Shown piece after piece: positions 1 through 64,000 of a DNA stretch of 64,000 nucleotides. Source of the stretch: Lachnospiraceae bacterium (GTDB lineage: Bacteria; Bacillota; Clostridia; Lachnospirales; Lachnospiraceae); the NCBI GenBank assembly GCA_017622845.1, contig JAGAQJ010000074.1, positions 1 to 64,000 on the forward strand, in the 5' to 3' direction. The position numbers and the translations under genes were made by a program. The number at the start of each line of letters is the position of its first letter. The first letter of the stretch is position 1. The notes below the pieces were generated by a model that saw nothing but the letters and a program-made list of their open reading frames with translations, searched no databases and was not told the origin of the DNA.

Positions 1-2
1 AG

Positions 3-194
3 GAGCCTATTTTTATTACCAAAAACGGATATAGCGATTTGGTTGTGATGAGTAGTGAATTATACGATAAATTTGCAAGAATGAATCACATCGACCAAGC
101 AATCTTCGAATCCGAGCAGGAAATTGCTAACGGAGCAGAAGCAGTTGACGCAGAAGTAGTTTTTGCAGAATTGGAGAAAAAACATTTTGGATAA
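3..194 (+). CDS. Antitoxin of a type II toxin-antitoxin pair, 5' end outside window
   Basis: The reading frame is open from the window edge and ends at TAA 192-194, giving about 63 visible residues. The visible part begins EPIFITKNGYSDLVVMS and ends ELEKKHFG. The segment IFITKNGYSDLVVMS is typical of Phd/YefM-type antitoxins, which bind DNA through the N-terminus and cover the toxin with an acidic helical tail. The stop overlaps the likely start of the toxin gene, the usual translational coupling in such pairs. The family call rests on this short motif and on the neighbour; the upstream part cannot be seen. Confidence 0.72.
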   Translation, partial: EPIFITKNGYSDLVVMSSELYDKFARMNHIDQAIFESEQEIANGAEAVDAEVVFAELEKKHFG

Positions 195-489
195 ATACAA
201 GGTAAAAGTCAACCCCAAAGCAATCCGTGAATTAGAACACATTTACGAATATATCGCAAATGAGAAATTGGGTCCTGAAAGTGCCAAAGGACAAGTTGGC
301 AGAATTAAGAAGTCTATTTTAAGCCTGGACACATTTCCACAGTCCCATCAAGAGCGTAATGAGGGCAGATATGCCGGCAAAGGCTACCGGCAGTTACTGA
401 TTGATAATTATATCGCCATTTTTCGCATTGATGAACCATCCAAAACAGTTTATGTAGTAACAATACAGTATCAAGGACGAAATCTATGA
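187..489 (+). CDS. RelE/ParE-family toxin
   Basis: A protein of about 100 residues with the RelE/ParE layout: YKVKVNPKAIRELEHIYEYI at the start, a central helix pair, then YRQLLIDNYIAIFRID and a final strand VYVVTIQYQGRN. Family members are ribosome-dependent mRNA endonucleases (RelE) or gyrase poisons (ParE); the sequence alone does not decide between them. TTG 187 is chosen as start because it overlaps the antitoxin stop and has GGAG 172-175 upstream. ATG 163 in the same frame would add eight residues lying inside the antitoxin gene. A strong terminator follows directly. Confidence 0.8.
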   Translation: MDKYKVKVNPKAIRELEHIYEYIANEKLGPESAKGQVGRIKKSILSLDTFPQSHQERNEGRYAGKGYRQLLIDNYIAIFRIDEPSKTVYVVTIQYQGRNL

Positions 490-533
490 AACAAGCACCA
501 AATGACACTATAAATCATTTGGTGCTTGTTTTG
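489..533 (+). terminator. Intrinsic terminator after the toxin gene
   Basis: A perfect 17-bp inverted repeat (489-505 with 515-531) built around ACAAGCACCAAATGA, with a nine-base loop and a T-rich 3' side. It begins at the toxin stop codon and closes the operon. Confidence 0.85.
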
Positions 534-546
534 ACTTAAGAATTAT

Positions 547-870
547 TTACCATAGTTCCAACGAATCCTCCGCATCTATCCACATCTGCATAGTCCCGTC
601 AAGATAAAGTCGGGCATACCCCACAGGGGTGTCTGCTGCAAGGGCATTTAGCACACACTCTGAATTAGGTGCGGTCTTTAGCCCTTCCTCTGCCTTTGCA
701 CAGTCAATCCGCAGAATATATCCATAAGTGCATATATCAATTCTCTCTTCGGTAAAATCTAAAAAGCATTTGAATCAGTTCACACAGTCCATTCATGTTG
801 TGTTATACTTTGTTATGTGATTTTGCTTCCCTTATTTTTGCCACAGGCTCACCTGCAGAAAAGTTAGTAT
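547..870 (-). pseudogene. Decayed small mobile-element-type accessory gene
   Basis: On the minus strand the segment 774-547 is open and reads DFTEERIDICTYGYILRID, then VLNALAADTPVGYARLYLDG, and ends in DAEDSLELW before TAA. Upstream the same protein seems to continue in another frame (SAGEPVAKIREAKSHNKV, an in-frame TAA, then NGLCELIQMLF). One stop and one single-base frameshift in a T run near 762 therefore interrupt it. The joined product resembles small proteins of unknown function carried on conjugative elements of gut Firmicutes; this comparison is from memory. No start codon is visible. It is read as a dead remnant. Confidence 0.6.
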
Positions 871-995
871 TTATAAGGTTTTGATGAGAATTTAATCACA
901 AATTGTAACAGGTAATGTGACCCTTGAATTATGTACTTGTACAATCGGAATTTTGGCAGAATATTTACGCCGGAATGATAAGGAGGATATTCATC

Positions 996-1685
996 ATGTA
1001 TTGTACTTCTGAACAGAAGAAACGATTAAGTGATAGTGAACTGATTTCTTTGGAACAGAAAGGGATGCTAAAATTTCCGCAGCCATACATTGATTTTATG
1101 AAAACTTACGGCAGCGGAACATACGGCGGTGCAATCTGCATTAACTTTCCTGATTTTAATATCCTAAAGGATTTCGCAGAGTATGATTTCTGGGAGTACA
1201 AAGATGCTCCGATTACGAAAGAACAGCTCTGTGAATGTGTGGTAATCGGGAACAGTATTGACGGGGATTATATTGCAATTCACGCAAAGGTGAAAGGCTA
1301 TATTCTGTTGCCAAGGGATTCTGACATGATAGAGCTATTTCCGTATGAGAATGAAAATTTTATTGGTACGATCAATAAAATCGGAAAATTTCTTTATGAT
1401 GAGGAGGATTTGGAAAATTACTTTGAACCGGTTGGAAATAATCATGAGTTTTTCCGTACTGCCGATAGAAATATACATGATCTTGCCGGGCAGTTTAAGA
1501 CAATATTTCAGGGTGATTACCTGATTGAAAATGAGTATATTTGTGAAGTGTTTTTAAGCGGTATGGGTGGTTATGTCCGGTTCAATCTTTCGTCCGGAGT
1601 TGAAGCTGCTGTGTTTTATAGCGATTATGGGATGGCATATTTTAAGAAAGTGAAAAAATTTTTGATGGAAAATGGTTGTAGATAA
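996..1685 (+). CDS. SMI1/KNR4 (SUKH) family protein, possible orphan immunity protein
   Basis: A protein of 229 residues. ATG 996 is preceded by AGGAGG at 981-986 with ideal spacing; an earlier in-frame start at 924 lacks this site. The N-terminal half has the SUKH pattern: a helix with LKFPQPYIDFMKTYGSG, then GGAICINFPDFN, a strand pair around CVVIGNSIDGDYIAIH, and YILLPRDSDMIELF. SUKH proteins commonly protect against polymorphic toxins in contact-dependent killing loci. No toxin or secretion gene lies next to it; the neighbours are pseudogene fragments. It may be an orphan immunity gene kept for protection. Function is inferred from fold pattern only. Confidence 0.65.
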   Translation: MYCTSEQKKRLSDSELISLEQKGMLKFPQPYIDFMKTYGSGTYGGAICINFPDFNILKDFAEYDFWEYKDAPITKEQLCECVVIGNSIDGDYIAIHAKVKGYILLPRDSDMIELFPYENENFIGTINKIGKFLYDEEDLENYFEPVGNNHEFFRTADRNIHDLAGQFKTIFQGDYLIENEYICEVFLSGMGGYVRFNLSSGVEAAVFYSDYGMAYFKKVKKFLMENGCR

Positions 1686-2098
1686 AACTTCCCATTTATC
1701 GTGGAGATAACAAAGATGATGCCTTTAGGGTTATGGGAAGTGATTGAAGAATGGCTGCATAAAAGGAATTGATGTGGCTGGCAAAGCATAAAAGAATCCC
1801 TGTTATCATCGGTGCAGACTGGTCCGGCACGCTGAAAACAGGGGATAGCTTTGAAGCAGAATATCTCTATGATACATATCAGTTTGATGTGGTCGGCATC
1901 TTACAGTCTCAGTCTATGATATACATGACAAACAGGATATATCTGCTGGATCAGGATATTATTATGCCAAGCTTTGCAGTAACAGATGAAGCGCTTATTA
2001 CAGACGGGCTGAAAATTCATTATGCGAACAAGGCAAGCGGAGTGATGAAAGTCCAAAATGTTTTATTATCATTGCTGTTGGAAATGGTCTTATCATAG
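1685..2098 (+). pseudogene. Fragment of an ABC-type permease extracytoplasmic domain
   Basis: One frame running from the stop codon of the preceding gene reads KLPIYRGDNKDDAFRVMGSD, then two in-frame stops around 1742 and 1757, then WLAKHKRIPVIIGADWSG and YLLDQDIIMPSF. The pattern of a soluble domain with GDSFEAEYL and an IMPSF-like end recalls the extracytoplasmic domain of MacB/FtsX-type permeases. Both ends are missing and no membrane segment is present. It is read as a remnant; the short open stretch 1769-2098 alone would be easy to mistake for a gene. From 2099 to 2315 nothing convincing is seen except a small inverted repeat near 2224. Confidence 0.5.
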
Positions 2099-2315
2099 TA
2101 AGGAAATCCAGTATACTGACCATCTGGTAATCAGCAGCCTGTCTCGAAAGAGCTTCCATGCCCCATTCTATCGGGAGCAGCGTACATATTCATACACTGA
2201 TGCAATGAATGACAGAATAATCCGCATACTATATGCGGAGACAGCAAAATGTGTTAAACTGTATTTGCAGTAATTGAGACAGAATGCCATGAAATCAGAA
2301 TAGGAGATGATGCAT

Positions 2316-4115
2316 ATGAAAATTAAGGAAATGCTGGGAGCGCTTCAGCTCGATAAACTGCTGGACAAAGGCAGTATCAGCCATAATCAGCTGATGACTG
2401 TCTGGGGAGAACATATTGCAGAGGAACAGCCTGAAGCTGTGCTGACAGAGTATCCGAGGCCGCAGATGGTAAGGCGCAATTATACCATCTTGAATGGAAT
2501 GTGGAAATATGCATTTACAAAGGATGATGAGAAGCCGGTCATATGGGACGGCAGTATCCGTGTCCCCTTCTCGCCGGAAACGTATCTTTCCGGTGTGCAG
2601 CGTCAGCTGAAGCCGGAGGAATATCTATGGTATGAGAGAAAGATTGAGATAGACAGGATTCCGAAGCGAAAAAAGCTGCTGCTTCATTTTGGAGCCTGTG
2701 ACGAGAGATGCCGTGTGTACGTAAATGAATCACTTGCGGGAACGCACTCTGGCGGCTATCAGTCATTCACAATCGATATCACAGAGTATATACAGACAGG
2801 AAAAAATGTACTGCAGGTATGTGTGCAGGATAAAAGCGACACCTCGTATCATGGGAGAGGAAAGCAGATGCTTAAAAACGGAGGCATGTTCTACACCGCG
2901 CAAAGCGGTATCTGGCAGACTGTGTGGTATGAATGGGTACCTGAGATATACATTGAAGAACTGCAAATTACACCGGATTATGACAAAGACAGCGTATGCG
3001 TTGAAGTGACAGCCAATAAAACAGACACGACGGAGACTGTTCCATATAAGGTAATCGTCTTTGACGGAAACAGAATTGCCGGCGAAGGAAAAATTGAGGT
3101 CGAATCAGACAAAAGGGCTGCCATCATAATCCGCATACCGGACAAAAAAAGCTGGACGCCGGATACCCCCTTTTTATATGACATTCGGGTAGTGTATGGC
3201 TATGATATGGTGGAAGGATATTTTGGTATGCGCCATTTTTCAGCGGAGCCGGACAGTGCCGGAATACCGCGCCTGTGCCTGAACCACAAGCCGCTGTTTC
3301 AGAAAGGAGTGCTTGACCAGGGATATTATCCCGAAAGCCTGCTGACACCCGTAAGTGATGAGGCGATGATTTTTGATATTCAAACCGCCAAGGCAAAGGG
3401 ATTTAATATGATAAGAAAACACTGCAAGATTGAGCCGATGCGCTGGTATTACCATTGTGACAGACTTGGAATGTTAGTGTGGCAGGACATGATTAACGGC
3501 GGAGAGACTTACAATCTGTTAAAAACCTGTTATATTCCGACTATCGTATCTTCACTCAGGAACAAGCGCGATAATGATTACAGCTATACTTCAAGAGCAG
3601 ATAAAAGAGGCAGAGACGAATGGAAGAAGGAGTGCATGGAGACAATCAGACAGCTTTACAACTGTACCTGCATTTGTACCTGGGTGCTCTTTAATGAGGG
3701 CTGGGGGCAGTTTGATGCAAAAGAAAATGCAGAAATGGTTCGTGAAATGGACAGCACGCGCATCATAGACGCCCATAGCGGCTGGTTTGACCAAAACGCA
3801 GGAGATGTGAAGAGCGAGCACATTTATTTCTTTGAGCTTACGGCAAAGAAGGGCAGCAAACCTTATGTAATATCAGAGTTTGGCGGTCTTTCACTGGCTG
3901 TGGAAGGTCATACGTACTCAGATAAATATTTTGGGTACGGCAGTCATGCGGATATGGAAGCGCTGCAGCGTGCATATGGCAAGATGGATACAAAAATCAG
4001 CGAACTGCAGAAAGAAGGCCTGTGCGCATCGGTCTATACGCAGCTTACAGATATTGAAGAAGAAGTGAACGGTATCATGACATATGACCGCAAGGTTATC
4101 AAGATAACCGGATAG
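2316..4115 (+). CDS. Glycoside hydrolase family 2 enzyme, exo-acting beta-glycosidase
   Basis: A 599-residue protein with the family 2 order: a sugar-binding jelly-roll (about 45-215, ILNGMWKYAF and SGIWQTVWYEW), an immunoglobulin-like domain (215-310) and a TIM barrel. The acid/base Glu is in FNEGWGQFD (about 461) and the nucleophile Glu in ISEFGG (about 521). There is no signal peptide, so it acts in the cytoplasm on imported oligosaccharides. ATG 2316 is favoured over 2307 and 2310 because AGGAG lies at 2302-2306. The uronate genes next door suggest a glucuronide substrate. The C-terminus, however, reads DIEEEVNGIMTYDRK and lacks the NxK signature of beta-glucuronidases, so the substrate is left open. 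Confidence 0.85.
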   Translation: MKIKEMLGALQLDKLLDKGSISHNQLMTVWGEHIAEEQPEAVLTEYPRPQMVRRNYTILNGMWKYAFTKDDEKPVIWDGSIRVPFSPETYLSGVQRQLKPEEYLWYERKIEIDRIPKRKKLLLHFGACDERCRVYVNESLAGTHSGGYQSFTIDITEYIQTGKNVLQVCVQDKSDTSYHGRGKQMLKNGGMFYTAQSGIWQTVWYEWVPEIYIEELQITPDYDKDSVCVEVTANKTDTTETVPYKVIVFDGNRIAGEGKIEVESDKRAAIIIRIPDKKSWTPDTPFLYDIRVVYGYDMVEGYFGMRHFSAEPDSAGIPRLCLNHKPLFQKGVLDQGYYPESLLTPVSDEAMIFDIQTAKAKGFNMIRKHCKIEPMRWYYHCDRLGMLVWQDMINGGETYNLLKTCYIPTIVSSLRNKRDNDYSYTSRADKRGRDEWKKECMETIRQLYNCTCICTWVLFNEGWGQFDAKENAEMVREMDSTRIIDAHSGWFDQNAGDVKSEHIYFFELTAKKGSKPYVISEFGGLSLAVEGHTYSDKYFGYGSHADMEALQRAYGKMDTKISELQKEGLCASVYTQLTDIEEEVNGIMTYDRKVIKITG

Positions 4116-4146
4116 GCTCAGTACTTGGTAAAATGAAGGGAAGATA

Positions 4147-4203
4147 AAAAAATCCCGTGGAGAGTCGTGCCCGAAGGCATTGAATTCCACGGGATTTTCT
4201 TTC
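4147..4203. terminator. Bidirectional intrinsic terminator
   Basis: Stem AATCCCGTGGA paired with TCCACGGGATT, with A-rich and T-rich flanks, so it works on both strands. It ends the glycosidase transcript on the plus strand and the uxaC transcript on the minus strand. Confidence 0.85.
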
Positions 4204-4258
4204 TGAAATGCAGAATGAACCGAAAGCTCTTGATGGATACGAGCCGGTATCGTTTTAT

Positions 4259-5674
4259 TTATACTGTCTTAAGGTCAAATCCAAAGTAGTTCACAGCGTT
4301 GTTGTAAGAAATGCCCTTTACAATCTCCTCAAGTGTTTCCATATCAGCAGGGAATTCACCGTCCTCTACCCAGTTACCGATTAAGTTGCACATGATTCTT
4401 CTAAAGTACTCATGTCTTGTGTAGGAGAGGAAGCTTCTTGAATCCGTAAGCATTCCGACAAAGCCTGAGAGATTTCCGAGGTTTGCAAGGGAAATCATCT
4501 GATCCTGCATACCTGTCTTGTGGTCATTGAACCACCATGCACTGCCCTGCTGAATCTTCGCACATGCACTGGAGTCCTGGAAGCAGCCGAGAATCGTACC
4601 GATTGCCTGATTATCATTCGGATTCAGGCTGTAGATAATTGTCTTTGGAAGCTCGTCTGTCTTGATAAGTGCATTTAAGAAATCGGCAAGCTCAGCAGAC
4701 GGAGCATAGTTGTTGATGCAGTCATAGCCGGTATCCGGTCCTAACTGGTCATAGCGCAGTGTGTTGTTGTCACGCTTGCAGCCGTAGTGAAGCTGCATTA
4801 CCCAGTTGAGTCTGTGATACTGTCTGCCGACAAATAACATAAATGCAGTCTTAAACTGAAGCTCCTCCTGACGTGTCACGGCAGCGCCGCTTTTTCTCTT
4901 GGCAAAGATAGCCTCGATTTCCTCGTCAGAAGCAGGCTGATACATAACATACTCAAGCGCATGGTCGGATACAGAGCAGCCCATTGATGCAAAGAAATCA
5001 AGTCTGTTGCTCAAAGCTGCCTTTAAGTCTGCAAAAGTATTGATAGTGATTCCGCTTACTTCAGAAAGCCTTGCAAGATAATCAAAATAGTCGGGCTTTT
5101 CAATATTCATCGCCTTGTCAGGTCTCCATGCAGGAAGCACCTGTACGTCAAAGGTCTCATCAGCAGCAATCTGCTTGTGGTATTCAAGAGAGTCAACAGG
5201 GTCGTCTGTTGTACAGATTAAGGTTACATTAGAACTCTTGATTAAGCCGCGCACACTCATGCTGTCTTCCTTGAGCTTTTCATTGCAGAGATTCCAAACC
5301 TCCTCAGCCGTTTTTTTGCTGAGCACGCCTGTGTAGCCAAAGTAGCGCTGAAGCTCAAGGTGTGTCCAGTGGTAGAGCGGATTGCCGATTGCTTTTCCAA
5401 CGCATTCAGCCCATTTGAAGAATTTTTCTTTGTCTGATGCATCGCCTGTGATGAACTTCTCATCGACGCCGCAGGAGCGCATAAAACGCCATTTGTAGTG
5501 GTCGCCGCCAAGCCATACCTGGGTAATGTTGTCAAATTTGCGGTTATTGGCGATTTCGGCAGGATTGATGTGGCAGTGGTAATCAAGGATTGGCGTCTTC
5601 TCCGCATAGTTGTGAAAAAGGTCGCTTGCTGTCTGTGTCTGGAGCATAAAGTCCTTGTCCATAAAAGTTTTCAT
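4259..5674 (-). CDS. uxaC: Glucuronate isomerase
   Basis: A 471-residue enzyme of the uronate isomerase family (EC 5.3.1.12). It turns D-glucuronate into D-fructuronate, and D-galacturonate into D-tagaturonate, the first intracellular step of hexuronate use. The metal-site motif DYHCHINP is near residue 31; WLGGDHYKWR and the C-terminal SRSFLSYTRHEYFRR are also typical. Full length for the family. ATG 5674 is preceded by GGAGGG. It lies 52 bp downstream of a LacI-type regulator on the same strand, so the two are probably co-transcribed and uxaC is probably controlled by that regulator. Products go on through the Entner-Doudoroff-like kdg route, whose other genes are not in the window. Confidence 0.96.
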   Translation of the reverse strand: MKTFMDKDFMLQTQTASDLFHNYAEKTPILDYHCHINPAEIANNRKFDNITQVWLGGDHYKWRFMRSCGVDEKFITGDASDKEKFFKWAECVGKAIGNPLYHWTHLELQRYFGYTGVLSKKTAEEVWNLCNEKLKEDSMSVRGLIKSSNVTLICTTDDPVDSLEYHKQIAADETFDVQVLPAWRPDKAMNIEKPDYFDYLARLSEVSGITINTFADLKAALSNRLDFFASMGCSVSDHALEYVMYQPASDEEIEAIFAKRKSGAAVTRQEELQFKTAFMLFVGRQYHRLNWVMQLHYGCKRDNNTLRYDQLGPDTGYDCINNYAPSAELADFLNALIKTDELPKTIIYSLNPNDNQAIGTILGCFQDSSACAKIQQGSAWWFNDHKTGMQDQMISLANLGNLSGFVGMLTDSRSFLSYTRHEYFRRIMCNLIGNWVEDGEFPADMETLEEIVKGISYNNAVNYFGFDLKTV

Positions 5675-5726
5675 GATTTTCCCTCCTGAAATTAAAAATA
5701 GTTGATGCTGTGTGGTTTTGATATAT

Positions 5727-6731
5727 TTAAAGAGTAGTACCTCTTTTAATCAGTTCGCCGGAAAAGATTACCTTCTGCGGCATCTCCTTGTTGTTGAGAA
5801 GACCAATCAGGGTCTTGACAATGTGATGGCATAAGGTTTCCAGACGGTTATCCACAGTGGTAAGCTCCGGCTCGCAGCAGGTGCTTAGGATTGAGTTGTT
5901 GTAGCCGATGACGGATAAATCATCAGGCATGGATAACCCTTTTTTGTGGGCAAATTTAACAGCGCCAATCGCCAGATTATCGTCGGCAGCCACAATCGCC
6001 TGATATTTGATACTGCTGTCAAGCTCTGACAAAAAGTCTGCAATAGCAGGCAGGTTCGCATGGTTTCCGGGGAAATACTGTATGTATTCCATGCGCAGGG
6101 GAATTCCTTTCTGCGTCAGGGCGCTCTGATAACCCGAAAGCTTGCGGAGCGCTGAGTAAGACTTGGAATTGTACAGATAAAGAATATCTTTGATTCCCGT
6201 TTCAATAATATAGGAGGTTGCCTGCATTGTTGACTTGAAATCATCGCAAAGACTGCAGTATACATTCTCGCAGTCAAAGTCCGCATTCAGCAGAAGAACC
6301 GGAATTTCCTTTGCGGCCCCGCGGATGTAATCATTGTCCTCATCTTTGTCAGCAATGAAATTCGAACCCACCAGAATGACGCTGTCCACCTTTTTATTGA
6401 CAAGAAGATTCAGGTATTTCTGCTTGTCTTCAAGCTTGTAGCCGGTACAGCAAAGTATGCAGTTGTAATTATTTTCTCTTAGCTCCTGCTCAATGTGGTA
6501 CACCGCATTGGCAAGATACAAATCAGAAGAATCAGCACATAAAATGCCGATTGTGTTCATCGAATTTAAGCCAAGTCCTCTTGCGAATGCATTCGGAGTA
6601 TAGTCGCATGCCTCTATGACTGCTAAAACCTTCTGGCGTGTCTGGGCGCTCACATTATCAGAGCCGTTTAAAACACGCGATACCGTTGCAATGGACACAC
6701 CGGCTTTCTCGGAAACATCGTATATTGTCAT
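5727..6731 (-). CDS. LacI-family regulator, probably of hexuronate genes
   Basis: A 334-residue repressor. The helix-turn-helix and hinge are at the very N-terminus (TIYDVSEKAGVSIATVSRVL, then YTPNAFARGL). A periplasmic-binding-protein-like sensor domain follows, with VIGYNNSILST near the C-terminus. The start is ATG 6731 with AGGAG ahead of it; the longer frame to 6869 adds residues with no family likeness. It is first in an operon with uxaC and divergent from kduI, so the ligand is probably a uronate breakdown product. The TGTAAGTGCTTTCA-like sites between it and kduI are the likely operators. The specific inducer is not readable from sequence. Confidence 0.9.
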   Translation of the reverse strand: MTIYDVSEKAGVSIATVSRVLNGSDNVSAQTRQKVLAVIEACDYTPNAFARGLGLNSMNTIGILCADSSDLYLANAVYHIEQELRENNYNCILCCTGYKLEDKQKYLNLLVNKKVDSVILVGSNFIADKDEDNDYIRGAAKEIPVLLLNADFDCENVYCSLCDDFKSTMQATSYIIETGIKDILYLYNSKSYSALRKLSGYQSALTQKGIPLRMEYIQYFPGNHANLPAIADFLSELDSSIKYQAIVAADDNLAIGAVKFAHKKGLSMPDDLSVIGYNNSILSTCCEPELTTVDNRLETLCHHIVKTLIGLLNNKEMPQKVIFSGELIKRGTTL

Positions 6732-7053
6732 AAGAAACTCCTTTCTGTGCAGCTGGTTCAAAAGACCGGAACCATTATCCTCTGCTGCAGCATTGATGCG
6801 CATGCTGCCTTCCGTTTCCAGGCAGGAGACAGCCGCCGCTTTTTCGTTACTGTTCAGGTAAAAATCCATTTGCAGAACGAATTTGTTCGTAATTGTTATC
6901 GCATGGATTGTTACTTGCTGCCGGAACAGAGCGAACAGTAACAGGAAGCCGTAAGTCTGAACTATTGTGAAACGTAACTTACCATAATATCTTGAAAAGA
7001 CAGAGAAATTATGATAAGATTACAGAAATCGGAGAAAATCATGTAACAATTGA

Positions 7054-7067
7054 TGTAAGCACTATCA
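7054..7067. promoter_or_regulatory. Putative LacI-type operator, upstream site
   Basis: TGTAAGCACTATCA is an imperfect dyad close to the site at 7182-7195, in the 540-bp divergent region between the regulator and kduI. It is probably a second binding site allowing looping. The rest of 6732-7050 holds a small inverted repeat (ACGAA/TTCGT at about 6875-6888) and AT-rich DNA with no gene. Confidence 0.45.
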
Positions 7068-7153
7068 TAAATTAATTAAATTGTACTATGAAAAGACAGG
7101 AAAATCAAGTGAAAATTATGGGATTGGCAGCAGCGGATTTTTTGATAATCCTG

Positions 7154-7195
7154 TTGACGGAATAAGGAGTTTGCGTTAAAATGTAAGTGCTTTCA
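7154..7195 (+). promoter_or_regulatory. kduI promoter with overlapping operator
   Basis: TTGACG (7154-7159), a 17-bp spacer and TAAAAT (7177-7182) form a strong housekeeping promoter. The dyad TGTAAGTGCTTTCA (7182-7195) begins on the last base of the -10 box, so a bound LacI-family protein would block transcription. A cre site for CcpA would look similar, so catabolite repression is an alternative or additional reading. Confidence 0.7.
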
Positions 7196-7271
7196 ATGAC
7201 AGAGTTTTTTCATGGACAGGCAGTTATGCACAACGATTGACATTTGGAATTCAGAAAGGGAAGGTAGAATC

Positions 7272-8132
7272 ATGGAATTAAGAACAGCAGCTTCACCAAA
7301 GGACGTCAGGAATTACACCACACAGAGACTCAGAGAGGAGTTTTTAATTGATGATTTGTTTCACACAGGAGAGATGAAACTTGTTTACAGTCATATTGAC
7401 CGTATTATTACAGGTTCGGCGGTGCCGACAGCTCCGATAAGGCTTACCGCGGGAGAGGAGCTTCGCGCAGAGTATTTCTGCCAGAGGCGTGAGCTTGGCG
7501 TGATTAATATCGGGCCGGCAGGAAGCATTACGGTTGACGGCAGGAAGTATGAAGTAGGCCATAAGGAAGGTATGTACATAGGAATGGGTTCCAGGGATAT
7601 TCTTTTTGAGTCGGCTGACCCGGCAAATCCTGCAAAATTCTACCTTAACAGCGCGCCTGCACACAAGGCATATCCGACGAAGCTGATTAAGCCTCAGGGC
7701 GAGGCCTCCGAAGATGTTGTGATTATTAAAGATGAGAATAAGGTGGAGCTGGGCTGTCTTGAGGATGCAAACCACAGAGTGATTAACAAATATATCCTTC
7801 CCGGACAGGTCGAGAGCTGCCAGCTTGTTATGGGCATGACTGCTTTAAAGCCCGGAAGCGTATGGAATACGATGCCCTGCCACACGCATGACAGACGTAT
7901 GGAGGTATATTTATATTTTGACATGCCGGAGGATGCCTTTGTAATGCATTACATGGGTGAGCCGCAGGAGACAAGGCACATCGTCATGAGAAACGAGCAG
8001 GCAGTGATTTCTCCAAGCTGGTCCATTCATTCCGGAAGCGGCAGCCGTGCCTACACATTTATCTGGGGCATGGTCGGCGAGAATCAGGATTTTGATGATA
8101 TGGACGGTGTCCGCATGCAGGACTTAATGTAA
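7272..8132 (+). CDS. kduI: 5-dehydro-4-deoxy-D-glucuronate isomerase
   Basis: A 286-residue cupin enzyme (EC 5.3.1.17) that converts 4-deoxy-L-threo-5-hexosulose uronate to 3-deoxy-D-glycero-2,5-hexodiulosonate during breakdown of unsaturated uronides from pectin or glycosaminoglycans. It starts MELRTAASPKDVRNYTT, and carries the zinc-site pattern HTHDRRMEVYLYF and a later SPSWSIHSGSG. ATG 7272 follows a purine-rich site; an upstream in-frame ATG at 7212 adds 20 residues not typical of the family. Divergent from the regulator-uxaC operon, which places it in the same regulon. The usual partner kduD is not in the window. Confidence 0.95.
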   Translation: MELRTAASPKDVRNYTTQRLREEFLIDDLFHTGEMKLVYSHIDRIITGSAVPTAPIRLTAGEELRAEYFCQRRELGVINIGPAGSITVDGRKYEVGHKEGMYIGMGSRDILFESADPANPAKFYLNSAPAHKAYPTKLIKPQGEASEDVVIIKDENKVELGCLEDANHRVINKYILPGQVESCQLVMGMTALKPGSVWNTMPCHTHDRRMEVYLYFDMPEDAFVMHYMGEPQETRHIVMRNEQAVISPSWSIHSGSGSRAYTFIWGMVGENQDFDDMDGVRMQDLM

Positions 8133-8143
8133 AACGATATTTA

Positions 8144-8190
8144 GAAGCTCTTTGCCGGGATAGAAACTGGCAAAGGGCTTTTATTTTGTT
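8144..8190 (+). terminator. Intrinsic terminator after kduI
   Basis: Stem AGCTCTTTGCC with GGCAAAGGGCT (one G-U pair) followed by TTTTATTTTG. Confidence 0.8.
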
Positions 8191-8385
8191 TGCTTCGTTA
8201 CTCTGTCCTGACCGTGTGTGCTTTTGAAAACTGAGTGTATGTATAAAAAGTATAAAAATTTTAAAAAATATATATAAAGTGACAGAAAAATAATTCGATA
8301 AATTTCGTTATAAGAAAAAGGTGCATAAATTGGACGCAAAGATATCAATAATTTGTCGGAAAATAGTACATTTTTTTTTGATATA

Positions 8386-8414
8386 TTGAACGAAAAAGTA
8401 AAATCATGTAAAAT
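8386..8414 (+). promoter_or_regulatory. glgX promoter
   Basis: TTGAAC (8386-8391), 17-bp spacer, TAAAAT (8409-8414), about 90 bp before the glgX start. The rest of the 370-bp gap after kduI is very AT-rich and holds no other gene. Confidence 0.65.
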
Positions 8415-8505
8415 AGTAACAATGGATTATGAGCTTTATCCAAAAAACAGGATATTGTATGAAATATATGGTAAATGCCATAAAATTGTGTGAAGGAGTG
8501 ATTAT

Positions 8506-10617
8506 ATGCTGCATGGGAGTCCGGCTGTAGAAAAAAGGTATTATGCGCCTACCGATGAGGTGGCAGGGTATAAAATACGGCCGGGGAAATTTTTGAGAAA
8601 TGGGGCAACATGTGTAGAAGGCGGAGTCAATTTTACGATACATTCAAACGGAGCAACAGCGTGTAATCTCTGCCTGTTTCATATCGGCGAGGATGAACCA
8701 TATGCCATCATACCGTTTCCGGAGTCCTATTGCCTTGGAAATACGTATTCAATGGTAGTTTTTGGCTTAAATCCTGCAGAGTTTGAGTATGCATATCAAT
8801 TTGACGGAGAATATGATGTCCGGAAGGGGCTGCTGTTTGACAAAACGAAATATATCCTTGATCCGTATGCCAAATCCGTGGCGAGCCAGGGAATATGGGG
8901 CGAGAAGAAAAATCCTTCCGTGCGTGTGTACAAAGGAAGGGTTGCAGACAGCGGTTATGACTGGGGCAATTTTAAGAACACAAGCTTAGAGCCCAAGGAT
9001 ATGATTATTTATGAGATGCATGTACGGGGCTTTACAATGGACGAATCATCGGGTGTAAAGCATCGGGGAACCTATGAGGGAATCCGGGAAAAAATACCGT
9101 ATCTTTTAGAGCTTGGCGTGAATGCGGTAGAGCTTATGCCGATATTTGAGTTTGACGAGATGGAGGACGTGAGAGTTGTAGACGGCGAGAGGCTGCTCAA
9201 CTACTGGGGCTACAGCCCGGTATGCTTTTTTGCGCCCAATGCCGCCTATGCCTCCGACAAGGCGTTTAACAAGGTTGGAAATGAGCTGAGAAGTCTGATT
9301 CACGAGCTGAACAGCAACGGCATCGAGGTGATTCTCGACGTTGTGTTTAACCATACGGCGGAGGGCAACGAACTGGGACCCTGCTTTTCATTTAAGGGAA
9401 TCGACAACAATATTTATTATATGCTGACGCCGGACGGAAAATATTATAATTTCAGCGGCTGCGGCAATGTTATGAACTGCAACCATCCAATCGTGCAGCA
9501 GTTTATTCTGGAATGCCTGCGTTACTGGGTAGTGTCCTACAGAGTGGACGGCTTCCGGTTTGACCTTGCATCAATTATGGGACGGAATGAGGACGGCTCG
9601 CCGATGAGCAAGCCGCCGCTTCTGCAGAGTCTTGCGTTTGACCCTGTGCTCGGAAAGGTAAAGCTGATTGCCGAGGCATGGGATGCCGGCGGACTTTATC
9701 AGGTAGGAAGCTTCCCCTCATGGAACCGCTGGGCGGAGTGGAACGGAAGATACCGCGACGATATGCGCTGCTTCTTAAAGGGAGATTATGGCATGGCGCA
9801 GGCAGCGATCAACCGCATTACAGGCTCTCTTGATTTATATGGAAAGGAAAACCGCGGAGAAAATGCCACAGTCAATTTCCTGAACTGTCATGATGGATTT
9901 ACTTTGTATGATATGTATGCCTATAACAATAAGCATAACGAGAAAAACGGCTGGGGCAATACGGACGGGGCAAATGACAACAACAGCTGGAACTGCGGCG
10001 TGGAGGGAGAGACGGATGATCCTGAGATATTGAAGCTGAGAAACCGGTTGCGCAAAAATGCGTTTGCAATTCTGATGTGCAGCCGCGGCTCTGCAATGTT
10101 TCTGGCAGGAGACGAGTTCTGCAATACGCAGTTCGGCAATAATAATGCATACTGCCAGGATAACATTATTTCATGGCTTGACTGGAACCGCAAGGAAGAG
10201 TACAGCGAAATGTTTGAGTTCAGCAAGTTTATGATTCATCTGCGCAAGCAGCACCCGATACTCAGGGGGCGTTCAGGCCCGAGCGGATGCGGCTTCCCTG
10301 AAGTATCGATCCACAACAAGACTGCATGGAACAGCAGCTGCGGACCGGATTCGCGTACGATCGGCATCATGTTTGCAGGGCGTACGGAGGGCAATATAGA
10401 AGATGATATCATCTATATCGGCATCAACACCTTCTGGGAAAAAGAAAAAATTCAGCTTCCAAAGCTTCCTCTGGGAAGAAAATGGCGTGTGATTATGAAC
10501 ACGGAATTTGAGCATACAAAAGATACAAATTATCATAAGCTTACCAAGTGGGCGGGAAATGATACAATTGTCATGTGTCCGAGATCCGTTGTGATTGCAA
10601 TCGTAGAGAAATACTGA
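8506..10617 (+). CDS. glgX: Glycogen debranching enzyme, isoamylase/GlgX type
   Basis: A 703-residue family 13 (subfamily 11-like) enzyme that cuts alpha-1,6 branches in glycogen or limit dextrins. Domain order: carbohydrate-binding module 48 (about 20-130), then the catalytic barrel with DVVFNHT (278-284), GFRFDLA with nucleophile Asp353, EAWD with Glu390 and NCHDG (Asp463), then a C-terminal beta domain. No signal peptide, so it is cytoplasmic. AAGGAGTG precedes ATG 8506. Together with glgP downstream it forms a glycogen or maltodextrin breakdown pair. Confidence 0.93.
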   Translation: MLHGSPAVEKRYYAPTDEVAGYKIRPGKFLRNGATCVEGGVNFTIHSNGATACNLCLFHIGEDEPYAIIPFPESYCLGNTYSMVVFGLNPAEFEYAYQFDGEYDVRKGLLFDKTKYILDPYAKSVASQGIWGEKKNPSVRVYKGRVADSGYDWGNFKNTSLEPKDMIIYEMHVRGFTMDESSGVKHRGTYEGIREKIPYLLELGVNAVELMPIFEFDEMEDVRVVDGERLLNYWGYSPVCFFAPNAAYASDKAFNKVGNELRSLIHELNSNGIEVILDVVFNHTAEGNELGPCFSFKGIDNNIYYMLTPDGKYYNFSGCGNVMNCNHPIVQQFILECLRYWVVSYRVDGFRFDLASIMGRNEDGSPMSKPPLLQSLAFDPVLGKVKLIAEAWDAGGLYQVGSFPSWNRWAEWNGRYRDDMRCFLKGDYGMAQAAINRITGSLDLYGKENRGENATVNFLNCHDGFTLYDMYAYNNKHNEKNGWGNTDGANDNNSWNCGVEGETDDPEILKLRNRLRKNAFAILMCSRGSAMFLAGDEFCNTQFGNNNAYCQDNIISWLDWNRKEEYSEMFEFSKFMIHLRKQHPILRGRSGPSGCGFPEVSIHNKTAWNSSCGPDSRTIGIMFAGRTEGNIEDDIIYIGINTFWEKEKIQLPKLPLGRKWRVIMNTEFEHTKDTNYHKLTKWAGNDTIVMCPRSVVIAIVEKY

Positions 10618-10676
10618 TACACGAAAACGGCTGATTGTATTTTTCTGTCAGCCGTCCTACTGCGTTACAAGACAGA

Positions 10677-11021
10677 GTAACAGTTCAGCCGTATGGATTA
10701 TTTTAGCCGTCCTTCTGTGTATTGACAACTGCTCCTTGTTACGGTTTCAATGAACAGAAAACGGCAGATCGTATCCTGCAGGCTGCCCGGTGGAGAATGG
10801 TGATATTTCCTTATACGATGATACATGCAGCAGGAGTAAATTTGCACGGAAGCAAATTTAGGCGAGACGGAGGCATGGATGCCGACTCGAGCCGGCTCCG
10901 TGCTCATTTGAAAGCTTTCCTCATCGTATTAGGAAATTCCCGTTCGGAACCAATGGCAGCCGGAGGGATACTGTCTGCCGTTTTCGTCCGGATAGAAATG
11001 CATAAAAGGCTGAACTGTAGC
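10677..11021 (+). mobile_element. Long-palindrome element, type 1 copy with terminal inverted repeats and target duplication
   Basis: The ends are GTAACAGTTCAGCC (10677-10690) and GGCTGAACTGTAGC (11008-11021), inverted to each other. The element is flanked by the same 7 bases, AGACAGA, at 10670-10676 and 11022-11028. Inside, 30 bases at 10758-10787 pair with 10955-10984, 10806-10821 pairs with 10921-10936 with one mismatch, and AAATTTGC (10838-10845) pairs with GCAAATTT (10852-10859). A near-identical copy lies in the opposite orientation at 41.57-41.84 kb. A 104-codon open frame over it is not considered a gene. It may be an insertion element without a transposase gene, a structured RNA gene, or both. 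Confidence 0.75.
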
Positions 11022-11045
11022 AGACAGAAAAATTAATTTAACATA

Positions 11046-11074
11046 TTCCATTGTGTGAAAAAATATAGTATAAT
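11046..11074 (+). promoter_or_regulatory. Probable cheY promoter
   Basis: A perfect TATAAT (11069-11074) with a weak TTCCAT (11046-11051) at 17-bp spacing, about 90 bp before cheY. Confidence 0.4.
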
Positions 11075-11163
11075 AAACTCGATATATCGTTTGTCCTGAG
11101 TGGACATTTGTCGGAGCTGTAACATATTGTTAGAAGCGAACGCTTGAAAGGTGGTAAAGTACG

Positions 11164-11532
11164 ATGGCAAAGGTACTAATTGTAGATGATGCGGCATTTA
11201 TGCGGATGACAATCAAAAAAATGCTGGAAGCGCATGGTCATACTGCTGCAGGAGAAGCAGCCAACGGCGTGGAGGCTGTAAAGAAGTTTATGGAACTGAA
11301 GCCTGATGTGGTATTGCTGGATATTACAATGCCTGAGATGAACGGAGTTGAGGCATTGAAACGAATCAAGGAGGCTGATCCAAGCGCAAGGGTAATTATC
11401 TGTTCTGCCATGGGACAGCAGGCTATGGTAGCGCAGGCAATTCAGTATGGCGCAAAGGACTTTATCGTAAAGCCTTTTGAGGAGGACAGATTGATTGCTT
11501 CTGTTGACAAGATTATGAGCAGGCCCCAGTAA
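11164..11532 (+). CDS. cheY: CheY-like single-domain response regulator
   Basis: A 122-residue receiver domain with all functional residues: the acidic pair in IVDDAAFMR, phospho-acceptor Asp in VLLDITMPEMNG, Thr/Ser switch in IICSAMG, and Lys in FIVKPF. There is no output domain, so it is a shuttle protein such as CheY, which carries the chemotaxis signal to the flagellar switch. It stands alone between the repeat element and a LacI regulator. A chemoreceptor is encoded at 50938. Stand-alone receivers of this kind can also serve other pathways, but the motifs are closest to CheY. Confidence 0.85.
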   Translation: MAKVLIVDDAAFMRMTIKKMLEAHGHTAAGEAANGVEAVKKFMELKPDVVLLDITMPEMNGVEALKRIKEADPSARVIICSAMGQQAMVAQAIQYGAKDFIVKPFEEDRLIASVDKIMSRPQ

Positions 11533-11570
11533 CACGGGAAAAGGAAATGAATAAAAAAATAAAAATTTAA

Positions 11571-11600
11571 AAATAACGGTAGACAAATCGTTATTTTTAT
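11571..11600 (+). terminator. Probable terminator after cheY
   Basis: Stem AAATAACG (11571-11578) with CGTTATTT (11589-11596) followed by a short T-rich run. It is AT-rich, so only moderately strong. Confidence 0.5.
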
Positions 11601-11611
11601 TGTATGATTTA

Positions 11612-11637
11612 GAAAACGTTTTCCAGAAAACGTTTTC
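11612..11637. promoter_or_regulatory. Tandem LacI-type operators
   Basis: Two perfect copies of the palindrome GAAAACGTTTTC, at 11612-11623 and 11626-11637, centres 14 bp apart. They sit about 30 bp before the start of the LacI-family gene at 11670, the classic place for autoregulation. Related sites occur before the maltodextrin binding-protein gene. Confidence 0.75.
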
Positions 11638-11669
11638 TAAAAAGCTAAGGCAGAAAAGGTGAGAGATGC

Positions 11670-12659
11670 GTGGTTTCGATAAGGGACGTGGCAAAAGAGG
11701 CCGGCGTAGCGATTTCTACGGTTTCAAAGGTACTGAACAATTATCCGAATGTGAGTGAAGAGACTAAGCAGAAAGTTAATGCAGCAATTGCCGGGCTGGG
11801 TTTTGTACCCAATACCATTGCATCAGCCTTATCCTCTAAGAAAACAGGACGGGTAGCTCTGGTGCTTGATGTGAACCGGCATGCCCAGACAGTAGATGAG
11901 ATACCGATGCAGTATATTATAGGCGCCATCAACAAGGCAAAAGAGAAGGGAATGGATATCACTACGGTATTTTTTACCATGATTGCCGAGATGAATGTGG
12001 AGGAGATGATTCGATATTTCCAGTCACAGAGCATAGAGGGGCTGATTATATGCGGTCTTTCCAAGGAAGATGTCGTACTGAGGAAGCTGGTAAAAAGCAG
12101 TAAATTCAAGGTTGTTTTGATTGACGCCCCCGGTGTCAGTGAGAGTACATCAAGCATTCACATTGACAACACGAAAGCCCAGTATGAGGTTGCAAAGAAA
12201 TTTTTAAATGAGAACAACTGCAGAAAAGTGCTGTATATATCCGGCAAGAAAAACGGTTATGTATCAGAGGAACGGCTGACCGGCATGAAGCAGCTTGCGG
12301 AGGAGCTGGGGCTTAAGGTTTTAATCAGGACGGGAAATTTCAGCGAGCTTGAGGCGAGGAAGCTGACCATGCAGTATGCCAAAAGCAAAGAGGCAATTAT
12401 ATGCGCATCGGACCTGATGGCAATCGGCGCAATGAAAGCGCTTATTGACATGGATATCTACAGACCGGTATGCGGCTTTGACGGAGTAAGCCTTATGGGA
12501 TATGCAGGAAAGCAGATGCATACGGTAAGACAGGATTTTCAGGGAATTGCAGCCAATGCGGTGGAGGAGCTTTCACGCCTGATGGAAGGAGGAAGCGGAC
12601 AGGATATCGTACTGCCGCATAAACTAATACGAATCAAATATCTTGATGTGATATCATGA
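11670..12659 (+). CDS. LacI-family transcriptional regulator next to glgP
   Basis: A 329-residue repressor with the N-terminal helix-turn-helix SIRDVAKEAGVAISTVSKVL, hinge FVPNTIASALSS, and a sugar-binding-type sensor domain ending VCGFDGVSLMGYAGKQMHTV. It starts at GTG 11670 with AAGGTGAG ahead. The double palindrome just upstream suggests that it represses itself. It lies between glgX and glgP and its operator resembles those of the maltodextrin operon at 31.8 kb, so it may control glycogen and maltodextrin genes. That link is inference. It lacks features that would name it CcpA with confidence. Confidence 0.88.
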   Translation: MVSIRDVAKEAGVAISTVSKVLNNYPNVSEETKQKVNAAIAGLGFVPNTIASALSSKKTGRVALVLDVNRHAQTVDEIPMQYIIGAINKAKEKGMDITTVFFTMIAEMNVEEMIRYFQSQSIEGLIICGLSKEDVVLRKLVKSSKFKVVLIDAPGVSESTSSIHIDNTKAQYEVAKKFLNENNCRKVLYISGKKNGYVSEERLTGMKQLAEELGLKVLIRTGNFSELEARKLTMQYAKSKEAIICASDLMAIGAMKALIDMDIYRPVCGFDGVSLMGYAGKQMHTVRQDFQGIAANAVEELSRLMEGGSGQDIVLPHKLIRIKYLDVIS

Positions 12660-12742
12660 TGCCGTTTTCCCTAAAAAACTGCCTTTTATGCAGGTATAAA
12701 AAAGTATGGTCTTGGAAAACGTAAACATGATTAAAGAAACAT

Positions 12743-12770
12743 TTGATATGAAATACACTGTTATTATATA
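12743..12770 (+). promoter_or_regulatory. Possible glgP promoter
   Basis: TTGATA (12743-12748), 16-bp spacer, TATATA (12765-12770), about 90 bp before glgP. Confidence 0.45.
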
Positions 12771-12858
12771 AGAACTCTAAAGTTACACATAAATATAACT
12801 AAGAAACTATTAACCATGATTCAAAAGTCTGCATAGCAGCGCAAAAAGGAGTAGTAAA

Positions 12859-15129
12859 ATGAGCGTAAAGACAAATTTGGAAGCAGTAGCACAGAAAATG
12901 TACGGTAAGGCAATCAGAGAGCTTGATGACAGCCAGCTTTACTTTGCAGTCCTGAACATGACAAAGGATATGATGAACGGCAAGGACGTCATCAAGGGCA
13001 GCAAGAAGATTTATTATATTTCCGCAGAGTTCCTGATTGGCAAACTTTTGTCAAACAATCTGATTAACCTTGGCATTTATGAGGAGCTTGATGCTGCACT
13101 CAAAGAGGAAGGCAAGGAGCTTAGCCGTATCGAGGAGGTTGAGCCGGAACCATCGCTTGGAAACGGCGGTCTTGGAAGACTTGCAGCATGCTTCCTTGAT
13201 TCCATTGCAAGCCTCGGACTTCCCGGAGACGGTATTGGTCTGAACTATCATTTCGGACTGTTCAAGCAGGTATTTAAGGACAGACAGCAGACAGCAGAGA
13301 AGAATGACTGGATTGAGGAGCAGTCATGGCTTACAAAGACTGACATTTCTTTCCCTGTATACTTTGGAAAGAAGAAGGTTATGTCAAGGCTTTATGATAT
13401 TGATGTAATCGGCTATGACCAGGGCATGAACAAGCTTCATTTGTTTGACATTGAGACAATTGACGAGAGCATTGTAAAGGAAGGCATTGATTTTGATAAG
13501 ACAGATATCGATAAAAATCTGACATTGTTCCTCTATCCGGATGACTCTGATGAGGCAGGCAGGCAGCTTCGTATCTATCAGCAGTATTTCATGGTATGCA
13601 ACGGTGCGCAGTTAATCTTAAAGGAGATGAAGGACAACGGATATGATCTCCACAAGATGTATGAGCATGCAGTCATCCAGATTAATGATACCCACCCTAC
13701 CATGGTCATTCCTGAGTTAATCCGTATCCTTACGGAAGATGAAGGCTTTGACATGGATGAGGCGATTGACGTAGTAAGCAGGACTTGTGCATATACAAAC
13801 CATACAATCCTTGCCGAGGCTCTTGAGAAGTGGCCTGTTAAGTACCTGCAGAAGGTTGTGCCGCAGTTAATGCCGATTATCTGGGAGTTGGACAAGCGCG
13901 CTTCGATCAAGTACGATGACCCGAAGGTGCAGATTATTGACAAAGAGATGAGAGTGCACATGGCACATATTGATATCCACTATGGATTCTCTGTAAATGG
14001 TGTTGCAGCTATTCATACAGAAATCTTAAAGGATACCGAGCTGAACCACTTCTACAAGATTTATCCTGAGAAGTTCAACAACAAGACAAACGGCATTACG
14101 TTCAGAAGATGGCTGATGTCCTGCAACAAAGAGCTTGCAGCATGCATCACAAAGACAATCGGTGACGGCTGGAAGAAGAATGCAGATGAGCTTGAGAAGC
14201 TGTTGGAGCACATCGATGATGAAGCGCTCTTGACAGAAATCAAGGCAATTAAGAAGGATAAGAAGGCAGCTCTTGCAGCATATATTAAGGAGAATGAGGG
14301 ACAGGAAATCAATCCTGAGTCTATCTATGATATTCAGATTAAGAGACTTCATGAGTACAAGCGCCAGCAGATGAACGCATTGTATATTATCCATAAGTAT
14401 CTTGAGATTAAGGCAGGAAAGAAGCCTTCCACACCGATTACCTTTATCTTCGGCGCAAAGGCAGCTCCGGCATATACCATTGCACAGGATATCATTCATT
14501 TATTGCTTTGCTTACAGGAAATCGTAAACAATGATCCTGATGTAAAGGATTACATGAAGGTAGTAATGGTAGAGAACTACAATGTAAGCTACGCTGAGAA
14601 GCTGATTCCTGCATGTGATATTTCTGAGCAGATATCTCTTGCATCAAAGGAGGCAAGCGGTACAGGAAACATGAAGTTTATGTTAAACGGCGCTGTAACG
14701 CTTGGTACAAGCGATGGCGCTAACGTGGAAATTCATGAGCTTGTAGGCGATGACAACATTTATATCTTCGGTGAGAAGTCAGAGCAGGTTATCAGCCACT
14801 ATGAGAAGTCAGACTATGTAGCAAGGAATTTCTATGAGAAGAGCAATGTGATCAGGGAAGCAATTGACTTTATCACAAGCAGGGAAGTATTAACAGTGGG
14901 CAATGAGGAGCGCCTTGTAAGACTTCAGAAGGAATTGATTAACAAGGACTGGTTTATGACGCTGCTTGATCTGGAAGACTATATTGCTACAAAGGACAGA
15001 ATGTTCGAGGATTATAAGGATGAGGCAAAGTGGAAGAGAATGATGCTTGTAAACATTGCAAAGGCAGGCTTCTTCTCATCAGACAGAACGATTGCCGAGT
15101 ACAACAGGGATATCTGGAAGCTGAAATAA
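12859..15129 (+). CDS. glgP: Glycogen/maltodextrin phosphorylase
   Basis: A 756-residue family 35 glycosyltransferase that releases glucose-1-phosphate from alpha-1,4-glucan ends using phosphate. Family marks: [20 protein letters not shown] near residue 97-116, [22 protein letters not shown]-like [13 protein letters not shown], and the pyridoxal-phosphate site [14 protein letters not shown] with Lys606. It is shorter at the N-terminus than enteric GlgP, as is common in clostridia. GGAG precedes ATG 12859. It follows a LacI regulator and a glycogen debranching enzyme. Confidence 0.95.
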
Positions 15130-15187
15130 GAAGCTTATTTTTGCCGTCTATTTGCCACTCGCAAATTAAAAAAGGTTAAGCAGAGAA

Positions 15188-15236
15188 AAAGGGTTGAACA
15201 AGTTCAGAAAAGAATTTGTTCAACCCTGTATTGTTA
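15188..15236 (+). terminator. Intrinsic terminator after glgP
   Basis: Stem GGGTTGAACAAGTTC (15191-15205) with GAATTTGTTCAACCC (15211-15225), then TGTATTGTTATTTATTT. Confidence 0.75.
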
Positions 15237-15291
15237 TTTATTTGGTTTCCCTGCACTGTTACCGAAAACAGAATATATGTTCTAAAATTCC

Positions 15292-15320
15292 TTGCTATAT
15301 CAGCAGCGGTGTGCTATACT
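15292..15320 (+). promoter_or_regulatory. sbcD-sbcC promoter, extended -10
   Basis: TTGCTA (15292-15297), 17-bp spacer, TATACT (15315-15320) preceded by TGC, giving an extended -10 box. It lies about 40 bp before the sbcD start. Confidence 0.65.
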
Positions 15321-15362
15321 GATATAAATTGTAGTTAAGTAGGGAAATAAAGGAGGAAACGC

Positions 15363-16511
15363 ATGAGATTATTCCATCTCTCCGACCTGCATATCGGAAT
15401 CAGGCTGTACAACCGTGATTTGCGTGAGGATCAGGAATATGTGTTTGAGCAGGTGATAGAATATGTAAAAACATATCAGCCGGACGCCATACTGATTGCC
15501 GGAGATATTTATGATAAGGCAGCGCCGTCAGCGGAATCGGTGCAGCTTTTTGACCATTTTATAGAAGGGCTGTATCAGGCATCTAAGCAGACAGAAATCA
15601 TGATAATCAGCGGAAATCATGACAGTGCGCAGCGGATTGAGTGCTTTAGCTGGCTGCTGTCGCGTCAAAGAGTGCACATGGCAGGAATTCCGCCGCGCCG
15701 GGCAGAGGAATTTATTGAGAAAGTTACGCTTACAGACGCATATGGCAATGTCAATTTTTATCTGCTGCCCTTTTCAAAGCCTTCTGTGATACGAGGCGTT
15801 TTCGGGGAGGAGGAAGCAGCATACAGCTATAATGAAGCGCTCCACAAGCTGTTTGCGCGCGAGCATATTGATGAAAGCGAGCGCAATGTGCTGGTAAGCC
15901 ATCAGTTTTATCTGCCGTTAGGAAAAAGTGCAGAGGAGATTGAGCGTATGGAATCGGAAATTACCACCGTAGGAAATATTGATGTGGTAGGAACTGATGT
16001 TCTGGAACCGTTTGAATATGCGGCGTTGGGACATATCCATAAACCGATGACTGCCGGGGATAACCGTTTCCGTTACAGCGGAACCCCAATGGCGTATTCC
16101 GTCAGCGAAGCCGGTCAGGAAAAAGGACTGTTGATGGCGGAGCTTGGAGAGAAGGGAGAACCGGTGCAGATTACAAAGCTTCCGCTTGTGCCCAGGCATC
16201 AGGTAAAAGTGCTCGAGGATACGCTGGAAAAGGTATTAGGGCAGGCAGGCGGGGACTATGTTCAGATAACGCTGACGGATACAGAGGATTTGGAAGCGGT
16301 GGATTTGCAGGAACGGCTGTCACGGGCGTTTCCGAACCTGCTGGAAATTCGCAGAAAGTATGTACGGGGACTTGACCTGTCAGGGGAAATCACGGAGTTA
16401 AAGGCGGCCGACCCATACGAATTAATCTGTGAGTTTATACCGGATATGGACAATGAGGAGAGAGCGCTTATCCGGTCGGTCATAAACGAGGCGTTGGAGG
16501 TAAGGGAGTAG
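15363..16511 (+). CDS. sbcD: Exonuclease subunit SbcD
   Basis: A 382-residue Mre11-type nuclease. Metal-binding motifs appear in order: FHLSDLHIG (residues 4-12), AGDIYDKA (about 48), SGNHDSAQR (about 83), VSHQFY and GHIHKP (about 223). With SbcC it opens and trims hairpins and double-strand ends at stalled forks. AGGAGG precedes ATG 15363, and the stop codon directly abuts the start of sbcC, so the two are co-translated. Long DNA palindromes, such as the repeats in this window, are the classic substrate of this complex. Confidence 0.96.
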   Translation: MRLFHLSDLHIGIRLYNRDLREDQEYVFEQVIEYVKTYQPDAILIAGDIYDKAAPSAESVQLFDHFIEGLYQASKQTEIMIISGNHDSAQRIECFSWLLSRQRVHMAGIPPRRAEEFIEKVTLTDAYGNVNFYLLPFSKPSVIRGVFGEEEAAYSYNEALHKLFAREHIDESERNVLVSHQFYLPLGKSAEEIERMESEITTVGNIDVVGTDVLEPFEYAALGHIHKPMTAGDNRFRYSGTPMAYSVSEAGQEKGLLMAELGEKGEPVQITKLPLVPRHQVKVLEDTLEKVLGQAGGDYVQITLTDTEDLEAVDLQERLSRAFPNLLEIRRKYVRGLDLSGEITELKAADPYELICEFIPDMDNEERALIRSVINEALEVRE

Positions 16512-19500
16512 ATGAAACCATGTGTTTTGAAAATGAAGGCATTCGGCTCTTATGGAAAGGAAACTGTGATTGACTTTAATCAGTCCGCGCAAAATTTGTT
16601 TTTGATAACAGGCGACACAGGAGCAGGAAAGACGACTATTTTTGACGCGATTGTATTCGCATTGTACGGACAGGCAAGCTCTTCCAGCAATAAAAAAGAC
16701 GGAATCCTCCTGCAAAGTCATTTTGCATCGTTTGACGAGACACCGGAGGTGGAGTTTACATTTGCGGAATCTGCCGCTGCGGACGCACCTGTCTATAAAA
16801 TCCGCCGGGTGCCCAGGCATCTGCGTCCTGTGAAAAGGCGCGGCAGGACGGGAAAGGATTTTACGGAGGAAAAGGGTTTTGTAGAGCTGACACTTCCCGA
16901 TGCAAGCGTTTATCCGGAGAAAAATACAGATGAGAAAATTGAGGAAATTATTGGTCTGACCCGGGAGCAGTTCATGCAGGTGGCGATGATTGCCCAGGGA
17001 GAGTTTATGGAGCTTCTGCGCGCAAAGACAGATGACAAGAAGGAGATTTTCAGGAAGCTTTTTCATACGGAATTATATGAGAAAATACGAAGTATTTTGG
17101 AGGAACGGAAAAAGGAAAAGGAACGCGAGCTTGCAGTCATAAAAACCCAGTGCCGGACGGAGCTTGCGCATGTGGTCGTCACAGAGGATTTTGAAAAAAA
17201 GGAGGAGTTATCCGGGTATAGCGGGGAGCTGAAAAACGGAAGCCTGGCATGCCTTGCGGATTATCTCTTGTGCCTGGATGAATTTTGTGCATATACAAGG
17301 CAGAGGCTTGATGAGCTGACAGAGAAATGGAATGATGCAGCTAAGGCGCTTGACAGGGCAAAGGGCGAGTACACAAAAGCGGAATCGCTGACGGAAGCAT
17401 TTGCAAAATATGAGGAGGCAGAAGCGCTGCTTGCAGCGTGTGAGCGAATCCGTCCTGAAATGGAGGAAAAGGCAGAGCTTGCGGAGGCATTAAAGGAAGC
17501 GTATGAGATAAAGCCGGTCTGGCAGCTATATCAGGATGCAGCGCAGGAGCTGGCTGCTCTGGAACAAAGACTTATGGCACAGGAGGAAAGCCTGCCTTAT
17601 CGGAGTGAATGCCAAAAGGCAGCGCAGGAGCGCTTTCAGGAGATTTCCGGGCAGTATGAAGAGGACAAGCGCAAGCTTCATGAGCTGCTGCAGAAGGTTA
17701 CGGATGCGATACAGCTTTTTGACAGAAAAGAGAACGCCGAACAGGAAAAGCAGACAAAGCAGGACCAATACACGGCTCTCAATAATAAGAAGACAGAGTT
17801 GGAACAAGAGCTTGATATACTCAGGGAAAAGCAGAAGCAAAGTGCAGAACGGATAGAAGCGAACCGTGATGCGTATGTGGATAAGGCAAAGGCAGAGGCG
17901 GAGTCAGACAAGGTAAAAGCGCTGGGGGAGCGGATGGAAAATTTCAGGATGCTTGAAAAGAACCTGAAATCGCAAAATAAAAGGCTTTCCCGGAAACAGC
18001 AGGAGTTAGTTGAGGCAAACGCAGAATATCAGCAAAAAACGGCACGCTATGAACAGCTCAATACGCTGTTTTTAAGCGGGCAGGCAGGGATTCTTGCACG
18101 GGAACTGGTGGATGGGGAGCCTTGCAAGGTATGCGGTTCCAAAATCCATCCTGCGCCGTATCCGTTTTCTGCATCGCTTGAGGTTCCGACACAGCAGGAG
18201 GTTACCCTGGCAAAGCAGGACAGCGATGCGTGGAATGAGCTGCGTCAGAAAAAGGCGCTGGAAGCAGGCGGACTCAAAACGATAGTGGAGAAAGAGCAGG
18301 AGCAGTACACGGCTGAACAGGCACAGTTATGTGCGCAGCTTGGGATTCAGGAGGGAGACAACCTTTTTGAAGCCTTTGAAGCATATCAAAGAAATGTTTT
18401 GGAGGAGGACAGGCGATGTCAGGAAAAGGTTGTATTCTTAGAGGAGGAGAGGAAAAGGGCGGATGCGCTTTCTGATAAAATCGGGAAGCAGAGTGAAAAG
18501 ACAGAGACATATCGTCAGGAGCTTTCGGCTTTAAAGGAGGAGCTTGCAGGACTGGACGCTGCACTGAAGGAGCTTGAAAATCACACGGGTTTTGCGGACA
18601 GGGAGGCTGCCCGGCTTGCAAAAGAACAGGCGGAGGCTGATTTCAGGCTGGTTTGTGACGCTTATCATCAAAAGGAGGAGCAAAAGATACGGGCAGACAG
18701 AGACTTGGAGAAAGCCCTGTCGCTGATTGAGGATTATAAGCGGAGCCTGCCGCAGAAGCAGGAGCACGCTCAAAGCCGAAAGAGCCAGTACGAACAGCTT
18801 TTGACGCAGAAGAGCTTTGCGGACAGCGAAGAATGGCAGAGCATGACAGAACAATTCTCCAAAGAAACACTTCTTGCATGGCAGGAGAAACTGGCGCAGT
18901 ATCGGAAAAAGTCACAGGAAGCAATCATAAAGAAGGAGACAGCAGGCAGTGTGATTCAGGACAGACCAAGACCGGATATGGAACGACTTACAGAAGCTGT
19001 CAGGCAGTACAGTGAGCGTTTTGACAGCATTGCACACGAGCGCAGCAGGCTGATGCCGATAGCGGATAATAATGAGAAGGTGTTAACTGCACTCAAACAG
19101 CAGGCGGAGCAGCGGGAGCGGACGATTCATGAACACACGAAAATAGACAACCTCTACAGAATCATATCAGGCTCAGTCAATAAACAGAACAAGATGGACC
19201 TTGAAACCTTTGTGCAGAGATATTATCTTAGAAAAATTCTGGCGGCTGCCAACAGACGTTTTGAGAAGATGACAGCAGGGCAGTTCCGGCTGCTTTTGAA
19301 GGATATGGAGGAAGCAGGCAGGGGCAGGAATGAAGGGCTTGATTTGATGGTGTATTCGCTTGTGACCGGCAAGAAAAGAGAGGTCAGAACCCTTTCCGGC
19401 GGAGAGTCCTTTATGGCAGCCTTGTCGCTTGCGCTTGGCATGGCAGACCAGATTCAGGAGGGAAGCGGAGCCATTCATCTTGATATGATGTTCATTGATG

Positions 19501-19685
19501 AAGGCTTCGGCTCCCTCGATGAGCACTCCAGAGGACAGGCAGTGCGCGTTTTAAAGGAAATGGCAGGCGGAGACAGAATGATTGGTATTATCTCACATGT
19601 GACAGAGCTGAAGCAGGAGATTGAGAACCAGCTTGTCATTACCAGGAATGAAACCGGAAGCCATGCGGACTGGAGAATCAACTGA
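16512..19685 (+). CDS. sbcC: Exonuclease subunit SbcC, Rad50-like ATPase
   Basis: A 1057-residue SMC-like protein. Walker A GDTGAGKTTIFDAI lies near residue 34, long coiled coils follow, and the zinc hook CKVCGSKIHP is at about 538. The C-terminal half has the signature LSGGESFMAALSLALGM and Walker B MFIDEGFGSLDE. It supplies ATP-driven clamping for SbcD. Its ATG follows the sbcD stop with no gap. The 3' end overlaps the convergent exporter gene by 8 bp, with no terminator visible between them. Confidence 0.96.
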   Translation: MKPCVLKMKAFGSYGKETVIDFNQSAQNLFLITGDTGAGKTTIFDAIVFALYGQASSSSNKKDGILLQSHFASFDETPEVEFTFAESAAADAPVYKIRRVPRHLRPVKRRGRTGKDFTEEKGFVELTLPDASVYPEKNTDEKIEEIIGLTREQFMQVAMIAQGEFMELLRAKTDDKKEIFRKLFHTELYEKIRSILEERKKEKERELAVIKTQCRTELAHVVVTEDFEKKEELSGYSGELKNGSLACLADYLLCLDEFCAYTRQRLDELTEKWNDAAKALDRAKGEYTKAESLTEAFAKYEEAEALLAACERIRPEMEEKAELAEALKEAYEIKPVWQLYQDAAQELAALEQRLMAQEESLPYRSECQKAAQERFQEISGQYEEDKRKLHELLQKVTDAIQLFDRKENAEQEKQTKQDQYTALNNKKTELEQELDILREKQKQSAERIEANRDAYVDKAKAEAESDKVKALGERMENFRMLEKNLKSQNKRLSRKQQELVEANAEYQQKTARYEQLNTLFLSGQAGILARELVDGEPCKVCGSKIHPAPYPFSASLEVPTQQEVTLAKQDSDAWNELRQKKALEAGGLKTIVEKEQEQYTAEQAQLCAQLGIQEGDNLFEAFEAYQRNVLEEDRRCQEKVVFLEEERKRADALSDKIGKQSEKTETYRQELSALKEELAGLDAALKELENHTGFADREAARLAKEQAEADFRLVCDAYHQKEEQKIRADRDLEKALSLIEDYKRSLPQKQEHAQSRKSQYEQLLTQKSFADSEEWQSMTEQFSKETLLAWQEKLAQYRKKSQEAIIKKETAGSVIQDRPRPDMERLTEAVRQYSERFDSIAHERSRLMPIADNNEKVLTALKQQAEQRERTIHEHTKIDNLYRIISGSVNKQNKMDLETFVQRYYLRKILAAANRRFEKMTAGQFRLLLKDMEEAGRGRNEGLDLMVYSLVTGKKREVRTLSGGESFMAALSLALGMADQIQEGSGAIHLDMMFIDEGFGSLDEHSRGQAVRVLKEMAGGDRMIGIISHVTELKQEIENQLVITRNETGSHADWRIN

Positions 19686-21489
19686 ATGAGAGAGGGCTTT
19701 CCTTCTCAAGCAGAAAGTTATACTGCGACATGAACAGCTTGTAATATTCTCCCTTTTGTGCGAGCAGCTCATCGTGCGTTCCGGCTTCAAGGATGTTTCC
19801 CTTGTCGACATACATAATACAGCTTGCATTTTTTATGGTGGACAGGCGGTGGGCAATGATAAAGGAGGTACGTCCCTCGAGAAGCTTATTCAACCCCTTT
19901 TGCAGCAATATTTCCGTTTCCGTATCAATACTTGAGGTTGCCTCATCAAGAATCAGTATTGCAGGATTTTCAAGCAGCGCCCTTGCAAAGCTGATTAGCT
20001 GCCGCTGGCCTGCTGAAAGCCTGCTGCCGCGTTCATTAACCTGTGTCTGATAGCCGTTTTCCATTTCCATGATAAAGTCGTGGGCGCATACGGTTTTTGC
20101 AGCGGCAATCACTTCTTCGTCACTGGCTTCCAGATTACCATAACGTATGTTATCCATAATCGTGCCGGAGAAGATAAAGCTGTCCTGCATCATGATGCCC
20201 ATCTGCTTTCGCAGGGACTTGAGTGTTACGCCGGAGATGTCGGTGCCGTCTATCAGTATCCTGCCTGAGTCCACATTGTAAAAGCGGCTGATGAGGTTGA
20301 CAATGGTCGATTTGCCGGCGCCGGTTGGACCTACAATGGCATACGTGTCGCCGGGATGGGCAGTAAAGCTTACATTGTTCAAAATCGGAACGCCGTCCTC
20401 ATAGCTGAAGCATACATTTTGAAATGCTACCTCTCCTTTAATTGGGGGCATTTCTATGGCGTCTTCCGCATCCTTTACGTTGACAGGTTCATCAATCGTC
20501 TCAAAGATTCGCTCCAGATAAGCAATTGCAGTAAGCAGCGAATTGTAAAAGGAAGCGAGTGTGTTGATTGGCTCCCAGAATCTTGAGATATAGGAGGTAA
20601 AAGCAATTAAAATACCAACGGTTACGCCGTACAATTCACCGGAAATCCAGCCGATGCCAATCACATAGATGAATGCGGTAGTGACTGTTGAAATCGAGTC
20701 AATACACGGCCACATAATAAAGTTGTACTTTACGGCGCGCATCCATGCGCTTCGATAGCTGTCGCTCAAGCGGTTAAAGATGGAAGTATTCTCATGCTCC
20801 CGGACAAAAGACTGGGTCACGCGGATACCGTTGATGCTTTCTGCAATATATGCGGTCAGGTTTGACTGCTTATTGCTCTGAATCTGCCATGCGCTTCTCT
20901 GGCGCTTTTTCACAAAGATGATGACGCCAACCAGCACGGGAAGACCGCACAGGCAGATCAGCGTCAGCCTTACATGCAGCATAAACATAAAGACCATAAT
21001 AAAGATCAGGTTGCACATATCCGTAATGGTGTTGATAATGCCGTTGGAAAGCAGGTCGCTCAGGCTGTTTACATAATTTACGACACGAACCTGTATCTTG
21101 CCGTGCGGGCGCTCATCATAATAGGAAAACGGCAGCTCCTGAAGATGGCAGAAGATATCGGAGCGGAGCTGATGGACAATCGCCTGACCGATACGGCTGG
21201 TTATGCGTATTTTCAGGCGGATGCATACACAGGTATACAGCACGATAATAAGTGACAGGATACTGATAATAACAACTGCCCGAATGTTTCCATCAGGGAT
21301 ATAGGTGTCCATAATCTCACTGATAAACATCGGAAAAAGCATGGTGAGCGCTGATGAGGACAGCATCAGGAAAAGAGCAAACGCAAGCTGTCCCCTGTAG
21401 GGTTTTACATATTTGAAAAGCCGTTTGAGCTGGTTGATATCGAATTTATCCTCCATAACCTCGTCAACGTCATATTTATTTCGTGCCAT
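19678..21489 (-). CDS. ABC exporter half-transporter, catalytic-site subunit
   Basis: A 603-residue protein with an N-terminal six-helix type I exporter domain (about 25-320) and a C-terminal ATPase: Walker A GPTGAGKST, signature LSAGQRQLIS, and Walker B LILDEATSSID with the catalytic Glu. The signature has Ala in place of the first Gly. The preceding gene has a canonical signature but an Asp in place of the catalytic Glu. The two therefore form a heterodimer with one active and one degenerate ATP site, as in multidrug exporters such as BmrCD. ATG 21489 follows AAAGGAGGTGAG and overlaps the upstream gene by 14 bp. Substrate unknown. Confidence 0.92.
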   Translation of the reverse strand: MARNKYDVDEVMEDKFDINQLKRLFKYVKPYRGQLAFALFLMLSSSALTMLFPMFISEIMDTYIPDGNIRAVVIISILSLIIVLYTCVCIRLKIRITSRIGQAIVHQLRSDIFCHLQELPFSYYDERPHGKIQVRVVNYVNSLSDLLSNGIINTITDMCNLIFIMVFMFMLHVRLTLICLCGLPVLVGVIIFVKKRQRSAWQIQSNKQSNLTAYIAESINGIRVTQSFVREHENTSIFNRLSDSYRSAWMRAVKYNFIMWPCIDSISTVTTAFIYVIGIGWISGELYGVTVGILIAFTSYISRFWEPINTLASFYNSLLTAIAYLERIFETIDEPVNVKDAEDAIEMPPIKGEVAFQNVCFSYEDGVPILNNVSFTAHPGDTYAIVGPTGAGKSTIVNLISRFYNVDSGRILIDGTDISGVTLKSLRKQMGIMMQDSFIFSGTIMDNIRYGNLEASDEEVIAAAKTVCAHDFIMEMENGYQTQVNERGSRLSAGQRQLISFARALLENPAILILDEATSSIDTETEILLQKGLNKLLEGRTSFIIAHRLSTIKNASCIMYVDKGNILEAGTHDELLAQKGEYYKLFMSQYNFLLEKESPLSFS

Positions 21490-23260
21490 GCTTCTCACCT
21501 CCTTTACCTGATTTGCGGTTTAATTCATCGACATATTTTTCAAATTCTCCGTACTGATGGCGGAATACGGTAGCATAATAACCGTTCTTTCTGAGCAGCT
21601 CGTCATGCGTTCCCTGTTCAACGATTTCACCGTTATTGAGTACCAGTATCAAATCCGAATCCTTGATAGAAGAGATACGGTAGGCAACGACAAAGATGGT
21701 ACATTTGCGGTCAATGTTGTTTAACTGCTGCTGAATATAGCTTTCTGTCTCCATATCGACCGCAGAGGTCGTATCGTCAAGAATCAGAATCGAGGGTTCC
21801 TTTAGGAGCGCTCGCGCAAGAGAGATTCGCTGCTTTTGACCGCCCGAGAGACCGACGCCGCGTTCGCCGACAATCGTGTCATAGCCATCCGGCATTTCCC
21901 GTATAAAGCCGTCCGCATCAGCCATGACAGCAGCCTTCTGAACTTCCTCAAAGGGACAGTCCGGTCTGCTGTAGGCGATATTTCCCTCGACCGTATCGGA
22001 GAAAAGAAAAACATCCTGCATCGCCATGCCGATATTCTGGCGGAGATTGTAGAGGTCCAAATCCTTAACGTTTTTGCCGTCTACCAGCACCTCGCCGTCA
22101 GTGACATCATAGAAGCGGCAGAGCAGGTTCATAATGGTTGATTTGCCGGAGCCGGTGGAGCCAAGGATTCCGACAGTCTGTCCGCTTTTTACCTTGAAGC
22201 TGATATTGTGGATAATGTCCTCATCATCGGCGCTGTAAGAAACATTCCTGAATTCAACATTCCCCTGGAGCTTTGTGCAGGGAATGCCCTGTGACGGGTG
22301 CTTGACCTGCGGTTCCTCACTGTAGGTGGCGTAGATTTTTTCAACAGAGGTTGTAAAACGCTGGATATCGTTGATCCGCCAGCCAATCTGACGAAGCGGA
22401 TTGGTGAGCATCCACAGGTAGCCGTTGATGGTAACATAGTTTCCAAGCGTCATGGAGCCTTGTATGACCATGATGCTGCCGACCAGCATAAGGATTACGG
22501 TCAGCATGTTTGAGAGAAATTCAAACAGCGGCACATATTTTGTCCAGATTTCGGCAGCAGCAAGCTCGGCGTCTCTGTAGCCGTCGTTTTCCTTATTGAA
22601 CTTGCTGATTTCGTAATCCTCCTTGGAAAATGCCTTGACAACGCGGTTGCCGCTGACGTTTTCCTGTACAAAGGTATTGAGTGACGAAAACTGTTCCCGG
22701 ATTTTCTGAAAGCGCGGACGTCCTGCTTTTGTCTGGCTTAAGGTAACAAGCAGCGCAAAGGGCAGTACGATGCACATGCAGAGTGCAAGCTTCCAGCTTA
22801 CCGTGAATATCATAATCAGGGCAAAAAAGAACAGAAAGACATTTTCATATACCTGATAAATGACAAAAGCGATAAAATGCCTGATTGCATCCATATCTCC
22901 GGTCTGGCGGCTCAGAAGGTCGCCGGTGCGCTTTTTGTTATAAAAGTTAAAGTCCTCCTGAAGAAGCTTGCGGTAGACAGTATCGCGCATGGAGTACAGG
23001 ACATCCTGCGAGCAGGTCTCAAAAATCACCTGAGACCAGTATCGCAGCAAACCGCGCAGCACCGTGATGACAAGCAAAAGTGCGATTAGACCCGGCAGCA
23101 GCCCGTATTGTCCGTCTGTGATGACATCATCGACGATGGCGCCCGAGACAATCGGTTTTACGATTGCAAGCACGGAAATCACGGTTACCATCACAAGTCC
23201 GAATGCCATACTCCGATTGTGCTTTTTGAGAAAGGAATAGAACCATTTCATGGCAGTCAT
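21476..23260 (-). CDS. ABC exporter half-transporter, degenerate-site subunit
   Basis: A 594-residue type I exporter half: membrane domain (about 15-310) then ATPase with Walker A GSTGSGKST, signature LSGGQKQRIS and Walker B LILDDTTSAVD, where Asp replaces the catalytic Glu. It is the first gene of the pair and overlaps its partner's start. ATG 23260 is chosen because GAGG lies at suitable distance; the open frame extends upstream to 23410 only because the leader RNA happens to lack stops. A strong promoter and a folded 110-nt leader precede it, suggesting that expression responds to a signal such as an antibiotic. Confidence 0.9.
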   Translation of the reverse strand: MTAMKWFYSFLKKHNRSMAFGLVMVTVISVLAIVKPIVSGAIVDDVITDGQYGLLPGLIALLLVITVLRGLLRYWSQVIFETCSQDVLYSMRDTVYRKLLQEDFNFYNKKRTGDLLSRQTGDMDAIRHFIAFVIYQVYENVFLFFFALIMIFTVSWKLALCMCIVLPFALLVTLSQTKAGRPRFQKIREQFSSLNTFVQENVSGNRVVKAFSKEDYEISKFNKENDGYRDAELAAAEIWTKYVPLFEFLSNMLTVILMLVGSIMVIQGSMTLGNYVTINGYLWMLTNPLRQIGWRINDIQRFTTSVEKIYATYSEEPQVKHPSQGIPCTKLQGNVEFRNVSYSADDEDIIHNISFKVKSGQTVGILGSTGSGKSTIMNLLCRFYDVTDGEVLVDGKNVKDLDLYNLRQNIGMAMQDVFLFSDTVEGNIAYSRPDCPFEEVQKAAVMADADGFIREMPDGYDTIVGERGVGLSGGQKQRISLARALLKEPSILILDDTTSAVDMETESYIQQQLNNIDRKCTIFVVAYRISSIKDSDLILVLNNGEIVEQGTHDELLRKNGYYATVFRHQYGEFEKYVDELNRKSGKGGEKHGTK

Positions 23261-23292
23261 AGATAAGTACCTCACTTTTCCCTTTTGTTTCA

Positions 23293-23401
23293 GCAAGCGG
23301 ATATACGTTCCGACCGGAGGTCTGCACCTGCTGCAGACCTCGTAAGAAAGCGCAGTGTCCGAAAGACTCAGACCATTCAGAATCTTTCCGTAACCGCTTG
23401 C
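23293..23401 (-). ncRNA. Structured 5' leader of the ABC exporter operon, possible riboswitch or attenuator
   Basis: Between the promoter and the first exporter gene the minus strand folds into a closed multi-helix unit. GCAAGCGG (from 23401) pairs with CCGCTTGC (to 23293) and extends by TACG/CGTA. GAAAGATTC (23388-23380) pairs with GAGTCTTTC (23369-23361) around a ten-base loop. GAGGTCTGCA (23341-23332) pairs with TGCAGACCTC (23326-23317) around a five-base loop. The ribosome site GTGAGG begins about 17 nt after the closing helix, so coupling to translation start is possible. It does not match a riboswitch class I can recall. Confidence 0.5.
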
Positions 23402-23405
23402 AAAT

Positions 23406-23433
23406 ATCATAGCAAGTATAGTCTAAAAGTCAA
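23406..23433 (-). promoter_or_regulatory. Promoter of the ABC exporter operon
   Basis: On the minus strand TTGACT (23433-23428), 16-bp spacer, TATGAT (23411-23406). The transcript would begin just before the folded leader. A second TTGACT lies 11 bp further upstream in a T-rich stretch. Confidence 0.6.
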
Positions 23434-23642
23434 AAAAAAGAAAGTCAAAAAATGTTATATTCTGATGCAATAATTGTTGTTTTCTCTTTAAATGACAGCT
23501 TCAGCGTACAGCAATCCCACAAAGAAAAAGCTGATATGGAAAAAATTGTATAAAAGCTTAAAAAGCGGAAAGAATAAATGATATCAGGCAGAAGAAGGGT
23601 GTCTGATACATAATTAAGATACATCTTAGAAAGGAAGCTGTT

Positions 23643-23870
23643 ATGATGAAGGAACGCAAAATCAAAATGACTCCGGCACAGGTAAATGAATTTGTCAATG
23701 AGGCATCAAAGTGTGATTTTGACATTGACATTTCTTATAACCACTATATTGTGGATGCAAAGTCTGTCATCGGCGTGATGGGACTGGACTTTAACGCAAT
23801 ACTTACCGTGAAGTATTCCGGAGACAATGCCGAGTTTGAAAACTATGTAAGCAGACTTGCGTCGGCATAA
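23643..23870 (+). CDS. HPr-like protein lacking the active-site histidine
   Basis: A 75-residue protein whose C-terminal two thirds follow the HPr fold. VDAKSVIGVMGLDFNA matches the NAKSIMGIM region holding regulatory Ser46. The N-terminal GLHARP loop with phospho-carrier His15 is absent; the corresponding part reads MTPAQVNEFVNEASK. It therefore cannot pass phosphate to sugar transporters, but could still be a target of HPr kinase and a partner of a CcpA-like regulator, as Crh is in bacilli. GGAAG lies before ATG 23643, with a second ATG three bases on. It is monocistronic, upstream of a repeat remnant. Confidence 0.65.
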   Translation: MMKERKIKMTPAQVNEFVNEASKCDFDIDISYNHYIVDAKSVIGVMGLDFNAILTVKYSGDNAEFENYVSRLASA

Positions 23871-23922
23871 TCCACATGAGGTTTCGGCTGCTGTTTACAC
23901 CTCCTGCAGACAAAATCAATTC

Positions 23923-23973
23923 AACTGTTCCGTTTTTGTCCGGATAGGAATGCATAAAAGGCTGAACAGTTAC
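23923..23973 (-). repeat. Short remnant of the type 1 palindromic element
   Basis: The segment with GTCCGGATAGGAATGCATAA and GGCTGAACAGTTAC matches the outer end of the type 1 element (10985-11020). The large hairpin core is missing. It fills most of the gap between the HPr-like gene and the helicase gene. Confidence 0.65.
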
Positions 23974-24093
23974 ATGGGTTATCGTTATGATAAGAGTATT
24001 TGACTCTCTTTAGATGATAGGTTAAACTGTCATTTGGAGAGAGTTTTTATGTTAAAGCTCTCACGATTTCAGTTAGGGAAAAGGAAATACAAA

Positions 24094-26568
24094 ATGGAGA
24101 TACGTGTATCGGTCAGGCAGCTTGTGGAATTCATACTGCGTGAGGGGAGCATAGACAACAGAAAATCAGGCGGCTCGGATACCGCAATGCAGGAGGGGAG
24201 CCGGATACACAAAATGCTGCAGCGGCGCATGGGCAGTGAGTACCATGCGGAAGTGGGGTTAAAGCATACATGGCATACACCGGATTATGACATCATTGTA
24301 GAAGGAAGAGCCGACGGCATTATTGATGTTCATTGGAGGGAACATGACACGCCCGCGGCAGAGAGTGATGCTGCGCTGCCGGTGCCGACCCAAAAGGATA
24401 AAGCGGTGATTGATGAGATTAAGGGCACGTACAGAGAGTTGAAACGCATAGGAGAGCCGGTGGGCGTGCATCTTGCCCAGGCAAAGTGTTATGCATATAT
24501 GTACGCTGAGGAAAACCATTTGAATGATATTGGCGTGCGCATGACCTACTGCCGGATGGAGACAGAAGAATTGAAATATTTTCATGAGGATTATACCTTT
24601 GATGAGTTAAAACGGTGGTTTGACAATCTTCTGCATGAATACAAAAAATGGGCGGATTTTCAATTTGAGTGGAATGGAACGCGCACGGACTCTATCAAAC
24701 AGTTAACATTTCCGTTTCCGTACCGCAAGGGACAAAAGGAGCTTGTCACTTATGTGTATCAGACAATTTATCACAGGAGGAAGCTGTTTCTGGAAGCGCC
24801 GACCGGTGTTGGAAAGACGGTATCGACGGTATTTCCGACAGTAAAGTCCATGGGAGAAGGCATGACAGAGAAGATTTTTTATCTCACAGCCAAGACAATC
24901 ACACGCACAGTGGCTCAGGAGTGCTTTGGACTGCTGGCGGATAAGGGGCTTCGTATGAAGACGCTCATTCTCACGGCAAAGGATAAAATCTGCTTTTTGA
25001 AACAGGATGGGCAGGGCGAGGCAGAGTGCAATCCGGAAGTCTGTCCCTACGCGGCAGGGCACTTTGACCGCATTAATGATGCCATGTATGACCTTCTGAT
25101 GCAGGAGGATCATTTTACAAGAGAAAAGCTGATGGAATATGCAGTAAAGCATCAGGTATGCCCGTTTGAATTCAGCCTTGATATGAGCCTTTTCTCAGAC
25201 GCGGTGGTGTGTGATTATAATTATGTGTTTGACCCGCGGGTATATCTCAAGCGCTTTTTTTCGGACGGGCTTGGAAAGCGGGATTATGTCTTTCTGATTG
25301 ATGAGGCGCACAACCTTTTGGACAGAGGCAGGGAGATGTACAGTGCGGCGCTTTTTAAGAACTCGTTTTTAAGTACGAAGCGTCTGCTGAAAGAGGCTTC
25401 TCCCAACGCGGCAAGGCACCTTGACAAGTGCAACAAGGAGCTGCTTGCCCTGAAAAGGCATTGCGAGGGTTACTGCAGGGAGGAGAGCATCGATGGATTT
25501 GTGATGGCATTAAACCGCCTGTATGGGGTGCTCGATGATTTCCTTGACGAGCATGACACCTTTCCCGATAAGAAAGAGATACTTGATTTTTATTTTGACA
25601 TAGGGCATTTTCTCAATATGTATGAAATCATGGACGACAACTACGTGGTCTACAGCCAGCTTATGGATGACGGAGATTTTATGCTCCGGCTTTTCTGCGT
25701 CAATCCGTCCGGGAATCTGCGCCAGTGCATGCAGAAGGGAAGAAGCACGATTCTTTTTTCGGCGACGCTGCTTCCGATACAGTATTACAAAAAGCTGCTT
25801 GGAGGGGAGCCGCAAGACTATGAGGTTTATGCAGAATCCACATTTGATGAGGCGAAAAAAGCGCTTTTGATTGCAAATGACGTCACGAGCAGGTACACTA
25901 GAAGAAGTGAGGATGAGTTCCGGCGGATTGCGCGCTATATCTATGAGGTGATCAGACAGCGGCATGGAAATTATATGGTCTTTCTGCCGTCGCACCTTTT
26001 TCTGGAACAGGTATATGACTGCTTTATGGAGGAGTATTATGATGAGCGTATGATGGAATGCATCGTGCAGGAAGATTATATGAGCGAGGCAAAAAGGGAA
26101 GAGTTTCTGCTTCGTTTCCGGGGAAATGAGGAATGTGACCTGACAGACCGCATTGACTTTGAGATTGAGGAGGCAGATGACACCATACTGATTGGCTTCT
26201 GTGTGATGGGAGGCATTTTTTCCGAGGGCATAGACTTAAAGCATGACAGTCTGATTGGTGCAATCATAGTGGGAACAGGGATTCCGCAGGCAGGCTGTGA
26301 GAGGGAGCTTCTGAAAACATATTTTGACGAACGGGGAGAAAACGGCTTCGATTATGCTTACCGGTATCCGGGCATGAACAAGGTACTGCAGTCGGCAGGG
26401 AGGGTGATCCGGACGGCGGAGGATATCGGAGTGGTTGTGCTGCTGGACGAACGTTTTCTGGAAGGCCGGTACAGAAGGATGTTTCCGAGAGAGTGGAGCC
26501 GGTATGAGGTAGTAAGCGTATCGGAGATATCTGCAAAAATCGAAAGATTCTGGAATGAATGGCTGTAA
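24094..26568 (+). CDS. Fusion of a Cas4-like PD-(D/E)XK nuclease with an XPD/DinG-type iron-sulfur helicase
   Basis: An 825-residue protein. The N-terminal 200 residues carry nuclease marks: GRADGIIDV, the pair Asp...EIK in VIDEIKGTYR, and QAKCYAYMY, the QxxxY motif of RecB/Cas4-type nucleases. The helicase follows with Walker A EAPTGVGKT (Lys241), four cysteines (CFLK, ECNPEVC, CPFEF) placed to hold a 4Fe-4S cluster, DEAH in LIDEAHNLL, and C-terminal QSAGRVIRT. It probably unwinds and cuts DNA in repair. ATG 24094 matches a family-like start MEIRVSVRQLVEFI. ATG 24049 in the same frame has a better ribosome site (GGAGAG) and would add 15 residues. No cas genes are nearby. Confidence 0.82.
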   Translation: MEIRVSVRQLVEFILREGSIDNRKSGGSDTAMQEGSRIHKMLQRRMGSEYHAEVGLKHTWHTPDYDIIVEGRADGIIDVHWREHDTPAAESDAALPVPTQKDKAVIDEIKGTYRELKRIGEPVGVHLAQAKCYAYMYAEENHLNDIGVRMTYCRMETEELKYFHEDYTFDELKRWFDNLLHEYKKWADFQFEWNGTRTDSIKQLTFPFPYRKGQKELVTYVYQTIYHRRKLFLEAPTGVGKTVSTVFPTVKSMGEGMTEKIFYLTAKTITRTVAQECFGLLADKGLRMKTLILTAKDKICFLKQDGQGEAECNPEVCPYAAGHFDRINDAMYDLLMQEDHFTREKLMEYAVKHQVCPFEFSLDMSLFSDAVVCDYNYVFDPRVYLKRFFSDGLGKRDYVFLIDEAHNLLDRGREMYSAALFKNSFLSTKRLLKEASPNAARHLDKCNKELLALKRHCEGYCREESIDGFVMALNRLYGVLDDFLDEHDTFPDKKEILDFYFDIGHFLNMYEIMDDNYVVYSQLMDDGDFMLRLFCVNPSGNLRQCMQKGRSTILFSATLLPIQYYKKLLGGEPQDYEVYAESTFDEAKKALLIANDVTSRYTRRSEDEFRRIARYIYEVIRQRHGNYMVFLPSHLFLEQVYDCFMEEYYDERMMECIVQEDYMSEAKREEFLLRFRGNEECDLTDRIDFEIEEADDTILIGFCVMGGIFSEGIDLKHDSLIGAIIVGTGIPQAGCERELLKTYFDERGENGFDYAYRYPGMNKVLQSAGRVIRTAEDIGVVVLLDERFLEGRYRRMFPREWSRYEVVSVSEISAKIERFWNEWL

Positions 26569-26596
26569 CACGGTGATAAGGGAGGTTGAACAGCTT

Positions 26597-28957
26597 ATGA
26601 AACTGACAGTAAATACACAACAGAAAAAAGAAGCCCTGGGAGATTTATTCGGCATCTTTTTTGAGGATATCAATCATGCAGCGGATGGAGGCTTGTATGC
26701 GGAGATGGTTCAAAACCGCTCCTTTGAGTTCGACACGATTGATAATCCGGACTATTATCCAATGTATGCATGGGAGATTATCAGTGACGGGAACAGTGAT
26801 ATCCATGCACTGATTGACGACAAGAAACCGATATGTGCATGCAATAAGCATTACCTCGTGCTGGATGTCAAGAGTACCAATGAGCGTGCCGGAATCCGAA
26901 ACAAAGGATATAACAGCGGTATGTATTTTCAGGCTGGCGACAGCTATCTGCTGACAGTTTTTGTGAAATCACTGGACAGCAGGCCGCATACGCTCTATAT
27001 CGCATTGGAAGATGAGACAGCGCAGCAATGCTTTGGCACAGCAGATATTTCGGTATCCTCGCCGGATTGGGAGGAGGTAAAGCTTGGCATTAAGGCAGAC
27101 GCAACGACAGTAAACGGAAGGCTTTCCCTGACCATGAAGGAAAGCGGAAAAATTGCACTCGGCTATATCTCGCTTTTTCCCCAAAAGACCTTTCGAGGCA
27201 GAGAAAACGGGGTACGTGAGGACCTTGGCCGGCTTCTTGCGAATTTGAAGCCAAAGTTCATGCGCTTTCCGGGAGGCTGTCTTGTGCATGACGGCTCCAT
27301 GAATGCAGAGGACAGAGACTCCTTATACCGATGGAAAAATACCATCGGACCTGTAGCATACAGACCTGCAAAACGAAATAACTGGGGCTATCATCAGACG
27401 CTCGGGCTTGGGTATTATGAGTATTTTCTGCTTGCGGAGGATATCGGGGCAAAGCCGCTGCCAGTGCTTCCGGCAGGCTGGAATCCGCACCGCCAGTGCG
27501 CCGTGCCACTGGAAGAGATACAGGAATGGGTGCAGGAAGCGCTTGACCTGATTGAATTTGCCAATGGAGACACTGCAACCAAATGGGGCGCAGTGCGTGC
27601 GCAGCTTGGCCACCCTGCTCCGTTCGGGCTGGAATACATAGCGATTGGAAATGAGGAGGTAGGCGAAGCATTTTATGAGAGATATCCGTATTTCCATAAG
27701 GCGATTAAAGAAAAATATCCTGACATGAAAATCATAAACAGTGCAGGTCCTTTTGCGGCAGGCCATGAGTATGACAAGGGCTGGGAGAGCGCTGCGAAAT
27801 GGGGGAGCGACCTGATAGATGAGCACTACTATATGGCTCCTGAATGGTTTATTGCAAATCATCACAGATATGACAGCTTCTGCGGCAAGGGAACAAAGGT
27901 ATTTCTCGGCGAGTATGCTGCAAAGGGAAATGAGTGGTATCATGCGCTTGTGGAGGCTTCCTATATGATAGGACTTGAGCGGAATGCGAAATCAGTCGGA
28001 CTTGCCTGCTATGCCCCTCTTCTGTGCAATGCGGACTATGTGAACTGGGAGCCTGACCTGATCTGGTTTAACCAGCATCAGGCGTACGGAACGCCGAATT
28101 ATTATGTGCAGAAGCTTTTTATGAACTATCAGGGAACGGTCAGGCTTGAGACGCATATGGAGGGCATGGAGCTTCCTGCTGCAGAGCCGGAGCGGTTTGA
28201 CGGAGCGGTAAAGCTCAAGGCAGAGAAAAGCCGGATAGTGTTTGAAAAGGTGCAGATGATTAATGATGATACCCATCAGGTGATGCATTATGACGACTGC
28301 ATACTGGAAGACAGTGAGGAGTTTGTACTGGCAAGACAGTCTGAACTTGAAAATTTTACAATACAGTGCAGGGCAGCGATGGTATCGGGAAATAACGGTC
28401 TGCACATGATTTTCGGTCAGAAGAGTGAGGAGGATTTTTATTCCTTAGATATTGGCGGATGGCAGAATATGGACTGCATCATAAGCAGGCATATCCATGG
28501 AAAAGAAAGCGTATTGTCACAGAGGTTCTTTTCTCTCAGACTCAACCAAAGCTATGATATCAGGCTGCAGATGATGAAAAATAAAATTACAGTGTACATC
28601 GACGGCAGGGAAATGCTCTACACAGTAGAAAGGCAGGCAAAGGCGGAGCCGCTTTATTATGAGGCGTCTGCCGATGAGAAGCAGGGGACCGGAATCCTGA
28701 AGCTTGTCAACCTCCGGGAGGACAAGGTAAAAACAGATATTGTGCTGGAGGGGATGCCGGATAGGCCGCAAACCTTAAAAGTGCTCAGCATGACAGCCGC
28801 CAGGGACGCAAGAAATAATCTGAATAACCCCTGTTATGTATCTCCTGCGGAGACAGAGCTTGCGGTGGAGGGCAATGCTTTTTCGTATACGGTGCCTCCA
28901 TTGTCGGTTGTGTTTATGATATGGCAGAACTGCTGCGATATAGAAGCAGAGCAGTGA
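26597..28957 (+). CDS. Glycoside hydrolase family 51 alpha-L-arabinofuranosidase
   Basis: A 786-residue enzyme that removes alpha-L-arabinofuranosyl side groups from arabinan, arabinoxylan or their oligosaccharides. It has the family start LGDLFGIFFEDINHAADGGL, the acid/base Glu in IAIGNEEVG (about 353) and the nucleophile Glu in FLGEYAAKG (about 439). It is longer than the usual 500-residue enzyme: a beta-sandwich-like segment, about 540-700 (EFVLARQSELENF to REMLYTVERQ), resembles an inserted carbohydrate-binding domain. No signal peptide is seen. ATG 26597 follows GGGAGG. It is close behind the helicase gene without a terminator. Confidence 0.88.
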   Translation: MKLTVNTQQKKEALGDLFGIFFEDINHAADGGLYAEMVQNRSFEFDTIDNPDYYPMYAWEIISDGNSDIHALIDDKKPICACNKHYLVLDVKSTNERAGIRNKGYNSGMYFQAGDSYLLTVFVKSLDSRPHTLYIALEDETAQQCFGTADISVSSPDWEEVKLGIKADATTVNGRLSLTMKESGKIALGYISLFPQKTFRGRENGVREDLGRLLANLKPKFMRFPGGCLVHDGSMNAEDRDSLYRWKNTIGPVAYRPAKRNNWGYHQTLGLGYYEYFLLAEDIGAKPLPVLPAGWNPHRQCAVPLEEIQEWVQEALDLIEFANGDTATKWGAVRAQLGHPAPFGLEYIAIGNEEVGEAFYERYPYFHKAIKEKYPDMKIINSAGPFAAGHEYDKGWESAAKWGSDLIDEHYYMAPEWFIANHHRYDSFCGKGTKVFLGEYAAKGNEWYHALVEASYMIGLERNAKSVGLACYAPLLCNADYVNWEPDLIWFNQHQAYGTPNYYVQKLFMNYQGTVRLETHMEGMELPAAEPERFDGAVKLKAEKSRIVFEKVQMINDDTHQVMHYDDCILEDSEEFVLARQSELENFTIQCRAAMVSGNNGLHMIFGQKSEEDFYSLDIGGWQNMDCIISRHIHGKESVLSQRFFSLRLNQSYDIRLQMMKNKITVYIDGREMLYTVERQAKAEPLYYEASADEKQGTGILKLVNLREDKVKTDIVLEGMPDRPQTLKVLSMTAARDARNNLNNPCYVSPAETELAVEGNAFSYTVPPLSVVFMIWQNCCDIEAEQ

Positions 28958-29046
28958 ATGAAACTGTGGAACTTTGTCTGAAATTGTGATATGATATGGA
29001 AAGTGTATATGCACAAAATGATAAAATAAAGAAAAGAGGGGAAGAA

Positions 29047-30405
29047 ATGATTGAAAAATTATTTAAGCTCAAACAAAACAAGACAGATGTAAAGACAGAA
29101 GTTCTTGCAGGCGTCACCACCTTTATGACGATGGCGTATATCCTTGCGGTCAATCCGACCATGCTTTCCGCATCAGGAATGGATGCAACGGCAGTTCTGA
29201 TGGCTACCTGCCTTGCATCCTTTATCGGAACAGCAGCAATGGCGCTGATGGCAAATTATCCGTTTGCGCTTGCTCCAGGTATGGGACTGAACGCATACTT
29301 TGCTTATACTGTGTGCGGAGCAATGGGATATGACTGGCGTGTAGCGCTGCTTGCAGTGTTTGCGGAGGGCATTATCTTTATTATCCTGTCGCTTACCAAC
29401 GTGCGCGAGGCAGTATTTAATGCAATTCCAAGCGCGCTGAAAAAGGGCGTAAGCGCCGGAATCGGTCTGTTTATTGCATTTGTAGGGCTGCAGGGAGCGC
29501 ATATTATTGTGAACAGTGATTCCACTCTGCTCACTTATGTGAGCTTTACGGAAAATTTCCATACAGAGGGAATCTGCGCACTGCTTGCGCTGATTGGGCT
29601 TATGATTACAGCGGTTCTCTATATCAGGAACGTGAAGGGCTCCATACTCATCGGCATTGTCGCAACATGGATTCTCGGGATGCTCTGTCAGGCAGCAGGC
29701 ATCTATACTGTTGATGAGGGTTATGGATTCTATTCGCTTTATCCGACATTTGCACTGACTGATTTCTCAGCCCTGGGACAAACTTTTGGACAGTGCTTTA
29801 AGGCAGATTTTACCGGGGTAAGCATTCCAAACTTTATTGTCGTGCTGCTGTCCTTTTTGTTTGTCGATATGTTTGACACGATCGGAACACTCGTAGGCGT
29901 TGCGACAAAAGCGGACATGCTTGATAAGAATGAGAAGCTTCCGCGCATCAGGCAGGCGCTTCTGGCAGATGCCATTGCGACATCGGCAGGTGCGGTGCTT
30001 GGTACTTCGACGACGACAACTTTTGTAGAAAGCTCAGCTGGTGTGGGTGCAGGCGCCAGGACAGGTCTTGCGTCCATGACGACAGGCATTTTGTTTTTGG
30101 CAGCCATCTTCTTTGCTCCGATATTTACAGCAATTCCGGGCTTTGCGACAGCTCCGGCGCTGATTTTTGTCGGATTTTTGATGGTATCGGCAATTCTTAA
30201 GGTTAATTTCGATGATGCATCAGAGGCGGTTCCGGCATATCTGTGTATGCTTGCCATGCCGCTTGCCTACAGCATTTCAGAGGGCATTGCCATCGGCGTT
30301 ATTTCTTATGTTGTGATTCATGTATGTACCGGAAAGGTAAAGAAGATAACGCCGTTAATGTATGTGCTGGCAGTACTGTTTGTATGCAAATATATTTTCT
30401 TATAG
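29047..30405 (+). CDS. NCS2/AzgA-family purine permease
   Basis: A 452-residue membrane protein with the AzgA/PbuG pattern: [18 protein letters not shown] at the first helix, [35 protein letters not shown], and [15 protein letters not shown]. About 12-14 helices are expected. Relatives import adenine, guanine or hypoxanthine with protons. GAGGGGAAG precedes ATG 29047; the longer frame from 28996 is not needed. No purine riboswitch was recognised upstream. The next gene follows after 10 bp with its own strong ribosome site. Confidence 0.9.
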
Positions 30406-30415
30406 GAGGCAGATT

Positions 30416-31582
30416 ATGAAAATTGCAGTAGCAGGTATCGGATATGTAGGCCTTTCCAATGCAATACTGCTGGCTCAGCACAATGATGTGACGGCTGTGG
30501 ACGTGTTTCAGGAAAAGGCAGACATGATCAACAATAAAAAATCACCGATTATCGACAAGGAAATTGAAGAATATCTGACATCGAAGGAATTGAAGCTTCG
30601 GGCGACAACAGACGCAGCAGAGGCTTATCGTGATGCCGAATATATCATCATTGCAACGCCGACCAATTATGATCCGGATAAAAATTACTTTGATACCAGT
30701 TCCATAGAGACAGTGATTGAGCTGGTTCTTAAGGTAAATCCCAAAGCAGTGATGATTATCAAGTCAACCGTTCCGGTAGGCTATACAAGGTCCATCAGGG
30801 AAAAGTACGGAATTGACAATGTTATCTTTTCGCCGGAGTTTCTGCGTGAGGGAAAGGCATTGTATGACAACCTTTACCCGTCGCGTATTATTGTCGGAGA
30901 GCAGTCGGAGCGTGCAAAAGTCTTTGCGGATTTGCTCAAAGAGGGTGCAATTAAGGAAGATATCCCGACCTTGTTCACGGATGCGACAGAGGCCGAGGCA
31001 ATCAAGCTGTTTGCCAATACTTATCTGGCGCTTCGGGTGGCATATTTTAATGAGCTGGACACCTATGCTGAGGTCAGAGGCCTGAATACGAAGCAGATTA
31101 TAGAAGGAGTGGGGCTGGACCCGAGAATCGGCAGCCATTACAATAACCCGTCCTTTGGCTACGGCGGATACTGCCTGCCGAAGGATACCAAGCAGTTACG
31201 GGCTAATTATGCAGATGTGCCGAACAACATTATCTCGGCGATTGTAGATTCCAACAGAACCAGAAAGGATCATATCGCGGATATGATCCTTGCCAGAAAT
31301 CCGAAAATAGTCGGCGTGTACAGGCTTACCATGAAGACCAATTCCGACAACTTCCGCCAGTCCTCCATACAGGGAATTATGAAGCGCATCAAGGCAAAGG
31401 GTATCGAAGTGGTTGTGTATGAACCGACACTTAAGGAGGACAATTTCTTCCGTTCCAGGGTGATACGCGACTTGGAAGATTTCAAAAAAATGTCAGATGT
31501 GATTATTGTGAACCGCATGACTGAGGAGCTTGAGGACGTATCGGAGAAGGTATACACCAGAGATATCTATGGAAGGGATTAA
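30416..31582 (+). CDS. ugd: UDP-glucose/GDP-mannose dehydrogenase family enzyme, UDP-glucose 6-dehydrogenase type
   Basis: A 388-residue NAD-dependent enzyme that oxidises UDP-glucose to UDP-glucuronate for capsule or exopolysaccharide. Rossmann motif [20 protein letters not shown] is at the start, ATPTNYD and STVPVGYT follow, and the catalytic Cys is in [13 protein letters not shown]. It belongs to the short Ugd type seen in Gram-positives. AGGAGG precedes ATG 30416, ten bases after the permease stop, so they are probably co-transcribed, although no shared pathway is evident. Confidence 0.9.
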
Positions 31583-31623
31583 CGGCTCCTGTTTCGAACA
31601 GAATGAATAATAGCGAATAGGAT

Positions 31624-31669
31624 AAAAGAGTTTGTGACAGTCTACAATCTGCCGCAAACTCTTTTGTCT
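31624..31669 (+). terminator. Intrinsic terminator after ugd
   Basis: Stem AAAAGAGTTTG (31624-31634) with CAAACTCTTTT (31655-31665), T-rich 3' side. Confidence 0.8.
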
Positions 31670-31738
31670 GTTTTGCATAAAATTAAAAGATAATTTCGGA
31701 TATTTTCGCCAAAGTTGCATTTTGTTTTTCATTTTTGC

Positions 31739-31767
31739 TTGCTAATTTTTAGTTAGAATGGTATGAT
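31739..31767 (+). promoter_or_regulatory. Maltodextrin operon promoter, extended -10
   Basis: TTGCTA (31739-31744), 17-bp spacer, TATGAT (31762-31767) preceded by TGG. The operators begin 14 bp downstream of the -10 box. Confidence 0.75.
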
Positions 31768-31780
31768 ATGGTCATCAGTT

Positions 31781-31816
31781 GGAAACGTTACCGATATCGT
31801 TACCGAAAACGTTTCC
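31781..31816. promoter_or_regulatory. Paired LacI-type operators of the maltodextrin operon
   Basis: The 36-bp dyad starts GGAAACGTT and ends AACGTTTCC. It contains two AACGTT cores, centres 24 bp apart, and the direct repeat CGTTACCGA twice in the middle. The site lies just after the transcription start, a repressor roadblock position. The core matches the tandem sites at 11612-11637. Confidence 0.75.
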
Positions 31817-31860
31817 AGAAATGTGTTGCGATTAACCAAACAAAAAGGAAAGAGGTATTT

Positions 31861-33285
31861 ATGATGAAGAAAAAGTTATTAAGTGCAGTTCTTGGTGCAG
31901 CAATGGCAGCGTCTTTGCTTACAGGATGCGGCGGAAGTGAATCAAGCCAGACAGAAGCTCCGGCAGCAGACACAAAGACAGAGGAAACAGCGGCAGCCGA
32001 TACAGCAGCAAAGACAGAGGGAGCAGAAACGGAGACAGCAGGTGAGACTGCATCGACAGGAACAGGTAAGGTTTATTACTTAAACTTCAAGCCTGAAGCA
32101 GCACAGCAGTGGGAGGACCTTGCAGCAAAGTATACAGAGGAGACAGGCGTAGAGGTTTCTGTGCAGACAGCAGCTTCCGGTACATATGAGTCTACATTAA
32201 AGTCAGAGATGGCTAAGTCAGAAGCGCCGACACTGTTTCAGGTAAACGGACCGGTAGGACTTGCTACATGGAAGGATTACTGCTATGACCTTTCCGGCTC
32301 AGAGGTATATGCCCAGTTAAAGAGCGATGACTTCGCATTAAAAGACGGCGACGAGGTTAAGGGCATTGCATATGTTGTAGAGACATACGGCATTATCTAC
32401 AATGCAGATATTTTAAATGATTACTTTACAAAGGATTATGCAGTTGTAAAGAGCGTTGATGAGATTAACTCCTTTGACAGCTTAAAGGCAGTTGCAGACA
32501 GTATTCAGGAGAATGCCGATGACCTTGGCGTAAAAGGCGCATTCACATCAGCAGGTATGGATTCAAGCTCTGACTGGAGATTTAAGACGCATCTGGCAAA
32601 CCTTCCAATCTACTATGAGTATCAGGCAGACGGCATTGGTTCTACGGAGGCTATTAAGGGTACATACTTAGAGAATTATAAGAACATTTGGGATTTATAT
32701 ATCACAGATTCCGTTTGTGCACCATCTCTTTTATCAAGCAAGACAGGTGAGGATGCTACAGCAGAGTTCGCACTTGGCGAGGCAGTATTCTATCAGAACG
32801 GCACATGGGCGTACACGGATTTAAGCGACAATGGCATGGCTGACGAGTCCCTTGGCATGCTTCCTATCTATATCGGAGCAGAAGGTGAGGAGAATCAGGG
32901 ACTCTGCACAGGCAGTGAGAACTACTGGTGTGTAAACAAGAATGCTTCTGCTGAGGATATTCAGGCAACACTGGACTTCCTGAACTGGTGTGTAACTTCT
33001 TATGACGGATGCGATACACTCGCTTACACAATGGGATTTGTATGCCCGTTCAAAGAGTTTGACAACTATCCTGCAGCAAACCCTCTTGTAAACATTGCAA
33101 ATGATTATGTATCATCAGGCAAGACCTCTGTGGCATGGACCTTCACAACAATGCCTTCCGAGAACTGGAAGAACGTTCTTGGCAGCGCACTCTTAGAGTA
33201 TGCACAGGGAACAGGCGACTGGGCAGCAGTGGAGACAGCATTTGTTGACGGATGGGCATCTGAGTATGCAGCAGCGAATAACTAA
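31861..33285 (+). CDS. Sugar ABC transporter substrate-binding lipoprotein, maltodextrin type
   Basis: A 474-residue family 1 extracellular solute-binding protein. MMKKKLLSAVLGAAMAASLL is the signal peptide, followed by lipobox LTGC and a long Glu/Ala/Thr-rich linker that stands the protein off the membrane. The mature part starts GKVYYLNFKPEAAQQWEDLA. The operon context (two permeases, malQ, LacI regulator) points to malto-oligosaccharides. The ribosome site fits ATG 31861 or 31864; the longer frame to 31768 runs through the operators and is rejected. No ATPase gene is in the operon, so a shared MsmK-type ATPase elsewhere is likely. Confidence 0.88.
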   Translation: MMKKKLLSAVLGAAMAASLLTGCGGSESSQTEAPAADTKTEETAAADTAAKTEGAETETAGETASTGTGKVYYLNFKPEAAQQWEDLAAKYTEETGVEVSVQTAASGTYESTLKSEMAKSEAPTLFQVNGPVGLATWKDYCYDLSGSEVYAQLKSDDFALKDGDEVKGIAYVVETYGIIYNADILNDYFTKDYAVVKSVDEINSFDSLKAVADSIQENADDLGVKGAFTSAGMDSSSDWRFKTHLANLPIYYEYQADGIGSTEAIKGTYLENYKNIWDLYITDSVCAPSLLSSKTGEDATAEFALGEAVFYQNGTWAYTDLSDNGMADESLGMLPIYIGAEGEENQGLCTGSENYWCVNKNASAEDIQATLDFLNWCVTSYDGCDTLAYTMGFVCPFKEFDNYPAANPLVNIANDYVSSGKTSVAWTFTTMPSENWKNVLGSALLEYAQGTGDWAAVETAFVDGWASEYAAANN

Positions 33286-33316
33286 TCAGAGAGCAGAACC
33301 CAGTTAGGGATTTTAA

Positions 33317-33391
33317 GGTGCAGCCGGCAGCATATGGCTGCACCATTCTTATTTATGCACATGGACACCCGATGGAAGCTGCCGGGTGTCC
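33317..33391 (+). terminator. Two hairpins between the binding protein and permease genes
   Basis: GGTGCAGCC (33317-33325) pairs with GGCTGCACC (33336-33344) followed by ATTCTTATTT, a partial terminator. GGACACCCG (33363-33371) pairs with CGGGTGTCC (33383-33391) without a T run. Such hairpins usually let the binding protein be made in excess over the permeases, by partial termination and by protecting the upstream mRNA. Confidence 0.65.
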
Positions 33392-33475
33392 GGAGTGCAG
33401 GCAGGCGGGAAGGAAGACACTATCCTGCCCGATTGTATACACTGTAATTATATTTTTTGAGAAAGGTTTTTGATT

Positions 33476-34318
33476 ATGGAAAAGGCAATTAAAAGATATT
33501 TCCCGATTTTTGCACTACCAACGCTTCTGGCGTTTACCATTGGCTTTATTCTTCCGTTTATTCTTGGCGTATATTTGTCTTTCTGTGAGTTTACTACGGT
33601 TACGGATGCCAGGTTTGTGGGACTAAAAAATTATATCAGAATATGGGGCGACAGCACATTTATCCATTCGCTGTGGTATACTGCATTATTTACAATCGTT
33701 TCTGTATTAGCAATCAATATTCTTGCATTTGCAGTGGCAATGCTTTTGACAAAGGGAATAAAGGGTACCAATCTTTTCAGAACCGTATTTTTTATGCCGA
33801 ACCTTATCGGCGGAATTATTCTTGGCTATATCTGGCAGTTAATTTTAAACGGAGTTTTAGCTTACTGGGAGCGTACGCTTACATACAATTCCGCATATGG
33901 TTTCTGGGGGCTTGTGATCCTGATGTGCTGGCAGCAGGTCGGCTACATGATGATTATTTACATAGCAGGTATCCAGAACATTCCCGGTGATTTGATTGAG
34001 GCGGCTAAGATTGACGGCGCAAATAACAGACAATTGTTAAGACATGTAACCCTTCCGATGGTTATGCCGTCCATCACGATATGTTCTTTCCTGACACTTA
34101 CCAATTCCTTTAAGCTTTTTGACCAGAACCTTGCACTCACCGCAGGTGAGCCGTCAAACAAATCCGAGATGCTTGCACTGAATATTTACAATACCTTCTA
34201 TGGCAGAAACGGCTGGGAGGGCGTAGGTCAGGCAAAGGCAGTCATATTCTTTATATTAGTGGCAGTCATAGCAGTGATACAGCTTAGGGCGACCAGAGAT
34301 AAGGAGGTACAGGCATAA
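33476..34318 (+). CDS. Sugar ABC transporter permease, MalF type
   Basis: A 280-residue inner-membrane subunit with six predicted helices and the cytoplasmic coupling motif EAAKIDGANNRQLLRHVTLP. It forms the channel with the next gene's product. ATG 33476 is preceded by GAAAGG; an in-frame TTG at 33470 has a poorer site. Its stop overlaps the next start by one base, so expression is coupled. It is shorter than enteric MalF and lacks that protein's large periplasmic loop, as is usual for Firmicute sugar permeases of this family. Confidence 0.92.
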   Translation: MEKAIKRYFPIFALPTLLAFTIGFILPFILGVYLSFCEFTTVTDARFVGLKNYIRIWGDSTFIHSLWYTALFTIVSVLAINILAFAVAMLLTKGIKGTNLFRTVFFMPNLIGGIILGYIWQLILNGVLAYWERTLTYNSAYGFWGLVILMCWQQVGYMMIIYIAGIQNIPGDLIEAAKIDGANNRQLLRHVTLPMVMPSITICSFLTLTNSFKLFDQNLALTAGEPSNKSEMLALNIYNTFYGRNGWEGVGQAKAVIFFILVAVIAVIQLRATRDKEVQA

Positions 34319-35160
34319 TGTCAAATGTGAGAAAAGCAAAGCACGGCGGACTTTTAACAGTAATATTTTCTATCATATCCATTATTTATGTCATGCCGGT
34401 TATTATCGTATTATACAATTCATTTAAGAAGAAAATTTTTATCAGCAACAGGCCGTTTGCACTGCCGGATGCCAAATCCTTTGCAGGCTTTGAAAATTAC
34501 ATCAGCGGCATTGAGAAGATTGAACTTCCGAAAGCCTTTGGATATTCGCTATTCATTACAGTGGCAGCCGTATTTGTGATTGTTTTATGTACATCAATGT
34601 GCGCATGGTACATTACCAGAGTGAAGAACGCACTCACTTCAGGCATGTATATGCTGTTTGCATTTTCAATGATTGTACCTTTTCAAATGGTAATGTTTAC
34701 ATTATCCAAAATTGCTGATATACTACATTTAGGAAACCCTGTAGGCATCGTTATCGTATATCTTGGATTTGGGGCAGGGCTTGCGGTCTTTATGTTCTGC
34801 GGATTTGTGAAATCCATACCACTCGAGATAGAAGAAGCTGCCATGATTGACGGCTGCACACCGGTTCAGACATATTTTAAGATAGTATTTCCGGTTATGA
34901 AGCCTACGGCAATCTCTGTTGCAATTCTGGAAGCGATGTGGGTATGGAACGATTATCTGCTGCCTTATCTGGTATTGGATATTAAGAAATATAAGACCAT
35001 TCCTATTGCAATTCAGTATCTCAAGGGTGGATATGGCGCAATTGACATGGGTGCAATGATGGCAATGATTATCTTGGCAATCATTCCGATTATCGTGTTC
35101 TATATTGCCTGCCAGAAATACATTATTGAGGGTGTTGTTGCAGGTGCCGTAAAGGGATAA
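34318..35160 (+). CDS. Sugar ABC transporter permease, MalG type
   Basis: A 280-residue permease with six helices and the coupling motif EEAAMIDGCTPVQTYFKIVF. AAGGAGGT precedes ATG 34318, which overlaps the upstream stop. It ends 27 bp before malQ. Family members import oligosaccharides; maltodextrin is inferred from malQ and from the regulator. Confidence 0.92.
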   Translation: MSNVRKAKHGGLLTVIFSIISIIYVMPVIIVLYNSFKKKIFISNRPFALPDAKSFAGFENYISGIEKIELPKAFGYSLFITVAAVFVIVLCTSMCAWYITRVKNALTSGMYMLFAFSMIVPFQMVMFTLSKIADILHLGNPVGIVIVYLGFGAGLAVFMFCGFVKSIPLEIEEAAMIDGCTPVQTYFKIVFPVMKPTAISVAILEAMWVWNDYLLPYLVLDIKKYKTIPIAIQYLKGGYGAIDMGAMMAMIILAIIPIIVFYIACQKYIIEGVVAGAVKG

Positions 35161-35187
35161 TATTTTTGTGAAGAAAAGGAGACAGTT

Positions 35188-36681
35188 ATGAGAAGATGTG
35201 GCGTATTGATGCCGGTATCCAGCTTACCGTCAAGATTTGGAATAGGTGGATTTTCTAAGGAAGCCTATGAGTTTGTGGACTTTTTGGCAGCGTCAGGACA
35301 GTCATTATGGCAGATTTTACCGTTGGGACCTACCGGTTATGGCGATTCACCATACCAGTCATTTTCCACTTTTGCAGGAAGCCCTTATTATATCAGCCTG
35401 GATGCGCTGATAGAGCAGGGCTTGCTCACAGAGGAGGAGTGTTCGTCGGTCGATTTTGGTAACGATACCAAAAAGGTAGAGTATGAGAAAATCTACAATA
35501 CAAGATTCAAGCTGCTCAGGAAAGCCTTTGAGAGAGCAAATGTAAGCGGGAACGCAGAATATCAGGAATTTGTTGAGGCCAATAAGCAGTGGCTGAAGGA
35601 TTATGCCATGTATATGGCAATCAAGGATTCCTTAAGCGGAATCTCATGGATTGAATGGGAAGAGGATATCAGGCTCAGGAAGCCGCAGGCGATGGCAGAT
35701 TATGAGAACAGGTTTGCCGAAGACATCGCATTTTACAGCTATCAGCAGTACCTTTTTGCGACACAGTGGAAGGCATTGAAGGAATACGCAAACAAAAAGG
35801 GAATCAGCATTATAGGCGATATTCCGATTTATGTGGCGTTTGACAGTGCGGACACATGGGCGAATCCCGAGCTGTTCCAGCTTGATGAGGAGAATGTGCC
35901 TGTTGCGGTTGCAGGCTGCCCGCCCGATGCATTTTCTGCCACAGGCCAGCTCTGGGGAAATCCGCTGTACCGGTGGGATTATCATGAGGAAACCGGTTTT
36001 GCATGGTGGCTTAGAAGGCTTGCCCATTGCTTTAACATTTATGATATTGTCCGCATTGATCATTTCAGAGGCTTTGACGAGTACTGGGCAATTCCATATG
36101 GTGATGAGACTGCTGAGTTTGGCGAGTGGAAAAAAGGACCGGGCTACAAGCTCTTTGAGGCAATGAAGAAGGCGCTTGGAAACCGTGCGGTGATTGCAGA
36201 GGATTTAGGCTTCCTGACGCCAAGCGTACTGAAGCTTGTTAAGAAGACGGGATATCCGGGGATGAAAATCCTGCAGTTTGCTTTTGATTCCAGAGATGAA
36301 AATGACTATCTGCCGCATAACTATCCGAACAACTGCGTGGTTTACACAGGAACACACGATAATGATACCGTGAACGGCTGGATACCTGCCATGAGCAGAA
36401 AGGATTTGGCATTTGCCAAGAAGTACCTCAATGTCAGGAGAGCTTCTGATATCTGCGAGACCCTGATTCGTACAGCTCTGAGCTGTGTAGCGGATACCGC
36501 CGTGATTCCTATGCAGGACTATCTGGGATTGGGAAGCGAGGCAAGGATTAACACGCCGTCTACGCTCGGCGGAAACTGGGAATGGCGCATGGAGAAGGAT
36601 GCATGTACAAAGGAGCTTTCCGCGCATATGCTGGAGCTGGCTAAGCTTTATGGAAGGATTCCGAAAAAGAAGAAAAGGTAA
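35188..36681 (+). CDS. malQ: 4-alpha-glucanotransferase (amylomaltase)
   Basis: A 497-residue family 77 enzyme (EC 2.4.1.25) that shuffles alpha-1,4-glucan segments between maltodextrins and frees glucose. Starts RRCGVLMPVSSLPSRFGIGG. The catalytic Asp is in VRIDHFRGF, the Glu in IAEDLGFLTP and the second Asp in THDNDT. Full length. AAAGGAG precedes ATG 35188. With glgP and glgX it can route imported maltodextrins to glucose-1-phosphate and glucose. Confidence 0.96.
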   Translation: MRRCGVLMPVSSLPSRFGIGGFSKEAYEFVDFLAASGQSLWQILPLGPTGYGDSPYQSFSTFAGSPYYISLDALIEQGLLTEEECSSVDFGNDTKKVEYEKIYNTRFKLLRKAFERANVSGNAEYQEFVEANKQWLKDYAMYMAIKDSLSGISWIEWEEDIRLRKPQAMADYENRFAEDIAFYSYQQYLFATQWKALKEYANKKGISIIGDIPIYVAFDSADTWANPELFQLDEENVPVAVAGCPPDAFSATGQLWGNPLYRWDYHEETGFAWWLRRLAHCFNIYDIVRIDHFRGFDEYWAIPYGDETAEFGEWKKGPGYKLFEAMKKALGNRAVIAEDLGFLTPSVLKLVKKTGYPGMKILQFAFDSRDENDYLPHNYPNNCVVYTGTHDNDTVNGWIPAMSRKDLAFAKKYLNVRRASDICETLIRTALSCVADTAVIPMQDYLGLGSEARINTPSTLGGNWEWRMEKDACTKELSAHMLELAKLYGRIPKKKKR

Positions 36682-36738
36682 TTCCGGATCAATGCTTCGG
36701 TAAAACGGAAACAGTAAAGTCAGCAGAAGGTGATAAAC

Positions 36739-37794
36739 GTGTTTGAGCCGACAATTAAGGATATTGCCCGGATATGCGGCGTGGGCGTCAGTACGGTGTC
36801 AAGAGCAATCAACAATCATCCGGACATCAATCCGGAAACAAAAGAGAAGATTCTAAACACAATCAAGGAATACGGATATATTCCGAACAACAGTGCCAGA
36901 AATCTCAAAAGATCTGATGCGAAGGCGATTGCAGTGCTGGTAAAAGGTATTACGAATCCGTTTTTTACAGGAATGATTAAAGTGATTGAGCAGGAGTGCA
37001 AGAGAAAGCATTACTCGATGGAGCTGACACATATTGAGGCGGGTGAAGACGAGGTAGATGTTGCCCAGAAGGTCGTCAAGGAGAAGAGACTGCGCGGAAT
37101 TATATTTCTGGGGGGTTTGTTTTCCCACTCTGAGGCGAAGCTCAAAAAGCTGAATGTGCCGTTCGTGTTCAGTACGGCAGGCTCCATACCGGAGAATATC
37201 AGCAAGAATCTGTACTCGAATATCGGTGTCGATGACCGCAGGGAAAGCGCCAGAATGGTAGATTATCTGATTAGTCTGAAGCACAAAAGAATTGCAATTC
37301 TCGTAGCAGAGGCACAGGAGGAAAGCATCGGACAGCTTCGGCTTGAGGGCTACCGTGATTCCCTGAGAGCGCATGGGATTGCAATTGATGAGAAGCTGAT
37401 CTGCCAGACAGACGATAGGCTCAGCCATTTTTCAATGGAAAATGGATACCTCACAACGAAAAAGCTTTTGGAGAGCGGAGAAAAATTTACCGCATTGTAT
37501 GCAGTTGCCGATGCACTTGCCATAGGCGCCTCAAGAGCGCTGCATGAAGCCGGACTCCGCGTGCCGCAGGATATTTCCCTTGCAGGCTACGACGGCATTG
37601 AGATGGCAAATTATATCGTGCCGAGTCTCACCACGATGCGCCAGCCGGTTGAGGATATGGCAAAGGACACCACAAAGCTTCTCTTTGATATCATCGCAGG
37701 AAAAAAAGAGCACCAGCATATTACATATCAGGCAGAGCTTTTAATCAAAGAATCAACAGATGTGTGCAGAGAGTGCGGCATTGACGGCGATTGA
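36739..37794 (+). CDS. LacI-family regulator of the maltodextrin operon
   Basis: A 351-residue repressor with helix-turn-helix TIKDIARICGVGVSTVSRAI, hinge YIPNNSARNLKRS, then a sensor domain with ISLAGYDGIEMANYIVPSLT. It starts at GTG 36739 with AAGG at good distance; the GTG at 36730 overlaps its own ribosome site. As the last gene after the permeases and malQ, it most likely binds the paired operators at 31781-31816 and responds to maltose or maltodextrin, like MalR in other Firmicutes. The LacI protein at 11670 is the competing candidate, since the operators share a core. Confidence 0.88.
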   Translation: MFEPTIKDIARICGVGVSTVSRAINNHPDINPETKEKILNTIKEYGYIPNNSARNLKRSDAKAIAVLVKGITNPFFTGMIKVIEQECKRKHYSMELTHIEAGEDEVDVAQKVVKEKRLRGIIFLGGLFSHSEAKLKKLNVPFVFSTAGSIPENISKNLYSNIGVDDRRESARMVDYLISLKHKRIAILVAEAQEESIGQLRLEGYRDSLRAHGIAIDEKLICQTDDRLSHFSMENGYLTTKKLLESGEKFTALYAVADALAIGASRALHEAGLRVPQDISLAGYDGIEMANYIVPSLTTMRQPVEDMAKDTTKLLFDIIAGKKEHQHITYQAELLIKESTDVCRECGIDGD

Positions 37795-37827
37795 TAACAG
37801 TTCGGATTTGTTTAAACTGCTATCAAT
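37790..37827. repeat. Inverted repeat over the stop codon of the LacI gene
   Basis: ATTGATAACAGTT pairs with AACTGCTATCAAT (one mismatch) around a 12-base loop and covers the last codons. It has no T run, so it is not a good terminator by itself. Confidence 0.5.
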
Positions 37828-37862
37828 TCGAAATAGAAGTTCATAAATGTGGAAAATCGGGT

Positions 37863-37913
37863 TTCCGGCAGATGAAACTGTCTTGACGGCAGTTTTGTCT
37901 GCCGGAATTTTTT
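37863..37913 (+). terminator. Intrinsic terminator of the maltodextrin operon
   Basis: TTCCGGCAGA (37863-37872) pairs with TCTGCCGGAA (37898-37907), with an inner AAACTG/CAGTTT helix, then six T residues. Confidence 0.85.
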
Positions 37914-38083
37914 GATGAGCTGCTGCAGCGGGATAGTAACAGGTAACAGTTCACTCCAACACAGGAAAGGGTTACATTGCGTCTTTTTTATGCTATACTG
38001 TAAACGAAAGCAATGAGCATTTTCGAGTGGCACTGCGAAATGAGTGCAAAAAAACAAGCAGCCTGCTTACAGGAGGAAACAGT

Positions 38084-39823
38084 ATGAAAAAGGTGCTTAT
38101 GTATTATCTAAAGCCTTATTATGGGAAAATGATAATCGGCTTTGTCATTAAATTTATAGGTACCATTATGGATTTATGTCTGCCGTGGATACTGGCGTAT
38201 ATGATTGATACAGTGATTCCGCGGAAGGAAAGGTCATATATATTTGTGTGGGGAGCGGCAATGATAGTCTGCTCCATATTAGCGCTTTCCTTTAATGTTA
38301 TCGCAAACCGTATGGCATCTAAGGTGGCAAGAGATACGACAGAGCGGATACGTCATGATCTGTTTGCAAAAATTATGTATCAATCCAATGCACAGACGGA
38401 TATGTTTACGAAGCCGTCGCTGATATCCAGACTGACCACAGACACCTATAATATCCATCAGATGATTGGAAGGATTCAGCGCCTTGGAGTCAGGGCGCCG
38501 ATTCTTGTAATAGGAGGCATTTTGGTGACGCTGACGTTAGACCCGGTGCTGACGCTCGTGCTGGTATCAGTTATGCCTGTTATTGCAGGAATTACGTATT
38601 ATTTTTCTAAGAAAAGCATCCCGATGTATGCTTCCCTCCAGGAAGCTGTTGACCGTTTTGTCAGACTTTTAAGAGAGGACGTGGCAGGGATTCGTGTGAT
38701 TAAGGCGCTTTCAAAAACAGAGCAGGAGAAGAAGCGGTATGATGCCATTAACGTAGATGTTGTACAGAAGGAAAAAAAAGCAGGAATGACAATGGCAGCG
38801 GTGGAACCAGGCATCAACCTGTTTATGAATCTGGGGCTGGTGTTCGTGGTGATTGCCGGTGCATACAGGGTGAACAGTGGTTCCTGTGAGGTGGGGAAGA
38901 TACTTGCCTTTCTGACATACTTTACGATTATTCTCACTGCGATGATGAATATTTCCAAGATGTTTGTCATCATTTCTAAGGCTGCTGCCTCCGCCGGCCG
39001 CATCATGGAAGTAATCGATGCACCACAGGATATGCTGGTTCAAATCTGTGAGAGACAGGAACGCGGTTCTGCCTGCATTACCTTTGACCATGTGACGTTT
39101 TCCTATAAAGGAAAGGAACCGGACCTTGCCGATATCAGCTTTTCCCTGAAAAAAGGAGAAACGCTTGGAATTATCGGCGCAACCGGTTCAGGAAAAAGTA
39201 CGCTTGTACAGCTTCTGATGCGTTTCTATGACCCGGAAGAAGGGGCAATTTATGTGGAAGGCGAGGATATTCGTACTCTCCCGTATGAGAAGCTGAGAAA
39301 AAGATTTGGCGTGGTATTTCAGAACGATGCGATTTTTGAAGATTCGATTATGGGAAATGTGCGGATGGGAAGAAATCTGTCTGACGAGGAAGTGAGAGCG
39401 GCAATTGCCTATGCAAGGGCAAAGGAATTTGCAGAGGAAAAAGGTTATGCAAATCATGTCAATATCAGAGGAGCGAATTTAAGCGGCGGACAGAAGCAGC
39501 GTATTTTGATAGCAAGGGCACTGGCGGCGCATCCTGATATTTTGATTCTCGACGATTCCTCCAGCGCATTGGATTATAAGACAGATGCCATGCTGCGAAA
39601 AGAGCTTCGGGAGCATTTTGCTGAAACAACTACAATTATTGTTGCACAGAGAATCAGCTCGATCATGCATGCAGACCATATTATTGTGCTGGACGAGGGC
39701 AGGATGATTGGTTACGGAACGCATGAAGAACTGCTGCAAAGCTGCGAAATATACAGGGAAATTGGTGAATCCCAGATGGGAATACAGGGAGATGCGTATG
39801 GCAGAGAAGCAGAAAAAATATGA
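38084..39823 (+). CDS. ABC exporter half-transporter, degenerate-site subunit
   Basis: A 579-residue type I exporter half: six-helix membrane domain to about 310, then ATPase with Walker A GATGSGKST, signature LSGGQKQRIL and Walker B LILDDSSSALD (Asp in place of catalytic Glu). AGGAGG precedes ATG 38084; upstream residues in the same frame are not needed. It overlaps the next gene by 26 bp and forms a heterodimer with it. Substrate unknown; drugs, peptides or lipids are all possible. Confidence 0.92.
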   Translation: MKKVLMYYLKPYYGKMIIGFVIKFIGTIMDLCLPWILAYMIDTVIPRKERSYIFVWGAAMIVCSILALSFNVIANRMASKVARDTTERIRHDLFAKIMYQSNAQTDMFTKPSLISRLTTDTYNIHQMIGRIQRLGVRAPILVIGGILVTLTLDPVLTLVLVSVMPVIAGITYYFSKKSIPMYASLQEAVDRFVRLLREDVAGIRVIKALSKTEQEKKRYDAINVDVVQKEKKAGMTMAAVEPGINLFMNLGLVFVVIAGAYRVNSGSCEVGKILAFLTYFTIILTAMMNISKMFVIISKAAASAGRIMEVIDAPQDMLVQICERQERGSACITFDHVTFSYKGKEPDLADISFSLKKGETLGIIGATGSGKSTLVQLLMRFYDPEEGAIYVEGEDIRTLPYEKLRKRFGVVFQNDAIFEDSIMGNVRMGRNLSDEEVRAAIAYARAKEFAEEKGYANHVNIRGANLSGGQKQRILIARALAAHPDILILDDSSSALDYKTDAMLRKELREHFAETTTIIVAQRISSIMHADHIIVLDEGRMIGYGTHEELLQSCEIYREIGESQMGIQGDAYGREAEKI

Positions 39824-41567
39824 AAAACCAAAAAACCGCCGGGGAACGATACGGCGTCTGATGGGATATCTGATGCAGTACCGGTATTGGCTGCTGCTGG
39901 CATTTTTCCTTACGATAGGGAGCAACCTGCTGGCGCTTGTGGGACCGATGCTGTCCGGGTATGCAATTGATGCGATTGAGCCGGGGAAGGGGAGCGTGGC
40001 GTTTGGCCGCGTGTTTTACTATGCAGCGCTGATGGTGCTGCTGTATGCCGTGTCCTCCGTCTTGTCTTATCTGCTGTCGGTGCTTATGATTTTTATCAGC
40101 CGGAAGGTGGTGTATCAGATGAGAAAAGATGTCTTTGACCGTCTGATGGATTTGCCTGTCGGCTACTTTGACACACACCAGACAGGTGATATCATCAGCA
40201 GGATATCATATGATATTGATACAGTGAACACATCACTTTCGAATGATCTGATACAGATATTGACGACGGTGATTACTGTACTGGGTGCGCTTGCAATGAT
40301 GGTGGTTATCTCGCCGGGACTGGTGCTGATATTTGCTTTTACGGTGCCGCTTTCCATGGTATTGACCAGAATGATTACACGAAAAACACGTCCGATGTTC
40401 CGGCTTCGTTCTCAGAAGCTTGGTGAACTGAACGGCTTTGTCGAGGAAATGATATCCGGTCAGAAGACGCTGAAAGCATATTGCCAGGAAGCAAATACGG
40501 TTGAACGGTTTGACGCGAGAAACGAGGAGGCGGTAGAAACATATTACAGAGCCGAGTATTACGCGAGCGTGGTAGGTCCGACGGTGAATTTTATCAATAA
40601 TCTGTCGCTTTCTCTTGTCAGTGTGTTTGGCGCACTGCTGTTTTTAGCAGGCAAGATGGGTGTCGGCAGTATTTCGTCCTTTATTTTGTATTCGCGCAAG
40701 TTTTCGGGACCGATTAATGAAGCGGCAAATATCATGAGTGAGCTGCAGTCAGCGCTTGCGGCAGCAGAGCGTGTATTTTCCATGCTAGATGAGCTTCCGG
40801 AGGAAGCGGACAGAGAGAATGCACTGACGCTTACAAGGGCAGAGGGAGATGTGAAACTGCAGAATGTGAGCTTTGGATATGAAAAAGATGCGCTGATTAT
40901 TAAGGGGCTGAATCTTCATGCGAAGCCCGGAAGGCTGGTGGCAGTTGTAGGACCGACAGGCGCCGGAAAGACGACCCTGATTAATCTTCTGATGCGTTTT
41001 TATGATGCGAATGAAGGGAGCATCTGTGTAGATGACAGAGAGATTCACGATATCACACGTGCCAGCCTGCGGAAAGCTTATGCGATGGTTTTGCAGGACA
41101 CATGGCTGTTTCAGGGGACTATTTTTGAAAATATTGCCTACGGAAAAGAAAATGCAACCCTTGAGGAGGTGACAGAAGCAGCGAAGGCAGCAAGGATTCA
41201 TTCCTATATTAAACATCTTCCAATGGGGTATGATACGGTGCTTACAGATGACGGCACAAATATTTCCAAAGGACAGAAACAGCTTCTTACGATTGCAAGA
41301 GCGATGCTTCTGGATTCCCATATGCTGATTTTAGATGAAGCGACATCCAATGTGGATACCAGAACAGAACAGCAGATTCAGCAGGCAATGCGAAAGCTCA
41401 TGGAACACAAGACCTGCTTTGTCATTGCCCACCGTCTCTCGACGATACAGAATGCAGATGAGATATTGGTGGTAAATCATGGCGAGATTGCAGAGAGGGG
41501 GACGCATGCAGAGCTGATGGCGCAGAAGGGATTCTACTACCAGATGTACCGGGCGCAGTTTGAGTGA
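39798..41567 (+). CDS. ABC exporter half-transporter, catalytic-site subunit
   Basis: A 589-residue partner of the preceding gene. The N-terminus is basic (EKQKKYEKPKNRRGTIRRLM), then come six helices and the ATPase with Walker A GPTGAGKTT, altered signature ISKGQKQLLT and Walker B LILDEATSNVD with the catalytic Glu. GGGAG precedes ATG 39798. The stop codon is at 41565-41567, only three bases before a repeat element, whose insertion has thus become the 3' end of this operon. Confidence 0.92.
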   Translation: MAEKQKKYEKPKNRRGTIRRLMGYLMQYRYWLLLAFFLTIGSNLLALVGPMLSGYAIDAIEPGKGSVAFGRVFYYAALMVLLYAVSSVLSYLLSVLMIFISRKVVYQMRKDVFDRLMDLPVGYFDTHQTGDIISRISYDIDTVNTSLSNDLIQILTTVITVLGALAMMVVISPGLVLIFAFTVPLSMVLTRMITRKTRPMFRLRSQKLGELNGFVEEMISGQKTLKAYCQEANTVERFDARNEEAVETYYRAEYYASVVGPTVNFINNLSLSLVSVFGALLFLAGKMGVGSISSFILYSRKFSGPINEAANIMSELQSALAAAERVFSMLDELPEEADRENALTLTRAEGDVKLQNVSFGYEKDALIIKGLNLHAKPGRLVAVVGPTGAGKTTLINLLMRFYDANEGSICVDDREIHDITRASLRKAYAMVLQDTWLFQGTIFENIAYGKENATLEEVTEAAKAARIHSYIKHLPMGYDTVLTDDGTNISKGQKQLLTIARAMLLDSHMLILDEATSNVDTRTEQQIQQAMRKLMEHKTCFVIAHRLSTIQNADEILVVNHGEIAERGTHAELMAQKGFYYQMYRAQFE

Positions 41568-41587
41568 GTGTAACAGTTCTGCCTTTT

Positions 41588-41838
41588 ATGCATTAACATC
41601 CGGACGAAAACAGCAGATAGTGTCCTTCTGGCTGCCATTGGTTCCGAATGGGAATTTCCTAATACGATGAATTAAGGCTATCTAATGAGGACGGAGCCGG
41701 CTCGAGTCGGCATCCATGCCTCCGTCTCGCCTAAATTTGCTTCCATGCAAATTTACTCCTGATGATTTATCATCGTATAAGGAAATATCACCATTCTCCA
41801 CCGGGCAGCCTGCAGGATACTATCTGCCGTTTTCTGTT
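41588..41838 (-). repeat. Type 1 palindromic unit, inverted copy of 10745-11005
   Basis: Read on the minus strand it follows the 10.7-kb element almost base for base, including CTCGAGCCGGCTCCGT, AAATTTGC/GCAAATTT, and the outer helix AAAACGGCAGAT with its partner. Differences cluster in the loop after the CTCCGT helix, where the 10.7-kb copy has TTTGAAAGCTTTCC and this one a different stretch. Confidence 0.8.
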
Positions 41839-41876
41839 CATTGAAGCTGTAAAACGGAACAGTTTTCAGTACACAG

Positions 41877-42105
41877 AAGGTCGGCAGTCCTATGCCGGAA
41901 CAGGCTGGCGGAGAATGCTGACATTTTCTTATGGGTGATTCGATACATCAGCGAAAATCCGCACGGACGCGGATTTAGGACGAAACGCGTCCATGGACGG
42001 CGCGTAGAGTCCGGTCGCGGACGCATTCAAAGACTTTGGCATCGCCCATTAGAAAATTCGCATTTGGAGTCCAACCGCCTGTTCCGGCATAGGACTGCCG
42101 ACCTT
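41877..42105 (+). repeat. Type 2 palindromic unit, possible structured RNA
   Basis: The outer helix is a perfect 29-bp inverted repeat (41877-41905 with 42077-42105). Helix 2 is 41924-41939 with 42041-42056, two changes. Helix 3 is AAATCCGC (41955-41962) with GCGGATTT (41969-41976). GCGTCC/GGACGC helices lie in the middle. Compared with type 1, helix 3 differs at three base pairs with both sides changed, while GGAGAATG, TACATCAGC and the TTTAGG after helix 3 stay nearly the same. This pattern indicates selection on structure. Confidence 0.7.
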
Positions 42106-42254
42106 CGTCCTATTGAATCGTAAGACTGAACTGTTGCGAGTGGGTGTGCGGACCGCAAAAATTTGATAGACATATTTTGATTTGGTTTGTATAATGATTA
42201 TGGATAAAAGAGTTGACTGATACATAAGGGTAAAACAAGAGATGGAGAGCGGAT

Positions 42255-44285
42255 ATGGATTTCAGTATGATTATACCTGCCTGCGGCAGGCAGGACAGGA
42301 TAGCGGCATGTCTCAGAAGCGTCACCAGATGCCCGAAAGAGAATATCGATATGGAATGCATTGTCGTGAATGACAGCAGTGAAGATGAGACAGCCGCCAT
42401 TGTGAAAAGATATATGGAAAGGGACGGGCGGATAAGGATTGTTACAGACGAAAACGGCAGTATGGCTGGTGCGCGGAATAAAGGAATTGAGGAAGCGAAG
42501 GGAAGATATATCATGTTCCTTGATGCGGATGACAGACTGTGTGAGGATGCCTGGGAGCATATAGAGGCGGCGGTAGAAGAGGAATACGCCGATTTTGTCG
42601 TGTTCAGCCATATTATTGTAAGCAGGAGCGGAAGACTCAAGGCATGTATGCTTCCGATACCGGATAGAATCTCTGCAGATGAACGGGAGGCAGCAGGGCT
42701 TCTGTATGCTGATTCCGCGTTTTATATCTGCCGGGGGAAAATTTTCAGAAGTGATATTGTAAAGGAGAACCATATCACCTTTCGCACGGACTTGAAGGCA
42801 GGGACGGATTTTTTGTTTGCGGCGGAATATTTCGAACACTGCGAAAGCTGTATGCTGACAAAAGCGATGATTTTTTATATGCCGCAGGGAGACAGTCTTG
42901 CTGCGCAGGGATGCAGCATGGAGGACAGGCTGCAGAGCTTAAAAATATTGTACGGGGTTTGTATAGATGCTGCAGAGCGCCGCAGTGACATGGAGCTGAA
43001 AAAGGCTGTGCAGGCGTATTATCCGGAAGTGGTCGTCAATCTCTTCTCTGAGTATGCCAGAGAAGGCAGGCGCAGAAAAGAGCCGTTAGAAATACTCTGT
43101 GAGCGTGTGCTTCGGGATGAGACCGTAAAAAATATTTTAAATGCTGCAGATGAGAACAGTATTCATACAAAAAGAAAAAGGCGTGAGTATCGGATATTGA
43201 AAAGCGGCAATGTGAAAAAGATATACAGGCATTATTCATGGAAGGCAAAATGGAAATCAGGTGCAGTCTTCTTTGCGATGGCGATGCTGCTTGCCGGATG
43301 CGGGAAAAAGACAGATAACACAAATCTTCTTGCAGGCATGGAGCTTGTGGAGCAGTACGATTTTGAAGGAGCAATGGAAAGCTTTGATCTGGCGCTTCTG
43401 AACAATGAAGATTTGGAGCTTTCCTACAGGGGGCAGGGACTTGCCTATATGGGGCTTGGAAATTATGCGGAGGCAGAGAGTGCATTTTTAAAGTCGATAG
43501 AAAATGCGGAAAACAAGCTTACAGAGCTGGAATACGATACAAACTATTATCTTGCGTCGGCTTATATGAAGCAGGGCAAGTATGCGGAAGCGGAGGAGAT
43601 TTATTCGGCAATTCTGTCGCTTAAGAAGAAAGAAACGGATGCCTTCTACCTGAGAGCCTGTGCGCGCCTCAGACAGAACCGCTATGATGAAGCGGTGCAG
43701 GATTTTGAGAAGGCATTTGCCCTTGATTCGGATAATCTTGATATTGTAACCGATGCATATGTGGAGATGCAGGAGGCAGGCTTTTCTCAAGAGGGAAAGG
43801 CATATATCCAGGAGTTTATGCAGGAAAAGGATAAGAGCCTTAAGGACGGGGAAAAGGGGATTATCTATTATTATCTGGAAGATTATGAGAATGCACGCAT
43901 TTATCTGGATTCGTTTGTAAATGGGAATGACCCGGAATTGTCACTGATTCTCGGACAGACTTATGAAAAGCTCGGTGATATGAATTATGCAGTGGTGGTA
44001 TACCAGACTTATCTGGATGCCAATTCTCCGAACGCAGCGCTGTACAACAGCCTTGGTGTCTGCCTGATGAACCAGCAGAAGTATTCTGAGGCGCTGGAGG
44101 CCTTTGAAAGCGGCATTGCGATGGGAAATTCGGACTACCTGCAGGAGCTGAGCTTTAACCGGATTGTCGCCAATGAATATCTCGGGAATTTCTCCGGGGC
44201 AAAGTCTATGATACAGGAGTACCTGCAGACATATCCCGATGATGCCAGGGCAAAAAAAGAAAGTGAATTTTTATCAACCAGATAA
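42255..44285 (+). CDS. Family 2 glycosyltransferase fused to a TPR lipoprotein-like module
   Basis: A 676-residue open frame. Residues 1-330 are a GT-A glycosyltransferase: FSMIIPACGRQDRIAACL, VVNDSSEDET and the metal motif FLDADDR near 88. Then a basic stretch leads into AVFFAMAMLLAGC (Cys349), exactly a lipoprotein signal and lipobox, followed by about six tetratricopeptide repeats (FEGAMESFDLALL, YAEAESAFLKSI, YDEAVQDFEKAF, YSEALEAFESGI). GTG 43212 (VKKIYRHYSWK) would give a normal lipoprotein start, but its ribosome site is weak. So it is either a true fusion, with the TPR part outside the cell, or two overlapping products. GGAGAG precedes ATG 42255. Confidence 0.75.
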   Translation: MDFSMIIPACGRQDRIAACLRSVTRCPKENIDMECIVVNDSSEDETAAIVKRYMERDGRIRIVTDENGSMAGARNKGIEEAKGRYIMFLDADDRLCEDAWEHIEAAVEEEYADFVVFSHIIVSRSGRLKACMLPIPDRISADEREAAGLLYADSAFYICRGKIFRSDIVKENHITFRTDLKAGTDFLFAAEYFEHCESCMLTKAMIFYMPQGDSLAAQGCSMEDRLQSLKILYGVCIDAAERRSDMELKKAVQAYYPEVVVNLFSEYAREGRRRKEPLEILCERVLRDETVKNILNAADENSIHTKRKRREYRILKSGNVKKIYRHYSWKAKWKSGAVFFAMAMLLAGCGKKTDNTNLLAGMELVEQYDFEGAMESFDLALLNNEDLELSYRGQGLAYMGLGNYAEAESAFLKSIENAENKLTELEYDTNYYLASAYMKQGKYAEAEEIYSAILSLKKKETDAFYLRACARLRQNRYDEAVQDFEKAFALDSDNLDIVTDAYVEMQEAGFSQEGKAYIQEFMQEKDKSLKDGEKGIIYYYLEDYENARIYLDSFVNGNDPELSLILGQTYEKLGDMNYAVVVYQTYLDANSPNAALYNSLGVCLMNQQKYSEALEAFESGIAMGNSDYLQELSFNRIVANEYLGNFSGAKSMIQEYLQTYPDDARAKKESEFLSTR

Positions 44286-44302
44286 GAGACAGGATTACAG
44301 AT

Positions 44303-44342
44303 AAAAATCCGAAGCAGATGACAAAAAAGCTTCGGATTTTTG
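44303..44342 (+). terminator. Intrinsic terminator
   Basis: AAAAATCCGAAGC pairs with GCTTCGGATTTTT across a 13-base loop. Confidence 0.85.
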
Positions 44343-44385
44343 CTTGCTGACGGGCTTTTTCAAATATGACACGACAGTCATAAAA

Positions 44386-44431
44386 ACACTAGATATTGTA
44401 TTTTGCGTGAAATGAACACATAATATTGAGG
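44386..44431. promoter_or_regulatory. Two NrdR boxes upstream of nrdD
   Basis: ACACTAGATATTGTAT (44386-44401) and ACACATAATATTGAGG (44416-44431) both fit the NrdR consensus of ACAC, an AT-rich centre and a GTGT-like end. Their starts are 30 bp apart, close to the three-turn spacing NrdR needs. They lie just before the -35 box. Confidence 0.75.
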
Positions 44432-44440
44432 AGTGTTCGA

Positions 44441-44469
44441 TTGACTTCAATCCTGCTATCTGCTATCAT
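44441..44469 (+). promoter_or_regulatory. nrdD promoter
   Basis: TTGACT (44441-44446), 17-bp spacer, TATCAT (44464-44469), about 100 bp before nrdD. Confidence 0.65.
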
Positions 44470-44567
44470 TGACTCAATGACGCTTTTCCCATAACAGTTG
44501 CCTGTTTGGAAAAAGGAATAATATTTTATGCGGAGACAAAATGGTTACCGCGGAAGGAGTATGTTAA

Positions 44568-47009
44568 ATGTTTCAGGTTATTAAGAGGGATGGCAGCATA
44601 GCTGAATTTGGTCTGGGGAAGATAAGCGGGGCAATCATCAAGGCATTTGACGCAACAGAGATACAATTTAACCAGGATATTGTAGATTTGCTTTCTCTGA
44701 GAGTGACAGCCGATATACAGGGAAAGGTAAAAGAGGGGAAGGTTCATGTAGAGGACATTCAGGACAGCGTGGAAAAGGCGCTGGAGCAGGCAGGCTATGC
44801 CGAGACAGCGAAGGCGTTTATTCTCTATAGAAAACAGAGGGAAAAAATGCGCAATATGAAATCCACGATTCTTGACTATAAAGAAGTGGTAGACAGCTAT
44901 GTAAAGGTAGAGGACTGGAGAGTGAAGGAGAACTCTACCGTCACCTATTCCGTGGGCGGACTGATTCTCTCAAACTCGGGAGCGGTTACTGCAAATTACT
45001 GGCTTTCCGAAATCTATGATGAGGAGATTGCCAATGCGCACAGAAATGCAGACATTCATATTCATGACCTTTCCATGCTGACCGGATACTGTGCAGGCTG
45101 GTCTTTAAAGCAGCTGATTCAGGAAGGTCTGGGAGGCATCACGGGCAAGATTACTTCGGCGCCTGCAAAGCATTTGTCGGTGCTTTGCAATCAGATGGTG
45201 AATTTTCTTGGTATCATGCAGAATGAGTGGGCAGGCGCACAGGCATTTTCTTCCTTTGACACCTATCTTGCCCCATTCGTCAAGGCAGACAACCTCTCCT
45301 ATCCGGAGGTGAAAAAGTGCATTGAGGCATTTATCTATGGCGTCAATACGCCGAGCCGGTGGGGAACACAGGCGCCGTTCAGCAATATTACGCTTGACTG
45401 GACCGTTCCCAATGACCTTGCTGAGCTTCCTGCGATTGTCGGCGGCAAAGAGATGGATTTCTGCTACAAGGACTGCAAGGCGGAGATGGATATGGTCAAT
45501 AAGGCATTCATTGAGATTATGATAGAGGGTGATGCTAACGGCAGAGGCTTCCAATATCCGATACCGACCTATTCCATCACGCGTGATTTTGACTGGTCAG
45601 ATACAGAAAACAACCGGCTGCTGTTTGAGATGACAGCAAAGTACGGAACGCCGTATTTTTCAAACTATATCAACTCTGACATGGAGCCTTCTGATGTCCG
45701 GAGCATGTGCTGCAGGCTGCGTCTTGATTTAAGGGAGCTGCGCAAAAAAACAGGAGGATTCTTCGGTTCCGGTGAGAGTACGGGAAGTGTCGGCGTTGTT
45801 ACCATCAATATGCCGCGTATCGCTTATCTGGCGGCTGATGAGGCAGACTTTTACAAGCGTCTTGACCGCATGATGGATATCAGCGCACGTTCTCTTAAAA
45901 TTAAGCGAAATGTAATTTCAAAGCTTCTGGAGGAAGGACTGTATCCGTATACAAAGCGCTATCTTGGAAACTTTGACAGCCATTTTTCAACCATTGGATT
46001 GATTGGTATGAATGAGGCAGGGTTAAATGCCAAATGGCTCAGGGCAGATTTGTCTCATGAAAAGACACAGAAGTTTACAATCGATGTGCTCAACCATATG
46101 AGAGAGCGGCTGTCTGATTATCAGGAGCAGTACGGCGACCTTTACAATCTTGAGGCGACTCCGGCAGAGAGTACGACTTACAGGCTTGCAAAGCATGACA
46201 AGGCAAAATGGAGCGATATTATCACGGCAGGTCATGAGGGCGATAAGCCGTACTATACCAATTCATCGCATTTGCCGGTTGATTACACGACAGATATTTT
46301 TGATGCGCTTGATATACAAGATGAACTGCAGACGCTCTATACATCGGGAACCGTATTCCATGCCTTCCTGGGAGAGAAGCTTCCCGACTGGAAGGCGGCG
46401 GCAAACCTGGTGCGCACGATTGCCGAGAATTATAAGCTTCCGTATTATACGATGTCACCGACTTATTCGATTTGTAAGGAGCATGGCTATCTGGCAGGCG
46501 AGCAGAAAACCTGCCCGAAGTGCGGAAGCGTCACGGAGGTGTACAGCCGTATTACAGGTTATTACAGACCGGTGCAGAACTGGAATGACGGTAAGCTTCA
46601 GGAGTACGAAAACCGTACCGAGTACAAGATGGGAAATATGGTATATGCGGCGCATCAGAAGAACGCTGACAAGAAGGATAAGAAGCAGCAGGAGCGGACG
46701 GCAGCAGGCAAGGCGGCAGTGCGTGAGATTGTAGCAGCAGAGCGTGCGAATGAGAAAAACAGCGATAAAAGCACTTATCTGTTTACGACAAAGACCTGTC
46801 CGAACTGCAGGCTTGCAAAGGAATATCTCAAGGATGTCGATTATACCATCATTGACGCCGAGGAAAATATGGACCTTGCAGCAAAGTATGGGGTCATGCA
46901 GGCGCCGACGCTTGTAATTGTTGCTGGACAATCCCGGCAGAAGTATGTTAATGTATCTAATATAAGGAAGTACGCGGAATTTCTCAACACAAAGATGCAG
47001 GAAGCGTAA
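44568..47009 (+). CDS. nrdD: Anaerobic ribonucleoside-triphosphate reductase with C-terminal glutaredoxin-like domain
   Basis: An 813-residue class III reductase making deoxynucleotides without oxygen. An ATP-cone lies at 1-90 (MFQVIKRDGSIAEFGLGKIS). The barrel includes NADIHIHDLSMLTGYCAGWS. Near 640-690 comes CPKCGSVTEVYSRITGYYRP, with zinc-site cysteines and the glycyl-radical motif RITGYYRP. A charged linker then leads to a glutaredoxin-like domain (about 725-813) with TTKTCPNCRLAKEYL and the cis-Pro segment MQAPTLVIV. The fused redoxin suggests that it is reduced by dithiols rather than formate. The activating enzyme NrdG is not in the window. GGAG precedes ATG 44568. Confidence 0.93.
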   Translation: MFQVIKRDGSIAEFGLGKISGAIIKAFDATEIQFNQDIVDLLSLRVTADIQGKVKEGKVHVEDIQDSVEKALEQAGYAETAKAFILYRKQREKMRNMKSTILDYKEVVDSYVKVEDWRVKENSTVTYSVGGLILSNSGAVTANYWLSEIYDEEIANAHRNADIHIHDLSMLTGYCAGWSLKQLIQEGLGGITGKITSAPAKHLSVLCNQMVNFLGIMQNEWAGAQAFSSFDTYLAPFVKADNLSYPEVKKCIEAFIYGVNTPSRWGTQAPFSNITLDWTVPNDLAELPAIVGGKEMDFCYKDCKAEMDMVNKAFIEIMIEGDANGRGFQYPIPTYSITRDFDWSDTENNRLLFEMTAKYGTPYFSNYINSDMEPSDVRSMCCRLRLDLRELRKKTGGFFGSGESTGSVGVVTINMPRIAYLAADEADFYKRLDRMMDISARSLKIKRNVISKLLEEGLYPYTKRYLGNFDSHFSTIGLIGMNEAGLNAKWLRADLSHEKTQKFTIDVLNHMRERLSDYQEQYGDLYNLEATPAESTTYRLAKHDKAKWSDIITAGHEGDKPYYTNSSHLPVDYTTDIFDALDIQDELQTLYTSGTVFHAFLGEKLPDWKAAANLVRTIAENYKLPYYTMSPTYSICKEHGYLAGEQKTCPKCGSVTEVYSRITGYYRPVQNWNDGKLQEYENRTEYKMGNMVYAAHQKNADKKDKKQQERTAAGKAAVREIVAAERANEKNSDKSTYLFTTKTCPNCRLAKEYLKDVDYTIIDAEENMDLAAKYGVMQAPTLVIVAGQSRQKYVNVSNIRKYAEFLNTKMQEA

Positions 47010-47040
47010 GGACCTAATAAAATATACAGGAGAATGTATC

Positions 47041-47976
47041 ATGATTAATAAGCTCATTGATAAGATTCAGAAGACCGGGGCGCCTATCGTGGTAGGACTT
47101 GACCCCATGATGAAGTTTGTACCGGATCACATTAAAAAAGCAGCCTTCGAAGAAAAGGGCGAGACCTTAGACGGAGCTGCAGAAGCAATCTGGCTTTTTA
47201 ATAAGGAAATCATAGACAAGACCTATGACCTGATTCCGGCAGTGAAACCGCAGATTGCCATGTATGAGCAGTTCGGCATACCGGGTCTGGCTGCCTTTCA
47301 AAAGACAGTTGATTACTGTAAGCAGAAGGGGCTGGTCGTTATCGGAGACATTAAGCGCGGCGATATCGGTTCCACATCGGCAGCATATGCCGCAGCACAT
47401 CTTGGAAAGGTGCAGGTCGGAAGTAACTTATGTGCAGGCTTTGATGAAGATTTCGCAACAGTGAATCCTTATCTTGGCACAGACGGCGTACAGCCGTTTA
47501 TCGATGTATGCAAGGAGGAAAAGAAGGGATTATTTATCCTGGTCAAGACCTCTAATCCAAGCAGCGGAGAATTTCAGGACAGATTGATTGACGGTAAGCC
47601 GTTGTATGAGCATGTCGGCGAGAAGGTTGCCGCTTGGGGAGAACAGCTTATGGGAGATAAGGGCTACAGCTATATTGGTGCAGTTGTAGGCGCTACCTAT
47701 CCTGAGCAGGGCAAGGTGCTTCGCAAAGTGATGCCGAAGTCCTTTATTCTGGTCCCCGGTTATGGTGCACAGGGAGCCTCCGGCAAGGATTTGATACATT
47801 TCTTTGATGACAACAGGCTTGGTGCGATTGTGAACTCGTCAAGAGGAATCATAGCAGCATATCAGAATGAGAAATACAGCCAATACGGCGCGTTCCACTT
47901 TGCTGATGCGTCAAGACAGGCAGTCATTGATATGATTACCGATATCGATCAGGCATTTGCAAATGCAGGTAAATAA
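47041..47976 (+). CDS. pyrF: Orotidine 5'-phosphate decarboxylase
   Basis: A 311-residue enzyme of the longer type 2 PyrF group (EC 4.1.1.23), the last step to UMP. Marks: VVGLDPMMKFVP, AVKPQIAMYEQFG, and the catalytic DIKRGDIGSTSAAYA. AGGAG precedes ATG 47041. It lies 31 bp behind nrdD, which joins nucleotide synthesis with deoxynucleotide production. pyrE is separate at 52.7 kb, so the pyrimidine genes are scattered. Confidence 0.95.
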   Translation: MINKLIDKIQKTGAPIVVGLDPMMKFVPDHIKKAAFEEKGETLDGAAEAIWLFNKEIIDKTYDLIPAVKPQIAMYEQFGIPGLAAFQKTVDYCKQKGLVVIGDIKRGDIGSTSAAYAAAHLGKVQVGSNLCAGFDEDFATVNPYLGTDGVQPFIDVCKEEKKGLFILVKTSNPSSGEFQDRLIDGKPLYEHVGEKVAAWGEQLMGDKGYSYIGAVVGATYPEQGKVLRKVMPKSFILVPGYGAQGASGKDLIHFFDDNRLGAIVNSSRGIIAAYQNEKYSQYGAFHFADASRQAVIDMITDIDQAFANAGK

Positions 47977-47979
47977 AAT

Positions 47980-48675
47980 ATGTTTCAGATAGCAGTCTGT
48001 GACAAAGACCCGGCGTTTTGTGAATATTTGAAGAACTGTCTGGAAACGGTGCTTCCGAAATGGAATACAGAATATCATTTATCAGTGTGGCATCAGGGCA
48101 GCAGTATCAGGGAACAGCTGATGAGCGGAAGCAGAGTGGATTTACTGTTTTTGGAAATAGAGCTGGAAGAAGACAGCGGCATCAGCATAGGGAAATTTAT
48201 CAGGGAAAAACTGCAGAATTTTAACATGCAGCTGGTATATCTTTCTCAGGACCAGGGATATGCCATGCAGCTGTTTGAGACACAGCCGACGGATTTTCTG
48301 ATAAAGCCTGTCAGTAAGGAACAGATAACCAAACTGCTGCAGCGTTTTTTAAGATACAATGAGGCAGACGGAAAGGTATTTGTTTATAAAGGAGAACAGG
48401 GAAATGTTCTGATTCCCTATGATTCCATCTATTATTTTCAGAGCATGAATCATAAAGTGGTAATTCATACCACAGAGGGACCGAAGGAATTTTACGGCAA
48501 ACTGGCAGATGTGGAAGGAAGCGTGCCGGAGCATTTTGTGAGAATCCACAAATCGTATCTGGTGAATGAACATTTTATAAGCTGCTTTTATTGTGATAAG
48601 GTTATCCTGCAGAATAATCAGAAGCTCACAATCAGCCGTACCTACCGAAATGCCGTTCGGGAGCGGAAATCATAG
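47980..48675 (+). CDS. LytTR-type response regulator with Glu at the phospho-acceptor site
   Basis: A 231-residue protein: receiver domain (1-120) and LytTR DNA-binding domain (about 130-231, IYYFQSMNHKVVIHT, FVRIHKSYLVNEHFI). The acceptor segment reads LLFLEIELEEDSG, so Glu59 stands where Asp is usual, and the acidic pocket is CDKD rather than CDDD. The conserved Lys is kept in FLIKPV. Glu can mimic phospho-Asp, so the protein may be permanently active or regulated another way. It starts three bases after pyrF with a poor ribosome site, suggesting coupling. No histidine kinase is nearby. Confidence 0.85.
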   Translation: MFQIAVCDKDPAFCEYLKNCLETVLPKWNTEYHLSVWHQGSSIREQLMSGSRVDLLFLEIELEEDSGISIGKFIREKLQNFNMQLVYLSQDQGYAMQLFETQPTDFLIKPVSKEQITKLLQRFLRYNEADGKVFVYKGEQGNVLIPYDSIYYFQSMNHKVVIHTTEGPKEFYGKLADVEGSVPEHFVRIHKSYLVNEHFISCFYCDKVILQNNQKLTISRTYRNAVRERKS

Positions 48676-48711
48676 AAAACCTTTCGAATGGTACAGAGGG
48701 CGGCATTTCAG

Positions 48712-48748
48712 AGAACATATATGGAAAAACATATATGTTCTTTTTTTG
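48712..48748 (+). terminator. Intrinsic terminator
   Basis: Perfect 12-bp stem AGAACATATATG / CATATATGTTCT with a six-base loop, then six further T residues. Confidence 0.9.
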
Positions 48749-48802
48749 CAGCAAATCAGCTTTGCAGTTGTCTGTTTGAGGCTTTGAACGGTCCATCCTT
48801 AC

Positions 48803-48844
48803 ATTTTCTTCCGGATGTTCATGCATAAATGGCTGAATCATTAC
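48803..48844 (-). repeat. Degenerate remnant of the type 1 element end
   Basis: CCGGATGTTCATGCATAAAT followed by GGCTGAATCATTAC matches the outer end of the type 1 element with several changes. The rest of the 400-bp gap to 49082 holds the terminator before it, a promoter after it, and no gene. Confidence 0.5.
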
Positions 48845-48924
48845 CTTTATTGCATAGACCCGGGCAGGGAAAAATCCTGTCAATGCTATTTTCGCTAAAA
48901 ATATGGTCATTTTCGCAAATCGGG

Positions 48925-48952
48925 TGTACAGATAAGAAAAATATAGTATAAT
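48925..48952 (+). promoter_or_regulatory. Promoter of the hydrolase-synthase-chemoreceptor group
   Basis: TGTACA (48925-48930), 16-bp spacer, perfect TATAAT (48947-48952), about 130 bp before the hydrolase gene. Confidence 0.55.
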
Positions 48953-49082
48953 TTTACTACAAAATAAAGCTATTTTTTGCAATTTATGTACAATATGTAT
49001 AAATAAATTAAAAAAATAGGAACTAAAGAGGGAGCGAAAAGTAAAATGCTTATTCCCAAAAGTAAACATAGGAGGGACAAAT

Positions 49083-49865
49083 ATGTCAAATGGAAGAATT
49101 ATGCTTAAATATAAGCAGACAGGAAACAGCAGCAGTGAAACTACATTGATTTTTCTTCATGGTTCCACCATGACAAAAGAAAGCATGCTGCCTGTTGCGG
49201 AAGGCTTTCCGCAGTACAACTGCATTGTGTTTGATCTGACAGCGCACGGTGAGTCGGAAGGAGAAGAGCCATATGAGGTTGCAGGATTTTTGGAGGATCT
49301 CGAATATTCTGTGGAACAATTGCAGCAGGCGGGGGTTGCAGGAGAAAAGGTTGTGCTGCTTGGCTACTCAATGGGCGGCGCCATTACCTGTGAAGCAGCA
49401 CTGCGAAAGAAGCTGAAATTAGCAGGAATAGTGCTTATGGGCAGCGGAGCGGATTTAAGCAGCCATACGCCGCTGGTAGACGGTTTAAAGGGGCTCCCGG
49501 CATCAGAATTTAAAACCGCTGCCCTCTATTCATGCCTTTTTGGAACAGATACGCCAGAGGAAGATCAGAGAGCGATTACGGAATTGTTTGCTTCGACGAA
49601 AACCGCTGAGGAGGAAACCGGTTATGGCGACCTGATGGCATCAAACCGGTACAACAGGCTGGCGGACTGCGGAGCAATTGATATTCCCGTGCTTATGGTA
49701 CAGGGGAATGATGACAGAGTCGTGCTTCCGGCAGCGGCAGTGGAAACATGGAAGGCGATTCCGGGCAGCGAACTGCTGATGATACCATATAAAGGACATG
49801 CGGCAATTTTTGAAGATAAAGAACTTGTCCGGGACAAGGTACAGTCCTTTGTGGAGAAGCTTTAG
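49083..49865 (+). CDS. Alpha/beta-hydrolase fold enzyme
   Basis: A 260-residue serine hydrolase. The oxyanion-loop motif FLHGSTM, nucleophile elbow GYSMGG (Ser96), Asp in GNDDRVV (about 211) and His in KGHAAIF (about 239) form a full catalytic triad. No signal peptide, so it is cytoplasmic. AGGAGG precedes ATG 49083. It leads a group with a ketoacyl-synthase-like enzyme and a chemoreceptor. Its substrate might be an acyl ester or thioester, but nothing in the sequence proves this. Confidence 0.88.
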   Translation: MSNGRIMLKYKQTGNSSSETTLIFLHGSTMTKESMLPVAEGFPQYNCIVFDLTAHGESEGEEPYEVAGFLEDLEYSVEQLQQAGVAGEKVVLLGYSMGGAITCEAALRKKLKLAGIVLMGSGADLSSHTPLVDGLKGLPASEFKTAALYSCLFGTDTPEEDQRAITELFASTKTAEEETGYGDLMASNRYNRLADCGAIDIPVLMVQGNDDRVVLPAAAVETWKAIPGSELLMIPYKGHAAIFEDKELVRDKVQSFVEKL

Positions 49866-49883
49866 AAGACGGAGGGACTGTGC

Positions 49884-50885
49884 GTGGAAAATAATGCAAT
49901 GATTAAAGGAGCTGCCTACTACCATCCGGCCAAGGCAGTCGGCAATGAGTATTATATTGAATATTATAAAAAGCAGGGAAAGGATATCGAAGGACTGTTA
50001 AAGGCAACCGGAAGAAAGAACAGATATGTTTCAGAGAGTGAGGAAGAGAATGTGCTTACAATGGGGTATCAGGCGAGTGTGGAGGTCCTGCAGAAAACAT
50101 ATGTAAAGCCTTCTCAGATTAATCTGATTGTATTTTCATCGGGAACGCCGGAGTATATTGCGCCGACCAACGCCATGAAGCTGCATGACATGCTGCATGC
50201 AGGGCAGAAGTGCGCCGTGTATGATCTGAATGCGAACTGCGCGGGCATGGTAGTCGCGCTGGAGCAGGTATCCAGGATTATGAGGAGCAATAAAAATATA
50301 AAATATGCTCTGATTGTAGGCTCCGATCAGTTAAGCCGTTATGCAAGATACGACGAGGAGATTGCTTATGCAAATTTTGCAGATTCCGCATGTGCAATTC
50401 TTGTTGAAAACATATTTGATACATACAGAGGCTTTATTGATTCTGATTTTTATACCAATTCAAGCAACCACAACAAGATACTGATGCCGGCAAAGGGAAT
50501 GTCGCATGTGGCAATGGACAAAAACCTGCCGACAAAGGATAAGCTGGTTACATACGGACAGTTTGACTTTGGCGGCGCTTTTCACAGCGCGAAGGTTTCC
50601 ATCGAGGAGCTTCTTTTCAGAAATAACATCAGGAAGAAAGATATCAAGAAGTATTTCTTCTCACAATTTTCCTGGAAGTATCTGGAAAAAGTTTCCGAAG
50701 ATATGGATGAGGATATCTCAAAGTTCAAATTTGTAGGAGATGAATTCGGCTATACCGGAACAACAAGCCCTATGCTGGCTTACGCCAAGGCGCTTGAGGC
50801 AGAGGAGCTTGATATAGGCGATTATGTCGTATTTTGGACTGTGGGAGCAGGAACTACATGTCCGACTGTTTTATACAAATATTAA
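49884..50885 (+). CDS. Divergent 3-oxoacyl-ACP synthase III-like (thiolase fold) protein
   Basis: A 333-residue protein of the FabH fold. The acylated Cys is kept (ANCAGMV, Cys119). The other two FabH active residues are changed: the HQAN motif reads SQFS (about 260-263) and GNTSAAS reads GYTGTTS (about 289-295), so His and Asn are lost. Such proteins can still move acyl groups without decarboxylating condensation. No acpP or fab genes are nearby, which argues against routine fatty-acid synthesis. It starts at GTG 49884 after GGAGGG, 18 bp behind the hydrolase. Neighbours suggest a small acyl signal or metabolite. Confidence 0.78.
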   Translation: MENNAMIKGAAYYHPAKAVGNEYYIEYYKKQGKDIEGLLKATGRKNRYVSESEEENVLTMGYQASVEVLQKTYVKPSQINLIVFSSGTPEYIAPTNAMKLHDMLHAGQKCAVYDLNANCAGMVVALEQVSRIMRSNKNIKYALIVGSDQLSRYARYDEEIAYANFADSACAILVENIFDTYRGFIDSDFYTNSSNHNKILMPAKGMSHVAMDKNLPTKDKLVTYGQFDFGGAFHSAKVSIEELLFRNNIRKKDIKKYFFSQFSWKYLEKVSEDMDEDISKFKFVGDEFGYTGTTSPMLAYAKALEAEELDIGDYVVFWTVGAGTTCPTVLYKY

Positions 50886-50937
50886 TCAAATTATTATTTA
50901 TCTGCATTAACTATTACAAAACCAGGAGGAATCATTT

Positions 50938-52431
50938 ATGCAGCTGCAGTCAATAAAGAGTGAGGAAAAATTAGTAAATAACATAATGTTTGCATACATA
51001 CTGGGAGTGGCAATTTCAGGCTGGGCTTTTGTTATGCTGTTTCTCCACGGCGGAATACGGGAATGTATCTTTCTGTCAACCGGAGTATGCGCAATCTTAA
51101 CAAAGCTTTTCGAAAAACAACTGGGGAGTGCGGCGAAGTATGTATATGCCTGCATACCGCCCGTATTGGGCGCGGTTACGGCAGCTGTCTGCAGCACGCC
51201 TGACAGCGACAGCTATGTCTGCCTGACGCATTATTATTTCGTGGCAACTCTGCTGCTCGTACCATATTATGACTTGAAGCTGATTCGGGTAAGCACCATT
51301 GTCACCATTGTGGTAAATGCCGGAATGATGATTGCATTTCCGGCAGGCTTCTTAAAGCTTCACGGCGTGATTGGCTGGATATTTACCGGAATTGTCTATG
51401 TAGTGCTGTTCGCAGCATGTACATTTATCAGCTACCGTGCAAATGTATTGTTTGGCGTGGTAGAGGAAAAGGGAAAAGAATCCGAAAAGGTGCTGAATAA
51501 TGTCCAGAGCACCTTTGAGCATCTGGAAAGCGCTTCTGCCATGATTTTCAGCTCCCTTGAGGAATTTGAGACAAAGACTGAGGAAATCGCGGCATCTACT
51601 CAGGAAATTACCGGAAGCGCCGATACCCAGATACAGGAGGTAAAGGGAAGCCTGTCCATCTTCGGCGACCTGAATGATAAGATAGCCAATTCTGAGGAAC
51701 GCATCAGCCGGACCGTGGAAATCATGAAGGATTTAAAGAATAAAAACGATGAAGGCATTGTAGCGATTGAGGTGCTGGCGAAGAAATTTGACGAGAATAT
51801 TGAGACGACACAGGTTGCTTCGGACGGAGTGGCAGCACTGTCACAGAAATCAAGCTCCATCGGAGGCATTATTGAGAGCATCCGGAGCATTGCGCAGCAG
51901 ACGAACCTGCTTGCCCTGAATGCAGCGATTGAAGCCGCAAGAGCAGGCGAGGCAGGCAAAGGCTTTGCAGTAGTAGCAGACGAGATTAATTCCCTGTCAG
52001 CAGAATCATCGAATGCAACCGGAAAGATTGATGCGATTTTAAAAGACATCATTGAGAATGTCGATGACACACATAAGGTTATCGACCGCAACAGCAAAGC
52101 GGTTATTGAGTCTAATGAGAAGCTGGAAGATACCGTAAAGATATTTAAGGCAATGCTGGAATCATCCGAGGAAGTGATTGAGATGACGGATTTGCTAAAG
52201 AGCGAGCTGGAAGATATTGTGGTTATCAAGGATCAGCTCCTGAGTGCAATGCAGCGGGTAGAAGATATTTCCCAGAAATCAGCAAATGCATCAAATGAGA
52301 TTAGTCTTGCAATCGAAGGACAGGCAGCAGAAGTCGAGAATATTGTGACAAACATGGAAACAGTAAAAAGCGGCATGGATTGTCTGGCGGAAATATTAAA
52401 CGGGAGCAATGAAGCAAAACAGGCAAAATAG
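50938..52431 (+). CDS. Methyl-accepting chemotaxis protein with a membrane-embedded sensor
   Basis: A 497-residue chemoreceptor. About six membrane helices fill residues 15-175 with only short loops, so there is no external ligand domain. A cytoplasmic helical hairpin follows, with the CheA/CheW-binding tip [20 protein letters not shown] and [12 protein letters not shown] sensor made only of membrane helices suits a lipid-soluble or membrane-borne stimulus. GGAGG precedes ATG 50938, 52 bp behind the ketoacyl-synthase-like gene; no terminator lies between them. A stand-alone cheY is at 11.2 kb. Confidence 0.9.
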
Positions 52432-52447
52432 AATGTGCCAAGTCATA

Positions 52448-52488
52448 AGCGCCAACGGAAAGGATAGTCTTTCCGTTGGCGCTTTTTA
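52448..52488 (+). terminator. Intrinsic terminator after the chemoreceptor
   Basis: Perfect 15-bp stem AGCGCCAACGGAAAG / CTTTCCGTTGGCGCT followed by T residues. Confidence 0.9.
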
Positions 52489-52535
52489 TGGTCTGGAATC
52501 GAAATACAGGAAAATTGGTTTGCCGTTTGGGATTT

Positions 52536-52585
52536 GTAACAGTTCAGCCTTTTATGTATTCGTATCCGGACGAAAACAGTTGCCT
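52536..52585 (+). repeat. Short remnant of the type 1 element end
   Basis: GTAACAGTTCAGCC and ATCCGGACGAAAACAG match the left end of the 41.57-kb element in order and spacing; the hairpin core is absent. Flanks GGGATTT and GCGATTT are similar but not identical. Confidence 0.65.
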
Positions 52586-52613
52586 GCGATTTACAGATAG
52601 CCCTATTTGTCAG

Positions 52614-52642
52614 TTGAAAAATCAAGGATTTGGTGGTATACT
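52614..52642 (+). promoter_or_regulatory. pyrE promoter, extended -10
   Basis: TTGAAA (52614-52619), 17-bp spacer, TATACT (52637-52642) preceded by TGG, about 100 bp before pyrE. Confidence 0.7.
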
Positions 52643-52740
52643 ATAAAAAGTATATTTGCGCTTATTGTTTTAGTACAGCAGCACTGAAATCAAAGAGATA
52701 AATGCCTGAAAACGGCTTAAAATAAGGAGGGTTTAACAAA

Positions 52741-53415
52741 ATGGAGTCCTATAAAAAAGAATTTATCGAGTTTATGGTTGACAGCAATGTGCTGAAATTT
52801 GGCGAGTTCACGTTGAAAAGCGGCAGAAAATCACCGTTTTTTATGAATGCAGGGGCATATGTCACGGGTTCACAGCTTAGAAGGCTCGGGGAGTATTATG
52901 CGAAAGCGATTCACGACAATTATGGTACAGACTTTGATGTTCTGTTCGGACCGGCATACAAGGGAATTCCTCTTGCAGTGGCAACTGCCATGGCGTTTAG
53001 TGAGCTGTACGGCAGAGACATTAAATACTGCTCAAACAGAAAAGAGATAAAGGATCATGGTGATGTGGGAATCCTGCTCGGAAGCGATTTGAATGACGGA
53101 GACAGGGTCGTGATTATAGAAGACGTTACAACCTCCGGCAAGTCGATTGAGGAAACCTTCCCGATTCTTAAGGAGCAGGCAAATGTAGATGTTGTAGGGC
53201 TGATGGTAAGCTTAAACCGTCAGGAGCGCGGAAAGACACAGAAGAATGCGCTGGCAGAAATCCGTGAAGTATACGGGATTGAGACAGGCGCCATCGTAAC
53301 GATGGAGGAAGTTGTTGAGCATCTGTATAACAAAACCTATAATGGCAGAGTGCTGATTGATGATAAGATGAAGGAAGCCATTGATGCATATTATGCTCAG
53401 TATGGCGCGAAATAA
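52741..53415 (+). CDS. pyrE: Orotate phosphoribosyltransferase
   Basis: A 224-residue enzyme (EC 2.4.2.10) joining orotate to phosphoribosyl pyrophosphate. Motifs: LKFGEFTLKSGRKSPFFMNA, FGPAYKGIPLA, and the PRPP loop VVIIEDVTTSGKS. AAGGAGGG precedes ATG 52741. It is followed after 14 bp by a small membrane protein gene. Confidence 0.95.
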   Translation: MESYKKEFIEFMVDSNVLKFGEFTLKSGRKSPFFMNAGAYVTGSQLRRLGEYYAKAIHDNYGTDFDVLFGPAYKGIPLAVATAMAFSELYGRDIKYCSNRKEIKDHGDVGILLGSDLNDGDRVVIIEDVTTSGKSIEETFPILKEQANVDVVGLMVSLNRQERGKTQKNALAEIREVYGIETGAIVTMEEVVEHLYNKTYNGRVLIDDKMKEAIDAYYAQYGAK

Positions 53416-53429
53416 AATGGAGGTATTGT

Positions 53430-53582
53430 ATGGACGAGAGAGTATATAAAACAATGAGCCGTTCAGGGGCGCTTTCCATTGTGATAGGAGTGATTTCCAT
53501 CGCAGTGGGGCTGGCAAGCGGAGTGATGCTTCTAATCAGCGGGGGCAGGCTTTTGTCCGGTAAATCCAAAATACTGTTTTAG
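53430..53582 (+). CDS. Small membrane protein, 50 residues
   Basis: A short gene below common length cut-offs. It begins MDERVYKTMSRSGALSIVIG and continues with a single hydrophobic stretch of about 25 residues, then a basic tail SGGRLLSGKSK. GGAGG at 53419-53423 gives it a good ribosome site seven bases from ATG 53430. Similar tiny proteins occur in related gut clostridia as far as I recall. Function unknown; it is next to a second small membrane protein, and the two may work together. Confidence 0.7.
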   Translation: MDERVYKTMSRSGALSIVIGVISIAVGLASGVMLLISGGRLLSGKSKILF

Positions 53583-53679
53583 CATTGGCTTGATATGGTG
53601 GGCATTTCATACGGAATGCCCATTTCGTATGCACACGGGTGGCATTTCCTGCCCGGTTGAAATGAAAAGGATTGAGGAT

Positions 53680-54006
53680 ATGCTTCGGATTTTTGGTAGG
53701 ACAGGGTACATTTTTACAGACAAGAAGAATCCTAAGTGGGGAATTATGGCATCCATTCTGGGATTGATTGCAATTGTGTCTATTTGTCTGGCGGTTCATT
53801 TGACATATCTGAACCAGGGAGCTGCGAGGATGCAGTATGGCGCGGCAGTGCTTCTTGCCATGATTTATGCGGCTGCAGGTTTGATACTTGGCATTCGCTC
53901 ATTGTCAGAAAAGGATATTTTCAAAGTATTTCCGGTCTTAGGAATCGTGTTGAGCCTGCTGGCAGTGGCAGCAGGCGGCATTATTTTGTATTTAGGAGTG
54001 GTTTAG
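53680..54006 (+). CDS. Small membrane protein, DUF6142-like
   Basis: A 108-residue protein with an N-terminal GYIFTDKKNPKWGIMASILG and three hydrophobic helices (about 20-42, 50-75 and 82-108). The order of helices and the GIRSLSEKDIFKVFPVLGIV segment resemble the DUF6142 family as I remember it. ATG 53680 is chosen because AAAGG lies at good distance; ATG 53662 and the longer frame to 53590 lack ribosome sites. It ends two bases before the peptidase start, which uses a ribosome site inside this gene. Confidence 0.7.
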   Translation: MLRIFGRTGYIFTDKKNPKWGIMASILGLIAIVSICLAVHLTYLNQGAARMQYGAAVLLAMIYAAAGLILGIRSLSEKDIFKVFPVLGIVLSLLAVAAGGIILYLGVV

Positions 54007-54007
54007 C

Positions 54008-56077
54008 ATGGATATGATAACAGAGAGATATGAGCTTTCCTGTGACAGAATAAAGGAGATTGCGGCGGTACAGGAGACTGCCGGAGATTTCAGAGAATAT
54101 TTTAAGAAAACAGCAGATTTTATCCTGCAGGTGGCAGACATTTGTCAGAATCCGGGAAAAACAGGGGAGCTTGAGAGTCTGAGGGCTCAAAACAGAGCTT
54201 TGTACGAAGATATTTTAGGGGATCAGTATGAGACAAGCTATGCGAATCCATCCTATGCATGCAGCAGGCTCGGAAGGGATTTTGGGCAGCTTTTGTCTTT
54301 CCTGTATACGGAGATCAGGGCTATGATACCATATGCGTATGAAGCAAGGCTTGAGGATATGGCAATCCGTATGGAGCTTTTTGTGGAGGTTTACAATGCC
54401 TTTGCTTATGCGTATTCCGAGGCAGCGCTTCATGCTCTGCCGGAAAAAGCAGCAATTCCGGAGAAGGAGGAGATCAGAGAGACGCTTTACTGGTTTGTCA
54501 GTGATTATTCTGAGACTGCTTCGCAGTGGAGAGTGCGCACCCAGGTGGATGCAGACTGTGATTTTGCTGCAAAGATTATTATGGAAAGCGATTTGAACGA
54601 TATCCGTTACCTGTATCAGTATGGCGAGTTTGTATCCCCTGAGATTGAACAGATGGCGCAGTATTTAAATTCACTTCCCGAGGAGCGGATACAGATGATA
54701 GCAGATACCTATACGGAGGGGTACCGCATCGGCTTTGTCAAGGGAAATAAGGACCTGAGCAAGAAGGAAACGGTGGATATCCGCTATATGCTGGGATTTG
54801 AACGCATTGTCAGGGCTGCGATTCAAAATTTTGCCAAGATGGGATTAAGACCTGCAATTTACAGGGCGAGCAACAGTGTTTTCCATAAAAAGGGAGTCAA
54901 TAAAATCGGATATTTCGGGGCAGATGCCAATAAGCAGTTTTTGTATGACCATAAAGATGATATTGCGCTTTTCCTTGACAAGAAGCTTGTAAACAGAAGG
55001 CTTGAGGTATTGAAGCTTGCTTATGAGGAAGTAAAAGACAAGGCTGCAAAATATGCGGGTCCTGCGGTAATTGAGGTATTTGGCGAGACACCGTTTGCGC
55101 CTGTTTCCAAAAAAGAAGCATGCAGCCTGAGCGCAGAGCAGCAGAAGCTTTCTGCCGAGTATACCGGCGCTTCTGCCGATATTGTCAACCGGTATATTAT
55201 TGGTGAGGAGAGAAGCTTTACGATTATCGCGTTTCCGGTTCCTGATATCGGAGAACATTTCGCGGAGATTTTTGATGAAACGGTGAAATTAAATACATTG
55301 GATTATACCACTTACGAGCGGATACAGGCGGCGATAATCGATACCCTCAATAAGACGAAATACGTGGAAGTCAAGGGCATGAACGGCAACCGGACCGATT
55401 TGCGCGTAGCGCTTTATCCGATATCGGACCCTGAAAAGGAAGCAATATTTGAAAACTGTGTGGCAGATGTGAATATTCCGGTGGGAGAGGTCTTTACATC
55501 ACCTGTTCTGGAAGGAACAAACGGCAAGCTTCATGTCAGCCGCGTATTTCTGAATGAGCTGGAGTACCATAATTTGGAGATTGACTTCCAGGATGGCATG
55601 ATTGCAGACTATACCTGCACCAACTTTGACAGCGAGGAGGAAAACAAGGCGTATGTCAAGGAGAATGTGCTGTACAATCATGACACGCTTCCGATGGGAG
55701 AGTTTGCCATCGGCACGAACACGACAGCCTATATGACGGCTAAAAAGTATAATATAGCAAATCTGTTTCCTATTTTAATAGCTGAGAAGACAGGACCTCA
55801 TTTTGCAGTGGGCGATACCTGCTACTCAAGAAGCGAAGATGTCAGGGTATATAATGAAGACGGCAGGGAGATTGTGGCAAAGGATAATTCCGTATCTGCC
55901 TTGAGAAAAACAGACCCGTCTAAGGCATACTTTGCATGCCATACGGATATTACCATTCCCTATGATGAGCTGGGGTCTATCATAGCATATGATCAAGCCG
56001 GCAATGTATATACAATTATCGAAAAGGGGAGATTTGTGCTGGAAGGAACAGAGGAACTGAATGCTCCTTTTGATTAA
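54008..56077 (+). CDS. M29-type metallopeptidase (aminopeptidase) with an N-terminal extension
   Basis: A 689-residue protein. The C-terminal 270 residues match M29 aminopeptidases: VGEVFTSPVLEGTNGKLHVS (first metal Glu), MGEFAIGTNTTAY (second Glu), GPHFAVGDTCY (His and Tyr) and ACHTDI (His and Asp). Usual M29 enzymes have about 410 residues; here about 270 extra helical residues come first (YELSCDRIKEIAAVQETAGD onwards), with no domain I recognise. No signal peptide. AGGAG precedes ATG 54008. Likely a cytoplasmic peptide trimmer. Confidence 0.78.
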   Translation: MDMITERYELSCDRIKEIAAVQETAGDFREYFKKTADFILQVADICQNPGKTGELESLRAQNRALYEDILGDQYETSYANPSYACSRLGRDFGQLLSFLYTEIRAMIPYAYEARLEDMAIRMELFVEVYNAFAYAYSEAALHALPEKAAIPEKEEIRETLYWFVSDYSETASQWRVRTQVDADCDFAAKIIMESDLNDIRYLYQYGEFVSPEIEQMAQYLNSLPEERIQMIADTYTEGYRIGFVKGNKDLSKKETVDIRYMLGFERIVRAAIQNFAKMGLRPAIYRASNSVFHKKGVNKIGYFGADANKQFLYDHKDDIALFLDKKLVNRRLEVLKLAYEEVKDKAAKYAGPAVIEVFGETPFAPVSKKEACSLSAEQQKLSAEYTGASADIVNRYIIGEERSFTIIAFPVPDIGEHFAEIFDETVKLNTLDYTTYERIQAAIIDTLNKTKYVEVKGMNGNRTDLRVALYPISDPEKEAIFENCVADVNIPVGEVFTSPVLEGTNGKLHVSRVFLNELEYHNLEIDFQDGMIADYTCTNFDSEEENKAYVKENVLYNHDTLPMGEFAIGTNTTAYMTAKKYNIANLFPILIAEKTGPHFAVGDTCYSRSEDVRVYNEDGREIVAKDNSVSALRKTDPSKAYFACHTDITIPYDELGSIIAYDQAGNVYTIIEKGRFVLEGTEELNAPFD

Positions 56078-56085
56078 ATGGAAAA

Positions 56086-56126
56086 TAAAAAATTATCGCG
56101 GACCAAAATTCGCGGTAATTTTTTGT
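56086..56126 (+). terminator. Intrinsic terminator after the peptidase
   Basis: AAAAAATTATCGCG pairs with CGCGGTAATTTTTT (one G-U pair) and ends in the T run. Confidence 0.8.
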
Positions 56127-56135
56127 CGTTTTAAG

Positions 56136-56164
56136 TTGACGTATGAAAGTATTATTTGTAAACT
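56136..56164 (+). promoter_or_regulatory. purE operon promoter
   Basis: TTGACG (56136-56141), 17-bp spacer, TAAACT (56159-56164). No PurR box or purine riboswitch was recognised. The leader carries a hairpin at 56204-56237. Confidence 0.5.
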
Positions 56165-56203
56165 ATAAGTGAATGTGCACTGCTTTGGCTGATGCACAGT
56201 AAA

Positions 56204-56237
56204 GGTAGCAGGAAGCCGTAAGGCTGAATTGCTGCCA
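56204..56237 (+). promoter_or_regulatory. Hairpin in the purE leader, shared short motif
   Basis: GGTAGCAGGAAGCCGTAAGG and the following bases fold as AGCC-GTAA-GGCT (GNRA-type loop), closed by GGTAGCA with TGCTGCC. The motif AACAGGAAGCCGNAAG recurs at about 6939 and at 58424, the latter over the purN stop codon. Confidence 0.45.
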
Positions 56238-56261
56238 ATAAAGATTTTCAGGAGGTTTATT

Positions 56262-56771
56262 ATGGCACAGGTTGGTATTGTTATGGGATCTGATTCAGAT
56301 ATGCCTGTTATGGCAAAGGCAGCAGATATATTGGAGGAGCTTGGCGTTTCCTATGAGATGAAGATTATCTCGGCTCACAGAGAACCGGAAGTATTTTTCG
56401 AGTATGCGAAGACAGCAGAAGAAAAGGGATTTAAGGTAATCATCGCAGGAGCAGGTATGGCAGCTCATCTGCCGGGAATGTGTGCAGCTATTTTCCCGAT
56501 GCCTGTGATTGGCATACCGATGCATACAACCTCGCTTGGCGGCCGTGATTCCCTTTACTCGATTGTACAGATGCCGTCCGGGATTCCGGTAGCGACAGTA
56601 GCAATTAACGGAGGTGCAAATGCCGGACTTCTTGCGGCAAAGATTCTTGCAACCTCTGACGCGGAGCTTCTTGCAAAACTTAAGGAGTACTCAGCAAAGC
56701 TCAAAGAGCAGGTAATGGCAAAAGATGCCAGACTTCAGGAGATTGGTTATCAGGAATACCTTAAGAAATAG
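56262..56771 (+). CDS. purE: N5-carboxyaminoimidazole ribonucleotide mutase
   Basis: A 169-residue class I PurE (EC 5.4.99.18) of purine synthesis. VGIVMGSDSDMPVM, SAHREPEVFFEYA and AGAGMAAHLPGMCAA are the family's active-site loops. AGGAGG precedes ATG 56262; the longer frame to 56229 lacks a ribosome site. The usual partner purK is not in the window. First gene of a purine group. Confidence 0.96.
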   Translation: MAQVGIVMGSDSDMPVMAKAADILEELGVSYEMKIISAHREPEVFFEYAKTAEEKGFKVIIAGAGMAAHLPGMCAAIFPMPVIGIPMHTTSLGGRDSLYSIVQMPSGIPVATVAINGGANAGLLAAKILATSDAELLAKLKEYSAKLKEQVMAKDARLQEIGYQEYLKK

Positions 56772-56811
56772 TCACGCTTTCACAATAATATATTAAAATT
56801 TGGAGGAAATT

Positions 56812-57837
56812 ATGGATTACAAGAACGCAGGTGTTGATATTGAAGCCGGATATAAGTCAGTGGAGCTTATGAAAAAGCATGTAAAGGAGACGATGAGACC
56901 CGAGGTACTCGGAGGAATCGGAGGCTTTTCAGGAGCTTTTTCCATGGAAAAGTTTAAGGATATGGAAAAACCGACACTTGTTTCCGGCACAGACGGAGTG
57001 GGAACAAAGATTAAGCTGGCATTTTTGATGGACAAGCACGATACGGTAGGTATCGACTGTGTCGCAATGTGTGTCAATGATATAGCATGTGCGGGCGGAG
57101 AGCCGCTGTTTTTCCTTGATTATATTGCATGCGGCAAGAATGAGCCGGAAAAAATCGCGACAATCGTAAAGGGTGTTGCTGAGGGCTGCAAGCAGTGCGG
57201 CGCAGCGCTGATTGGCGGAGAAACTGCGGAGCACCCGGGACTGATGCCTGAGGACGAGTATGACCTTGCAGGCTTTGCAGTTGGTGTGGTTGATGAGAAG
57301 GATTTGATTACCGGTGCGGACCTCAAGGCAGGAGATGTGCTGATCGGCATTGCTTCAAGCGGTGTGCACAGCAATGGCTTCTCCCTTGTCAGAAAGGTAT
57401 TTGACATGACGAAGGAGAGCCTGGATACATATTATGACGAGCTTGGAAAAACACTCGGCGAGGCGCTTATCGAGCCGACAATCATTTATGTAAAGGCGCT
57501 TAAGAGTGTTAAGGATTCCGGAGTCAGAATCAAAGCATGCAGTCATATTACAGGCGGCGGTTTCTATGAGAATGTGCCGAGAATGCTTCATGACGGTGTG
57601 CATGCAGTGATTCGGAAGGACAGCTATGAGGTGCCTGCAATCTTTAAGCTGCTGCAGAAAAAGGGAAATATCGACGAGCATATGATGTACAATACGTACA
57701 ATATGGGTATCGGTATGATTGTTGCAGCAGACCCTTCTGATGCGGACAAGACGATGGAAGCAATCAGGGCAGCAGGCGAGACCTGCTATGTAATCGGTGA
57801 AATCAAGGACGGAGAAAAGGGAGTAACACTATGCTAA
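56812..57837 (+). CDS. purM: Phosphoribosylformylglycinamidine cyclo-ligase
   Basis: A 341-residue AIR synthetase (EC 6.3.3.1). It starts [20 protein letters not shown] and shows [35 protein letters not shown] and [20 protein letters not shown] precedes ATG 56812. It overlaps purN by 7 bp, so the two are translationally coupled. Confidence 0.96.
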
Positions 57838-58427
57838 GAGTATGCGTATGCGTATCCGGAGGCGGCACGAATCTGCAGGCAATTATGGATGCGATAGATT
57901 CCGGCAGGATTACCAACACACAGATTGTGAGAGTAATCAGCAACAATAAGGGAGCTTTTGCGCTTGAGAGGGCGCGGAGTAAGGGAATTGACGCGGTCGC
58001 CGTATCACCGAAGGATTATGAGGACAGGGAGCTTTTTAATGAGGCATTGACACGTTGTGTGGATGAAGCCGGGCCTGATTTAATCGTGCTTGCAGGATTT
58101 TTGGTGGTGCTTCCCATGATGATAATCAAAAAATACGAGGGACGTATCATCAATATTCACCCGTCATTGATTCCGTCTTTCTGCGGAAAAGGCTTCTATG
58201 GGCTGAGAGTGCATGAGGCAGCCCTGGAGCGCGGAGTAAAGGTTACCGGTGCGACAGTGCATTTCGTAGATGAGGGAACAGATACCGGTCCGATTATCTT
58301 GCAGAAGGCTGTGGAGGTACTGCCTGATGATACGCCAAAGACACTCCAGCAGAGGGTGATGGAGCAGGCGGAATGGCAGATACTGCCGCAGGCGATTCAT
58401 ATGATTGCAAACGGTCAGATAAAGTAA
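57831..58427 (+). CDS. purN: Phosphoribosylglycinamide formyltransferase
   Basis: A 198-residue GAR transformylase (EC 2.1.2.2). [20 protein letters not shown] at the start, the folate-site segment [19 protein letters not shown] with Asn and His, and [16 protein letters not shown] are typical. GGAG before ATG 57831 lies inside purM. The stop codon sits in a short hairpin with AGCC-GAA-GGCT. Confidence 0.95.
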
Positions 58428-58485
58428 CAGGAAGCCGAAGGCTCGATGGAAATTCGGTTAGAGAAAAAGGAAAGGACAATAGATT

Positions 58486-59760
58486 ATGAAGGTTTTAATC
58501 GTAGGAAGCGGCGGAAGAGAGCATGCAATTGCTGTAAGCGTGGCAAAAAGTCCGAAGGTTGATAAGATATATTGCGCACCCGGAAATGCCGGAATTGGTC
58601 AGATTGCAGAATGCGTGGCAATCGGTGCGATGGAATTTGACAAACTCGTGGCATTTGCAAAGGAAAAAGAGATTGATCTTACTATTATCGGTATGGACGA
58701 CCCTCTGGTAGGCGGTGTGGTTGATGCATTTGAGGCAGAGGGCTTAAGAGTCTTCGGGCCAAGAAAGAATGCAGCGATTCTGGAAGGCTCCAAGGCATTT
58801 TCCAAGGATTTGATGAAAAAGTATAACATTCCTACAGCAGCATATGAGAACTTTGATGATGCGGATAAGGCGCTGGCTTATCTGGAGACAGCAGATTTTC
58901 CTATCGTGTTAAAGGCGGATGGTCTGGCGCTTGGAAAGGGTGTGTTAATCTGCAATACGCTTGAGGAGGCAAAGGACGGCGTCAAATCCATTATGCTTGA
59001 CAAACAGTTCGGCGCAGCCGGAAACCGTATGGTTATTGAGGAATTTATGACCGGACGTGAAGTGTCGGTGCTTTCTTATGTAGACGGAAAGACCATCAAG
59101 ACGATGACTTCTGCACAGGATCACAAGCGTGCCAAGGATGGTGATCAGGGACTCAATACCGGAGGCATGGGAACCTTCTCGCCAAGCCCCTTCTACACAG
59201 ATGAGGTAGATGCATTCTGCAAAGAGCATATCTATCAGGCTACCGTTGACGCGATGGCAGCAGAAGGACGCGAATTTAAAGGAATCATCTTCTTTGGACT
59301 GATGCTGACGCAAAAAGGACCAAGAGTGCTGGAATATAATGCAAGATTTGGAGACCCGGAGGCACAGGTTGTACTTCCGCGTATGAAAAATGATATTATT
59401 GAAGTGATGGAGGCATGCATTGACGGAAGGCTCGATGAGACAGACCTTCAGTTTGAAGAGAATGCTGCAGTCTGCGTCGTGCTTGCAAGTGACGGATATC
59501 CTGTTAAATACGACAAGGGACTTGAGATCAGAGGGCTTGAAAATTTTGACGGTCGGGAGGGATATTACTGCTTCCATGCAGGTACCAAACTGGATGACAA
59601 CGGCAGATTTGTCACCAATGGCGGCCGCGTGTTGGGCGTGACAGCGAAGGGAGCAAATCTTAAGGAAGCAAGAGCAAACGCTTATGCGGCAACAGAGTGG
59701 ATTGATTTTGACAACAAGTATATGCGCCACGATATCGGTAAAGCGATAGATGAGGCGTAG
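58486..59760 (+). CDS. purD: Phosphoribosylamine-glycine ligase
   Basis: A 424-residue ATP-grasp enzyme (EC 6.3.4.13). VLIVGSGGREHAIAVSVAKS is the N-terminal domain mark, FPIVLKADGLALGKGV the ATP-grasp loop, and YNARFGDPEAQVVLPRM the metal site. AAGGAAAGG precedes ATG 58486. It ends the purine group; purF, purH, purL and purK are not in the window. The SH3-domain gene follows after 15 bp and may share the transcript. Confidence 0.96.
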   Translation: MKVLIVGSGGREHAIAVSVAKSPKVDKIYCAPGNAGIGQIAECVAIGAMEFDKLVAFAKEKEIDLTIIGMDDPLVGGVVDAFEAEGLRVFGPRKNAAILEGSKAFSKDLMKKYNIPTAAYENFDDADKALAYLETADFPIVLKADGLALGKGVLICNTLEEAKDGVKSIMLDKQFGAAGNRMVIEEFMTGREVSVLSYVDGKTIKTMTSAQDHKRAKDGDQGLNTGGMGTFSPSPFYTDEVDAFCKEHIYQATVDAMAAEGREFKGIIFFGLMLTQKGPRVLEYNARFGDPEAQVVLPRMKNDIIEVMEACIDGRLDETDLQFEENAAVCVVLASDGYPVKYDKGLEIRGLENFDGREGYYCFHAGTKLDDNGRFVTNGGRVLGVTAKGANLKEARANAYAATEWIDFDNKYMRHDIGKAIDEA

Positions 59761-59775
59761 CAGAGGAGTAAAAAG

Positions 59776-61413
59776 ATGAAAAAAAACGGAAGAAACGGTA
59801 TGAAGCATGCACTGGCAGCAGCCCTTTTCTGCATGGTTATGAGTATCGGGATAATATGCTTTGCGGACGAGAAGGGAACTGTGACCGTGGCAAGCGCCAA
59901 GATAAGAGCCTCAGCAGACACATCAAGCGAACAGCTTGGAAGCGTGGCACAGGGAGGCACTGTGGATATTGTTGGCGAGACAACAGGAACAGACGGCAAA
60001 ACATGGTATGAGGTCTATGTAGATGCCAATACAAAGGGCTATATCAGAGCAGACCTTGTCAATAAAAACGGCGGTTCTACAACCTCCAACACAACCTCTG
60101 CAAACCAGGCAGAGACAACTGCTTCATCAATTGAGGCGAAAAAAGGTACGGTCGTCACAAACAATGTGCGTATCAGAAAGGGTGCCTCTACAAGTCATGA
60201 TGTGGTAGCGACAGCAAACCGCGGAATGGTCGTGACAGTTACCGGAGAAGCCAACGGCGCTGATGGAAATAAATGGTATCAGATTTCCTTTACATACAAC
60301 AATAAGGAGATAACCGGTTTTATCCGCTCTGATCTTGTAACTTTTGATAATGTTCCGGCAGATACGGCAACATCAGAGATTACGGGAGAGGAGACTCCGG
60401 AAGAACAGCCGGCGACGGAAGAGGTACCGGAGGAGACACAGCAGCAGGAGGAACCGGAGCAGACAAATCAGTCAGGAAACAACAGCAGCGAAGTGACCCC
60501 TATGCAGGTGGACGAAGTACCCTATATCATGCCCGGTTTTGTTCCGGTTACAATTAAGAGCGGTGATGTAGAGTGCACGGGATATCAGAACGGAAGTTTT
60601 TATATTTTTTATGCGCAGAAGTCAAATGGCGAGCAAGGCTGGTATCTCCTGGATCAGGAGCAGGGGACGTATCAGAGGTATGTTTATACAGCTTCGGGAG
60701 TGACGACACCAAGCGACAGCGGCTCCGTCGGTATCATTCCTCTGATTATTCTTGTAGTGATTATCGTGATACTGGCTGTTGTTGTGGTAATTTTAGTCCT
60801 GAAATTAAGAGAATCTTCAGCTTATGAAGACGACTATGAAGGCGAAGAAGACAGCGAATATCCGGAAGATGATTTGGAAGATATTGAAGAGCTTGAGGAA
60901 GAGGAGGAAGCTGAACCGATAAGACGTCCGGCACCGCAGGGAAGTCCACAGGTCAGGGCGCAGGCAGCAGCGCATCCGGCAAGACGTCCGGTACCGCAGG
61001 GGCAGGCGGCAGCACAGGCGGCAAGGCGTCCGGCACCGCAGGGAACGCCCATGCCCCAGGGAACAAGACCGCAGCAAAGACCGGTAACCGGACAGGGAAC
61101 AGCACCGGTAAGGCGCCCGGCACCGCAGGGAGCCAATATGCCGCAGGGCCAGCAGGCGGCAGCACAGACGGTAAGGCGTCCGGCACCACAGGGAACGCCT
61201 ATGCCCCAGGGAACAAGACCGCAGCAAAGACCAGTAACCGGACAGGGAACAGCACCGGTAAGGCGCCCGGCACCGCAGGGAGCCAATATGCCGCAGAGCC
61301 AGCAGGCGGTAAGACGTCCGGCACCGCAGGCTGACAGACCTCAGCTTCAAAAAGGGTATAAAGCAAAGAACCTGATGGAAGATGATGAGGATATCGATTT
61401 TATGGACATTTAA
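59776..61413 (+). CDS. Membrane protein with two outer SH3 domains and an inner Pro/Gln-rich repeat tail
   Basis: A 545-residue protein. An N-terminal signal or anchor (ALAAALFCMVMSIGIICFA) is followed by two bacterial SH3 domains (about 35-95 and 120-190; VTVASAKIRASADTSSEQLG and VVTNNVRIRKGAS). An acidic linker, another globular part (250-310), and one strong helix (about 316-342, IIPLIILVVIIVILAVVVVI) come next. The cytoplasmic tail is very acidic, then rich in RRPAPQG units. SH3 domains of this kind often bind cell-wall peptides. The tail could recruit a cytoplasmic partner. AGGAG precedes ATG 59776. Confidence 0.82.
   Translation: MKKNGRNGMKHALAAALFCMVMSIGIICFADEKGTVTVASAKIRASADTSSEQLGSVAQGGTVDIVGETTGTDGKTWYEVYVDANTKGYIRADLVNKNGGSTTSNTTSANQAETTASSIEAKKGTVVTNNVRIRKGASTSHDVVATANRGMVVTVTGEANGADGNKWYQISFTYNNKEITGFIRSDLVTFDNVPADTATSEITGEETPEEQPATEEVPEETQQQEEPEQTNQSGNNSSEVTPMQVDEVPYIMPGFVPVTIKSGDVECTGYQNGSFYIFYAQKSNGEQGWYLLDQEQGTYQRYVYTASGVTTPSDSGSVGIIPLIILVVIIVILAVVVVILVLKLRESSAYEDDYEGEEDSEYPEDDLEDIEELEEEEEAEPIRRPAPQGSPQVRAQAAAHPARRPVPQGQAAAQAARRPAPQGTPMPQGTRPQQRPVTGQGTAPVRRPAPQGANMPQGQQAAAQTVRRPAPQGTPMPQGTRPQQRPVTGQGTAPVRRPAPQGANMPQSQQAVRRPAPQADRPQLQKGYKAKNLMEDDEDIDFMDI
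61023..61308 (+). repeat. 150-bp tandem repeat inside the SH3-protein gene
   Basis: The segment from 61023 repeats from 61173 with a 150-bp period (50 codons) and very few base changes. It encodes RRPAPQGTPMPQGTRPQQRP and following residues. The near identity at DNA level points to recent duplication and likely length variation between strains. Confidence 0.85.
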
Positions 61414-61508
61414 CAGAAATACAATAAGTATAGACAAGAAGCCTTGAAAACATGGAACTTTAAGCATTTTACGAGACACACAATAGGAATTTGTAACATA
61501 AGCATGAC

Positions 61509-61537
61509 AAAAGGTCACTTTAATAGTGGCCTTTTTC
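61509..61537 (+). terminator. Intrinsic terminator after the SH3-protein gene
   Basis: AAAAGGTCAC (61509-61518) pairs with GTGGCCTTTT (61526-61535), one G-U pair, then T and C residues. Confidence 0.7.
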
Positions 61538-61712
61538 GATTCAGCAAAAGTATCTGATAAGTGAATAAAGTATTTTTTTGATAGCTAAATGATGCTTGAG
61601 CAATTGGCAGAAGGGAGCAAATCGAATATTCGAACAAACGTCAGGTATCGGACTGAACACATTAGCATTAATTCAAGCATTACAGTTTCGTCATGCTATA
61701 TTATGCTGATTT

Positions 61713-62068
61713 GGAACAATTGTCAGTACACAGAAGGGCAGCAGTCCTATGCTGGAACAGGCTGGCGGAGAATGCTGACATTTTCTTATGGGTGATTTGA
61801 TACATCAGCGAAAATCCGCATGGATGCGGATTTAGGACGAAACGCGTCCATGGACGGCGCGCAGAGTCCGGTCGCGGACGCATTCAAAAACTTTGGCATC
61901 ACCCATTAGAAAATTCGCATTTGGAGTCCAATTGCCTGTACCGGCATAGGACTGCCGACCTTCGTTTGGATTGCGTCCGCCCTATAGAAATGATTGTACA
62001 AACTGCCCTTAGTGAGCAAGCTCCCACGGTCACTTTGCACAATCATTTCTGCATGGCTGAACTGGTAC
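61713..62068 (+). mobile_element. Type 2 palindromic unit with an extra hairpin and a family end
   Basis: Bases 61713-61975 match 41856-42109 closely, in the same orientation. The outer helix has several mismatches here, while the inner helices (ATTTTCTTATGGGTGAT with its partner, AAATCCGC/GCGGATTT) are intact. After it, AGAAATGATTGT (61986-61997) pairs perfectly with ACAATCATTTCT (62039-62050) around a 41-base loop containing GAGCAAGCTC. The right end GGCTGAACTGGTAC (62055-62068) matches the family end. A clear left end is not seen; 61540-61712 is otherwise AT-rich with no gene. Confidence 0.65.
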
Positions 62069-62091
62069 GACACTTTCTAAAAATTTTATAA

Positions 62092-62126
62092 CTTCTCTTG
62101 TATACAGAGAAGCAGTGTGCTACAAT
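62092..62126 (+). promoter_or_regulatory. Promoter with overlapping dyad before the YtrA-type regulator
   Basis: TTGTAT (62098-62103), 17-bp spacer, TACAAT (62121-62126) preceded by TGC. The dyad CTTCTCT (62092-62098) with AGAGAAG (62106-62112) covers the -35 box and is a likely operator of the regulator it precedes. Confidence 0.6.
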
Positions 62127-62166
62127 TTATATAACAGCCGGTTAAAATGAAGGAGCGTGGGCACAT

Positions 62167-62544
62167 ATGTATATAGAGATTGATTTTAACAGTGATGAAG
62201 CCCTTTATCTACAACTGCGCAACCAAATAATAATCGGGATAGCCACGTCTCAGTTTCAGGAAGGGGACGCGCTTCCTTCGGTGAGACAGCTTGCAGATAC
62301 GATTGGTATCAACATGCATACAGTCAATAAGGCATATTCTGTCTTAAAGCAGGAGGGCTTTGTGAAGGTGGACAGAAGAAAGGGTGCAGTGATTGCCATT
62401 GATATAGACAAGATGCAGGCGATCGAGGATTTGAAGCGTGATATGCAGGTATTGCTGGCAAAAAGCAGCTGTAAGCAGATATCGCGTGAAGAGGTTCATG
62501 CACTGATTGATGAGATATACGAGAGCTATGAGAATGAAGGGTGA
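62167..62544 (+). CDS. GntR-family regulator, YtrA subfamily
   Basis: A 125-residue repressor. The winged helix (about 10-72) contains LYLQLRNQIIIGIATSQFQE, LPSVRQLADTIGINMHTVNK and AYSVLKQEGFVKVDRRKGA. A short C-terminal helical tail serves for dimerisation, so there is no separate ligand domain, which defines the YtrA group. Most relatives control ABC transporter genes next to them; here the next gene is clpC, 55 bp downstream. AAGGAG precedes ATG 62167. The dyad over its promoter suggests autoregulation. Confidence 0.88.
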   Translation: MYIEIDFNSDEALYLQLRNQIIIGIATSQFQEGDALPSVRQLADTIGINMHTVNKAYSVLKQEGFVKVDRRKGAVIAIDIDKMQAIEDLKRDMQVLLAKSSCKQISREEVHALIDEIYESYENEG

Positions 62545-62599
62545 GGCATGCATCCTTTTCAACTGATATTATAAAGTATAACATGGAGGCATAAGGGAA

Positions 62600-64000
62600 A
62601 TGCAGCAGTTTACGGATAAAGCAAAGACAGCCTTGCAGAAGGCTGCCAAGGCTGCCAGGGATTTGCATCAGAGCTATATCGGAAGCGAACACATATTGGT
62701 AGGGCTTGTGAAAGAAAAAACAGGCGTTGCCGCCAGGGTTCTTGTGGAAAATGGTGTAGACGAAGTGCAGCTTATCAGTATGATTAAGGAGTTAATCGCT
62801 CCGGAAGGAAATATCGCCATGCTTGAGCGTGACGGATATTCGCCAAGAGCAGCCAAAGTACTCGAAGACAGTCATAAGCTGGCGCAGAAATACAAAAGCC
62901 AGCTGACAGGCACAGAACATATTCTGCTTGCCCTGATAAGAGAAGGCGAGAATGTAGGACTCAGGCTGTTAAATACCGTAGGCGTCAATGTTCAGAAATT
63001 GTATATGGACACACTGATTGCTATGGGGGAGGACATCAACCAGCATAAAGATGACCTTAATAAAAACAGAAATAAAAGGAAAAAAGACGGCACGACGCAG
63101 ACATTGAACCAATACAGCAGGGACCTCACATACCTGGCAAAAGAGGGAAAGCTTGACCCGGTAATCGGCAGGGAAACAGAAATTATGCGTGTCGTACAGA
63201 TTCTGTCAAGGCGCACGAAAAATAATCCCTGCCTGATAGGCGAGCCGGGTGTTGGAAAAACCGCTATTGCAGAAGGGCTTGCGCTCAGAATCGTGAGCGG
63301 AGAGGTTCCGGATACGGTCAAGAACAAGCGTGTTGTTACGCTTGACCTTGCCGGAATGGTAGCAGGCTCAAAATATCGCGGAGAGTTTGAGGAGCGCATC
63401 AAGAAAGTGATTAAAGAGGTTATCGAGGCAGGAAACATCTACCTTTTCCTCGATGAAATCCATACGCTGATCGGAGCAGGCGGTGCAGAGGGGGCAATCG
63501 ATGCTTCCAATATCCTTAAGCCGTCATTGTCAAGAGGCGAGATACAGCTCATCGGCGCTACGACTATAGCCGAATACAGAAAGTATATTGAAAAGGACGC
63601 AGCGCTTGAGCGCCGTTTCCAGCCGGTAATGGTTGAGGAACCAAACGAAAGCGAAGCAGTGGAGATACTAAACGGAGTGGCTCATAAATATGAAGAGCAT
63701 CACAATGTGACCATTACACAGGAAGCGATAGAAGCAGCCGTGAAGCTGTCAGACCGTTACATTAATGACCGAAACCTGCCGGATAAGGCAATTGACCTGA
63801 TTGATGAGGCATCAGCAGCAGTCAAACTGAAAAATATGAATGTTCCGGATACATTCAAGGAAATGACAGAGCAGATTAAAAAATATGATGTTCAGATAGA
63901 ACGCTCTATCAGAATGGAGGCTTATACGCAGGCAGCCGAGCTTCGGACAGCCCAGGAGGAGCTGCTGAAAAAGTATGATAAGGCAGTGAGCAAATACGAG
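62600..64000 (+). CDS. clpC: ATP-dependent Clp protease ATP-binding subunit ClpC, 3' end outside window
   Basis: The first 467 residues of a Hsp100 unfoldase that feeds proteins to ClpP. Two Clp N-repeats (about 5-140: [37 protein letters not shown]) precede the first AAA+ module with Walker A GEPGVGKT (about 214), Walker [15 protein letters not shown] and [14 protein letters not shown] middle coiled-coil segment begins near residue 410, as in ClpC. The frame is open to the window edge. GGAGG precedes ATG 62600. The usual ctsR-mcsA-mcsB genes are absent upstream; a GntR-type gene takes their place. Confidence 0.93.

Follow-up and report, generated by a model that had tools for sequence, protein, structure and literature searches.

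A Lachnospiraceae unit, very probably a MITE, carrying two divergent TwoAYGGAY hairpins

Downstream of an ABC transporter ORF that ends at 41567 in the window, as we call the whole 64,000-nucleotide stretch of Lachnospiraceae DNA analysed here, lies a 568-bp unit that consists of two long hairpins between inverted ends (Table 1). The left copy of its flanking duplication overlaps the stop codon of the ABC transporter ORF. A first-pass annotation had described two back-to-back hairpin units with a common order of helices, and this layout is real, both hairpins matching Rfam on opposite strands. The type-1 hairpin folds on the minus strand, whereas the type-2 hairpin folds on the plus strand with arms that can be followed over 41865-41912 and 42070-42117; their cores are separated by 102 nt. 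The helix strings quoted in the annotation stand at identical offsets in the two types, and so do the stretches described as kept, GGAGAATG and TTTAGG. The outer helix of type 2 is indeed perfect, with a length of 30 bp instead of the 29 bp given. RNA folding yields z-scores of -10.2 for type 1 and -12.2 for type 2, and for each of them none of 200 shuffles was as good.

The statement that no named RNA class has this layout proved wrong, because Rfam assigns both hairpins to RF01731 (TwoAYGGAY). Both cores match model positions 1-168 of 168 above the gathering cut-off of 43 bits, and both have the same core sequence, helices and two AYGGAY-like loops as the family. When the region 41500-42250 was searched against Rfam with E up to 1, no family was found besides these two matches. 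In total, the window holds four TwoAYGGAY copies, two of them outside the compound unit.

Table 1. Coordinates of the compound unit, its parts, and the further TwoAYGGAY copies of the window
Feature	Position	Strand	Remark
Compound unit, 568 bp, very probably a MITE	41570..42137		from left to right: inverted end, minus-strand type-1 hairpin, plus-strand type-2 hairpin, inverted end
Left copy of imperfect 8-bp target duplication, GAGTGAGT	41562..41569		overlaps the stop codon of the ABC transporter ORF
Left terminal inverted repeat, GTAACAGTTCTGCC	41570..41583	+	end pattern GTAACAGTTCAGCC
Outer arm, type-1 hairpin	41606..41636		partner 41804-41834, 87% pairing
TwoAYGGAY core, type 1	41639..41803	-	RF01731, 97.9 bits
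Outer arm, type-1 hairpin	41804..41834		partner 41606-41636
Outer arm, type-2 hairpin	41876..41905		perfect 30-bp pairing with 42077-42106
TwoAYGGAY core, type 2	41906..42072	+	RF01731, 89.2 bits
Outer arm, type-2 hairpin	42077..42106		partner 41876-41905
Right terminal inverted repeat, reading GACTGAACTGTTGC along the plus strand	42124..42137	-	imperfect complement of left end
Right copy of target duplication, GAGTGGGT	42138..42145		agrees with left copy at 7/8 positions
Second MITE of the window, 345 bp	10677..11021	+	single type-1 core at 10788-10952 (+); 8-bp flanks disagree (6/8 differ)
Fourth TwoAYGGAY core of the window (type 2)	61763..61929	+	RF01731 match

The 568-bp unit is very probably a MITE, a non-autonomous DNA transposon. 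Its borders coincide with those drawn in the first-pass annotation, and the imperfect duplication is found just outside them. The inverted ends are 14 bp long and GTAACAGTTCWGCC/GGCTGAACTGTTAC-like, the right end being an imperfect complement of GTAACAGTTCWGCC, and the unit wholly contains no ORF of 80 aa or longer. Six full-length relatives with 92-93% identity occur in the genome from which the window was taken (hereafter the source genome), where dispersed copies share the terminal inverted repeats. The earlier suggestion that the unit moves is thus supported by the inverted ends, the 8-bp duplications and the many dispersed copies. At up to one mismatch the end pattern GTAACAGTTCAGCC has 289 occurrences in this genome, compared to none for the reversed-pattern control. 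From the ends we obtained 41 candidate intervals, some of which are wrong pairings or short hairpin-less units; 15 of the 41 have 8-bp flanks that agree within one mismatch (8 exactly), where 0.03 would be expected from mismatched partners. The duplication length is fixed at 8 bp, with no interval reaching 9 bp or more, and a good duplication is missing in 26 intervals, the 345-bp unit of the window among them. Window positions 23973, 48844, 52536, 56235 and 62068 each have one more lone end of this transposon family, belonging to remnants or to units of other subtypes.

The insertion site can be viewed from the neighbouring gene. In 24 of 37 relatives from the same genus, homologues of the ABC gene can be aligned as far as window position 41563-41570, where the alignment ends, and the alignments of two weaker homologues (G004 and G028) stop at 41574. 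Queries made of joined flanks, 80 altogether, yielded no clean empty site: a single one gave a spanning hit, which was ambiguous and fell on its own locus.

Overall, the source genome, whose assembly is incomplete (95.3%), contains 102 RF01731 matches. Several of its contigs have a TwoAYGGAY unit at or close to their start or end (for example C34:107, C38:183 and C73:183), as expected of repeats, so that the true copy number may exceed 102. Neighbouring matches at most 2 kb apart form 18 pairs; 17 of these lie on opposite strands, all 17 divergently, and in 11 the cores are 102-103 nt apart. There are also shortened forms that contain a single hairpin or none. A 79-bp derivative (L097) has lost both hairpins and is flanked by an exact duplication, which indicates that the hairpins may be dispensable for this transposition. 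A MITE of about 137 bp with the same ends and no TwoAYGGAY recurs in G010 and G032 (L116, L120, L130, L131 and others); at L131, one such element is inserted at the end of another.

Concerning the moving enzyme, we propose that a transposase, probably of the cut-and-paste (DDE) type, would act in trans at the 14-bp ends, generating the 8-bp target duplications. That it is IS66-like is a guess: the combination of GTAA ends and an 8-bp duplication presumably resembles IS66, and IS66-type MITEs have ends beginning with GTAA and 8-bp duplications as found here, but the source genome has no IS66 transposase match. Neither PF03050 nor PF00872 is matched in it. No transposase with these ends was present in the loci scanned, whose ORFs were partly identified in the 95.3% assembly. 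Inward stretches behind other ends were followed in 20 regions of the source genome and yielded 10 identified ORFs, nine of ordinary families and one without family; they were also inspected in 20 regions of two relatives, with the ORFs listed. An IS66-derived MITE finds no support: PF03050 is absent from the source genome, and none of the relatives' 10 IS66 loci, several of which are cut by contig ends, has both ends. At one IS66 locus (L111) a single end-like stretch inside an open frame was taken for chance. IS256-type loci have none of the ends, and a 2.4-kb candidate from a public genome (L263), which encodes a 559-aa ORF without Pfam match, was dismissed as its left end is part of a short unit. 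GTAA ends combined with an 8-bp duplication are seen in an IS66-type element (L106) from another family of the order, which has GTAAGCGTC ends and the exact duplication GTTCCATA.

Among 60 genomes, RF01731 was found in 12, namely the source genome plus 11 of its 35 relatives from the same genus, with copy counts per genome that are lower bounds (up to 38 candidates were scored in each). Across the order, 22 of 295 genomes have matches, which pass the cut-off in 18 genomes; two or more matches were counted in 18 of the 22, the counts again being lower bounds from at most nine scored per genome. The 14-mer end is present in 31 of the 60 genomes, all from the same genus, and in none of the 24 outside it. 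In public genomes it was recovered in at least 118 stretches, most with Lachnospiraceae in their titles and some from unrelated phyla, the latter likely by chance. At these public loci at least 54 short intervals have an 8-bp duplication within one mismatch, loose ends being allowed. Plasmid and phage collections gave no match to the unit, and a search of viral contigs with three exact patterns returned one 18-mer hit without RF01731 match.

The hairpin is also associated with a second type of end. Three further species of the genus (G009, G019 and G026) carry the hairpin singly, within units of 304-340 bp that have the ends GATTAGGGTGTCAAAAG. A 7-bp duplication within one mismatch borders 6 of 10 GATTAGGGTGTCAAAAG intervals, with 0.33 expected, and one interval has an exact 9-bp duplication; the ten include three 153-bp units of G020 without hairpin and one alternative boundary. 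Considering the six hairpin-bearing units separately, three have 7 bp, one has 9 bp and two have none. In a further genome, G029, ten sampled copies show by eye palindromic arms, many with AG/CGYCC-like feet, and flanks that differ; a terminal repeat accompanied by a duplication could not be made out convincingly in them. Copies L373-L375 (G217) possess long hairpin arms with one side purine-rich and the other pyrimidine-rich.

In another genus, g34, copies within L358-L397 (e.g. L368 and L390) have TwoAYGGAY at the centre of copy-specific inverted repeats, whose aligned arms measure 44 to 167 nt in the copies standing out from shuffles. By eye, L358, L361 and L362 have an inner element in common, each flanked by its own palindrome. 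Nine of 15 g34 copies examined passed an earlier arm test, and their arms are unlike one another. A second test on 32 copies, from which L389 (an orthologue of L363) and the contig-cut L379 and L386 were excluded, compared the flanks 200-300 nt from the core: complementarity was above the 99% level of the mismatched-partner control in 21 copies and exceeded every control in 19; the count at 320-420 nt is one copy. The same kind of question put to the source genome gave no inverted flanks above the 95% control in 13 units. Searches with a g34 arm against plasmids (from L378) and with a stretch overlapping one arm against phages (from L390) gave no match.

The explanation that we consider probable for the locus is a MITE moved in trans, whose cargo is two divergently placed TwoAYGGAY hairpins. 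Since the core is found both in units whose ends are of two unrelated kinds and within the copy-specific palindromes of g34, it would represent a portable module. Across all copies, the best reading is that of a conserved hairpin module which mobile or palindromic DNA has carried, or received as an insertion, again and again. More tentatively, and in our view with less than even odds, the role of the hairpins may be that of a fold kept for the life cycle of mobile DNA and not for the regulation of neighbouring genes. The still broader view, in which TwoAYGGAY as such is a portable mobile-DNA hairpin module and not a host RNA, found with unrelated transposon ends and at the centres of g34 palindromes, is a speculative and on balance doubtful one. 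If true, TwoAYGGAY would either target hairpin tips or seed an inverted duplication of flanking DNA. To our knowledge, such target choice or palindrome growth belongs to no described element.

These considerations bear on an RNA family candidate that has been without function since 2010, is typed as cis-regulatory in Rfam and is now tied to mobile DNA. The tie would explain the patchy, high-copy distribution of TwoAYGGAY and offers it a testable function, which is mobility and not regulation. It also holds a caution, since palindromic mobile DNA can yield strong covariation. A search of the literature accessible to us found no paper that calls TwoAYGGAY mobile or ties it to mobile DNA. In their accessible parts, publications on the family treat it as a probable RNA or a candidate CsrA sponge and are silent on inverted ends, target duplications, the divergent pairs and a copy number of about 100 in one genome. 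The 2010 discovery table, as far as accessible, lists it with 'y' for RNA and 'n' for switch (PMC2864571); excerpts of other papers use it as an example of a covariation-extended helix (PMC7657543), give two added covarying pairs (PMC11701678) and discuss the stability of its loops (PMC11661157). A related case is provided by IStrons, described in the accessible text of PMC4227781 as structured RNA on a transposon. The likeness lies in a structured element riding on transposons; the difference is that the TwoAYGGAY pair accounts for all Rfam matches of our region.

Does selection act on the fold, and on which nucleic acid? Covariation was tested by shuffling in 38 copies, which come from 12 genomes, and is strong: 31 of 37 pairs show it. 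Of the alignment cells, 94.7% pair compared to 65.3% after shuffling, and both sides have changed in 413 cells versus 118 in shuffles; the number of further pair types (87 versus 81.6) is not clearly raised, as 40 of 500 shuffles reach it. The first-pass annotation was right about the covarying helices; for action as RNA, the G-U and A-C counts and the gene orientation give no consistent support. In strand-symmetric arm alignments, G-U and A-C cells number 102/89 for type 1, 48/46 for type 2 and 49/37 for the relatives, which correspond to 43/32, 18/27 and 26/26 distinct events, respectively; the outer arms of nine g34 copies have 12 G-U and 19 A-C. Two zones lean to G-U, the type-1 arms (68 versus 40, p 0.009) and the relatives' core (24 versus 10, p 0.024). 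Counts on the consensus structure lean the same way (100/39 and 57/31), this structure having been chosen by a program that permits G-U. The MFE favours the plus strand in 42/54 type-1 copies, 21/38 type-2 copies and 17/29 relatives. A tRNA control (57 G-U versus 0 A-C) was dropped, as the program writes brackets solely for pairs that it accepts. According to a crude ORF caller, 22 copies are oriented like their co-directional genes and 33 opposite to them. Given no consistent G-U excess and this mixed orientation, an RNA function of the fold stays putative; the G-U-leaning zones, the type-1 MFE bias and the consensus counts leave room for selection that may act on RNA.

One way in which RNA could matter was proposed in 2014, when the accessible part of PMC4333381 described TwoAYGGAY as CsrA-binding sRNAs. 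Here, a transcribed small RNA would bind CsrA-type proteins through its ANGGA loops, and the transposon would spread a CsrA sponge. Throughout the 38-row alignment the second loop, CANGGANG, has the same C, A, G, G, A and G, but loop 1 lacks a G in L140, in L143 and in the two copies of L141. csrA-family matches accompany TwoAYGGAY in all 12 genomes of the genus that carry it. TwoAYGGAY is also present in each of the four genomes where csrA-family matches number 4 to 8 (G017, G020, G027 and G029), the other 34 genus genomes having 0 to 3. However, csrA is nearly universal in the genus (35/38 genomes), so its presence beside TwoAYGGAY says little, and the source genome with its 102 copies has one weak csrA match (57 bits). 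With weak or absent strand polarity, and 3 promoter-like matches near the unit versus a shuffled mean of 1.3, we regard a CsrA sponge as unlikely.

Slightly less credible to us are selectively neutral palindromes, in which the covariation would come from arm-to-arm copying during replication. The inner helix (columns 29-36/145-152) fits this idea, being Watson-Crick in 299 of 304 cells and G-U in 2, as does the near equality of G-U and A-C in the strand-symmetric counts. Against it, loop residues that do not pair stay unchanged in all 12 genomes. Moreover, the orthologous g34 pair L363/L389 has nearly identical arms in which the same mismatched blocks are kept, and their persistence implies that copying between arms is not rapid.

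We judge it improbable that the hairpin became mobile as folded single-stranded DNA through a Y1/HUH enzyme and was captured by TIR transposons later. The model for such a process is the REP/REPIN elements, where two inverted palindromes form one dispersed unit that is moved by RAYT enzymes. The unit of the window likewise has two inverted palindromes dispersed together, and both the arms, feet and differing flanks of the G029 copies and the copy-specific palindromes of g34 would suit this origin. Unlike REP/REPIN, it has terminal inverted repeats and target duplications, the duplications of the source genome flank the terminal repeats and not the hairpin, and Y1 (PF01797) is unmatched in 7 of the 12 TwoAYGGAY-bearing genomes of the genus, the source genome included. 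Finally, a cis-regulatory RNA of adjacent genes, suggested by the Rfam type label 'Cis-reg' and by co-directional flanking genes in 44/59 copy-bearing intergenic regions versus 23/38 others (crude ORF calling), is highly implausible in view of the opposite orientation of most co-directional cases, the cis-regulation entry 'n' in the accessible 2010 table (PMC2864571), and the unrelated neighbours that were examined in the window.
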